Below, piece by piece: positions 1 to 29,829 of a DNA stretch of 29,829 nucleotides. How positions within the stretch are numbered: position 1 is the first letter of the stretch; each line of letters opens with the position of its first letter. Source of the stretch: a virus. The translations under genes were made by a program, and so were the position numbers. A model generated the notes under the pieces. The model saw only the letters and a program-made list of their open reading frames with translations. It was not told where the DNA came from and searched no databases. The stretch is from IMG/VR virus record IMGVR_UViG_3300021130_000013, positions 1 to 29,829 of that record; one strand, given 5' to 3'.

Positions 1-2934
1 GAAATTCTTGGTGCGATCCGAAATTGGCTGAAAACCAAAGGATTCATTGAATCATCCAAGCTCAACGACGCTGACATTGCCTACCTTCTGAGGAATCTCC
101 ATCGAGCGGCGCAGGGCCGTGGAGTGGCGAGGGCTGGAGAACCTGTCTTCAAGCGATCTGGCGATGGCTCGGATATCCGATTTGCCCGCAAGAATGTGCT
201 GGGTGATGAGCCTGCAGCCACATGGACGTCCCCAGGCGCAACGTCGCTGGATGACTTCATCTACCGGATGCAGGACAAGCTGATCGACACCAAGCGGGTA
301 CAGGAAGCGATCAAAGGCATCGAGGATGAATGGAATCCCTACCAGAAGGAAATGCTCTACCACGGTCGCGCCGCCAAGCAGACGGAAGACTTCCTGACCA
401 ATGAGGTCAAGCCGCTGGTAAAAGCCATGCAGGACAAGGGCGTCTCAATGGATGATCTTGAGACCTACCTTTGGAACCGTCATGCCCAGGAGCGAAACGA
501 GCAAATTGCCAAGATCAATCCCAAGATGCTCGATGGCGGATCCGGCATTCTGACGCAAGATGCTCAGGATTACCTGAAGGGTTTGTCACCCGAAAAGCAA
601 AAGGATCTTGAGGCGCTGGCAGGGCTGGTCGACAAGATCAACAGCAACACCAAGAAGATCCTGATCGATTCAGGTCTTGAAGTACCCGAAACGATCGCAG
701 CATGGGATGAGGCTTATAAGTTCTACGTCCCACTGATGCGTGGTGAGTCGGATATTTCTAACCGTGGCAACGGAACCGGACAGGGTTTCTCGGTCAGGGG
801 CCCAGCCAGCAAACGGGCCATGGGCTCAGATAAGCCGGTCGTGGATATCATTGCCAACATCCTGATGCAGCGCGAAAGGACGATCGTCCGCGCAGAAAAG
901 AACCGGGTCGGCGTGGCGCTTTATGGTCTCGCCATCCAGAACGAGAACCCGAACTTCTGGCTGCCGGTTAATCCCGAAGCAATTCGAGCGCCCAGACGCA
1001 CCCGGAACGAGCTTCAAATGATGGGGCTGCAGCCTGATGAGATCGATGGCTTGATGCGCGAACCGGCGACGCGGTATATCGATCAACAGACGGGCCTTGT
1101 GGCAGCCAGGATCAACCCGGCGCTCCGCAATAGGGACAATGTCCTTGCCGTGCGCGTCAACGGAAAAGATCGATTCATCTTCTTTAATACCGGGGATCCA
1201 AGAGCCGCTCGGATGGTTGAGTCGCTCAAGAACCTCGATTCTGATCAGCTGGGATCATTCCTGTCTGGGGTCCGCATGTTTACTCATACGTTCGCCTCGA
1301 TGAATACGCAATACAACCCGATCTTTGGCGTGGTGAACCTGCTGAGAGACTTGGGTGCGGGCGCGCTCAATCTCACGAGCACGGAAATTTCCGGTAAAGA
1401 AAAAGACGTCCTGGCTCATGTAGGGCCGGCGATTGTCGGGATCTATGCGGATCTTCGGGCTGACAGGGCAGGGCGACCCCGCTCGGCCGGCCAGTGGGCA
1501 AAGCTCTGGGAAGATTTCCAAGAACACGGAGGCAAGACGGGTTATCGCGATAATTACCGGACATCCGAAGATCGAGCCATAGCGATTCAGAGAATGCTGG
1601 ATCCTTCCTCATGGGCAGATCACGGTCTGGGTCGTTTCTTTACGGCAGACGGTCGCCTAAAAGTCCCGATGGAAATGGTCCGCAAAGCGGCATCCCCGCT
1701 GGTCACCCCGCTGTCGGGATGGCTGTCCGACTTCAATGAGACCACGGAAAACGCGATTCGCTTGTCAGCCTATAAGGTGGCCATCGATGCAGGGATCTCC
1801 ACCGACAAAGCCGCAGCGATCGCCAAGAACCTGACCGTCAACTTCAACAAGAAGGGTCAGCTGGCTTCCCAACTCGGGGCGCTCTATGCGTTCTTCAACG
1901 CCAACGCGCAGGGAACCGCGAGAATCCTTGAGACGCTGAATGGGCCTGCCGGTAAGAAAATCATTGCTGGCGGTCTTCTGGTGGGCGTTCTCCAGGCTGT
2001 GATGATGGCAGCAGCCGGGTATGACGATGATGAGCCGCCTCAGTTCACCCGCGAACGCAACTTCGTTATTCCGGTAGGCGACAACTACTTCTCGGTCCCT
2101 TATGCGCTGGGCTATCACGTTCTTCCGAACACCGGACGCATTCTGATGGAGCTTGTCCTGAGTGGCGGCAAACATGCAGGCGATAAGGTCTTTGACCTGA
2201 TGGCGGCCTATATCGAGTCCTTCAATCCAATGGGATCAGGCAAATCGATCTCTGAGGTGCTTTCTCCAACGATTACTGACCCGATCGTGGCGCTGGAGCG
2301 TAACACCGACGCATTTGGTCGGCCGATCGCCAAGCAGGATCGAAGCGGACTGGATCCGACACCCGGATTCACGCGGTCCAAGGATACGGCCAGCCTCTTT
2401 GGGAAGTGGTTTGCGAAAGTGATCAACACGCTTACCGGAGGGGATGACTACAAGCCTGGGCGCGTTTCTCCGACACCGGATCAGATCGATTACCTGATTG
2501 GTCAGGCAACGGGCGGCGTCGGTCGCGAAGCCATCAAAGCCGAGCAGGCGGTCGGTAGCTTGTTCACTGGCGAACAGCTGCCACCGTACAAGATCCCTCT
2601 GGCGGGTCGATTCTATGGAAACGCGCATTCCGCTTCAGCTGAACGCGATCGGTTCTACCGGAACGTAACTGAGCTCAACGTGACCCAGAACGAAATCGAA
2701 GGGCTCAAAAAGGCGCACAAACAGGATGAATTGAAGGCATTCAAGGAGTCGCACCCCGAATCCAAGCTGATCCGAAAAGCGGATGACGTCGAGCGGCGCC
2801 TTACCTTACTCAACGCCAGAAAACGATTCCTTCAGAGAAAGGGCGATTCAAAGGATGAGATCAAGAAGGTCGAAAGCCGGATCTCCGATCTGATGAAGGA
2901 TTTCAACGACCAGGTTAAGCAGGTAGCAAAATGA
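1..2934 (+). CDS. Large polyvalent virion/ejection protein, C-terminal part (LPD38-like); 5' end outside window
   Basis: The reading frame is open from base 1, so this is the last 977 residues of a larger protein. A GTG at 124 is not needed as a start because the frame continues upstream. The visible part is mostly alpha-helical. It has one hydrophobic stretch (IIAGGLLVGVLQAVMMAAAG, near 1960-2020), then motifs typical of the LPD38 module of phage polyvalent proteins: FNPMGSG, SPTITDP, FGRPI and, near 2595, PLAGRFYG. The C-terminus is a charged coiled coil. Known of the family: such giant proteins are packaged in short-tailed phages and enter the cell with the DNA; their N-termini often carry proteases or other effectors, which cannot be seen here. 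It is the penultimate gene of the late operon and overlaps the next gene by four bases. The family call rests on motif memory, not a profile search. Confidence 0.75.
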   Translation, partial: EILGAIRNWLKTKGFIESSKLNDADIAYLLRNLHRAAQGRGVARAGEPVFKRSGDGSDIRFARKNVLGDEPAATWTSPGATSLDDFIYRMQDKLIDTKRVQEAIKGIEDEWNPYQKEMLYHGRAAKQTEDFLTNEVKPLVKAMQDKGVSMDDLETYLWNRHAQERNEQIAKINPKMLDGGSGILTQDAQDYLKGLSPEKQKDLEALAGLVDKINSNTKKILIDSGLEVPETIAAWDEAYKFYVPLMRGESDISNRGNGTGQGFSVRGPASKRAMGSDKPVVDIIANILMQRERTIVRAEKNRVGVALYGLAIQNENPNFWLPVNPEAIRAPRRTRNELQMMGLQPDEIDGLMREPATRYIDQQTGLVAARINPALRNRDNVLAVRVNGKDRFIFFNTGDPRAARMVESLKNLDSDQLGSFLSGVRMFTHTFASMNTQYNPIFGVVNLLRDLGAGALNLTSTEISGKEKDVLAHVGPAIVGIYADLRADRAGRPRSAGQWAKLWEDFQEHGGKTGYRDNYRTSEDRAIAIQRMLDPSSWADHGLGRFFTADGRLKVPMEMVRKAASPLVTPLSGWLSDFNETTENAIRLSAYKVAIDAGISTDKAAAIAKNLTVNFNKKGQLASQLGALYAFFNANAQGTARILETLNGPAGKKIIAGGLLVGVLQAVMMAAAGYDDDEPPQFTRERNFVIPVGDNYFSVPYALGYHVLPNTGRILMELVLSGGKHAGDKVFDLMAAYIESFNPMGSGKSISEVLSPTITDPIVALERNTDAFGRPIAKQDRSGLDPTPGFTRSKDTASLFGKWFAKVINTLTGGDDYKPGRVSPTPDQIDYLIGQATGGVGREAIKAEQAVGSLFTGEQLPPYKIPLAGRFYGNAHSASAERDRFYRNVTELNVTQNEIEGLKKAHKQDELKAFKESHPESKLIRKADDVERRLTLLNARKRFLQRKGDSKDEIKKVESRISDLMKDFNDQVKQVAK

Positions 2935-3386
2935 TTGATCAGCTGAACAAGCATCTTCCCCTCGAAATCAGCGCCAATGTCCGCTATGCGGGACAGGCTC
3001 AGATTCTGAAGTTTCGCGGCTATGAAAAGCTGGCCAAACGATATGAAGAATCGGCAAAGGAAGAGCGCGGACACGCGAATCGAGTGATTCGGAGGATTCA
3101 GCAGCTGGGAGGCTGGCCTGATTACATCCCGCAACTGCCCGTTAAGGCGCAATCCAGCTGGGACGTGAAAGCCATGTTTGAGGCGGACCTTGCCACCGAG
3201 ACCCGCGTTCTTCGTAGTCTTACGGACCTCATGCAAACCGCTGACGAAGATGAACAGGACTGGCAGACGTTCAAGGTGCTGCAGAAACTCACCAATGACA
3301 CCGAAGACGATATCGAATGGTATACCGCCCAGCTCGGCATCATTGATGAGATTGGGCTGCAGAACTATCTAGCGGCTCAGATTTAA
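2931..3386 (+). CDS. Bacterioferritin-like protein with altered diiron site
   Basis: A 151-residue four-helix protein that aligns end to end with bacterioferritin, including the C-terminal IGLQNYLAAQI (IGLQNYL-type ending of Bfr). With an offset of about six residues, the E. coli Bfr ligands E18, E51, H54 and E94 correspond to E12, E45, H48 and E90, and Y25 to Y19. E127 and H130 correspond to T124 and D127, and the haem-ligand methionine M52 is R46. Half of one iron site is therefore changed and haem binding is unlikely. The start is an ATG overlapping the previous stop (ATGA), so it is coupled to the giant virion protein. Its stop overlaps the stop of the convergent gene. In the family the role is iron oxidation and storage; the phage role is unknown, possibly iron handling, protection or a structural use of the fold. 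Confidence 0.85.
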   Translation: MIDQLNKHLPLEISANVRYAGQAQILKFRGYEKLAKRYEESAKEERGHANRVIRRIQQLGGWPDYIPQLPVKAQSSWDVKAMFEADLATETRVLRSLTDLMQTADEDEQDWQTFKVLQKLTNDTEDDIEWYTAQLGIIDEIGLQNYLAAQI

Positions 3387-3673
3387 TAGTCGTCATCCCA
3401 AAATCCGTCTCCCTCCATCTTGATCGCCGGCTCTGACCAGTCTCTGGCATGAGAGGAGGGGAGGGTCGGGATCCATTCATTACCCTGTCGGTAGTAACCG
3501 CCACGGCTCAAATCGCGCGCGCTCAGATTGGGCAGCGTGTAATACGCCTCATTGCCTCGGACCACTAAGGCCTCAGCGCCGGGATCTGGAACATCGGTTC
3601 CGGGAATGGTGGGAACGTAGCGGACGGCATGTGCGTCAGCAGCAAATAGAAGAGCCAAAAATAGCGCTTTCAT
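3383..3673 (-). CDS. Small exported protein next to attP, function unknown
   Basis: Encodes 96 residues. The N-terminus MKALFLALLFAADAHA is a typical Sec signal peptide (Lys, hydrophobic core, AHA cleavage site before VRYVP). There is no cysteine after it, so it is not a lipoprotein. The mature part is about 80 residues, rich in Pro, Tyr, Trp and Asp, with an acidic end (DGFWDDDY). A ribosome site CGAGG lies seven bases before the ATG. The gene points away from int and is separated from it only by attP, so after integration it would sit at the far prophage end, a common place for genes expressed in the lysogen. I do not recognise the family. A periplasmic role such as blocking entry of other phages is possible but is inference only. 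Confidence 0.65.
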   Translation of the reverse strand: MKALFLALLFAADAHAVRYVPTIPGTDVPDPGAEALVVRGNEAYYTLPNLSARDLSRGGYYRQGNEWIPTLPSSHARDWSEPAIKMEGDGFWDDDY

Positions 3674-3683
3674 TCAAAACCTC

Positions 3684-3912
3684 GATGTCATAGTTTGATG
3701 TCATAGAAGTCTGGAAGCCTTTGTTTACGCGGCCTCCGGAGCGGTCGATTCCCTTAGGAGGGGAATGCTCTATCCAGCTGAGCTACCGGGGCGTATGGGT
3801 TTCACTGACTTTCTATGTCTCTACTATGACGCATATCGCGCATTTCGTCCACATAAAGAACAATGACTTAGCGGCGCAATCATAGCCGGTGTCATAGTGG
3901 ATGTCATAGAAG
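3684..3912. other. attP: attP: tRNA-derived core flanked by paired integrase arm sites
   Basis: A core-like inverted repeat ATTCCC-7-GGGAAT (3748-3766) coincides with a tRNA anticodon stem-loop, giving a 7-base spacer that suits the overlap region of a tyrosine recombinase. On each side lie two copies of a GTCATAG element: GATGTCATAG at 3684-3693 and GATGTCATAGAAG at 3697-3709 on the left; GTGTCATAG at 3889-3897 and GATGTCATAGAAG at 3900-3912 on the right. The 13-base versions are identical. A reversed CTATGAC occurs at 3824-3830. This matches the P arm, core, P' arm plan of phage attP sites. The int stop codon (3904-3906) lies inside the right arm site. The function is inferred from layout, from the adjacent int gene and from tRNA identity. 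Confidence 0.8.
3748..3792 (-). tRNA. 5' half of a tRNA-Arg(CCU) gene (truncated, part of attP)
   Basis: Read on the minus strand it contains acceptor GCCCCGG, TA, D arm GCTC-AGCTGGATA-GAGC, A, and anticodon stem TTCCC with loop CTCCTAA (anticodon CCT) and GGGAA. After this the sequence diverges: no T stem-loop and no CCGGGGC partner for the acceptor follow. It is 45 bases of tRNA identity, not a functional tRNA by itself. Most tRNA-targeting phages carry the 3' part of the gene; this one carries the 5' part. Confidence 0.8.
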
Positions 3913-4893
3913 GCCGAGCTTACCGATCGCGCCGACAAGGTTCTCTGGCGCAAGGTGCGCGTACCTTTCCGTCGACTTGATGGAAGCGTGGCCAAGTATA
4001 TCCCGAACCTCGTAGAGAGGGACACCCGCCATGACCAACCATGACGCGCAGGTATGCCTAAGATCATGCGGAGTGAAGTCCAAGATTCCAGCTCTGCGAC
4101 AAGCTCCGGCAAACCCCTTTTTCAAACTTCCTATGACACCTGACTTCCCCGGAAAGACATAGGGACTTTTCGGGTCTCGGTCTTTACAGCTGAGAAATGC
4201 CAGTTTTGCAACCGGGTGGATGGGAATCGTGATGGTGCGCTTCCGCTTGGTGCGGTTGCTAGTCACCTCAATAATGATGCGATCTCGCTCAAGATCGACC
4301 TTTTTCCAATCAAGCGTGAGAATGTCGCGTGTGCGAAGCCCGGTGTAAATCCCGATCTTTATGAAATCGGCAACGACTGGCGATGCGTTTTGAATAAGGC
4401 GAGAGGCCTCTTCTTTGGTGATCCACCTGACGCGACCAGGAGGTTCTTCCACCTTAACTGACCGAACCTCATTCGGGATGCTGGTCCCAAATCGGCTGTT
4501 GTATTCAACGATGGCGGCGCTGAGAACCGTGAGCTCTCGCTTGATGGTTGGATCCTCGACGCCAGCTTCGCGTCGGTGATCTATGTATCCGTGGATTTCG
4601 GTTGAATCGACGCTTGCGGCATCGATACCCGCGAAGTAACTGTCCAGCGCTCTCCCTATGGATATGTTTCTAGGGACGAGCCGATTATTGCGCTTCAGGT
4701 ATTCCGCTAAAACGTCAGCTACTTCTGCGCCTCCTGAGCGGCGTTTGAAGGTGTGGAAGGCTGATCTAAGCTTTTGCTCTTCCGCTTTCGCGTCCGCGTG
4801 GACGGTGGTCCCAGAAGATCGCCTAATGCGTTTGCCCGTCGCATCGGTGTACGAGATCCACCAGATCGAACTGTCTTTTTGCTTGTACGGCAT
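3904..4893 (-). CDS. int: Tyrosine-family site-specific integrase
   Basis: A 329-residue protein of usual phage integrase length. The N-terminal arm-binding and SAM-like core-binding regions (about 1-150) are followed by the catalytic domain with Arg187 (in GLRTRDIL), His276 and Arg279 (HDLRHT), His302 (LGHAS) and the nucleophile Tyr311 (STERYAH). All expected catalytic residues are present. It would join attP to the host tRNA-Arg(CCU) gene and, with the upstream Xis-like protein, reverse this. It is the last gene of the leftward operon and ends inside an attP arm site. The ATG at 4893 lacks a good ribosome site and lies inside the upstream HTH gene (175-base overlap in another frame), so translation is probably coupled. 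Confidence 0.95.
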   Translation of the reverse strand: MPYKQKDSSIWWISYTDATGKRIRRSSGTTVHADAKAEEQKLRSAFHTFKRRSGGAEVADVLAEYLKRNNRLVPRNISIGRALDSYFAGIDAASVDSTEIHGYIDHRREAGVEDPTIKRELTVLSAAIVEYNSRFGTSIPNEVRSVKVEEPPGRVRWITKEEASRLIQNASPVVADFIKIGIYTGLRTRDILTLDWKKVDLERDRIIIEVTSNRTKRKRTITIPIHPVAKLAFLSCKDRDPKSPYVFPGKSGVIGSLKKGFAGACRRAGILDFTPHDLRHTCASWLVMAGVPLYEVRDILGHASIKSTERYAHLAPENLVGAIGKLGLL

Positions 4894-5045
4894 CCGGAAA
4901 GTATGAACTCATCCAGTACCTTTTCGTCAATCCGAATCACTTTCCCCACTTGAAACGCAGGCAGCTCACCACTCGAAACCCAGACCTGAACAGTCCTGGT
5001 GCTGACATTTAACCTGTCCGCGACATCCTTTGTCGTGAGCATCAT
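4719..5045 (-). CDS. HTH excisionase-like protein overlapping int
   Basis: A 108-residue protein. Residues 1-50 form a MerR/excisionase-type winged helix (MLTTKDVADRLNVS, TVQVWVSSGELPAFQVGK, IRIDEKVLDEFIL), a fold used by phage Xis proteins to bend att DNA and by DNA-modification accessory factors. Residues 52-108 are basic and low in complexity (RTRKRKSKS, ending NAAQEAQK) and are encoded over the start of int in another frame, so part of this tail may be a by-product of the overlap. The start ATGATG at 5045 overlaps the stop of the upstream gene (ATGA). Its place directly before int supports a directionality-factor role; a small transcription regulator is the alternative. Confidence 0.75.
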   Translation of the reverse strand: MMLTTKDVADRLNVSTRTVQVWVSSGELPAFQVGKVIRIDEKVLDEFILSGCRTSKKTVRSGGSRTPMRRANALGDLLGPPSTRTRKRKSKSLDQPSTPSNAAQEAQK

Positions 5046-5614
5046 GGCAGTCTCTCCAACCTCATCGAGTCAACAAACGTGTGCATGACCTGATACGGAA
5101 TCATTTTTTCCGGATCAAGTGCAATCAATACGCCATTTTTATCGATGTGCATGCGTAAAGGCCCAGGATAAAGCCATCCATCTTCGGGCCGGGTGATTCC
5201 AAGTTTTTCACCTTCCGTAAAAAACCCATTAGAAAATTCGTCGCGTACTTTTTTTTCGCACTGGTGCATATCCAGCGCCGTCCATCGATATTTGGGTGAA
5301 ACGAATTTGTGGGCAAATACTCTTTTGCCTGTCCGCTTCATCCAGCGCGCCAGCCGTATACCGAATTTTTCGGCAACCAAATACTGGTAACCATATCGCG
5401 TATAGTTAGATTTTACGTTGCGGTACTCTTTTGACCCGCGCATCAAAAAAAGACCTGTCGTTTCTCCTGTTTTGGCGATTACGATGTCGAGGTCTGTTTT
5501 TGTTTTACTCGCATAAAGGTATCCGCTGGGATATTCAACAACACCAAAAGGACAGCCTTTCGTGATGTCAGAGATAAGGTCATTTGCCATTTTTTCTGAA
5601 ACTCTAATTGACAT
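5042..5614 (-). CDS. Hypothetical phage protein (190 aa)
   Basis: I chose the internal ATG at 5614 (MSIRVSEK) because an AAAGG ribosome site lies seven bases upstream; the frame extends back to 5644, which would overlap the upstream gene. The protein is globular and rich in Tyr and Lys, with no transmembrane segment or motif I recognise. It sits between a small helical protein and the Xis-like gene, with a four-base ATGA overlap downstream. Codon and base use looks more A/T-rich than in the structural genes, which suggests accessory cargo. Function unknown. Confidence 0.7.
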   Translation of the reverse strand: MSIRVSEKMANDLISDITKGCPFGVVEYPSGYLYASKTKTDLDIVIAKTGETTGLFLMRGSKEYRNVKSNYTRYGYQYLVAEKFGIRLARWMKRTGKRVFAHKFVSPKYRWTALDMHQCEKKVRDEFSNGFFTEGEKLGITRPEDGWLYPGPLRMHIDKNGVLIALDPEKMIPYQVMHTFVDSMRLERLP

Positions 5615-5624
5615 CGAGACGCCT

Positions 5625-5849
5625 TTATCCTTCCAGCAGTTCAATTACGCGACCGGCCTCTAAGGTCAAATGCTCATTGGCATAGACGCGCATATCCCAT
5701 TCTTGGCGGATACTCTTGTGAAGTTCCCCTGAAAGCTGTGCAACAGCGTTTGCCTGGGCAACTGTTACGCGACCTTCTAATACACCTTCCATGGTTGCCA
5801 AAAGAGCCCCTCTAAGGTCGGCCGCGTTTACGATTACTCTCTTACTCAT
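5625..5849 (-). CDS. Small helical hypothetical protein (74 aa)
   Basis: The start is the ATG at 5849, with GGAG nine bases upstream and the stop of the preceding gene overlapping as TGATG; a GTG one codon earlier is less likely. The sequence (AADLRGALLATMEGVLEGRVTVAQANAVAQLSGELHKSIRQEW) resembles small phage helical proteins in nin-like regions with no known function. No transmembrane part. It is coupled to the DUF1653 gene upstream. Confidence 0.65.
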   Translation of the reverse strand: MSKRVIVNAADLRGALLATMEGVLEGRVTVAQANAVAQLSGELHKSIRQEWDMRVYANEHLTLEAGRVIELLEG

Positions 5850-6046
5850 CACACCAACTCCCTAAACTTATCCCACCACTCAGACGCAGGGCGCACCCAG
5901 ACGTTATCCATTGATCCGCGTTCCCGGTAAACGATCACAACCTCGCCAGTTGCTTCCATCTTGGCAATCTCAAGAACCTGATAGACCTTCCCGCTGTGGT
6001 GTCGATACAAGGCATCGGGTTGGGGGAGGATTTTTGTTTCACTCAT
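5849..6046 (-). CDS. DUF1653-family small protein
   Basis: A 65-residue protein that matches the DUF1653 pattern: YRHHSGKVYQVLEIAKMEAT, then VVIVYRE and WVRPASEWWDKF near the end. These short beta-rich domains occur alone in bacteria and phages; no reaction is known. The start overlaps the stop of the gene before it (ATGA). Confidence 0.8.
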   Translation of the reverse strand: MSETKILPQPDALYRHHSGKVYQVLEIAKMEATGEVVIVYRERGSMDNVWVRPASEWWDKFRELV

Positions 6047-6336
6047 GCGTCCCCTCCTATCCCGTGGTGCTTTTCTGCTTGTCTGAAGCCTTCAGCAAAA
6101 GCGGATAAATAGCCTTTCTCAAAACACGTTCCTCTGTAATAAATATCAGCAATCTCAACATCGCTCAGGGGCTTCTTTGCGGATGGGATAGTGAGATGTA
6201 TTGGCGGTGGTGGCATCATTAATGACTTCAGATCAGCAACCGATTTAAGCATCGCGTCTAGTTGCTCCCTAAGCGCGGCGGTTTCTCTGCTGGCCTGCTC
6301 CATTCCTTCGCGATACCCGTCATAGTAGTCACTCAT
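6043..6336 (-). CDS. Hypothetical phage protein sharing a C-terminal module with its neighbour
   Basis: A 97-residue protein using the ATG at 6336; a GTG one codon before is too close to the GGAGGGGG ribosome site. N-terminal residues 5-40 form a coiled coil (GMEQASRETAALREQLDAML), followed by a proline run and a C-terminal segment that begins KKPLSDVEI and ends AEKHHGIGGDA. The same ending is present in the upstream gene, encoded by an exact 28-base DNA repeat. The pattern (KPxS/TxxEI ... AEKHHGIGG) looks like a mobile C-terminal module common in phage accessory proteins. Function unknown. Confidence 0.65.
   Translation of the reverse strand: MSDYYDGYREGMEQASRETAALREQLDAMLKSVADLKSLMMPPPPIHLTIPSAKKPLSDVEIADIYYRGTCFEKGYLSAFAEGFRQAEKHHGIGGDA
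6051..6078. repeat. 28-base direct repeat, copy 1
   Basis: The 28 bases at 6051-6078 are identical to 6340-6367; key part CCCGTGGTGCTTTTCTGC. Both encode the end of an AEKHHGIGG peptide and, beside it, the ribosome site of the next gene. This suggests duplication of a gene end, or recombination between neighbouring genes. Confidence 0.9.
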
Positions 6337-6850
6337 CACCCCCTCCTATCCCGTGGTGCTTTTCTGCAATGCTAATTGCCCACTTGAATATCCGCGCATC
6401 AAAATCGGCTAAACATTCGTTGTCCAAATAGCGGCTTATCTCCTCCTCCGTCATCGGCTTTCTTGATGGCTCGGGTCTGGTGTAGAGGGCGCGGCGTTTG
6501 TATTCCGGGTACATTCCAGCGTCATCAAATACGTCTTTAGCTACATCAATCCACGCAGTGCTGGTTGATCCTTCAGCCATTGCTATTTGATGCACAGGCT
6601 CCGCTTCTGGCTCGGGTCTGGTGTAGAGGGGTTCAAACCCATCGACTTGATGGAAAGATATTATTTGATCTCCATTAGGCGTTGTTCTCATCCACGCTAC
6701 AGGCTCCGCTTCTGGCTCATGAAACAGATAGTGTTCGGCTTCCCTCATGACATCATTTAGGGCTTTGATTTCTGGATCTTCGTCATCCAAATCTGTAGCA
6801 CATACCCAGCAATAGTGGATCTTCTTGAGAAGATCGCGTTCTTTACTCAT
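6329..6850 (-). CDS. Repeat-containing phage protein (EPVAW / LYTRPEP modules)
   Basis: A 173-residue protein; the start ATG at 6850 overlaps the stop of a 35-residue gene (ATGA), so I prefer it over an upstream in-frame GTG-type start at 6874. It carries repeated modules seen in many phage accessory proteins: EPEAEPVAWM, then PLYTRPEPEAEPV, then ALYTRPEPSRKPM, and a C-terminal TEEEIS...AISIAEKHHGIGG module. The DNA under two of the modules is also repeated (6467-6489 and 6608-6630). A CWVC motif lies near residue 15. No biochemical role is known to me. Confidence 0.7.
   Translation of the reverse strand: MSKERDLLKKIHYCWVCATDLDDEDPEIKALNDVMREAEHYLFHEPEAEPVAWMRTTPNGDQIISFHQVDGFEPLYTRPEPEAEPVHQIAMAEGSTSTAWIDVAKDVFDDAGMYPEYKRRALYTRPEPSRKPMTEEEISRYLDNECLADFDARIFKWAISIAEKHHGIGGGDE
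6340..6367. repeat. 28-base direct repeat, copy 2
   Basis: Identical to 6051-6078, 289 bases apart. It encodes the C-terminal AEKHHGIGG of the 173-residue protein and contains the GGAGGGG ribosome site for the downstream gene starting at 6336. Confidence 0.9.
6467..6630. repeat. 23-base direct repeat pair inside the 173-aa gene
   Basis: Positions 6467-6489 and 6608-6630 are identical (core CTCGGGTCTGGTGTAGAGGG). They encode the LYTRPEP units on the minus strand, and a third, weaker copy of the EAEPV part lies near 6700-6720. Slippage or recombination between these copies would add or remove a protein module. Confidence 0.85.
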
Positions 6851-6954
6851 GACAACACCTTCTGTCCTACCCAAAATAAAAAAATACCTGACAGACCAGT
6901 TAGGATAAAAAACGCAAGGATGCCAAAAGCAATTTTCATATCTTCCTTATTCAT
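6847..6954 (-). CDS. 35-residue single-span membrane protein
   Basis: A short frame beginning MNKEDMKIAFGILAFFILTG and ending FWVGQKVLS. A charged start is followed by about 22 hydrophobic residues and a short tail, as in a single-pass inner-membrane peptide. The start overlaps the stop of the upstream gene and its stop overlaps the start of the downstream gene, both as ATGA, which strongly supports it as a real gene despite its size. Function unknown; small phage membrane peptides often modulate host membrane enzymes or entry of other phages. Confidence 0.7.
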   Translation of the reverse strand: MNKEDMKIAFGILAFFILTGLSGIFLFWVGQKVLS

Positions 6955-7328
6955 TCCATCCCCCTGCCAATCTCAGCGGCGGCTCTCAAGATGGCTCTAC
7001 AGGTTGCGGCGTAGGGGTCATCACCGTAAACCTCAACAATTTCTGTCGGGTTTATTTCTCGCAGCGTGTCAGTTGTTCTACGTTGCTTTGTAATGACAGA
7101 GTGCCGATTCTCATGCTGATAAATAGGGTAAGGTGTGATGCTTATACCCAACTTCACTGCAAGTCTTAACGCGTCACCAGTCTCGATATTCAGGGGGTTC
7201 CAAAGAATAGGGCCGCCTGTGTTTAAGCCTTCGACCCAAAGATCACCATAAGATTGATGCCAACGACTCCATTCACCTTCAATCCCCGCCGCTTTTGCCG
7301 CGAGTTCTAGGAGTTCTTTGTCGCTCAT
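6951..7328 (-). CDS. Conserved phage accessory protein (WNPL...GDALRLAVKLG type)
   Basis: A 125-residue protein; the ATG at 7328 (MSDKELLELAAKAAGI) overlaps the previous stop (ATGA) and is preferred to a start five codons upstream. Hallmarks: N-terminal ELLELAAKAAG, central LWNPLNIETGDALRLAVKLG, C-terminal YAATCRAILRAAAEIGRGM. This layout is widespread in phages of proteobacteria, usually annotated only as hypothetical. No catalytic motif is seen. Confidence 0.8.
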   Translation of the reverse strand: MSDKELLELAAKAAGIEGEWSRWHQSYGDLWVEGLNTGGPILWNPLNIETGDALRLAVKLGISITPYPIYQHENRHSVITKQRRTTDTLREINPTEIVEVYGDDPYAATCRAILRAAAEIGRGME

Positions 7329-7612
7329 ACTTCCTCTTCCCATTCGATGCGGATGCAGGCGTTTCTCTTGATCCCCGCGTAGTTATCAGCAGACTCTTTG
7401 CTTGGATAAACGCAACAAGACACTTCCTCATTGGGATAAACATTCACCCACCCCTCTTTCTTCACGGTCTTGGGTTTGATGCGGAAAGTTTCAAATTCAT
7501 TTAATGGAGGTCCATACGTTGGTTGCCAAACGCCTAACGCTGTTTGATATTCAATCTCCTCACCGGCCGCCCACGCGACGATCACATCGTAGTGTTTGTG
7601 TTTAGTTCCCAT
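7325..7612 (-). CDS. Conserved phage protein (HAxxIxAWAxGxxIEY type)
   Basis: A 95-residue protein with the pattern KHKHYDVIVAWAAGEEIEY...GVWQPTYGPPLNEFETFRIKP, common in phage accessory regions and without known function. The first half is probably a small alpha/beta domain and the second carries paired cysteines (SCCVYP). It overlaps the upstream gene by 11 bases and the downstream gene by four. Confidence 0.75.
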   Translation of the reverse strand: MGTKHKHYDVIVAWAAGEEIEYQTALGVWQPTYGPPLNEFETFRIKPKTVKKEGWVNVYPNEEVSCCVYPSKESADNYAGIKRNACIRIEWEEEV

Positions 7613-7835
7613 TGGATTCCTCCAAGGCTTTCAGCGCGGCTCGGGCTTTATTGGTAGCGCAATTTGAGTCTCTTTCCTCAATGATTCCAGAATAGGCAAG
7701 CAACCCTTCCAACGCCTCAACCAACTTAAGAACAACATCCTCGCGGATGTAGGGAATATCCTCACTGCTACTTGTTTCGTTCCAATCGTACTTGGCCGAG
7801 TAAGCATCCATCCAAATCTTCTTCGGTGCTTCCAT
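7602..7835 (-). CDS. Small phage accessory protein (77 aa)
   Basis: The start is set by a very strong ribosome site, AGGAGG, six bases before the ATG at 7835 (MEAPKKIWMDAYSAKYDW). The frame extends another 39 codons upstream to a GTG at 7952, but that part has no comparable ribosome site. The pattern KIWMDA...PYIREDVVLKLVEALEGLL is typical of short phage proteins with an N-terminal beta strand pair and a C-terminal helix. Function unknown. Confidence 0.7.
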   Translation of the reverse strand: MEAPKKIWMDAYSAKYDWNETSSSEDIPYIREDVVLKLVEALEGLLAYSGIIEERDSNCATNKARAALKALEESNGN

Positions 7836-7986
7836 ATTTCCTCCTATAAGGAAGCGCACCATCCTTTGAAATCCCGTGATCGCCAGAACCGGGCGATGAT
7901 GCGCTTTCGTATAAAACTCATAAGGGATGGGACTGTTTTCGTGATCTTTCACACATCGGGCTGGCGACCGAGATCGTTATTCCAGT

Positions 7987-8197
7987 TCACCTCTTCCTCT
8001 GGAGATCAGCCCAGTATTCGAGGATCTTTAGGTCAAAGGAGTTATCGCGTTTACCTTTTATTCCCTATCCCATATTCAGGCGGTCCCTGAATCGTCCAGT
8101 CCCATCTCTTATAGGTGCCTGTCTTCCCAGGCTGCCAGGGGCTTTCGCAAGATCCCCAACTCGCACCACACTTACAGCGGTGGCTTGCTGTCCGGAC
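7987..8197 (-). pseudogene. Decayed small zinc-finger-like gene between gp49-like gene and the next operon part
   Basis: Directly after the amber stop of the gp49-like gene the same frame stays open for 48 codons (to a TAA at 8051-8053) with protein-like sequence: SHRCKCGASW, then YKRWDWTIQGPPEYGIGNKR. It has no ATG, GTG or TTG start of its own. At an A4 run just before the TAA, removing one A would join it to a second open frame (GKRDNSFDLKILEYWADLQ, ending QRKR, stop 7987-7989). I read this as a former gene broken by loss of the start and a one-base insertion; amber readthrough or a sequencing error are alternatives. The rest of the gap, 7836-7986, holds a 13-codon GTG frame (7949-7990) and a weak extension of the next gene. 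Confidence 0.5.
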
Positions 8198-8509
8198 CTA
8201 GACGGCGTCCTCAATCCAAACAATCTTTGACCTTGTCGGATCCGACTTACGATCTTGGTAAATCCGCTCTTTCAACAGGTATCCTTCAAGATCCCAGATC
8301 TTTTCCAGCGCGTTCTCGTAAGCAATCTCTTCGCCTGTTTTGCGATCAAAAACCGCAGGATCGATGCAGGCAGAAGAAGACGTCACAACAAAGCCGTTGA
8401 TCATGGTGATCGCGCAGATCGTCGTGGTGGTGTCCGGGATGATCGTATAACGGACCTTGTCGATCCGGGACTCAATGCGCTCCCGAGTGATTTTTATTCC
8501 GATACCCAT
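8198..8509 (-). CDS. N4 gp49 / Sf6 gene 66 family protein
   Basis: A 103-residue protein. The hallmark is the stretch ICAITMINGFVVTSSSACID, then AVFDRKTGEEIAYENALEKI and WDLEGYLLKERIY, matching the gp49/Sf6 66 family (NGF.V...SAC...F....G...A..NA...IW.LEGYLL). The family is common in phages; its biochemical role is not established. The ATG at 8509 lies two bases after the previous stop. The gene ends in TAG, after which the frame stays open for 48 more codons. Confidence 0.85.
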   Translation of the reverse strand: MGIGIKITRERIESRIDKVRYTIIPDTTTTICAITMINGFVVTSSSACIDPAVFDRKTGEEIAYENALEKIWDLEGYLLKERIYQDRKSDPTRSKIVWIEDAV

Positions 8510-8511
8510 GT

Positions 8512-9006
8512 TCACGGAACGATCTCCCAATCGTCTTCGAGGATGTCGGACTGGGATGCGAGCCAAGGGACGACTTCGTCATTGACGGTTTTCATAGCGA
8601 GGTAGGCTCGGTAGGGAACCATGTCGCCAAATACGCTTCTGGCTGCATCCGTCTGCGCTGGATATGAATTAGCGGGAACGTAGTAGATGAACATGCCCTT
8701 GCCATTCCATCCGGCCCGGGCAACCTTCTCGCCAGCCTTTAGGGCTTCGATGGCCGCGCCAAACGTCATGCCGCTAATCTCGCGGTAGGCGCGTTCGAAT
8801 ACCTCACTGGGCGACCAACTGACGTAACCGTCAAAGGCGTCGGTGTTTGTTTTCCCGCCATCGACGTACACAACAAGAAACCCCTTGTCGGATCCGTCTT
8901 CGTCTTCAGGAAGTTCCCAGCCCCTGAAAATGTTGTATTCCAAGCGGGTCATCGGCTTTGCGTTGATTCGCTTTGTGCCGATGTATTGCTTCATTTCTGG
9001 ATTCAC
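8512..9006 (-). CDS. Tad2-like (former DUF2829) domain protein with N-terminal phage domain; candidate anti-Thoeris protein
   Basis: A 164-residue protein. The C-terminal half, from about residue 79, is MTFGAAIEALKAGEKVARAG, WNGKGMFIYYVP, VPYRAYLAMKT and VPWLASQSDILEDDWEIV, the full DUF2829 pattern, now known as the Thoeris anti-defence 2 (Tad2) family. Characterised Tad2 proteins bind and sequester cyclic ADP-ribose signal molecules made by Thoeris and so block abortive defence. Residues 1-75 (MTRLEYNIFRGWELPEDEDG...YVSWSPSEVFERAYRE) are a separate domain often found alone or fused in phages. Start: GTG at 9006, because AGGAGA sits upstream at the right distance; an ATG four codons on lacks one. 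Binding of a nucleotide signal is inference from family. Confidence 0.85.
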   Translation of the reverse strand: MNPEMKQYIGTKRINAKPMTRLEYNIFRGWELPEDEDGSDKGFLVVYVDGGKTNTDAFDGYVSWSPSEVFERAYREISGMTFGAAIEALKAGEKVARAGWNGKGMFIYYVPANSYPAQTDAARSVFGDMVPYRAYLAMKTVNDEVVPWLASQSDILEDDWEIVP

Positions 9007-9033
9007 TTACGTTTCTCCTGTGGTTGATATGCG

Positions 9034-9234
9034 CTATACCGTGGGATCGGTAACAGCTTCGTAGATCCAATAACCCAGACTGTCCCAGGTTCCCTCGATC
9101 AGTCGCTCTCGATGAAGGTCAGCCATTTCCTTAGCAACCTCCCTGCTTGTCTTCCCAAGAATGAAAGCCATCTGAGCCGCCGATACTTGGCGACCAACAA
9201 TGTGCTTCAGGATCTGTTTGCGTAGCTCGGTCAT
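9034..9234 (-). CDS. Small winged-helix DNA-binding protein (66 aa)
   Basis: The sequence ILKHIVGRQVSAAQMAFILG followed by TSREVAKEMADLHRERLIEG and GYWIYEAV is a compact winged helix: three helices, then a beta hairpin. It may regulate phage genes or replace a larger regulator. The ATG overlaps the stop of the upstream endonuclease gene (ATGA). Confidence 0.7.
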   Translation of the reverse strand: MTELRKQILKHIVGRQVSAAQMAFILGKTSREVAKEMADLHRERLIEGTWDSLGYWIYEAVTDPTV

Positions 9235-9728
9235 GCTGCTTCCTCTAGGAGGCGATCTATTGATGCAAACTGGTGGTGCTTCTTTTTTGCTTCGACATAA
9301 GCGGCTCTGGCTTCAGCTTCAGTATCAAAATTACCAAGAAACATTTGACGACCATTAACCCGTATAGATGAAAAAAACCGGCCAGATTTCAACCTATAGG
9401 CACCTTTTCTTGTTTTAGCTATGTTCTGAGCATTCTGGTATTGCTCGCATTCCCGAAGGTTGGCGATCCTGTTGTCAGTCCTCACTCCGTTAATGTGATC
9501 GATAAACAAAGGCCATTTCCCATGAACATAAAAGTAAGCAAGCCTATGCTGCATGTACCTTTTTCCAAGGATGTAAATTCGAAGGTATCCAAATTTGTGA
9601 GTAGAATCGCAAGTCGCGCCAATCTTTCTATTGCTGGTCCCAATAATCTTCTTTCTTGTAAAGACTCCAGTGTCTGGATCGTAAGAAAGTAGATCCAGAA
9701 GTTGTTTGTGCGTAATTGCATTGCTCAT
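9231..9728 (-). CDS. HNH homing endonuclease with AP2-type DNA-binding domain
   Basis: A 165-residue protein. The N-terminal part (about 5-60) is a DNA-contacting domain found in front of HNH_3 nucleases (LLSYDPDTGVFTRKK). The HNH core is MQHRLAYFYVHGKWPLFIDH, INGVRTDNRIANLREC, with the paired His and the catalytic-type Asn. An AP2-like domain follows (GAYRLKSGRFFSSIRVNGRQ, FLGNFDTEAEARAAY). Such enzymes cut a phage target site and spread by repair. It has four-base overlaps with ninB upstream and with the winged-helix gene downstream, so it inserted, or was kept, without disturbing operon coupling. Confidence 0.9.
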   Translation of the reverse strand: MSNAITHKQLLDLLSYDPDTGVFTRKKIIGTSNRKIGATCDSTHKFGYLRIYILGKRYMQHRLAYFYVHGKWPLFIDHINGVRTDNRIANLRECEQYQNAQNIAKTRKGAYRLKSGRFFSSIRVNGRQMFLGNFDTEAEARAAYVEAKKKHHQFASIDRLLEEAA

Positions 9729-10165
9729 TCGGATTCATCCTCTTCATACAAAACAATTCCATGTTCGGCGCACCATGCCTCAACGTATGCAATAAGGCTG
9801 GCTGCGCGCTTCTTTCCCATTTTTGCCGTCGATTCCCTGACGTTTATGAGCTCACCCTCAAGCCCTGCAATAAGCTCTGGCTTCATGTTTGTCGCGATTG
9901 CGTGTCCACTTACAAACAACAATTTCCATTGGGCCGCCGTCCTTGGCTTTCCCATCCACTCGACATTGCTTTTGGCTACGTCAGAGCAGATCGCGTGGAA
10001 CTTCGCGTTCTGTGGCAAGCTACGTTTTTGGGCATAAACCCCAACCGTTACCTCTAAAGGGGCCCCAGACTCAGCCTGGCCTTGCCAGCATTTCAAAATG
10101 CCCCAGAGCGCCTCTGCATCCCATGGGTTTCGCAAAATGAAGCGCTGGCTTCTTTCCTCGCTCAT
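9725..10165 (-). CDS. ninB: NinB-family recombination protein (lambda Orf-like)
   Basis: A 146-residue protein matching NinB/Orf: an N-terminal RNPWDAEALWGILKCW, the conserved KRSLPQNAKFHAICSDVA, VEWMGKPRTAAQWKLLFVSG and a C-terminal STAKMGKKRAASLIAYVEAW plus AEHGI. Lambda Orf/NinB binds single-stranded DNA and SSB and can stand in for host RecFOR functions, loading annealing proteins. Its place beside bet and exonuclease genes fits. The start overlaps the stop of the 84-residue gene (ATGA). Confidence 0.9.
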   Translation of the reverse strand: MSEERSQRFILRNPWDAEALWGILKCWQGQAESGAPLEVTVGVYAQKRSLPQNAKFHAICSDVAKSNVEWMGKPRTAAQWKLLFVSGHAIATNMKPELIAGLEGELINVRESTAKMGKKRAASLIAYVEAWCAEHGIVLYEEDESE

Positions 10166-10416
10166 TCAGCGCCTGCAAACTCCTGAAGCTCGACCAAAAG
10201 CTCGCTGATGTTGTCGGCCTCGCTCTTGGTGTCTTCGGTCTTGTCGGCAGCCAGGGCTTTGATGACCTTCCGCAGAATCGACTTGTCGACAAACGTCGCT
10301 TTGCTGACAGATTCAATGCCTGCTGTGAACTTCAAGGCCGCATCGGCGCGCTCCGTGTTAAGAGCCAAAAGCTCGGGAATGCACTCTTTAAGAGCGGTCA
10401 AATTGACGTGATTCAT
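10162..10416 (-). CDS. Hypothetical helical protein between exonuclease and ninB (84 aa)
   Basis: All-helical, charged, with no transmembrane part (NLTALKECIPELLALNTERA ... SKATFVDKSILRKVIKALAA ... NISELLVELQEF). The ATG overlaps the exonuclease stop (TAATG). I do not recognise it. Its position between exonuclease and NinB suggests a recombination accessory, but nothing in the sequence proves it. Confidence 0.65.
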   Translation of the reverse strand: MNHVNLTALKECIPELLALNTERADAALKFTAGIESVSKATFVDKSILRKVIKALAADKTEDTKSEADNISELLVELQEFAGAE

Positions 10417-11981
10417 TACGCTGCTTCCTTGATGGCTGTTTGAGCCTTGAATTTTTCGTACTCGATCAGGATTCCCCTGATGCGCGAGTGATCCTTGAAG
10501 TCATGGAGCTTCAGGAATTCGAGAATGTGCGGCTGGTGATCAATGACGGCCGCCTGTTTGATCTCTGCGGTATCGGCTTTTGGGGCTTCAGCGGGCGCCG
10601 CAACAACCGACTCCGCGGCAACTTCAGCAATAACCGCAGCTGCAGCAGACTGCTCACGCTCTTTGCGCTGGGCCTCGATCTGAGTTTCAATCTCTTTCTG
10701 CTTTTTCTGGATCTCCGCCTCTTGTCGCTCTTGCTCTTCGCGGATCCGCAGCTGAAGGATGGCGTTGAAATCATCCGTGGGCTTGAGGCAAAGGGCGGCA
10801 AAATCGGGGAACAGGTGCTTGTGATCCTTGGCAGCTTCCCTGTTAGCCTCGATCAGTCGCGCCTTGTCGTTCGCCTCGATCTTGGAATTGGCTAAAACGG
10901 TAGCAAGCGCATCCTTGATGCTGGCAACGGTCTTCTTGCCCTTGATCGCGTCTGCGAATGGCGCGGAGATATTCCAGGCAATAAAACCAATCCGATCGAA
11001 AATCGTTTTGACGTATTCGTCTAGCGCTTTCTGAGCCTTTTGAACCAGCTCCAGGCGGATCGCTTCCTTGCGGGTCTTTACCAGTTTGTCGAGCGTCAAT
11101 CGCTTTTGACGGGCTATCTCGCTGATCTCATCGATGGCGCGGAAGAGGGCGTCAATCGATTCAGTCTGTGACAGCGCATGATCCTTGGCTGCAGTCAGGC
11201 GATCCTCAACCTCCTTGCAGAACTTCGCAGTCTTCTCAGCGTCCGCAAAATCTTCGTCAGACTGAAGATCGGTCTTAATCCCTTCGAATACTGCGACCGC
11301 ATGAGATTTGAACGCATCGATGTTGGATGCTGTCACCATGCCAGTGACTTCGATCCGTAGGGCGGGGAGGGCTTCAGGGGCTTTGCCTACTGCAGCGGTC
11401 TGCGCCTCAGTGTGTTCGAAAGCATCCAGATCCAGCTGAAACTGATCCCAGCCATCACGGATTCGTTGCTGATATTCCTGATGCGGAATGACCCACATGT
11501 ATTCGCAGTTATCTTCAGTCCCATTTGACGTCATAAAGAGCAGCTTTTCAGCGCCAGTAATTAGCAGGATCTGCTGTGCTTGCGGCCAATGATGATCTGG
11601 CAGCACCCCATTGCGGAGTGATTCAGCAAGTTCGCGATTGAACTGTTTATGCTCCCATGCCACGTCTTCCATCATCGTGATACCGTCGCAAGAACACGAA
11701 AGGTGTCCGAACGAGTAAGTGGCCGGAAAGAGGTCTTCACCGATAATCTTCTCGGCAATGACGCGACCCAAGGGCTCAACCTCATGTCCGCGATCAAAGA
11801 TCTTCTGAAGGGCAGGGGATACGTCAGGCGCGACACCTGTTTTCTTGAGCTTCAAAAGGTCGGTGCGCGACATGTAAGGACTGATGCCCAGCATGGCGCT
11901 GGCTTCGCTGGCTCCGTAATGGGATGCTCGGAACTGGTGCCAAGACTCGGATCCCTGAATAAGTGTGTGGGTTTGTTTCAC
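10416..11981 (-). CDS. YqaJ/lambda-exonuclease-type recombinase with ~300-residue C-terminal extension
   Basis: A 521-residue protein. Residues 8-200 are the YqaJ/lambda Exo nuclease domain: GSESWHQFRASHYGASEASA, a conserved Glu-rich helix (RGHEVEPLGR), and the catalytic set D99 (CDGI), E110 and K112 (WEHKQ), then HWPQAQQ. It digests one strand of double-stranded ends and hands the other to the annealase from the gene just upstream. Lambda Exo has 226 residues, so the remainder is an extension: long helices (about 240-330), a Glu/Gln/Lys coiled coil (REEQERQEAEIQKKQKEIET), an Ala-rich linker and a small C-terminal domain. The start GTG at 11981 overlaps the bet stop (GTGA). Confidence 0.9.
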   Translation of the reverse strand: MKQTHTLIQGSESWHQFRASHYGASEASAMLGISPYMSRTDLLKLKKTGVAPDVSPALQKIFDRGHEVEPLGRVIAEKIIGEDLFPATYSFGHLSCSCDGITMMEDVAWEHKQFNRELAESLRNGVLPDHHWPQAQQILLITGAEKLLFMTSNGTEDNCEYMWVIPHQEYQQRIRDGWDQFQLDLDAFEHTEAQTAAVGKAPEALPALRIEVTGMVTASNIDAFKSHAVAVFEGIKTDLQSDEDFADAEKTAKFCKEVEDRLTAAKDHALSQTESIDALFRAIDEISEIARQKRLTLDKLVKTRKEAIRLELVQKAQKALDEYVKTIFDRIGFIAWNISAPFADAIKGKKTVASIKDALATVLANSKIEANDKARLIEANREAAKDHKHLFPDFAALCLKPTDDFNAILQLRIREEQERQEAEIQKKQKEIETQIEAQRKEREQSAAAAVIAEVAAESVVAAPAEAPKADTAEIKQAAVIDHQPHILEFLKLHDFKDHSRIRGILIEYEKFKAQTAIKEAA

Positions 11982-12727
11982 GCTGCTTCTCCTTCGCTTT
12001 TGATAGCCAGCTCGATGTCGTAGATCGCGTTGACCTGATGTTCGGTCAGGGTGTTTTTCGTTAATACAAAACCAATGACTTCGTCAGCTGTTTTGCCTTT
12101 CTTGATCCATCCTTCAAATTTAGGAGTGGCTTCAATAAATGCCTCATCGGTGTAACCGGGCAATAAATCGGCGGATCTTGAGGGCTCGGGTTGAGCGGAT
12201 GGAATGACCTTTTCTGATGCTTCTAGGATGCGATCAGCTTCGTCCTGGTCGTAGATTCCGGTGTACCCAAAAGCGAGGCGCGCAGCCTGTATCAAAGCCT
12301 TGTGTCGCAGCATTCTCTTGGGGTGTGAGACCCAGGGCCCGACGTTGGCGCGCTTGCACTCGGACATGTATTCGGTGACCTTGATCGGTCGGCTGCGATC
12401 CTTGCGGTATACGATGCACGTGCAGGCCTCGTCAGTCTGTTCAAACTCCAAACCGTCAAACTGAGAGTGCTCGTTAATGATTCGGCTCCAGCCATCCACG
12501 CCAACAACCGGAACAATCCCGTTGTTTTTGTCTGGAAAAGCGTAGATTTCTCGGGTCCAAGGATTCAGCCCGTACTGATTCGCAACCACCATCAATGCCG
12601 TCATTTGTGCGTCAGAGACCTGACCTTTGAATGCGGTTGCCTTGAGGGTGTCGATCAGCTGGCTGCCGTCACCCATGTTCAGCTTGGTTGCAAGCTGATT
12701 CGTTAAAGTCGTAAGCGCGTTGCTCAT
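11978..12727 (-). CDS. bet: RecT/Redβ-family single-strand annealing protein
   Basis: A 249-residue protein close to lambda Bet in length. Hallmarks: an N-terminal TLKATAFKGQVSDAQMTALM, VVANQYGLNPWTREIYAFPD and VVGVDGWSRIINEHSQFDGL, then CKRANVGPWVSHPKRMLRHK, ALIQAARLAFGYTGIYDQDE. It anneals complementary strands exposed by the coupled exonuclease and feeds phage recombination and concatemer formation. The C-terminal 70 residues are the more variable part that in Bet contacts exonuclease and SSB. No strong ribosome site precedes the ATG. Confidence 0.93.
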   Translation of the reverse strand: MSNALTTLTNQLATKLNMGDGSQLIDTLKATAFKGQVSDAQMTALMVVANQYGLNPWTREIYAFPDKNNGIVPVVGVDGWSRIINEHSQFDGLEFEQTDEACTCIVYRKDRSRPIKVTEYMSECKRANVGPWVSHPKRMLRHKALIQAARLAFGYTGIYDQDEADRILEASEKVIPSAQPEPSRSADLLPGYTDEAFIEATPKFEGWIKKGKTADEVIGFVLTKNTLTEHQVNAIYDIELAIKSEGEAA

Positions 12728-12856
12728 GTTTGTTCTCGCTGATTGATCGAATTCTTTGTAATTGACCGGCCCACGTTTTCCAGGGAACTGCCTCGGAGGG
12801 CTAACTGGCTCTCTGTCCGGTCTGCGGGATAAGCCTCTAACCGCCGTAGCTCGCGT

Positions 12857-12988
12857 TTATGCGCGTCTCGCTGAAATCAAGCGGCATTCCGTATCGCGCG
12901 CCTTCTGTACCGCGCTGAATGCCTTGGCAAACTGCCGCTCAAACTGCCAAGTCAGATATCGGATGTAGATCCGCCGAATCGTTCTCAT
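12857..12988 (-). CDS. Small basic protein (43 aa)
   Basis: A short frame, MRTIRRIYIRYLTWQFERQF then AKAFSAVQKARDTECRLISA and RRA. It is highly basic and helical, like several short phage proteins near Red genes. The ATG overlaps the stop of the upstream 58-residue frame (ATGA). The gap from here to bet (12728-12856) contains no frame with a start; it holds only the bet leader. Confidence 0.55.
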   Translation of the reverse strand: MRTIRRIYIRYLTWQFERQFAKAFSAVQKARDTECRLISARRA

Positions 12989-13161
12989 GGTTTGGGCTCC
13001 GTCCGAATGAAAGCGTTGACTTTCTGCGCCTCGCTGAAAAAGTCGTGACTTTCGAATTCGTAAGAAAGGGATTTGAGGGCATCGATGCGCGCCTCATAAA
13101 CAAAGCGCTTGGGATGGAAGCCTGAGCGCTTGGCTAGTTTCCAGAGGTAGTTCCAGGTCAT
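12985..13161 (-). CDS. Small hypothetical protein (58 aa)
   Basis: A frame beginning MTWNYLWKLAKRSGFHPKRF and ending VNAFIRTEPKP. Overlaps of four bases (ATGA) on both sides place it firmly in the left operon. Helical and basic at the start; function unknown. Confidence 0.6.
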   Translation of the reverse strand: MTWNYLWKLAKRSGFHPKRFVYEARIDALKSLSYEFESHDFFSEAQKVNAFIRTEPKP

Positions 13162-13289
13162 TTCTGCGCCACCTGAACGGATCCTTGTTCCATTTTTTCC
13201 GCTTCAAGCTGATCCATTCGGCCTAGCGCAATAAGACAGCCCAGCATCACAAGCAGGGCAATCACTTGGTTTTCTGTTGTGCGTTCCAT
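13158..13289 (-). CDS. First gene of the left operon: 43-residue single-span membrane protein
   Basis: The longer in-frame ORF starts at 13445, but that would lie upstream of the pL transcription start. The ATG at 13289 has a GGAG ribosome site seven bases away. The product starts MERTTENQVIALLVMLGCLI, has one membrane span, and ends in a charged tail (MDQLEAEKMEQGSVQVAQK). Being first after pL, it would be made very early. Function unknown. Confidence 0.65.
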   Translation of the reverse strand: MERTTENQVIALLVMLGCLIALGRMDQLEAEKMEQGSVQVAQK

Positions 13290-13393
13290 CAGGTTCTCCA
13301 AAAAAACACCCCCTGTCCTTGTGTGTCCTGAATGAAGCCATTCAACTGACAGGCCCTTGTTGCATCCGGCGCTGGCCTGGGCAGCTAGGGGGC

Positions 13394-13444
13394 GGAGACA
13401 AATATACACAACGTATATTCTTGGTGTCAACATGGCGTATATCA
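13394..13444 (-). promoter_or_regulatory. Leftward early promoter pL with repressor operators
   Basis: On the minus strand: -35 TTGACA (13425-13430), an 18-base spacer and -10 TATATT (13401-13406), predicted start near 13394. Operator 1 is a perfect inverted repeat AATATAC-ACAAC-GTATATT (13401-13419) lying over the -10. A weaker second site, TCAAC-ATGGC-GTATA (13427-13441), is centred 24 bases away over the -35. Bound repressor would block polymerase. The roughly 105-base leader contains a hairpin TGAATG-GCTT-CATTCA (about 13325-13340). Confidence 0.85.
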
Positions 13445-13450
13445 TGAGGC

Positions 13451-13473
13451 AAAAAAAATCCCGCCGAAGCGGG
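13451..13473 (-). terminator. Intrinsic terminator after the repressor gene
   Basis: On the minus strand: stem CCCGC, loop TTCG, stem GCGGG, then A and eight T. It separates the repressor transcript from pL, which starts just downstream. Confidence 0.9.
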
Positions 13474-13498
13474 TTGGGGGGTTTTTAAGCCCTTTGGT

Positions 13499-14224
13499 TC
13501 ATTCGTCCATCCAGCTCCCAACCACGACCCCGCAAATGTGCATATCAGGAGTCATCTCGATCGTTGGGTATTGTGGATTCAAGGGTTTGAGATAACGCTT
13601 TCCAGCGTCTTCCGCGTAAACCTTGAAAGTGGCTGTTTCCTCGTCATGAATTCGAGCAACCACTCTGCAACCGTTCGTGATGGCCTTATCTGGATCGACA
13701 AAAATGAAACAGCCTTCCGGATAGCTTTTTTGGTTTGGGTAAGGCGAGATCATGGAATCGCCTTGCACCCGTAAAGCGTAAGTTTGGGGGCCAAATTTTC
13801 TGAGAGCCGGGATCCAGTCGTCGGCATCGCCAACATGGAATAGGTCTGGAGAAGAACAAAAGACCCCAGCCCGTACCCAGCTGATAACCGGGATCATTCC
13901 GTTCAGCGATGGTCCTGGCAGAGTGTTTTTATCGAGCATCGCGGACCGCAAGAACACCAAATTATCCGTATGCTCTTCCGTATTTAGATCGATTCTGTCG
14001 GACATGGGGCCTTGTCCGGTCTCGATCCACAAGGGACGGCATCCAATAATGGCTGATGCTTTCAGGCGCCCTTCTTTTGAAACGCCCCTAGCCCTCCAAT
14101 TATTTAGAACCTGGTCTGCAATTTCGTAACCATTACGAGTAAGGCCGCGCGCTACTTCGGCTTGCGATCCCCATCCACGCATAGTTTTTGCGGCGAGCAA
14201 AAGTCTTTTGTAAGTTTCGTCCAT
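13499..14224 (-). CDS. CI-type repressor with LexA/S24 autocleavage domain
   Basis: A 241-residue protein from the ATG at 14224 (MDETYKRLLLAAKTMRGWGS); the reading frame extends upstream but through the pR operators. Residues 1-75 are a helix-turn-helix domain (GSQAEVARGLTRNGYEIADQ, VLNNWRARG). The C-terminal S24 peptidase domain has a predicted cleavage site Ala119-Gly120 (WVRAGVF), nucleophile Ser157 in GDSM and the general base Lys201 (ATFKVY). The repressor should therefore cut itself when RecA is activated, which makes the prophage SOS-inducible. It would bind TATAC-N5-GTATA operators on both sides of its gene. An inverted repeat CCACA-CCA-TGTGG (14245-14257) lies in its upstream region. 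Confidence 0.92.
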   Translation of the reverse strand: MDETYKRLLLAAKTMRGWGSQAEVARGLTRNGYEIADQVLNNWRARGVSKEGRLKASAIIGCRPLWIETGQGPMSDRIDLNTEEHTDNLVFLRSAMLDKNTLPGPSLNGMIPVISWVRAGVFCSSPDLFHVGDADDWIPALRKFGPQTYALRVQGDSMISPYPNQKSYPEGCFIFVDPDKAITNGCRVVARIHDEETATFKVYAEDAGKRYLKPLNPQYPTIEMTPDMHICGVVVGSWMDE

Positions 14225-14258
14225 TTCAAAATTCTGACCCAGATCCACACCATGTGGA

Positions 14259-14303
14259 TATACATGCTTGCGCCTGTCGGTATACATGACGTATATTCGC
14301 TTC
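14259..14303 (+). promoter_or_regulatory. Rightward promoter pR with repressor operator
   Basis: A -35-like TTGCGC (14268-14273), 18-base spacer and -10 TATATT (14292-14297) predict a start at about 14303-14305. The operator TATAC-ATGAC-GTATA (14281-14295) overlaps the -10 exactly as in pL. A half-site TATAC at 14259-14263 may be a weak second operator. The start would coincide with the Cro ATG at 14304. Confidence 0.75.
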
Positions 14304-14546
14304 ATGAACGGAATATCCAAAGCAATCGACCATGTTGGAAGCCAAGCCGAGCTGGCTCGACGCATGTCGCTCATTTCTGGGGAAAAGATCACCCCCCAAA
14401 TGATTCACAACTGGAGGCTTCGCGACAACGTGCCACCTGACTTTGCGCCTTTTATCGAGCAGATCACAGAGGGCCTTGTGTTGGCTGATGAGGTTTGCCC
14501 GAAAGTTCCGTGGCATGTCATTCGCGGCAATAGTGAGGCCGCGTAG
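14304..14546 (+). CDS. Cro-like / YdaS-type HTH regulator
   Basis: An 80-residue protein (MNGISKAIDHVGSQAELARR ... ITPQMIHNWRLRDNVPPDFA). The helix-turn-helix at about 10-40 is followed by a short helical tail, as in Cro and YdaS-type phage regulators. It is divergent from the repressor gene. Upstream in-frame starts at 14268 (TTG) and 14286 (ATG) lie inside the promoter and operator, and there is no ribosome site before 14304. With the transcription start predicted at the same place, a leaderless mRNA is likely. It should compete with the repressor for the shared operators. Confidence 0.85.
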   Translation: MNGISKAIDHVGSQAELARRMSLISGEKITPQMIHNWRLRDNVPPDFAPFIEQITEGLVLADEVCPKVPWHVIRGNSEAA

Positions 14547-14849
14547 TCATGAGAGGGGAACGAAGTTCATTTCCACCTGCTTTCGGATTCCGGCTTGGTC
14601 GCTCCGGTAACTGCGACCTTTCTCCTCCCTCTGTCCGGTCGGGCGGAATGTTTGGCCGGTTTTTTTTGAGGCGTGGGAGTGAATCTTTTTGGAAAAGATT
14701 TTGTTGAACACATCCATTCCAACTTTTTCGATTTGCCCACAGGGGCAATACAGGATTCCGGTGCGAATGGCCGACTCGGAAGGAATGAATTGTTTGGATC
14801 CACAGTCGCAGATTGCTACCACACCTGTTTGTCTTGGTTTGATGACCAT
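14547..14849 (-). CDS. Putative zinc-ribbon protein, antisense after cro
   Basis: A 100-residue frame with a good ribosome site (AGGAG, six bases before ATG 14849). Residues 13-43 form a small zinc ribbon: CDCGSKQFIPSESAIRTGIL then YCPCGQIEKV (two CxC pairs). The second half is basic and low in complexity, and lies over a rightward terminator (14635-14667), so the true end of selection on this frame is unclear. It is convergent with cro and divergent from the next gene. The zinc-ribbon part looks real; the whole call is uncertain. Confidence 0.45.
   Translation of the reverse strand: MVIKPRQTGVVAICDCGSKQFIPSESAIRTGILYCPCGQIEKVGMDVFNKIFSKKIHSHASKKTGQTFRPTGQREEKGRSYRSDQAGIRKQVEMNFVPLS
14635..14667 (+). 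terminator. Intrinsic terminator downstream of cro
   Basis: Stem CCGGTC (14635-14640) pairs with GGCCGG (14654-14659), including one U-G pair, followed by eight T (14660-14667). It corresponds in position to lambda tR1; the genes from 14861 on would need antitermination, leakage or another promoter. Confidence 0.75.
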
Positions 14850-14860
14850 GAGCTACTCCT

Positions 14861-15055
14861 ATGAATGAAGAACCACTCGATATCAAAGTGATGTTTCAGG
14901 TTGCCGAGCACATGTGGCGCGGCATCGTTAAAGCCTCTTCACAGGATGGCGAAACCCGATCCGGCTATGTCAGGAATCTGATTCGTGCTGATCTCAAGCG
15001 CCGAGGCCTGATGAAAGTATCGGACGAAGCTATTGATATGGACAGGTACGAATAG
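14861..15055 (+). CDS. Ribbon-helix-helix-like small regulator (64 aa)
   Basis: Short beta strand followed by two helices: PLDIKVMFQVAEHMWRGIVK, then GETRSGYVRNLIRADLKRRG. The layout (strand, helix, turn with Gly, basic helix) is that of ribbon-helix-helix DNA-binding proteins, although the family is not certain. The ATG is 11 bases from the start of the divergent zinc-ribbon frame. The first gene after the cro terminator. Confidence 0.7.
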   Translation: MNEEPLDIKVMFQVAEHMWRGIVKASSQDGETRSGYVRNLIRADLKRRGLMKVSDEAIDMDRYE

Positions 15056-15098
15056 GTCAGCTTTCGGTGTTGATTAGGTTCTATAAGGAACTTTCCTG

Positions 15099-15281
15099 AT
15101 GCGAATTGAGAATAAATCTGCTGCTGCGATGAAAGCATCCGTGGGCATTCCTCCTTGTGAGCAATGCACGGTTTGTATGCAGGACTTCTGCGCAAAGAAA
15201 CGGCCAGATTGCGAAGCGTGGCAACACTACGTTGAGACTGGTAATACCCCTCAACGATCCGCGATCGGCTGGGTGGTATGA
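15099..15281 (+). CDS. Small cysteine-rich protein (60 aa)
   Basis: Ribosome site AAGGA nine bases before ATG. Contains PCEQCTVCMQDFCAKKRPDC, a CxxC, CxxxxC and C pattern that could bind zinc, followed by EAWQHYVETG. Similar short Cys-rich proteins occur in phage early regions without assigned function. Its stop TGA is one base from the next start. Confidence 0.7.
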   Translation: MRIENKSAAAMKASVGIPPCEQCTVCMQDFCAKKRPDCEAWQHYVETGNTPQRSAIGWVV

Positions 15282-15282
15282 G

Positions 15283-15582
15283 GTGGTCAGATTATGGCGC
15301 AAAGAAGAGGATGCAGTCATCCTTGAAAGCTATCAAAAGCTCGGCGCCAAGCGGCTTGCGCGGATTATCAATCGATCACCGCAGGCCATCCACGGTCGAG
15401 CCCTTCAGATCGGCATCACCGACCGTTCGTCATGGTCGAAGGCCGAGGATCTTATCGTCCGACTCTGTTATGGGGTCGTGGGCGTCTCAGCAATCATCAA
15501 GAACTTACCAAACCGCACGGTCGGGGCCATTTATGCCAGGGCGTGGCGGCTTGGTTTGGCTGAAAAACGGAGGGACTGGTGA
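15283..15582 (+). CDS. SANT/Myb-like DNA-binding protein (99 aa)
   Basis: I place the start at GTG 15283, just after the preceding stop; the open frame goes back to 15157, but there it overlaps the Cys-rich gene in another frame and looks unlike protein. It has two similar helical repeats: WRKEEDAVILESYQKLGAKR, LARIINRSPQAIHGRALQIG, then WSKAEDLIVRLCYGVVGVSA, IIKNLPNRTVGAIYARAWRL. This double pattern resembles tandem SANT/Myb or HTH repeats that bind DNA. A regulator role is likely; the target is unknown. Confidence 0.75.
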   Translation: MVRLWRKEEDAVILESYQKLGAKRLARIINRSPQAIHGRALQIGITDRSSWSKAEDLIVRLCYGVVGVSAIIKNLPNRTVGAIYARAWRLGLAEKRRDW

Positions 15583-15595
15583 GCCCTCAAAAGCA

Positions 15596-15622
15596 AAACC
15601 CCCGGTGTGCAGCCGAGGGTTT
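15596..15622. terminator. Hairpin before the HNH gene, possible weak or leftward terminator
   Basis: AAACCC-c-CGG pairs with CCG-a-GGGTTT around a 7-base loop TGTGCAG (15606-15612): nine base pairs and one mismatch. Rightward it is followed only by CTATC, so termination in that direction would be weak; on the minus strand it runs into TTTTGCTTTT. It could also protect or shape the HNH gene message. Confidence 0.45.
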
Positions 15623-15653
15623 CTATCAAGCGTCAACTGAAAAGGAGAAGACG

Positions 15654-16004
15654 ATGACTAGGCGGGATTATACCAAAAGGTCCGAATTCTTTGCCAAATA
15701 CAGGCACCCGAATTGGCAGAAAAAGCGACTTGAGGTGATGTCTGAGGCTGGCTTTGTAGGCGCCCAATGCGGCAACAAGGACGTAACACTTAACGTCCAC
15801 CACAAGTTCTACGTTCGCGGCAGAAGTCCCTGGGAATACGACAACAAGGACCTCGAATGTCTTTGCGAAACCTGCCATGAGGCGAGACATAAAAAAGACG
15901 AACAGAAGGAAAAGGGTAAGCCGCTTGATTACGAGACCGGCAAGGCTTTACTCGCAAAAATGAAAGCGCACTTTAAGTCCGCAGGTGGTGAGCGTAATGC
16001 GTGA
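15654..16004 (+). CDS. HNH endonuclease-like protein with an incomplete zinc site
   Basis: A 116-residue protein from ATG 15654, which has AAGGAG eight bases upstream; the frame extends to 15579 without one. The HNH core is NVHHKFYVRGRSPWEYDNKD and LECLCETCHEARH. Relatives begin the domain with CxxCG; here it reads VGAQCG, so the first cysteine is lost and zinc binding may be impaired. Residues 75-116 are charged. It sits before the replication gene, a place where phages often carry HNH nucleases. It overlaps the next gene by eight bases. Confidence 0.8.
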   Translation: MTRRDYTKRSEFFAKYRHPNWQKKRLEVMSEAGFVGAQCGNKDVTLNVHHKFYVRGRSPWEYDNKDLECLCETCHEARHKKDEQKEKGKPLDYETGKALLAKMKAHFKSAGGERNA

Positions 16005-16884
16005 CTACTCAAAGATTTCCCCAAAGTTTTGGATAGGCAACACAGGGAAAAGACTCAGAGTGATGGGTGCAGAAACCCAGATTGTTGCCATGTACCTTCT
16101 GACTTCGCCTCACGCCAACATGCTGGGCCTTTATTACTGTCCGCTGATGTTCATTTCGCATGAGACCGGGCTGGGCATGGAAGGGGCTTCGAAGGGCCTT
16201 CAAAGGGCCATTGAAGCGGGGTTTTGTTATTACGACGCCACTTCAGAGGTCGTTTATGTTCCAGAAATGGCCTCATACCAAATTGGTGAATCCCTAGCGG
16301 ATAAGGACAACCGCATAAAGGGGGTCCAGACAGAGTATGACTCGCTGCCTGACAATCCCTTCCTGGAATCGTTCTACACCAGATACAGCAAGGCTTTCCG
16401 CATGACGGGTTGCCGCGCATCAGAGTCAGAAAACCCACAGCAAAACCTAAGCCCCTTGCAAGCCCCTTCGGAGCCCCTTGTAAGCCAAGAACAGGAACAA
16501 GAGCAAGAACAGGAACAAGAGCAGGAGCAGAAAACAACGCGCGCAAAACCGCGCTCCGTTTTCGACCCAACACAGATCGAGCTGCCTGTGTGCATACCCC
16601 AGGATTCATGGCAAAAGTGGGTCAAGTATCGAAGGGACAGGAAATTCAAAACCGTCGAGTCCACTTGGTATGAGCAGATCGAGTTCCTTGTGGGCCAAAG
16701 CCTGATCGGCAACTCGCCAGCTTCAATTATCTCCACCAGCATCCAGAACGGCTGGCAGGGCTTGTTTGAGCCCAAGCCTTCCTCGACTCCAAACCTTGCC
16801 AGCTACCGAGAAGCTAGAGCGCAAAGGGCTGTTGATGAGTTTGTTTATGGTTCTGCGCCTGTGGGGATCATCGATGTTAATTGA
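15997..16884 (+). CDS. Phage replication protein (DnaT/primosome-like), Glu-Gln repeat linker
   Basis: A 295-residue protein from ATG 15997. The N-terminal 110 residues are a winged-helix domain seen in phage replication proteins (YSKISPKFWIGNTGKRLRVM; GAETQIVAMYLLTSPHANML; GLYYCPLMFISHETGLGMEG). A linker of alternating Glu and Gln (residues about 165-180), encoded by an imperfect GAACAG/GAGCAG repeat (about 16488-16530), separates it from a C-terminal domain with DSWQKWVKYRRDRKFKTVES and a helical end. It probably binds the phage origin or recruits host DnaB with the next gene's product. I see no iteron array in its gene apart from the linker repeats. Confidence 0.75.
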   Translation: MRDYSKISPKFWIGNTGKRLRVMGAETQIVAMYLLTSPHANMLGLYYCPLMFISHETGLGMEGASKGLQRAIEAGFCYYDATSEVVYVPEMASYQIGESLADKDNRIKGVQTEYDSLPDNPFLESFYTRYSKAFRMTGCRASESENPQQNLSPLQAPSEPLVSQEQEQEQEQEQEQEQKTTRAKPRSVFDPTQIELPVCIPQDSWQKWVKYRRDRKFKTVESTWYEQIEFLVGQSLIGNSPASIISTSIQNGWQGLFEPKPSSTPNLASYREARAQRAVDEFVYGSAPVGIIDVN

Positions 16885-17617
16885 CGCCAACAAGCAGGAA
16901 TTCGCAGAGATCCTTCGCGGAACCGCTGAAGCCTACGGAAAGGAAGCTACTCAGAATTTGCTCAAGATCTTTTGGGCCGCACTTTCTTGCTACGAAATGA
17001 GTCAGGTCAGGGCTGCGTTTACAGCGCATATCAAGACTTCGAAGTTCATGGCCTCACCCGCAGAGATCATCGACAAAATCGAGTCTGCGACTGGCTCGGG
17101 ACAGCGCCCTGGAGCGGATGAGGCTTGGGGAATGATTCCCAAGGATGAGCACAGCAGCGCGGTACTCACGGAAGAAATGCTCAAAGCGTATTCGGTGGCT
17201 GCGCCAATGCTTCACGACGGGGACAAGATCGGCGCTCGGATGGCGTTCAAGGATGCCTACAACCGCATCTGCGATGAATCAAGAGCCAAGGGCATTCAGA
17301 TCAAGTGGGTTATTAGTCGCGGCTGGGATAAGCAATCGCTTGGATCAGTGGTCACCGAAGCGCTTCGGCTCGGTCGCCTAAAGCCAGAGGATGCGGCTCC
17401 GGTTTTGAGCGAGATTGAATATCACGCCCCAATGATCGCTGGACTTTTGACGGGCACGAAGGGGACGGCAAATGAAGATAGGGCCAGAGAGTTCCTCGCA
17501 AAGCTGAAGGGGTCATTGGTTTCTCCTGTGGCTTCGATCGATATGGATCGGGTCCGAAAAGAGGTTGAGGAGAAAGATCGAAAGCTGCAGGAGGGTGAGA
17601 GTGGAAAAGCCGCTTGA
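16874..17617 (+). CDS. Putative replicative helicase loader/accessory protein
   Basis: A 247-residue protein; ATG 16874 overlaps the previous stop by 11 bases. The N-terminal region (LIDANKQEFAEILRGTAEAY, LLKIFWAALSCYEMSQVRAA, FTAHIKTSKFMASPAEIIDK) has the helical pattern of the G39P/G40P-partner type loader: W..L..Y....V..A...H......PA.I. This is the usual second gene of a phage initiator-loader pair. The middle (QIKWVISRGWDKQSLGSVVT) is a conserved phage segment of unknown role, and the C-terminus is a charged helix. No Walker motif, so it would not be an ATPase loader. Confidence 0.65.
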   Translation: MLIDANKQEFAEILRGTAEAYGKEATQNLLKIFWAALSCYEMSQVRAAFTAHIKTSKFMASPAEIIDKIESATGSGQRPGADEAWGMIPKDEHSSAVLTEEMLKAYSVAAPMLHDGDKIGARMAFKDAYNRICDESRAKGIQIKWVISRGWDKQSLGSVVTEALRLGRLKPEDAAPVLSEIEYHAPMIAGLLTGTKGTANEDRAREFLAKLKGSLVSPVASIDMDRVRKEVEEKDRKLQEGESGKAA

Positions 17618-17813
17618 TGATTTCGATCCCGTTGGGTGTACCTGCCCCCTGACGGAGGTGAAATACGGGGAAAACCATTCTCGATATGTCGTTCTGGAGC
17701 ATACCTGTCCGCATTGCGCCGAGTGGAACCAGCGAATGCTCGAATCCGGAATTACTGAAAAGCGGCATGAGACGCCAAAGACTGAGAAAAAGCGCAGGAA
17801 AAAGGCCGCTTGA
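17601..17813 (+). CDS. Small zinc-finger-like protein (70 aa)
   Basis: The start is GTG 17601, chosen because AGGAGGG lies just upstream. Has CTCPL and HTCPHCAEWN, a CxC...CxxC arrangement that could hold zinc, then a Lys-rich tail (TEKKRRKKAA). It overlaps the loader gene by 17 bases and the next gene by four. Function unknown. Confidence 0.65.
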   Translation: MEKPLDDFDPVGCTCPLTEVKYGENHSRYVVLEHTCPHCAEWNQRMLESGITEKRHETPKTEKKRRKKAA

Positions 17814-18199
17814 GTGATTTTGATGCAAGTTTCGCGAGGCTCAAAGCAAAAACCGAAGAAATTCAGGAAGAGCGCAAACGCAAATGGAAATTCATTCAGG
17901 ACGAATCTCCGGAACTTGCTGCTTTTCTTCTTGAGGTCAATCAGGCCTTTGGCAAACCAGAAAAAACATGGGTTGTCATCAATGAGAAACGGATTTTGGG
18001 ACCAAAACTAATGACTGACATCGATCATTGGGAAGAAGACATTGCCTGGCTTCAGGCGCAACAACAGGACGACGTGTCGATTATCGATGCAGATTGGTTT
18101 GCGGAGAAGGTGTTCGACCTGAAACGGAAGGGCCAGCTCACGCAAGAGGATGCAAGGCAGGCTGCTTTGAGGTTGATTCGAGGTAAACAACATGACTGA
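17810..18199 (+). CDS. Hypothetical protein with TTG start (129 aa)
   Basis: Starts at TTG 17810 (TTGA overlap with the previous stop); no ATG or GTG is available near it. N-terminal charged helix (RLKAKTEEIQEERKRKWKFI), then a mixed domain (KTWVVINEKRILGPKLMTDI) and a C-terminal helical part (LTQEDARQAALRLIRGKQ). Not recognised. Confidence 0.65.
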   Translation: MSDFDASFARLKAKTEEIQEERKRKWKFIQDESPELAAFLLEVNQAFGKPEKTWVVINEKRILGPKLMTDIDHWEEDIAWLQAQQQDDVSIIDADWFAEKVFDLKRKGQLTQEDARQAALRLIRGKQHD

Positions 18200-18455
18200 A
18201 AGTTGGTGTGAGCTTCTTGAATATCTCAGGAGTGAATGGATATCTCGGGCCAGATATGCCGCGCGTCAGATCGCTATTAAGCGAGGGTTTGTGACGTCTG
18301 ATGATGTCTGGAAAGAATGTCCTCCCCCCGCAGAAATTGATCCCAGAGTCATGGGTGCCGTTTTCAAAACGGAAGAGTTCTCTCAGGTTGGGTTTGTGAA
18401 ATCAACGCGCACGGTTTGCCACAAGCGCCCGATTGGTCAGTGGGTTTTGAAGTGA
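18192..18455 (+). CDS. Conserved phage protein, winged-helix-like (87 aa)
   Basis: The pattern FVTSDDVWKECPPPAEIDPR, VMGAVFKTEEFSQVGFVKST and CHKRPIGQW is common in phage replication/recombination clusters. It looks like a small winged-helix domain (VTSDDVW helix; VGFVKST..CHKRPI wing). It lies directly before the Ref-like nuclease gene, with a GTGA overlap. Role unknown. Confidence 0.75.
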   Translation: MTESWCELLEYLRSEWISRARYAARQIAIKRGFVTSDDVWKECPPPAEIDPRVMGAVFKTEEFSQVGFVKSTRTVCHKRPIGQWVLK

Positions 18456-18715
18456 GCGCCGCCGCCAAACGTCATCTTGCCCGGGTGCATGAGGTTCCTT
18501 GCGTTCTCTGTGGCGCCCTCCCTGTTGAAGCGCATCACATTCGCGACGGTCAAGGAATGAGTCAGCGCGCCAACGATTGGATGGTGGCGGCGCTCTGTGA
18601 TTCCTGTCACCGAGGGGATCTGGGAATCCACGGTTCCCGCACGTTACTTCGAATCCACAAGGTCTCGGAGCAGGATCTGGTGGCTCGGACGCTGGAGGCG
18701 CTGTATGGCAAGTGA
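18452..18715 (+). CDS. Ref-like HNH recombination nuclease
   Basis: An 87-residue protein; GTG 18452 overlaps the previous stop. Hallmarks of the Ref family: HLARVHEVPCVLCGALPVEA, HHIRDGQGMSQRANDWMVAA, LCDSCHRGDLGIHG. The two CxxC pairs and the HH plus H...H set form the zinc-HNH site. P1 Ref is a RecA-dependent nuclease that stimulates recombination; this gene is the compact core of that family. It is grouped with another nuclease and SSB. Confidence 0.85.
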   Translation: MSAAAKRHLARVHEVPCVLCGALPVEAHHIRDGQGMSQRANDWMVAALCDSCHRGDLGIHGSRTLLRIHKVSEQDLVARTLEALYGK

Positions 18716-19031
18716 TCTTGAAGAGTCTTTGGCTTTTCAGATCAAGGCCGTGGGTTTGCCTGAACCTGTACGCGAACACACGTTCGCAAAGCCCAGGCGC
18801 TGGAGGTTTGACTTTGCATGGCCAGACATTCTGTTGGCTGTTGAGGTTGAGGGTGGCGTCTGGAATCGAGGTCGTCACGGAAGGGGATCAGGGATCGTTG
18901 GTGACATCGAGAAGGGAAACGCGGCTGCTATGCGCGGTTGGCGGATGCTCCGAGTGACCGGCGATATGGTGAAAAAAGGGGAGGCCGTGAGGCTGATCGA
19001 GGAATGGTTTAAGCGAGAAAAAGATGAGTAA
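18705..19031 (+). CDS. PD-(D/E)XK-type nuclease-like phage protein (108 aa)
   Basis: ATG 18705 lies 11 bases inside the Ref-like gene. The core FAKPRRWRFDFAWPDILLAV then EVEGGVWNRGRHGRG carries Asp in RFDFAWP and Glu-Val-Glu in the next strand, the spacing expected for a PD-(D/E)XK nuclease such as a resolvase or Vsr/DUF559-like enzyme, and it ends with AMRGWRMLRVTGDMVKKGEA. The replacing residue for the usual Lys is unclear (EVEGG). Proposed role: cleavage of recombination intermediates; low certainty on substrate. Confidence 0.7.
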   Translation: MASDLEESLAFQIKAVGLPEPVREHTFAKPRRWRFDFAWPDILLAVEVEGGVWNRGRHGRGSGIVGDIEKGNAAAMRGWRMLRVTGDMVKKGEAVRLIEEWFKREKDE

Positions 19032-19485
19032 AGGAACATTGAATCAAGTGACGTTGGTTGGGAATCTTGGCGCAGAGCCTGAGATTCGGGCAACGCAAAC
19101 CGGGATGCAAGTCGGATCCCTCCGCATCGCGACGGTGCATTCGCGAAAAGGGCAAAGCGGAAATTGGGAAGACGAGACCGAATGGCATCGGGTCACCATC
19201 TTCGGGAAGACCGCCGAATTCTTCGGAAACTATGCGCGCAAAGGGAATCGGGTCTTAGTGACGGGTAGCCTTCGCACCCGCAAATGGCAGGACAAGGACG
19301 GCAAGGATCAATACACGACCGAGATCGTGGCGGATGAAGCTCAGATCCTGGAGCGCAGAGATCCGAGTCAGTCGCAGGAAAAGCCAACACAGCAAACCTA
19401 TCAGCAGGCGCAGCAACCAGAGCAATCTTCGGGCGGCGACTTTGACGACGATATTCCTTTCGATCGCGTGAGAGGGCCGTACTGA
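19024..19485 (+). CDS. ssb: Single-stranded DNA-binding protein with extended C-terminus
   Basis: A 153-residue SSB: OB fold from NQVTLVGNLGAEPEIRATQT through WHRVTIFGKTAEFFGNYARK and GNRVLVTGSLRTRKW, then a Gln-rich linker. The usual acidic tip DDDIPF is present but is not the end: seven further residues (DRVRGPY) follow. In host SSBs the free terminal Phe docks partner proteins, so this extension may change or hide that contact. It coats single strands in phage replication and Red recombination. Eight-base overlap with the gene before it. Confidence 0.95.
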   Translation: MSKGTLNQVTLVGNLGAEPEIRATQTGMQVGSLRIATVHSRKGQSGNWEDETEWHRVTIFGKTAEFFGNYARKGNRVLVTGSLRTRKWQDKDGKDQYTTEIVADEAQILERRDPSQSQEKPTQQTYQQAQQPEQSSGGDFDDDIPFDRVRGPY

Positions 19486-19616
19486 TGAAGTTTGCCCTGG
19501 TGATGGCGGTCTGGTGGTTTGTTGGGCCCGAATCAGCGGTAATGACCTACGCGGGGGTGACCGTTCTTGGGTGGATTCAAGTGACATGGTTGGACTGGAC
19601 ATGCGAACACTACTAG
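19485..19616 (+). CDS. Small membrane protein (43 aa)
   Basis: The frame starts within the ssb stop (TGATG): MKFALVMAVWWFVGPESAVM, TYAGVTVLGWIQVTWLDWTC, EHY. Two hydrophobic stretches and many Trp suggest a membrane peptide. It overlaps the next small membrane gene by 16 bases. Not recognised. Confidence 0.55.
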   Translation: MKFALVMAVWWFVGPESAVMTYAGVTVLGWIQVTWLDWTCEHY

Positions 19617-19696
19617 CGCTCCTGTTTGCAGCGTTTTGGCTCGGCATGTTCCTTGTGGTCCCGATTCTGGTGCTTGTGGTGGAGGCGATTAAGTGA
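19601..19696 (+). CDS. Small membrane peptide (31 aa)
   Basis: MRTLLALLFAAFWLGMFLVV followed by PILVLVVEAIK: one long membrane span with almost no soluble part. It overlaps the preceding small gene and shares GTGA with the next start, supporting translation. The frame is open further upstream to 19514 but that part is the shadow of the 43-residue gene. Confidence 0.55.
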   Translation: MRTLLALLFAAFWLGMFLVVPILVLVVEAIK

Positions 19697-19965
19697 GGTA
19701 TTCCGTCAGGGAAAGTCTCGATGGATTGATTTTTGGACGCTGGACGGTCCTGAGCGACACCGAAGACAAGGTCGCCGTTCGGAAAGGAAAGACCTACCGA
19801 TATCGCGTGGTGGTTGCAAAGTGCGAATGCGGGACCGTGCGTTCCGTTTTGGTCCAACACCTCAAGGGCGGCAAAAGCGTTTCATGTGGCTGCTATCAGA
19901 AAGAACAAATGTCGACGTTAGCGGCCAGGTCATGGGCCAAAAGGACGGTGCCGAGTGGAAGATAG
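19693..19965 (+). CDS. Zinc-ribbon phage protein (90 aa)
   Basis: GTG 19693 overlaps the stop before it. Pattern: SLDGLIFGRWTVLSDTED, VVVAKCECGTVRSVLVQHLK, GGKSVSCGCYQKE. It is the common phage domain with G.R.GRLTVL...CxCG......L..G...SCGC, found alone or beside HNH endonucleases. It probably binds nucleic acid through a four-Cys zinc site; no nuclease residues are seen. Confidence 0.75.
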   Translation: MRYSVRESLDGLIFGRWTVLSDTEDKVAVRKGKTYRYRVVVAKCECGTVRSVLVQHLKGGKSVSCGCYQKEQMSTLAARSWAKRTVPSGR

Positions 19966-20176
19966 ATACGCACCAAAAACGGAATTTGCGCCAACCTGGA
20001 AAAGAATCGACAAATCGAGACCGCCCAAGGGCGCAAAGATGCTTTTCAAGTCCGACCATGGCGCTGCCGTGATTGGGGTTTGGTATGAAGGGTGTGAATG
20101 GGATTGGTGCGCGGGGCTACCGAAACATTCACCCGAAGACAAGGAATTCATTTTGAAAAAAGGCCGGGGGGCTTAA
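19955..20176 (+). CDS. Hypothetical DUF551-like small protein (73 aa)
   Basis: The GTG start overlaps the previous gene by 11 bases. Sequence WKRIDKSRPPKGAKMLFKSD then HGAAVIGVWYEGCEWDWCAG resembles short phage proteins that begin W..id..P..g..vl....g....g.w. Function unknown. Confidence 0.6.
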   Translation: MEDRYAPKTEFAPTWKRIDKSRPPKGAKMLFKSDHGAAVIGVWYEGCEWDWCAGLPKHSPEDKEFILKKGRGA

Positions 20177-20614
20177 ATGGCGGAAGAGAAGTATTCGATT
20201 TTTGAGCAGCAGGCCGCCTTTATGGTGGCGTGTGGGCAGTCGGTTGATTATCCGAACGGGGATCAGGCTGCGCTCTACTTGAACCTGATTGCGGAAGAGA
20301 CGCAAGAAACCTTTGAGGCGTGGAACGCGGCCGTTGAAGCGATGGAGAGAGAGGGCTATGACCCTGCGAAATCCATTACAGAGGTCGTAGACGGGCTGAT
20401 CGACACGATCTACGTCTGCTGCGGGATGCTTCACTCGCTGGGGATCAAGGGCGACTTGGCGTGGTCCGAGGTCCATGAATCCAACATGACCAAGATCGAT
20501 CCAGATACCGGCGAGGTGAAACGCCGTGAGGACGGCAAAATTTTGAAACCATTTATGTTCAGGCGACCCAACTTGCTGAAAGTCGTCAAAGAAAGCTGGG
20601 GGATCGAAGAATGA
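20177..20614 (+). CDS. MazG-like nucleotide pyrophosphohydrolase
   Basis: A 145-residue all-alpha NTP pyrophosphohydrolase: metal-binding EExxE at E40, E41, E44 (LIAEETQETFEAW) and ExxD at E69, D72, followed by D76 (EVVDGLIDTIYV). The C-terminal VHESNMTKIDPDTGEVKRRE and DGKILKP is the typical MazG/phage extension. It would cleave NTPs or a regulatory nucleotide to monophosphates; phages may use this to adjust pools or blunt ppGpp- or nucleotide-based responses. Follows the previous stop directly. Confidence 0.88.
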   Translation: MAEEKYSIFEQQAAFMVACGQSVDYPNGDQAALYLNLIAEETQETFEAWNAAVEAMEREGYDPAKSITEVVDGLIDTIYVCCGMLHSLGIKGDLAWSEVHESNMTKIDPDTGEVKRREDGKILKPFMFRRPNLLKVVKESWGIEE

Positions 20615-20898
20615 CGTTTGATCGCGCCTACATGGATCCGACCGAAGAGGAAGAAGAGGCTTTTAAGGAAATGTCATCAGCCTTGGACGTTCAAGTTGGC
20701 GGGGGTCACTACAAAGGATTCGTGATCCAGCCGGCAGAGTTTTGTGAGGCCAACGGAATTGGATTTCTTCCTGGGTGTGTCATCAAGCGTTTATGTCGCT
20801 GGGAATCCAAGGATGGGCTCAAGGATCTGGAAAAAGCAAAACATGAAATCGATCTAATGATCGCGATCAGGAAAAAGTATGGCCGACTCCCGTCGTAG
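20611..20898 (+). CDS. DUF3310-family protein
   Basis: A 95-residue protein with DVQVGGGHYKGFVIQPAEFC, EANGIGFLPGCVIKRLCRWE and SKDGLKDLEKAKHEIDLMI, the full DUF3310 pattern (GG.HY....iqP.e.......f..G..iKy..Rw..K.g..DL.KA). The family is frequent in phages, sometimes fused to nucleotide kinases; the role is not proven. Acidic N-terminal tail (PTEEEEEAFKEM). ATGA overlap with the MazG-like gene. Confidence 0.85.
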   Translation: MTFDRAYMDPTEEEEEAFKEMSSALDVQVGGGHYKGFVIQPAEFCEANGIGFLPGCVIKRLCRWESKDGLKDLEKAKHEIDLMIAIRKKYGRLPS

Positions 20899-21256
20899 GA
20901 AGACACCCCGCGACATCGTCCGCTCGATGCTGACGAGCTGGGGCGAATACGAGGCGCTTGGGCTCTATTCAGCCCGGGCGCAGCGCTCCATGCTGGGACG
21001 CATGGGTGATTCACGCCCCACTGGGGATGGACGCCCACTGCCTCCGGTATGGATCCCCGGGGATGTGCAGCTGATGTGCCGCCTTGTGGCGCTAATGCGT
21101 GAAACATCGAGGGCAGGGGAGGTTTACTACCGGCTCCTCCGAAAGCGATACGTTGCCCAGGAGGATGTGTCCGGTCGCCAGATCAACCGGGCAGAGCATG
21201 CAGTGACCCTTCTATGGATGAAATCCCGCCTTCGGAAAATCGATAATGAGGACTAA
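20879..21256 (+). CDS. Candidate late-gene regulator (Q-like antiterminator)
   Basis: A 125-residue basic protein. The N-terminal TPRDIVRSMLTSWGEYEALG resembles the start of phage antiterminator Q proteins, and the C-terminal part YYRLLRKRYVAQEDVSGRQI, NRAEHAVTLLWMKSRL has a helix-turn-helix layout with the L..RYV motif seen in that group. It is the last gene of the early-right operon and lies directly before a terminator-bearing leader and the lysis genes, exactly where Q genes sit. The match is by pattern and position, so this is a likely rather than a firm call. Confidence 0.65.
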   Translation: MADSRRRKTPRDIVRSMLTSWGEYEALGLYSARAQRSMLGRMGDSRPTGDGRPLPPVWIPGDVQLMCRLVALMRETSRAGEVYYRLLRKRYVAQEDVSGRQINRAEHAVTLLWMKSRLRKIDNED

Positions 21257-21289
21257 GTGTCTTTCATAGTGCAGGATTTCCCCAAGCTG

Positions 21290-21376
21290 GAGCGAATACG
21301 CTCTGAGCTACCTCTCTTATTGAGTGTTTCTCGCTGAAACACCACCTGGCCGCACCCCCTCAGAGCGGCCTTTTTT
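21290..21376 (+). terminator. Terminator and attenuator-like structured leader before the lysis genes
   Basis: Three hairpins follow each other: GAGCG-AATA-CGCTC (21290-21303), GTGTTTC-TCGCT-GAAACAC (21324-21342) and GGCCGC...GCGGCC with six T (21348-21376), the last a clear intrinsic terminator. In addition CGCTCTGAG (21299-21307) is perfectly complementary over nine bases to CTCAGAGCG (21359-21367), a pairing that excludes hairpin 1 and disrupts the terminator stem. The rest of the 133-base gap contains no gene. Confidence 0.8.
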
Positions 21377-21390
21377 ATTTCTGGTGACTT

Positions 21391-21636
21391 ATGCACTTCC
21401 TGCTTTCAAGCGCCCTGGCCTTCATCGTCCACTGGATTACCAGCGTTGAGATTACTCCCGCAGAGATTTCACGCATCAAAGGGTTAGTTCAGGAGCTCGA
21501 AGGTAAAGCGATCGACAAAGCGATCAAGCGCGAAGAAGCGGCGAAGTTAATTAAGGAACTGGCGGGGAATTTGTCGGATCAGGTCATTGACTGGTTGATC
21601 CTGACCCTCCGCATGGTGAACAAGGCCAGCGCATGA
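21391..21636 (+). CDS. Lysis-region protein with N-terminal membrane segment (81 aa)
   Basis: Starts MHFLLSSALAFIVHWITSVE (signal-anchor-like span), followed by a charged helical region (GKAIDKAIKREEAAKLIKEL) and an amphipathic C-terminal helix. It overlaps the holin-like gene by four bases (ATGA). Being first after the structured leader, it may be an antiholin or a lysis regulator; no family recognised. Confidence 0.6.
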   Translation: MHFLLSSALAFIVHWITSVEITPAEISRIKGLVQELEGKAIDKAIKREEAAKLIKELAGNLSDQVIDWLILTLRMVNKASA

Positions 21637-21875
21637 AGCTATCAACCTCTGCCGGAACCGATTGGCAGGGTGTTTTCCAGTTAGCCATGGGCGCAATCAT
21701 TGCGATGCCCGAAGGCGGATCGAAGACAACCCTCTTAATCATTTGCCTCCTCTGCATGGCGGCCGTGTCTTTTGCCACCAAGGGATCCGGAATCAGCCCA
21801 GAAAAGGGGCAGGAGCTCCTCGATACCGCCAAGGAACTGAAAGACGTTCTTGGGGATGGGCGAGAACGTGGCTAG
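21633..21875 (+). CDS. Putative holin (80 aa)
   Basis: Two hydrophobic segments (VFQLAMGAIIAM and TTLLIICLLCMAAVSFAT) and a charged C-terminus (LLDTAKELKDVLGDGRERG), typical for a small class II holin that makes holes in the inner membrane for endolysin release. It sits immediately before and overlaps the endolysin gene by 20 bases. The assignment rests on size, topology and place. Confidence 0.65.
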   Translation: MKLSTSAGTDWQGVFQLAMGAIIAMPEGGSKTTLLIICLLCMAAVSFATKGSGISPEKGQELLDTAKELKDVLGDGRERG

Positions 21876-22329
21876 GCTTTCCGGTATCAGCCGAAACCTG
21901 AGCGCGTTTTTGGACATGATCGCTGTCTCTGAAGGGACAGCAGGAAAAGGCGATGACGGTTACAACGTGATCGTCGGTTTTACGACATTCCACGACTACT
22001 CAAAGCACCCCAAGATTCTGGTTAGGCTCAAACCCGGACTGAAATCCACGGCGGCTGGGCGCTATCAAGTCCTCTACAAGTACGCGATTGCATACCAAAA
22101 GATGCTCGGGCTGAAAGACTTTTCGCCGGAATCTCAAGACCGCATTGCAATCCAGATGATTCGCGAACAACGGGGGCTTGAAGACGTTGAGGCTGGGAGA
22201 ATCCGTGCGGCGATAGCAAAGTGCGCGAATATCTGGGCGTCATTCCCCGGCGCAGGGTACGGCCAACACGAAAACCGTTTAGACCGACTCCTGGTTGCAT
22301 TCAAGAACGCACAAAGGGATACCGCGTGA
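21856..22329 (+). CDS. Lambda R-like endolysin (lytic transglycosylase)
   Basis: A 157-residue protein aligned along its length with lambda R: NLSAFLDMIAVSEGTAGKGD, YNVIVGFTTFHDYSKHPKIL, LKSTAAGRYQVL, LGLKDFSPESQDRIAIQMI and CANIWASFPGAGYGQHENRL. The catalytic Glu is E26 in SEGT. It has no signal peptide, so it needs the holin to reach the cell wall. It breaks glycan strands between MurNAc and GlcNAc. ATG 21856 was chosen over TTG 21850; GTGA overlaps the spanin start. Confidence 0.95.
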   Translation: MGENVARLSGISRNLSAFLDMIAVSEGTAGKGDDGYNVIVGFTTFHDYSKHPKILVRLKPGLKSTAAGRYQVLYKYAIAYQKMLGLKDFSPESQDRIAIQMIREQRGLEDVEAGRIRAAIAKCANIWASFPGAGYGQHENRLDRLLVAFKNAQRDTA

Positions 22330-22547
22330 TCCGCATGATGCCTTTCCTGCTGCTGACTGGCTGCGTAAACGCGCCTGTCGCGCCGAACCTAAAGCTCCCG
22401 GAGCCTGTGAAGGAGTGTCCTCGCCTCTCCCTGCCTCCTGTCCCCCAGAAGGTTTACCTTCAGATCGATGGCGACAAGCTGATGTACGACGATGGGGGAG
22501 ATTTATTGCTCAGGGGATATGTTCGTGCGCGCTCTCTACTGCGCTGA
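22326..22547 (+). CDS. Small outer-membrane lipoprotein, o-spanin (Rz1) type
   Basis: A 73-residue protein from GTG 22326 (GTGA overlap), or from ATG 22335. N-terminal MMPFLLLTGCVNAP is a signal with lipobox LLTGC, so the mature protein starts at a lipidated Cys. The mature region is Pro-rich (NAPVAPNLKLPEPVKECPRL, SLPPVPQ) as in Rz1-type spanins and ends LLRGYVRARSLL. Spanins fuse inner and outer membranes in the last step of lysis of Gram-negative cells. A partner with membrane anchor and coiled coil may be the next gene. Confidence 0.75.
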   Translation: MIRMMPFLLLTGCVNAPVAPNLKLPEPVKECPRLSLPPVPQKVYLQIDGDKLMYDDGGDLLLRGYVRARSLLR

Positions 22548-22694
22548 TGGGATGTCAGGTGAAGGTTGCGGGATATTCCTGCAAGCCCTCGGGTACTTTG
22601 CTCTTTAAGGACTTGTCGCATGGCCTTTCTCCCAACACGCCACCCTGTGGATTCACTTTTGGATTTGATTGTCGAGAGGTTACGGAGACTCCTC

Positions 22695-22895
22695 ATGAGT
22701 GACTGGTTAAAGCTGGGCGTTGCCCTGATCGGGTACGGAATCCTCACATGGTCGATGGTTCAGCAGCACGAATACCGGCTCGACAAGATTGAAAGCACCC
22801 TTGAAACCCACCTCACCAAGCACGAAGAGCAATACGAAACTATTCAGAAAACCCTGATGGATTTGAAGCTCGAAGTCGCGAGGCTCCCGAGATAA
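22695..22895 (+). CDS. Membrane-anchored coiled-coil protein, possible i-spanin-like partner (66 aa); alternative start at 22620
   Basis: From ATG 22695 (GGAG seven bases upstream): SDWLKLGVALIGYGILTWSM is a membrane span, then QQHEYRLDKIESTLETHLTK, HEEQYETIQKTLMDLKLEVA forms a periplasmic or cytoplasmic coiled coil. An in-frame ATG at 22620 with AAGGA also upstream would add 25 residues with an amphipathic helix (VDSLLDLIVERLRRLL), so two forms are possible. It lies between the o-spanin-type gene and terS, with a 147-base gap before it (22548-22694) containing only an 18-codon frame. An XhlA-like or holin-like role is an alternative. Confidence 0.6.
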   Translation: MSDWLKLGVALIGYGILTWSMVQQHEYRLDKIESTLETHLTKHEEQYETIQKTLMDLKLEVARLPR

Positions 22896-22910
22896 CCCCA
22901 ACACAAGTGT

Positions 22911-23486
22911 ATGGCCACCAAGACAGAAACCAAGGCCAATAAAAAAAAGCTCAGTGATAAGCAGGCGCGATTTGTTGAGGAATACTTGGTTGACCTCAAT
23001 GCGACGCAAGCCGCGATCAGAGCTGGATACAGCCAAAAGACTGCAGGCCAGATTGGCGAACAGAACTTGAAGAAACTTGAAATTGCCGCAGCGATTCAGG
23101 AAGCCATAGCAAAACGATCAGAGCGCACTGAAATCACTCAGGACATGGTCCTTCGAGAGCTGGCAAAGATCGGCTTTTCCAATATGCAGGACTACATGAA
23201 GTCGACAAAGGACGGTGATCCTTACCTCGATTTTTCCAATCTGACCCGCGATCAGGCTGCAGCGCTCACTGAAGTCACGATAGAAGATTTCCGCGATGGA
23301 CGTGGTGAAGACATCCGCGACGTGAGAAGAGTCAAATTCAAGCTGGCCGACAAAAGAGCCGCACTGGTTGATATCGGCAAACACCTTGGCATGTTCAAGG
23401 ATGAGGTCAACCACAATCACAAAATCGATTTTGCCCAGGCACTAAAAGACCTGTGGAATGGTGATGGCAGCAGTCAAGCTGGATGA
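22911..23486 (+). CDS. terS: Terminase small subunit
   Basis: A 191-residue protein of the Terminase_2 type: LSDKQARFVEEYLVDLNATQ, AAIRAGYSQKTAGQIGEQNL (helix-turn-helix DNA-binding), then a helical oligomerisation part (FSNMQDYM..., KRAALVDIGKHLGMFKDEVN). It recognises phage DNA and directs the large subunit. It overlaps terL by 29 bases. Start ATG 22911 lies 16 bases after the stop of the preceding gene. Confidence 0.92.
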   Translation: MATKTETKANKKKLSDKQARFVEEYLVDLNATQAAIRAGYSQKTAGQIGEQNLKKLEIAAAIQEAIAKRSERTEITQDMVLRELAKIGFSNMQDYMKSTKDGDPYLDFSNLTRDQAAALTEVTIEDFRDGRGEDIRDVRRVKFKLADKRAALVDIGKHLGMFKDEVNHNHKIDFAQALKDLWNGDGSSQAG

Positions 23487-24999
23487 TGAAGCGCAAGGGA
23501 TCCTTCGGATTTTGACGCAAGATTTTTCTGAATATGCGCCACGATGCTTGAAGATCCGAGGTAAGGACGGAACGATCATTCCGTTTCGGATGAACCGGGC
23601 GCAGGAATACCTGAATCAACGGATCGAGGATCAGCTTCGGGAAACCGGAAAGGTCCGCGTCATTGGGCTCAAAGGTCGCCAGCAGGGATTCTCGACCTAC
23701 ACCGAGGGTCGTTTCTACTGGAAGACGTCCACAACGGCCGGTAAGCGCGCATATATCCTGACGCACCTGGCTGAAGCGACATCAAACCTTTTCGGCATGA
23801 CTCGCCGGTATCACGAACTCTGTCCCGAGGTCGTAAAGCCCAGCACTGCAGCCAATTCCGGCACCCGACTGATGTTCGATGACCTTCAGTCCGAGTTCAG
23901 TGTCGCCACCGCTGGGAGCTCGGGAACGGGCCGATCCGCAACCGCGCAGTATTTCCATGGATCTGAGGTGGCTTTCTGGCCGAATGCCGCAGATCACATG
24001 GCCGGTATCGGGCAGATTGTCCCTGATGCACCGGGCACAGAAATCATTCTCGAATCCACCGCCAACGGTGTCGGCAATCTCTTTCATGGGATGTGGCAGG
24101 ACGCCGAAGCGGGACTTTCCGAATACCTTCCGGTTTTCGTGCCGTGGTTCTGGCAAGAGGAATACACCAAACAACCTCCGGTCGGATGGGAGCCAACAGG
24201 GGATGACGCCGAATATCAGAGAGCATTTGGCCTCTCGATCGAGCAGACCTACTGGATGTACCAGAAGATCCTCACCGATTTCAGGGCGGATCGTTCCCTC
24301 TTCGATCAGGAATACCCAGGATCTCCAGCGCTTGCATTCAAGCGGGTCGATGGCGATCCACTGATCTCGATGGATCTGGTCCTTGCTGCAGTCGCAGCCG
24401 AGAAGGCCGGCAATGTCGAACCTGCCGGCGCAATCATCATGGGCGTCGATCCTGCGGAATACGGCGCTGATGACACGGCGCTCTGTATCCGACAAGGCCG
24501 AGCGGTCACAGAAATGCGTTCTTGGCATGGCCGAGGACCGATGGAAGTAGTGGGTCTGGTCTCAAGAGAAGCCGATCGCACCCTGCCAGACATCATCAAC
24601 GTCGATTGCACTGGCGTTGGATCTGGGGTTGCGGACCGATTGATTGAGCTTGGATACCCGGTCAACCGAATTCATTTTGGCGAACGCGCCATTCAAGACG
24701 AGATTTATGGCATTCGCCGCGACGAAATGTGGGGCGAAATGCGCGATTGGCTAATGGATAAACCAGCAGCCATCCCAGAAGACACACGACTCATGGCCGA
24801 CCTGACGGGCCCTCAACATTCTTACGACTCAAGCCGACGGCTAAAGCTGGAATCCAAAGAGCAGATGAAGAAACGCGGACTGAAATCACCCGACCGGGCC
24901 GATGCCCTGGCGCTGACGTTCGCCATCCCTGCGTCTAGCATGATGGCTTCGCGTAAGGCTCGGATTGATCATGGCCGTAAGCGGAACTGGAGAGCGTAG
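23458..24999 (+). CDS. terL: Terminase large subunit (packaging ATPase and nuclease)
   Basis: A 513-residue protein. ATPase domain: atypical Walker A VIGLKGRQQGFST (68-80), Walker B-like YFHGSEVAFW (166-175) and coupling motif ESTANG (200-205). RNase H-like nuclease domain: D332 (MGVDPA), D384 (NVDCTGVG) and D480/D483 (KSPDRADAL). It pumps DNA into the procapsid through the portal and cuts concatemers. The C-terminus is basic (RKARIDHGRKRNWRA). ATG 23458 overlaps terS; a second ATG at 23464 is possible. Confidence 0.95.
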   Translation: MVMAAVKLDDEAQGILRILTQDFSEYAPRCLKIRGKDGTIIPFRMNRAQEYLNQRIEDQLRETGKVRVIGLKGRQQGFSTYTEGRFYWKTSTTAGKRAYILTHLAEATSNLFGMTRRYHELCPEVVKPSTAANSGTRLMFDDLQSEFSVATAGSSGTGRSATAQYFHGSEVAFWPNAADHMAGIGQIVPDAPGTEIILESTANGVGNLFHGMWQDAEAGLSEYLPVFVPWFWQEEYTKQPPVGWEPTGDDAEYQRAFGLSIEQTYWMYQKILTDFRADRSLFDQEYPGSPALAFKRVDGDPLISMDLVLAAVAAEKAGNVEPAGAIIMGVDPAEYGADDTALCIRQGRAVTEMRSWHGRGPMEVVGLVSREADRTLPDIINVDCTGVGSGVADRLIELGYPVNRIHFGERAIQDEIYGIRRDEMWGEMRDWLMDKPAAIPEDTRLMADLTGPQHSYDSSRRLKLESKEQMKKRGLKSPDRADALALTFAIPASSMMASRKARIDHGRKRNWRA

Positions 25000-27068
25000 T
25001 GAGTACCGAATTCGACACGCTCAACGAGCTCTATCAGGAGCACGAACCCTATAACCAGCAGCCGATCACGTCTCCGAAGGGCGGTCTCGACTTCATGCAG
25101 TACCAGCGCATGATTGAAGAGGTGCGTTATCAGCCCAACTGGCGTCAGGAAGCGGACAAGGTTGCCGACTATTACGATGGCAACCAGCTGGATCCCGAGA
25201 CGCTGGCAGAGCTTGAAGAGAAGGGCATGGCCCCGCTTCTCACCAACTTTATCAAGCCCACCATCGATGTCGTCCTGGGGATTGAAGCCAAGACGCGCTC
25301 CGATTGGCGCGTCACTGCGGATTTTGATGAATACGCGGACGTCGCAGAGGGAATCAGCCAGAAACTGAAGGAAGCCCAGCGCGAAACCCACGTTGATCGC
25401 GCCTGTTCAGATGCCTATGCAGGCCAGATCAAGGCAGGCTTGGGATGGGTTGAAGTCAGCCGCAATGCGGACCCCTTCGAATACAAGTACCGCGCTGACT
25501 TCGTGCATCGCCGGGAAATGTTCTGGGACTGGACCGCAAGAAAGCCCGACCTTTCAGATGCGCGCTACATTATCCGTAAGCGCTGGTATGACATCGATCA
25601 CGTCGCGCTGTATTGGCCAGAGAAAGCCAGCCTCCTTTCAGCGGCCCTTGGGCGCTGGGGTGGCAACTGGATCACGGCTGCGACCGAGAATGCCTACTTG
25701 GCTAATGCGTTTGATCAGCAGCGAGGGTCCACAATCTCCGATTTTGAGTGGATCAATCCTCGCCGGCAGCGTATTGCGCTCTTTGAGATCTGGTATCGCA
25801 CCTTCCAGAAAGGGAAGATCCTCAAGCTCCCTGATCGTGTGGTTGAGTTCGATCCACGGAACAAGCTCCATCGCTATGCGATCGAGCAGGGCCTGGTGAA
25901 GCCAGAGACCGCGATCTATGCGCGCATGAACCTTTCCGTCTGGGCGGGTCCGCATCGACTGCAGGATTCCCCGACCAGCAAGAAACGCTGCCCGTATGTG
26001 CCTTTCTGGGGCTACCGGGAAGATCTGACGGGCGTTCCCTATGGTCTGATCCGATCCATGATCAGCCCCCAGGATGAGGTGAATGCCCGTCGCCGCAAGC
26101 TGATGAACATCCTTTCATCCAAGCGGGTGATTGCAGACTCAGATTCGCTGGATCTGGCCGTCAATGACTTTCAGGATGTGCTTGAAGAGGTTTCGCGTCC
26201 TGATTCGGTGATTGTCCTGAATCCGAACCGCCGTAATGGGGATGGACTACGGGTCGAAACCGACATGGGCCTTGCACAGCAGCAGTTTGAAGTGATGCGC
26301 GATGCTCAGGAGTCGATCCAGAAGGCAGGCGGCGTCTATCAGGCGATGTTGGGTGACAAATCCAATGCCACTTCCGGGCTGGCTATCAATAGCCTGGTCG
26401 AACAAGGCATGACCACGCTGGCCGAGATCAACGACAACTATCGTTACAGCCGTCACATGGTCGGTGAAATGATGGTCGACATGATCCGCGATGATCTGGT
26501 GGGCAAACCCATTCAGATCGTGGTTGGGGAAGGCTCGGTCAAGCGCACGGTCATCCTGAACAATCCCGTCCGGAATCAGGATGGAACGCTCACGATTGAG
26601 AACGACGTCGCATCGAGCAACGTCAAGGTGGCACTGGAAGACGTCCCAGCCACACCGGCATACCGGATGCAGCAGCTGCAGATGCTCACGGATATCGTGA
26701 GAGCCATGCCGCCGCAGGCTCAGGCCACATTGGCACCGACCTTCATTGAAATGTCCGACCTTCCGGAGCGCCAGCAGCTGGCGGATCAGGTCAAGCAATC
26801 TTTGGGACTGCAACAGACTGACCCGGGACAAGATCCCCAGATTGCAGCGCTTCAGCAGAAACTCCAGCAGGCCGAGCAGGCCATCGAGCAGCTGAAGAGC
26901 GCGCCTCAAACGGTACAGGCTCAGGCCAGGGCACAAGAAGCGCAGATCAATGCCGAGAAAGCCAAAGCAGAGATCGCCATGGATCAGCAGCTGACTGCAG
27001 CCCAGATCGCCAAGATTGAAGCCGAAACGCAGAAGATCCGGCTCGAAAACGAATTGGAGTCCATGTAA
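24999..27068 (+). CDS. Portal protein, P22-like family
   Basis: A 689-residue protein of the P22 gp1-type portal group: N-terminal YYDGNQLDPETLAELEEKGM, APLLTNFIKPTIDVVLGIEA, wing and stem regions (FVHRREMFWDWTARKPDLSD, ARYIIRKRWYDIDHVALYWP, YVPFWGYREDLTGVPYGLIR), and a Gln/Glu-rich coiled-coil C-terminus (about 600-689) that may form a barrel, as in P22. Twelve copies would form the DNA gate. GTG 24999 overlaps the terL stop (TAGTG) and has GGAGAG just upstream. Confidence 0.95.
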   Translation: MSTEFDTLNELYQEHEPYNQQPITSPKGGLDFMQYQRMIEEVRYQPNWRQEADKVADYYDGNQLDPETLAELEEKGMAPLLTNFIKPTIDVVLGIEAKTRSDWRVTADFDEYADVAEGISQKLKEAQRETHVDRACSDAYAGQIKAGLGWVEVSRNADPFEYKYRADFVHRREMFWDWTARKPDLSDARYIIRKRWYDIDHVALYWPEKASLLSAALGRWGGNWITAATENAYLANAFDQQRGSTISDFEWINPRRQRIALFEIWYRTFQKGKILKLPDRVVEFDPRNKLHRYAIEQGLVKPETAIYARMNLSVWAGPHRLQDSPTSKKRCPYVPFWGYREDLTGVPYGLIRSMISPQDEVNARRRKLMNILSSKRVIADSDSLDLAVNDFQDVLEEVSRPDSVIVLNPNRRNGDGLRVETDMGLAQQQFEVMRDAQESIQKAGGVYQAMLGDKSNATSGLAINSLVEQGMTTLAEINDNYRYSRHMVGEMMVDMIRDDLVGKPIQIVVGEGSVKRTVILNNPVRNQDGTLTIENDVASSNVKVALEDVPATPAYRMQQLQMLTDIVRAMPPQAQATLAPTFIEMSDLPERQQLADQVKQSLGLQQTDPGQDPQIAALQQKLQQAEQAIEQLKSAPQTVQAQARAQEAQINAEKAKAEIAMDQQLTAAQIAKIEAETQKIRLENELESM

Positions 27069-27778
27069 TGGCAGGCCTTGCGAATGCGCGCCTCCCTGAT
27101 GAGGCCAATGACGTCATGCTGCCGGAGCCCGAAAAGCCCAGCCTGACTCAGGTCGGTCGCGATATCCAGGCGTACTTCAACAAAGATCAGCCCGTTGAAC
27201 CGGCGCAATCGCGTGATGGATTCAAACCCACACCCGAAGCGAAGGCAAAGCCGGTCCCGGTCAAGAAGGTTGAGATTGTTGCGGAGCCCGTCCCTACTGA
27301 AAAGCACGGCACAGTCCTCAACAGTATGCGCCGACTGATCACAGACTTTGGGATGCCTCCTCATCGAGCAGCTGCCGTCCTTGGGAATGGCGCTCATGAA
27401 TCGGATTGGTTCAGAAACCTCGATGAAGACAAGTCCAAATACACCAAAGGAAAAGGTGGTTACGGCTGGATGCAATGGACCGACAACGAGTGGGAGCCAA
27501 GGCGCGCTAACTTTGTCGCCTACGCCAAAGCCAACAAGCTGAAGCCCGCCTCGGATAAAGCCAACTACGGCTACCTCGCTCAGGAGCTGCAGCAAAATCC
27601 TCGGTATCTCGCCTCGATGCGTAACGCACACGATGTCGATGCAGCAACCGAGAAGTTCATGAATAGCTATGAACGTCCGAACTCAGCCGTCTCGCACCTT
27701 GAAAGCCGTCAGGCCAAGGCCCGAGGCATCCTGAAGCTCTATGGCGAGAAGATGAATCCCAGACTGGCGATGCGCTAA
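27068..27778 (+). CDS. Virion-associated (tail) lysozyme domain protein
   Basis: A 236-residue protein. Residues 1-80 are a disordered, Pro/Lys-rich leader; residues 85-230 form a Phage_lysozyme2-type domain: FGMPPHRAAAVLGNGAHESD with likely catalytic Glu111, GKGGYGWMQWTDNEWEPRRA and FMNSYERPNSAVSHLESRQA. Its place between portal and scaffold suggests it is packaged in the virion and opens the cell wall during DNA entry, distinct from the lysis endolysin. TAATG overlaps with both neighbours. Confidence 0.85.
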   Translation: MAGLANARLPDEANDVMLPEPEKPSLTQVGRDIQAYFNKDQPVEPAQSRDGFKPTPEAKAKPVPVKKVEIVAEPVPTEKHGTVLNSMRRLITDFGMPPHRAAAVLGNGAHESDWFRNLDEDKSKYTKGKGGYGWMQWTDNEWEPRRANFVAYAKANKLKPASDKANYGYLAQELQQNPRYLASMRNAHDVDAATEKFMNSYERPNSAVSHLESRQAKARGILKLYGEKMNPRLAMR

Positions 27779-28200
27779 TGGCTGAATTACACCCGGAAGA
27801 CCAATACTTCCACGACAACTTCAATACCCCGCTCACCCCGGAAGAAGAGCAGAAGTTCCAAGGCTGGGCGCAAGAGCACGGCAAGAATCCGGATCTGGAG
27901 ACGATCGATTACGACCTCCGTGGATTCTGGAAGAACAAGGAAGAGTTTGCGGATAACGGTCACGGCAACGATCGCTATAAGAAGCCAAATCATCCGTCGT
28001 TTAGCAACGAGTCTCAATATCACGGCGCCGAAGCGCCCTGGGGCTCTTATGTCGGCGGCCAATGGTCTGACAACCCAAAAAGCTACACGCCCTCCGTCAC
28101 CATGCTGACGCACACGCACAGCGACATACAGAAGCTGAAAGATTACTTCAATAAATATGAGCCTGCATACAAGCTCAAGCTACCTGCTGAGTTCAGGTAA
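27778..28200 (+). CDS. Conserved structural-region phage protein (140 aa)
   Basis: Pattern: EEQKFQGWAQEHGKNPDLET, IDYDLRGFWKNKEEFADNGH, GNDRYKKPNHPSFSNESQYH, GYTPS-like SYTPSVTM, LKDYFNKYEPAYKLKLP. It is found next to portal and scaffold genes in short-tailed phages with N4-type capsids and is not assigned a function. No membrane or nuclease motif. Confidence 0.8.
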   Translation: MAELHPEDQYFHDNFNTPLTPEEEQKFQGWAQEHGKNPDLETIDYDLRGFWKNKEEFADNGHGNDRYKKPNHPSFSNESQYHGAEAPWGSYVGGQWSDNPKSYTPSVTMLTHTHSDIQKLKDYFNKYEPAYKLKLPAEFR

Positions 28201-28259
28201 CGGACAAGCGCTCTTCCGACGCCGAAACAATATCGGAAGACCCAGTTTCAGCCCAAAGG

Positions 28260-28281
28260 CCTGCCTAGTGCAGGTTTTTTT
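28260..28281 (+). terminator. Intrinsic terminator before the scaffold gene
   Basis: Stem CCTGC (28260-28264), loop CTAGT, stem GCAGG (28270-28274), then seven T. An inverted repeat CTTCCGA...TCGGAAG (28212-28239) precedes it. It would reduce readthrough from terminase-portal genes into the head genes. Confidence 0.85.
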
Positions 28282-28294
28282 GTGCTCACCGATC

Positions 28295-28328
28295 TCGCCG
28301 TGAGGCGACATGCACCGCTGGGAAGCGG
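28295..28328 (+). promoter_or_regulatory. Two GNRA-loop hairpins in the scaffold leader
   Basis: TCGCC-GTGA-GGCGA (28295-28308) and CCGCT-GGGA-AGCGG (28315-28328) are perfect five-base-pair stems capped by GNRA tetraloops. Nearly the same two elements, in reverse order, occur before the capsid gene. The 170-base gap 28201-28370 holds these, the terminator and no gene. RNA function is inferred. Confidence 0.7.
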
Positions 28329-28370
28329 AGCGGAACAACGGTTCCTCAACACGCGAGCCAACTGCGATAA

Positions 28371-29381
28371 GTGGCAGACAAGCAAGTGACGACAGAAGAC
28401 GTCCTCAATGACGCTGGTGAGAGCTTAGATCTCGCCTCCCTGGACCCGGATAACCTTCCGAGTGATCCCGAGAAGCTCCTAGAGCTCCTCAATGGAAAGG
28501 CCGATGCCGATCCAAAGGAAAACGAAGAAACTGATCCGAAAACGGACGTAAATCCACAAGATTCGGACCCGTCCACCGATCTTAATCAGGAAGAAGAAGC
28601 GCCAGTCCTTTCGGCCGATGGCAAGCACACGATTCCTTTTGCGGTTCTCCGCAGGGAACGGGAATCGCGGCAAACCATGGAAGCTGAAAATGCCGCTCTC
28701 CGGAAACAACTGGATGAGCTGAAGCTGCAACCCGGACAGGCCAATCCGGAGATCCCTGATCTTGACCCGGAAGACCCGGAGCTCAAGGCCCTTGAAGAAG
28801 AATTTCCTGAGATTGCCAAACTCAACAAGGCAGCCCGAGCGGAGAACCAACGGCTTCGCCAGGAATTGAATCAGTTCAGGGACCGCGTCGAGGTGATGAC
28901 CTCGCAGTGGGAAAGGGATCAGCAGCAGAAGCAACAGGCTGAAGTCGCCCAAATCAATACGGCGATCGATGCCAATCCAACCCTTCGCTACCTTCGGGAT
29001 GAAGGGAATGAGCTCTGGAAAGCGGCCGTAGAAATCGATGCCCGACTGGAAAATTCACCGCAATGGCGCGATAAGCCCATCGCGGAACGATTCGCCAAGG
29101 TTGTCGAGCGGCTGGAAGAAGACTTTGGGAGCGTAAATCTCCCGGCGTCCTACCAGTCGTCACCTGTCAGGGACACGCAAAAGCCCAGGCCGAGAGCGAC
29201 TGAAACGGAGCAGCAGCCCCGGATCAACACGCTATCAGACCTTAAAGGCGGCAGCGCTCCCGAGTCTCCTGCAGCAAATCTGGAGAACGCGACGGCAGCT
29301 GAAATTGGGGCGATGTTGCAAAACATCCCTTATGAGCAGCTTTCGAAGATGGATCCTCTGGATCTGCTGAAAAGGCTTTAA
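28371..29381 (+). CDS. Head scaffolding protein
   Basis: A 336-residue, strongly acidic, coiled-coil-rich protein directly before the capsid gene. N-terminal 80 residues are acidic and disordered; SADGKHTIPFAVLRRERESR is a conserved motif of podovirus scaffolds; then coiled coil (TMEAENAALRKQLDELKLQP; AARAENQRLRQELNQFRDRV) and a short C-terminal helix (YEQLSKMDPLDLLKRL) that may touch the coat. It would guide capsid assembly and then leave the head. GTG 28371 has only a weak ribosome site. Confidence 0.88.
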   Translation: MADKQVTTEDVLNDAGESLDLASLDPDNLPSDPEKLLELLNGKADADPKENEETDPKTDVNPQDSDPSTDLNQEEEAPVLSADGKHTIPFAVLRRERESRQTMEAENAALRKQLDELKLQPGQANPEIPDLDPEDPELKALEEEFPEIAKLNKAARAENQRLRQELNQFRDRVEVMTSQWERDQQQKQQAEVAQINTAIDANPTLRYLRDEGNELWKAAVEIDARLENSPQWRDKPIAERFAKVVERLEEDFGSVNLPASYQSSPVRDTQKPRPRATETEQQPRINTLSDLKGGSAPESPAANLENATAAEIGAMLQNIPYEQLSKMDPLDLLKRL

Positions 29382-29389
29382 CGATACCC

Positions 29390-29411
29390 ACCGCTGAGAA
29401 GCGGTTTTTTT
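29390..29411 (+). terminator. Intrinsic terminator between scaffold and capsid genes
   Basis: ACCGCT-GAGA-AGCGGT followed by a run of seven T (29405-29411). Nine bases after the scaffold stop. The stem and loop match the CCGCT-GGGA-AGCGG hairpin before the scaffold gene, but here a T run is added. Partial termination would set scaffold against capsid amounts unless capsid has its own start. Confidence 0.8.
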
Positions 29412-29417
29412 ATGCCC

Positions 29418-29431
29418 GCGTCGTGAGACGC
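29418..29431 (+). promoter_or_regulatory. GTGA-loop hairpin in the capsid leader
   Basis: GCGTC-GTGA-GACGC, perfect stem with GNRA loop, 24 bases before the capsid ATG and just upstream of its AGGA ribosome site. It parallels the GTGA hairpin at 28295-28308. Confidence 0.65.
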
Positions 29432-29454
29432 CCTTCCCGTAGCAGGAAACCCCA

Positions 29455-29829
29455 ATGGCACAAACGCAGATTGCAGCGGGTTCAGCATTAGCCCGCAAAA
29501 TTTACGGCGCAGCCTTGTTTGCTCGCGTCATTCAGGCTCCGGCCTTTACCCGAGCTTTGATCGGTGAATCTCCCCAGCAGGGTGATGCCGAAGCCAAGCT
29601 CAAGGGTCAGACCGCATCCACGATGCCTATCGTGCGCGTAACCGATCTCTCCAAGACCCAGGGCGACAAGGTCTCTGTTGACCTTTTCGACACCATCATG
29701 GGTCAGCCGATTGTCGGTGACCGTCAGGCTGAAGGCCGAGGCGAAAAGCTCGTCTCCTCTTCAATGGACATCCGGATCGACCTTCTGACCAAGGTTGTCG
29801 ATGCCGGCGGCAAGATGACCGCACAGCGC
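29455..29829 (+). CDS. Major capsid protein, N4 gp56 family (5' part only)
   Basis: The first 125 residues; the gene runs off the window. Signature: GDAEAKLKGQTASTMPIVRV, TDLSKTQGDKVSVDLFDTIM, GQPIVGDRQAEGRGEKLVSS, SMDIRIDLLTKVVDAGGKMT, AQR. This matches N4-gp56-type coat proteins (PIVRVTDLSK..GD.V.VDLF....G.P..GDR...GRGE.L..SSMDI.ID....VDAGG.M). It forms the icosahedral shell. AGGA lies eight bases before the ATG. Confidence 0.95.
   Translation, partial: MAQTQIAAGSALARKIYGAALFARVIQAPAFTRALIGESPQQGDAEAKLKGQTASTMPIVRVTDLSKTQGDKVSVDLFDTIMGQPIVGDRQAEGRGEKLVSSSMDIRIDLLTKVVDAGGKMTAQR

Follow-up and report, generated by a model that had tools for sequence, protein, structure and literature searches.

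The virus contig analysed here, a stretch of 29,829 nucleotides referred to as the window, carries what looks like one half of a tRNA gene just downstream of an integrase gene. This raises the question of whether the locus at positions 3684-3912 is an attachment site through which a prophage would supply its host with the 5' half of a tRNA-Arg. The window phage is temperate, with a lambda-like gene order and a P22-like portal; genes recognized with Pfam and PHROG include those for the portal, a terminase, a lambda-type repressor, and RecE/RecT/NinB-like proteins. The tyrosine integrase encoded by int (3904..4893, minus strand; 329 amino acids) matches Pfam family PF00589 (E = 6e-29) and is 40.5% identical to the integrase of Pseudomonas phage D3 over 99% of the sequence. 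The start of int is overlapped by a gene for an excisionase-like HTH protein (4719..5045, minus strand; HTH_17, 9e-15; PHROG excisionase families, 4e-9), and a similar xis/int overlap is found in D3. A 59-kb phage contig, referred to as L002, is nearly identical to the window (mostly 95 to 99% across matching stretches). Elsewhere in the window, we noticed a gene for a 936-amino-acid protein with the large polyvalent protein domain LPD38 (124-2934, plus strand).

Half a tRNA-Arg(CCT) gene downstream of int

The tRNA-like stretch is 44 nt in length (GCCCCGGTAGCTCAGCTGGATAGAGCATTCCCCTCCTAAGGGAA; 3792 to 3749, minus strand), begins 111 nt after the int stop codon, and runs in the sense of int. 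The Rfam tRNA model gave a score of 24.8 bits, short of its gathering score (29), and the T arm was absent. Alignment of the 44 nt to host tRNAs gave a best score of 80, compared with a maximum of 36 in 500 shuffles. Rfam and the host tRNA alignments agree that the identity covers the acceptor 5' strand, the D arm, and the anticodon stem-loop and that it ends past the anticodon stem, as had been claimed in the original prediction. An exact match of 37 nt was found within an intact bacterial tRNA-Arg(cct) in genome G099, the acceptor stem of which differs, and intact tRNA-Arg(cct) genes of other genomes had 1 to 2 mismatches, with 2 mismatches over the full 44 nt in G003 and G096. The stretch represents a gammaproteobacterial-type tRNA-Arg(CCT) cut down to its 5' half. 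No complete tRNA gene was detected in the window with ARAGORN, and no complete tRNA above the cutoff was found in L002. Past the tRNA half, in the sense of int, lie an unrelated stretch, two further repeats, and then a 96-amino-acid open reading frame (ORF) (3673-3383). In the opposite direction, the sequence upstream of the tRNA start was not similar to the flanks of the proxy-host genes (p = 0.21); in the true host, identity might continue past the tRNA start and take in a host promoter captured by the phage.

Core, arms, and neighbors of the presumed attP

The anticodon stem-loop (3748..3766, minus strand) is the presumed crossover core. As originally described, the 7-nt sequence CTCCTAA is enclosed here by a 6-bp inverted repeat, ATTCCC/GGGAAT, and the same overlap, likewise with inverted-repeat flanks, is present in a related phage contig, L003. 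Four copies of the sequence CTATGACAYC form two doublets in the same orientation, one on each side of the tRNA half. These are a P-arm doublet (CTATGACATC..CTATGACACC; 3888..3909, minus strand), with a similar doublet in L003, and a P'-arm doublet (CTATGACATC..CTATGACATC; 3684..3706, minus strand), both of which are putative integrase arm-type sites. The repeats at 3684-3709 and 3888-3912 were confirmed as real. An inverted arm-like element (TGCGTCATAG; 3824..3833) lies between the P arm and the core and is also present in L003 and in a further relative, L004.

In the whole viral collection, the spaced doublet was found elsewhere only in the L002 contig, where it occurs twice and flanks the same core. 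The same phage genes continue on both sides of this site in L002, and hence, the site is the phage's own attP and not the end of a prophage. What is expected of a tRNA-gene attP of a tyrosine-integrase phage was found here at the sequence level: an adjacent tyrosine integrase gene, arm-type repeats on either side of a core that is itself flanked by inverted repeats, and identity from the core to the tRNA end, in this case 44 nt reaching the 5' end. Region 3684-3912 is, on these features, a compact attP with putative arms on both sides of the core, and the central claim of the original prediction, an attP carrying a tRNA 5' half, is borne out by the tRNA half, the paired repeats, the adjacent int gene, and the occurrence of the same site in L002.

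A promoter-like sequence, ATGACA-17-TATGAT (3879..3907, minus strand), reads toward the tRNA half and overlaps the P-arm repeats and the end of int. It matches the consensus at 10 of 12 positions; a site this good had a p value of 0.016 in shuffles, and a score of 10 was attained by only 1 of 448 equal-length stretches of the window. L003, in a single comparison, has no -10 box at the aligned place and would not need a promoter there. On the basis of the consensus match only, the phage may bring a candidate promoter for the rebuilt tRNA.

The first gene beyond P' is the 96-amino-acid ORF (3383..3673, minus strand), which is also present in L002 and has a signal-peptide-like start and a GAGG ribosome-binding site. 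This ORF had no Pfam, PHROG, or phage match, and a promoter-like match of its own was absent from the scanned stretch. Its product begins with MKALFLALLFAADAHA, like a small exported protein, and the product of the first gene past P' in L004 (from about 2200, plus strand), which begins with MKTMLLACLLMLPATGFG, is likewise small-exported-protein-like. Also near attP, the window encodes a ferritin-like or rubrerythrin-like protein (2931-3386, plus strand; Pfam Ferritin, 3e-24) that is kept in L002 and had no PHROG match.

A polarity switch among close relatives

The original prediction held that most tRNA-targeting phages carry the 3' half, and this agrees with the Islander collection, in which 3,760 islands have a 3' tDNA fragment and 159 of 3,919 have a 5' fragment (PMC4383910). 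The same preference is seen among the wider relatives of the window integrase. Where an intact tRNA gene lies within 500 nt downstream of int, it is antisense in 41 cases and sense in 2, one of which is a phage-borne tRNA. An antisense tRNA after int is the arrangement to be expected of phages that contribute the 3' half.

In the integrase tree, the window, L003, and L004 form one clade with 100% support, and the two closest relatives carry the opposite half. In L003 (53% integrase identity), similarly arranged arms accompany a tRNA-Arg(CCT) 3' half that lies on the far (P') side in the sense of int. In L004 (57 to 59%), the arms, again similarly arranged, surround a tRNA-Arg(CCG) 3' half that is antisense, on the int side, and about 1.1 kb after int. 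Since both carry 3' halves, and given the 41-to-2 excess of antisense tRNAs, the polarity of the window is the exception and, by sequence comparison, changed within this close clade. As the anticodon stem is nearly palindromic, the tRNA would be able to face either way between the arms. L004 has an antisense tRNA with its 3' half on the P side; in the window, the tRNA is in the sense orientation with the homology still on the P side, so that the 5' half is carried. We infer that such a flip of the tRNA within conserved arms is the likely origin of the window arrangement.

Among these three related phages, which share one arm layout, tRNA-Arg halves occur in three arrangements (5' half, sense, int side; 3' half, antisense, int side; and 3' half, sense, far side), and the change of polarity in so close a group is the most useful outcome of the analysis. 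With a single integrase family, it becomes testable why integrating elements nearly always restore the tRNA 3' half. It also raises the question of whether loss of the host promoter has a cost and whether the phage pays it with a promoter of its own.

A search of the viral collection for this core continuing into a tRNA 3' half yielded one contig only (148,180 bases). Two phage contigs, L012 and L121, in which int is followed by a sense tRNA-Val, were considered as an integrated 5'-half case and rejected: both sides of the tRNA are conserved phage DNA, and hence, the tRNA is phage borne. The complete tRNA-Val(CAC) lies inside an open frame just past int (L012, 5936-6493; L121, about 3400-3500), and by eye, this frame runs on into a protein that looks to be of the T5orf172/GIY-YIG type. 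In L100 (2647-3540), from an Aeromicrobium metagenome-assembled genome with 25% identity, int is followed by a sense tRNA-Met; a contig end hides the other junction, and L100 is a possible second 5'-half case.

Expected integration, alternatives, and known systems

The stretch of identity with the host is found on the int (P) side and has the same orientation as int, and so it is the tRNA 5' half that the phage would supply. Recombination by a D3-type tyrosine integrase would take place between the core (overlap CTCCTAA) and its identical counterpart in the host tRNA-Arg(CCT) gene, with the crossover falling within the 7-nt loop. The int-side junction would then consist of int, the promoter-like site, the phage 5' half, and the host 3' half, forming an intact tRNA, and the other junction would consist of the host promoter, the host 5' half, P', and the phage 96-amino-acid ORF. 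When the phage sequence was joined via the core to the 3' halves of four proxy hosts, ARAGORN called a tRNA-Arg(cct), and it called no tRNA in the reciprocal join. An intact tRNA at the int-side junction would place the tRNA after int and in the same direction (the SIT arrangement), directly downstream of int as had been foreseen. The rebuilt tRNA would lose its host promoter and depend on the phage promoter or on read-through from int, and downstream of the host tRNA promoter there would now be the 5' fragment, P', and the ORF. We regard this scheme as a whole, that is, an attP used by a D3-type integrase with the phage supplying the tRNA-Arg(CCT) 5' half, as very probable. A more far-reaching reading is a reciprocal promoter exchange that arose by the flip of the tRNA within a conserved attP, whereby in the lysogen the tRNA receives a phage promoter and the predicted exported protein of 96 amino acids receives the host tRNA promoter. 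In such an exchange, the promoter lies inside the integrase arm sites and would be open to Int/Xis control; we consider the exchange reading as a whole rather doubtful. Control of rare-codon decoding by the prophage state had also been proposed, and we found no support for it beyond the identity of the tRNA, with AGG making up 29 of 339 Arg codons in 15 ORFs. The original interpretation is thus supported in part: the attP with a 5' half, the place of a rebuilt tRNA after int, and the 3'-half norm are supported, integration at this site and loss of the host promoter are predictions, and rare-codon control has no positive evidence.

The same observations bear on several other explanations. The locus could be a decayed phage tRNA gene that lacks a T arm and plays no part in integration. 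Rfam aligns the whole tRNA model, a CCGGAGGC stretch can pair, with one bulge, with the acceptor strand, and the bases after the core weakly resemble tRNA 3' halves (p of about 0.04 with 25 to 30 nt). However, this resemblance is not significant when 40 nt are compared (p = 0.15), on which ground we also rejected the idea that a tRNA 3'-half relic follows the core. The 5' half shows no mutations as far as the anticodon stem, and the site is flanked by paired arm repeats immediately downstream of int, a place occupied by tRNA 3' halves in relatives. Decay is thus quite improbable. The suggestion that the locus is the attL or attR junction of a prophage with host DNA has in its favor that tRNA fragments mark prophage ends too, but the arm repeats on both sides and the L002 comparison described above leave it hardly credible. 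An equally slight probability attaches to a tRNA half that is kept as a transcript acting as a tRNA fragment or decoy and not for integration: it could be transcribed from the int side, but positive evidence is lacking, and both location and arms point to an att site.

Integration could also proceed through a short functional core, destroying the host tRNA, with a phage tRNA complementing the loss, and such tRNA-dependent lysogeny has a precedent in mycobacteriophages that integrate at tRNA genes (PMC10865867). As in those phages, the tRNA supply of a lysogen would be tied to phage transcription. In them, however, the tRNA gene is destroyed and a complete phage tRNA takes its place (PMC10865867), whereas homology over 44 nt up to the tRNA 5' end indicates that the tRNA would be rebuilt here, and no complete tRNA gene of the same isotype is present in the window or in its 59-kb relative. 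We therefore judge this explanation to be very unlikely, somewhat more so than decay.

The preferred reading, an attP supplying a tRNA 5' half, can be set against several known systems. The window resembles phage D3 in its homologous integrase, the overlapping excisionase gene, attP right after int, and the anticodon-loop core, and by sequence relation and the xis/int/attP order, it belongs with the D3-type integrases. It differs in polarity, as the annotated attP of D3 has the usual tRNA 3' half antisense to int (tRNA-Leu by eye), and the window has a 5' half in the sense orientation. The argW gene of Escherichia coli encodes tRNA-Arg(CCU), and P22-like phages are among those that integrate there. 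KplE1 and the P22-like phages at argW share this target with the window, but int precedes the tRNA in the window (SIT), whereas in KplE1 the tRNA comes before int (STI) and the overlap, a 16-nt core, is limited to the tRNA 3' end (PMC2951348). The SIT and OD arrangements together account for less than 8% of 1,273 int-tRNA pairs (PMC2951348).

A parallel in outcome is pTN3 of the Thermococcales, for which Cossu et al. report that 41 bp, from a tRNA-Leu 5' half, are common to attP and attB and that the rebuilt tRNA is separated from its original promoter; according to a review of archaeal recombinases, pTN3-like attB sites are tRNA 5' halves, the rebuilt tRNA is expressed from the integrase promoter, and such cases are rarely encountered in bacteria (PMC5495485, PMC8371274). 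pTN3 is an archaeal, unrelated element, and its attP lies inside int, which is split upon integration, whereas the attP of the window follows the int stop (3904), with the tRNA half at 3792-3749. Like the window, the Islander 5'-fragment islands have an element with the 5' part of a tRNA, and class A crossover, at the anticodon site, is frequent among the Islander entries; those islands are integrated, however, while the window site has been seen only as an attP in free phage contigs. Since Islander 5' fragments and pTN3 have already been described, this kind of arrangement is known, and the window appears to be a further case of a rare kind, for which the promoter loss proposed in the original prediction would match pTN3. 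What is added here is a phage case in which the arms are mapped by comparison, together with a candidate promoter and a comparison with near relatives whose polarity is reversed.

To look for hosts, about 1,000 sampled proteobacterial genomes (draws overlapping) were searched with the exact 37-mer or 44-mer and for near matches. None had the exact 44-mer, and the matches are proxies only. No attB, attL, attR, or lysogen was found in these genomes or in a genome contig scan, which revealed no integrase with more than 41% identity at full length, and no displaced 5' fragment upstream of an intact tRNA was found in the genomes sampled. The comparison of host genomes suggested in the original prediction hence yielded proxy tRNA-Arg(cct) matches in G099, G003, and G096, but no related prophage with its attL and attR. 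We also noticed that the record of Vibrio phage Kuja carries a tRNA-Arg.

Follow-up and report, generated by a model that had tools for sequence, protein, structure and literature searches.

A Tad2-family phage protein with a conserved N-terminal accessory domain and an adjacent Acb4-family gene: a candidate two-sponge cassette

The question raised by the virus fragment analysed here (IMG/VR record IMGVR_UViG_3300021130_000013, 29,829 nucleotides, hereafter the window) is which host alarm signal would be captured by a 164-aa protein that joins a Tad2 domain to an additional N-terminal domain, and what the additional domain contributes. This 29.8-kb fragment encodes an integrase, an excisionase, NinB, a RecE-like exonuclease, a Bet-like annealing protein and a CI-type repressor, and the features discussed below are located as follows:

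8198..8509, minus strand: Phage_gp49_66 (PF13876), the Acb4 anti-CBASS sponge family, about 103 aa (Pfam)
8512..9006, minus strand: gene of the two-domain N-module/Tad2 protein, 164 aa, GTG start
8518..8769, minus strand: Tad2 domain (residues 80-163), ModTad2-like (profile, structure, tree)
8773..8994, minus strand: N-module (residues 5-78), an accessory domain without a Pfam entry (fold and searches)
13401..13430, minus strand: pL-like promoter of the left operon, TTGACA-18-TATATT, 11 of 12 consensus bases
13499..14392, minus strand: CI-type repressor (phrog_4), the putative regulator of the left operon (PHROG match)

The pL-like promoter is situated below the repressor gene, and all genes from it to xis and int read leftward, including those of the Bet-like protein, the RecE-like protein, NinB, an HNH protein and the 164-aa protein, which confirms the early-left operon (promoter at 13430-13401, minus strand) to which the earlier note, giving no strand, had assigned the gene. 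This position suggests that the gene, whose GTG start is preceded by AGGAG at 8 nt, is probably expressed early. Comparison with two relatives gave dN/dS values of 0.12-0.17, and therefore both halves of the protein are under purifying selection. PADLOC returned no defence match among the neighbouring genes tested. The closest terminase match was 45% identical, and among genome contigs there were only distant relatives. Just upstream, at 9231-9728 on the minus strand, we observed an HNH endonuclease whose C-terminal part is weakly AP2-like, likely a homing endonuclease inserted in the operon, and at 5849-6046 on the minus strand the same operon carries a DUF1653 gene, which is also present near the N-module/Acb4 gene of crAssphage.

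When the 164-aa protein was searched against Pfam, PF11195 (Tad2-like) covered residues 80-163 (97.5 bits, E 6.5e-28, profile positions 1-73 of 73, curated cut-off 25 bits), in agreement with the earlier note, which had read a Tad2-family domain from about residue 79 and proposed such a profile search; the RyR domain (PF02026) was not matched. Residues 1-78 had no Pfam or NCBIfam match, and the N-module folded alone in AlphaFold2 at pLDDT 93.0 (90.8 for the whole protein, modelled as a monomer). This confident stand-alone fold supports a real, separate domain. The two-domain layout itself is not unusual: PHROG 872, annotated only as 'unknown function', has the same architecture and spans both halves (residues 4-163, E 1e-64), and therefore phage proteins of this combined type are already established and the layout is common. 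Indeed, 393 of 50,697 phage records matched the protein, 91 of them at 80% coverage or more, and gp49 of coliphage N4 is built in the same way. Among the IMG/VR relatives, divergence in one half is largely independent of divergence in the other (pairwise-identity correlation 0.29), with mean pairwise identities of 61% for the N-module and 46% for the Tad2 part in a sample partly selected on the N-module.

Every solved Tad2 structure stood at the top of the match list of the modelled Tad2 domain (Z 10.5-12.8), while the next unrelated structure reached Z 5.0. The best solved match was ModTad2 from a Myroides odoratus prophage in complex with hisADPR (PDB 9eib; also 8v3e), with Z 12.8 and 55% identity over 87 residues. 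The sequence alignment of the two is gapless over 86 residues, and both have the ligand-region signature YYVP..Y..QT..FG..V.Y..YLA, although ModTad2, unlike the 164-aa protein, is a single domain of 88 aa that lacks the N-module. All residues that are invariant in the relatives are kept (F82, A85, G92, R97, W100-N101-G102, D154, D159). The ligand region is 25 residues long, as in ModTad2 and SPO1 Tad2, versus 42 in AcrIIA7, so that the domain lacks the long b2-b5 insert (named after the flanking strands) that a previous study tied to cyclic-dinucleotide-binding Tad2 proteins such as SptTad2 and HgmTad2 (PMC12043709). The ligands solved with these longer chains are cGG for SptTad2 and 1',2'-cADPR for HgmTad2/AcrIIA7, with AcrIIA7 also solved with cGG. 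FastTree grouped the 164-aa protein and ModTad2 in one clade (SH 0.97) with SPO1 Tad2 and AcrIIA7 outside; in an IQ-TREE run based on few columns, none of the well-supported sets included the Tad2 domain of the 164-aa protein.

Previous work reported that MoTad2 binds His-ADPR, the signal of type II Thoeris, and that SPO1 Tad2 binds gcADPR (PMC13299392). With ModTad2 as the closest solved relative and the cyclic-dinucleotide insert absent, a His-ADPR-type signal appears the likelier ligand, by similarity to ModTad2, and the cyclic ADP-ribose ligand expected in the earlier note shifts from gcADPR to a His-ADPR-like signal. A classical gcADPR or 2'-3'cADPR sponge of the SPO1 or HgmTad2 type, for which the resemblance to the His-ADPR binder would be superficial, has in its favour that the fold also matches SPO1, Spt and Hgm Tad2 (Z 11-12) and that identity to HgmTad2, crystallised with 1',2'-cADPR, is 49%; we think it improbable, since ModTad2 is closest by both sequence and structure with no indels, the long AcrIIA7/HgmTad2 insert is missing, and FastTree places the domain away from SPO1 Tad2 and AcrIIA7. 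The reading as an anti-CRISPR protein (AcrIIA7) stems from several phage records that label homologues 'anti-CRISPR protein' and from the Tad2 fold of AcrIIA7. That protein has itself been solved with 1',2'-cADPR and cGG, and therefore the label may reflect nothing more than homology; moreover, the Tad2 domain studied here is closer to ModTad2, and we give the anti-CRISPR reading hardly any weight.

The gene at 8198-8509 starts 2 nt past the stop codon of the Tad2 gene in the same orientation, and its product matched PF13876 with 92.1 bits (E 3.1e-26, cut-off 27 bits). A published study assigns Acb4 to PF13876 and reports that 3'3'-cGAMP was bound by each of the 8 members tested (PMC11722364). 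Family profiles matched the structure of SPO1 Acb4 (PDB 9e4w, a single domain of 96 aa) with E 1.3e-7 and 2.3e-9, the latter from a profile that includes the 8198-8509 protein, whereas the protein as a single sequence reached E 0.47 only. By alignment, F48 and F62 among the cGAMP-contact positions of SPO1 Acb4 are kept, while E49, Y57, I66 and T70 differ.

Taken with its neighbour, we consider it probable that the early sponge and the Acb4-family protein form a two-sponge cassette, in which the N-module would be an accessory domain that does not choose the ligand. We predict that the 164-aa protein is an early-expressed sponge for an alarm molecule by which bacteria trigger anti-virus suicide: its C-terminal domain would assemble into a Tad2-type oligomer, which in this family is a homotetramer whose ligand pockets lie between the protomers, and sequester an ADP-ribose-based signal from TIR proteins, most likely of the His-ADPR type (type II Thoeris) as ModTad2 does, and the host effector would stay off. 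The 8198-8509 product, as a member of the Acb4 family, would soak up the cyclic dinucleotides of CBASS, and the gene pair may thus blunt Thoeris-like and CBASS signalling together. The same arrangement exists in Escherichia phage N4, where the N-module/Tad2 gene lies directly beside a PF13876 gene (gp48-gp49; YP_950526, YP_950527), although the gene order is opposite, the Tad2 part has diverged, and the setting is an N4-like phage and not the left operon of a temperate phage. Since coliphage N4, a laboratory phage, carries the same gene pair, the idea is directly testable.

The association of these domains extends well beyond this pair. In 58 pairs an Acb4-family gene was the direct neighbour of an N-Tad2 gene on the same strand; in 4 the two genes were near each other, in 0 far apart and in 1 on opposite strands, and the gene order in the adjacent pairs was 30 to 28 (counts include repeated contigs). 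Among 80 Acb4-family loci (454 kb), Tad2 was detected at 3 and RyR at 6, all adjacent or fused, whereas 80 Bet loci (459 kb) scanned as a control (NinB, as an alternative control, gave 3 loci only) contained no N-module, Tad2, Acb4-family or RyR domain. As the Acb4-family loci had been collected starting from genes next to Tad2, a choice that favours a link, the size of the effect is uncertain while its direction is not. Single chains were also found, with confirmation by Pfam: the distinct ORFs comprised 169 N-Tad2, 21 N-crAss001_48, 13 N alone, 10 N-Acb4, 6 N-RyR, 3 Acb4-RyR, 2 N-Acb4-Tad2 and 1 Acb4-Tad2. Fusions of the N-module to PF13876 occur in crAssphage KP06_gp41, cr3_1 and inbricus, and fusions to RyR (PF02026) in Pectobacterium phages phiA41, CB1, CB3, CB4 and Nepra, Yersinia phage TG1 and Escherichia phage 4HA13; chains that join PF13876 to RyR are encoded by Vibrio phage 1.151.O, Salmonella phage Maynard and locus L216, and one that joins it to Tad2 by a Campylobacterota genome contig (L264:2683-3279). 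The order N-module, PF13876, Tad2 in one chain occurs at three loci (L295, L296, L390). Phage RyR-domain proteins (RyDEP) are an anti-Thoeris family that resembles the 164-aa protein in that some members carry the N-module and differs in its signal-binding domain. RyR proteins were reported to cleave or sponge 2'/3'cADPR, and a Pectobacterium phage RyR homologue, which may or may not be the N-fused one, defeats Thoeris (PMC13232231, 2026).

The N-module has the secondary structure E14-18 H21-28 E42-47 E61-66 H67-73, and neither sequence nor fold searches found a solved or characterised homologue or a convincing fold match. It does not appear to be a degenerate second Tad2, as only one SPO1 Tad2 chain was matched by the module alone (Foldseek E 3.3), nor a chromodomain-like fold, where the best Z of 2.8 is not meaningful; DNA binding is not favoured because the module is acidic (mean net charge -3.2). 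The earlier note had suggested that the extra domain could change the ligand range. We found that N-fused Tad2 domains are scattered among plain ones in the Tad2 tree (15 changes in total, at least 5 of them required by well-supported branches), and that the N-fused ones come from many clades with ligand regions of 12-50 residues. The N-module is therefore unlikely to set the ligand range, because it is joined to Tad2 domains of many clades and also to Acb4-family and RyR domains that bind other signals.

The N-module would be a conserved accessory domain on several sponge families, acting most likely in assembly, avidity or docking on a common partner, and the broader proposal that it is a shared assembly or docking platform for three otherwise unrelated families (Tad2, Acb4 and RyDEP), on which phages swap sponge heads, stands in our estimate a little short of an even chance. 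It may be merely promiscuous, since it also joins crAss001_48 (21 ORFs). Such a generic domain, serving solubility or oligomerisation and unconnected with defence, its sponge partners reflecting how common sponges are, is a somewhat less probable reading than the shared platform; it would fit the fusions to crAss001_48, the related forms in PGDYG-like and MazG-type proteins and the polyphyly of N-fused Tad2, whereas the partner is a Tad2, Acb4-family or RyR domain in about 190 of the 211 distinct N-module ORFs for which one was identified (in a sampling that started largely from N-Tad2) and the control Bet loci had none of these. The N-module might instead be an anti-defence unit in its own right against a second host target, with Tad2 as a separate activity on the same chain. 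Stand-alone proteins of 70-75 aa exist (loci L170, L171, L258, L260), the module is more strongly conserved than the Tad2 part in the partly N-selected sample, and its partners are mostly anti-defence domains; the searches yielded no solved or characterised homologue to set beside these, and we regard a separate activity as unlikely, more so than the generic domain. A second anti-defence function had indeed been raised in the earlier note, and this part of the idea persists, most plausibly in the adjacent Acb4-family gene, which forms a single chain with Tad2 in some relatives, and not in the extra domain where the note had placed it.

Tad2, Acb4 and RyDEP are already known, and N-Tad2 has been catalogued as a sequence family with no function assigned, so the 8512-9006 gene alone is one more Tad2 and the interest lies in its neighbourhood and relatives. 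In the literature, of which our coverage was incomplete, we found no paper that names the N-module or notes that three sponge families share it, and no report of Acb4-Tad2 or Acb4-RyR fusions. The gene pairs, two-head fusions and common accessory domain suggest a modular use of sponges by phages, in which those for different alarm signals are interchangeable and can be combined. If this is true, it would explain how one phage blunts Thoeris-type and CBASS defences together, and it would offer a handle on the 'additional extensions' that, in the available part of the Acb4 study, are left unexplained in several homologues (PMC11722364). Further, the N-module would be a search key for new counter-defence (sponge) families, and the first candidate would be crAss001_48 (PF21825), its most frequent partner without an assigned function.

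Several relatives of the N-module were also observed in other contexts. Enterobacter phage SABI (L258:1992-2204) has a bare N-module where Pectobacterium phage phiA41 has N-RyR, which constitutes a natural head-less version, and Klebsiella phage LASTA (L262:1842-2717) has two tandem N-module-like or PGDYG-like domains followed by a crAss001_48 tail. Two further N-terminal modules that resemble the N-module, of the SFSPKQAF type and the YRKKPV/PGDYG type, are present on Tad2 (L043:4613-5360, L075:4713-5261) and also match PHROGs of MazG-type pyrophosphatases. At another locus (L053:5013-6070), an N-module/crAss001_48 gene is directly followed by a fusion of Tad2 to WDGH (PF25311), another accessory domain. 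In addition, an ORF with a weak match to Lar (restriction alleviation), scoring below the cut-off, lies upstream of N-module-Tad2 (L035:757-1605), a possible triple fusion that would bring anti-restriction and anti-Thoeris parts together.
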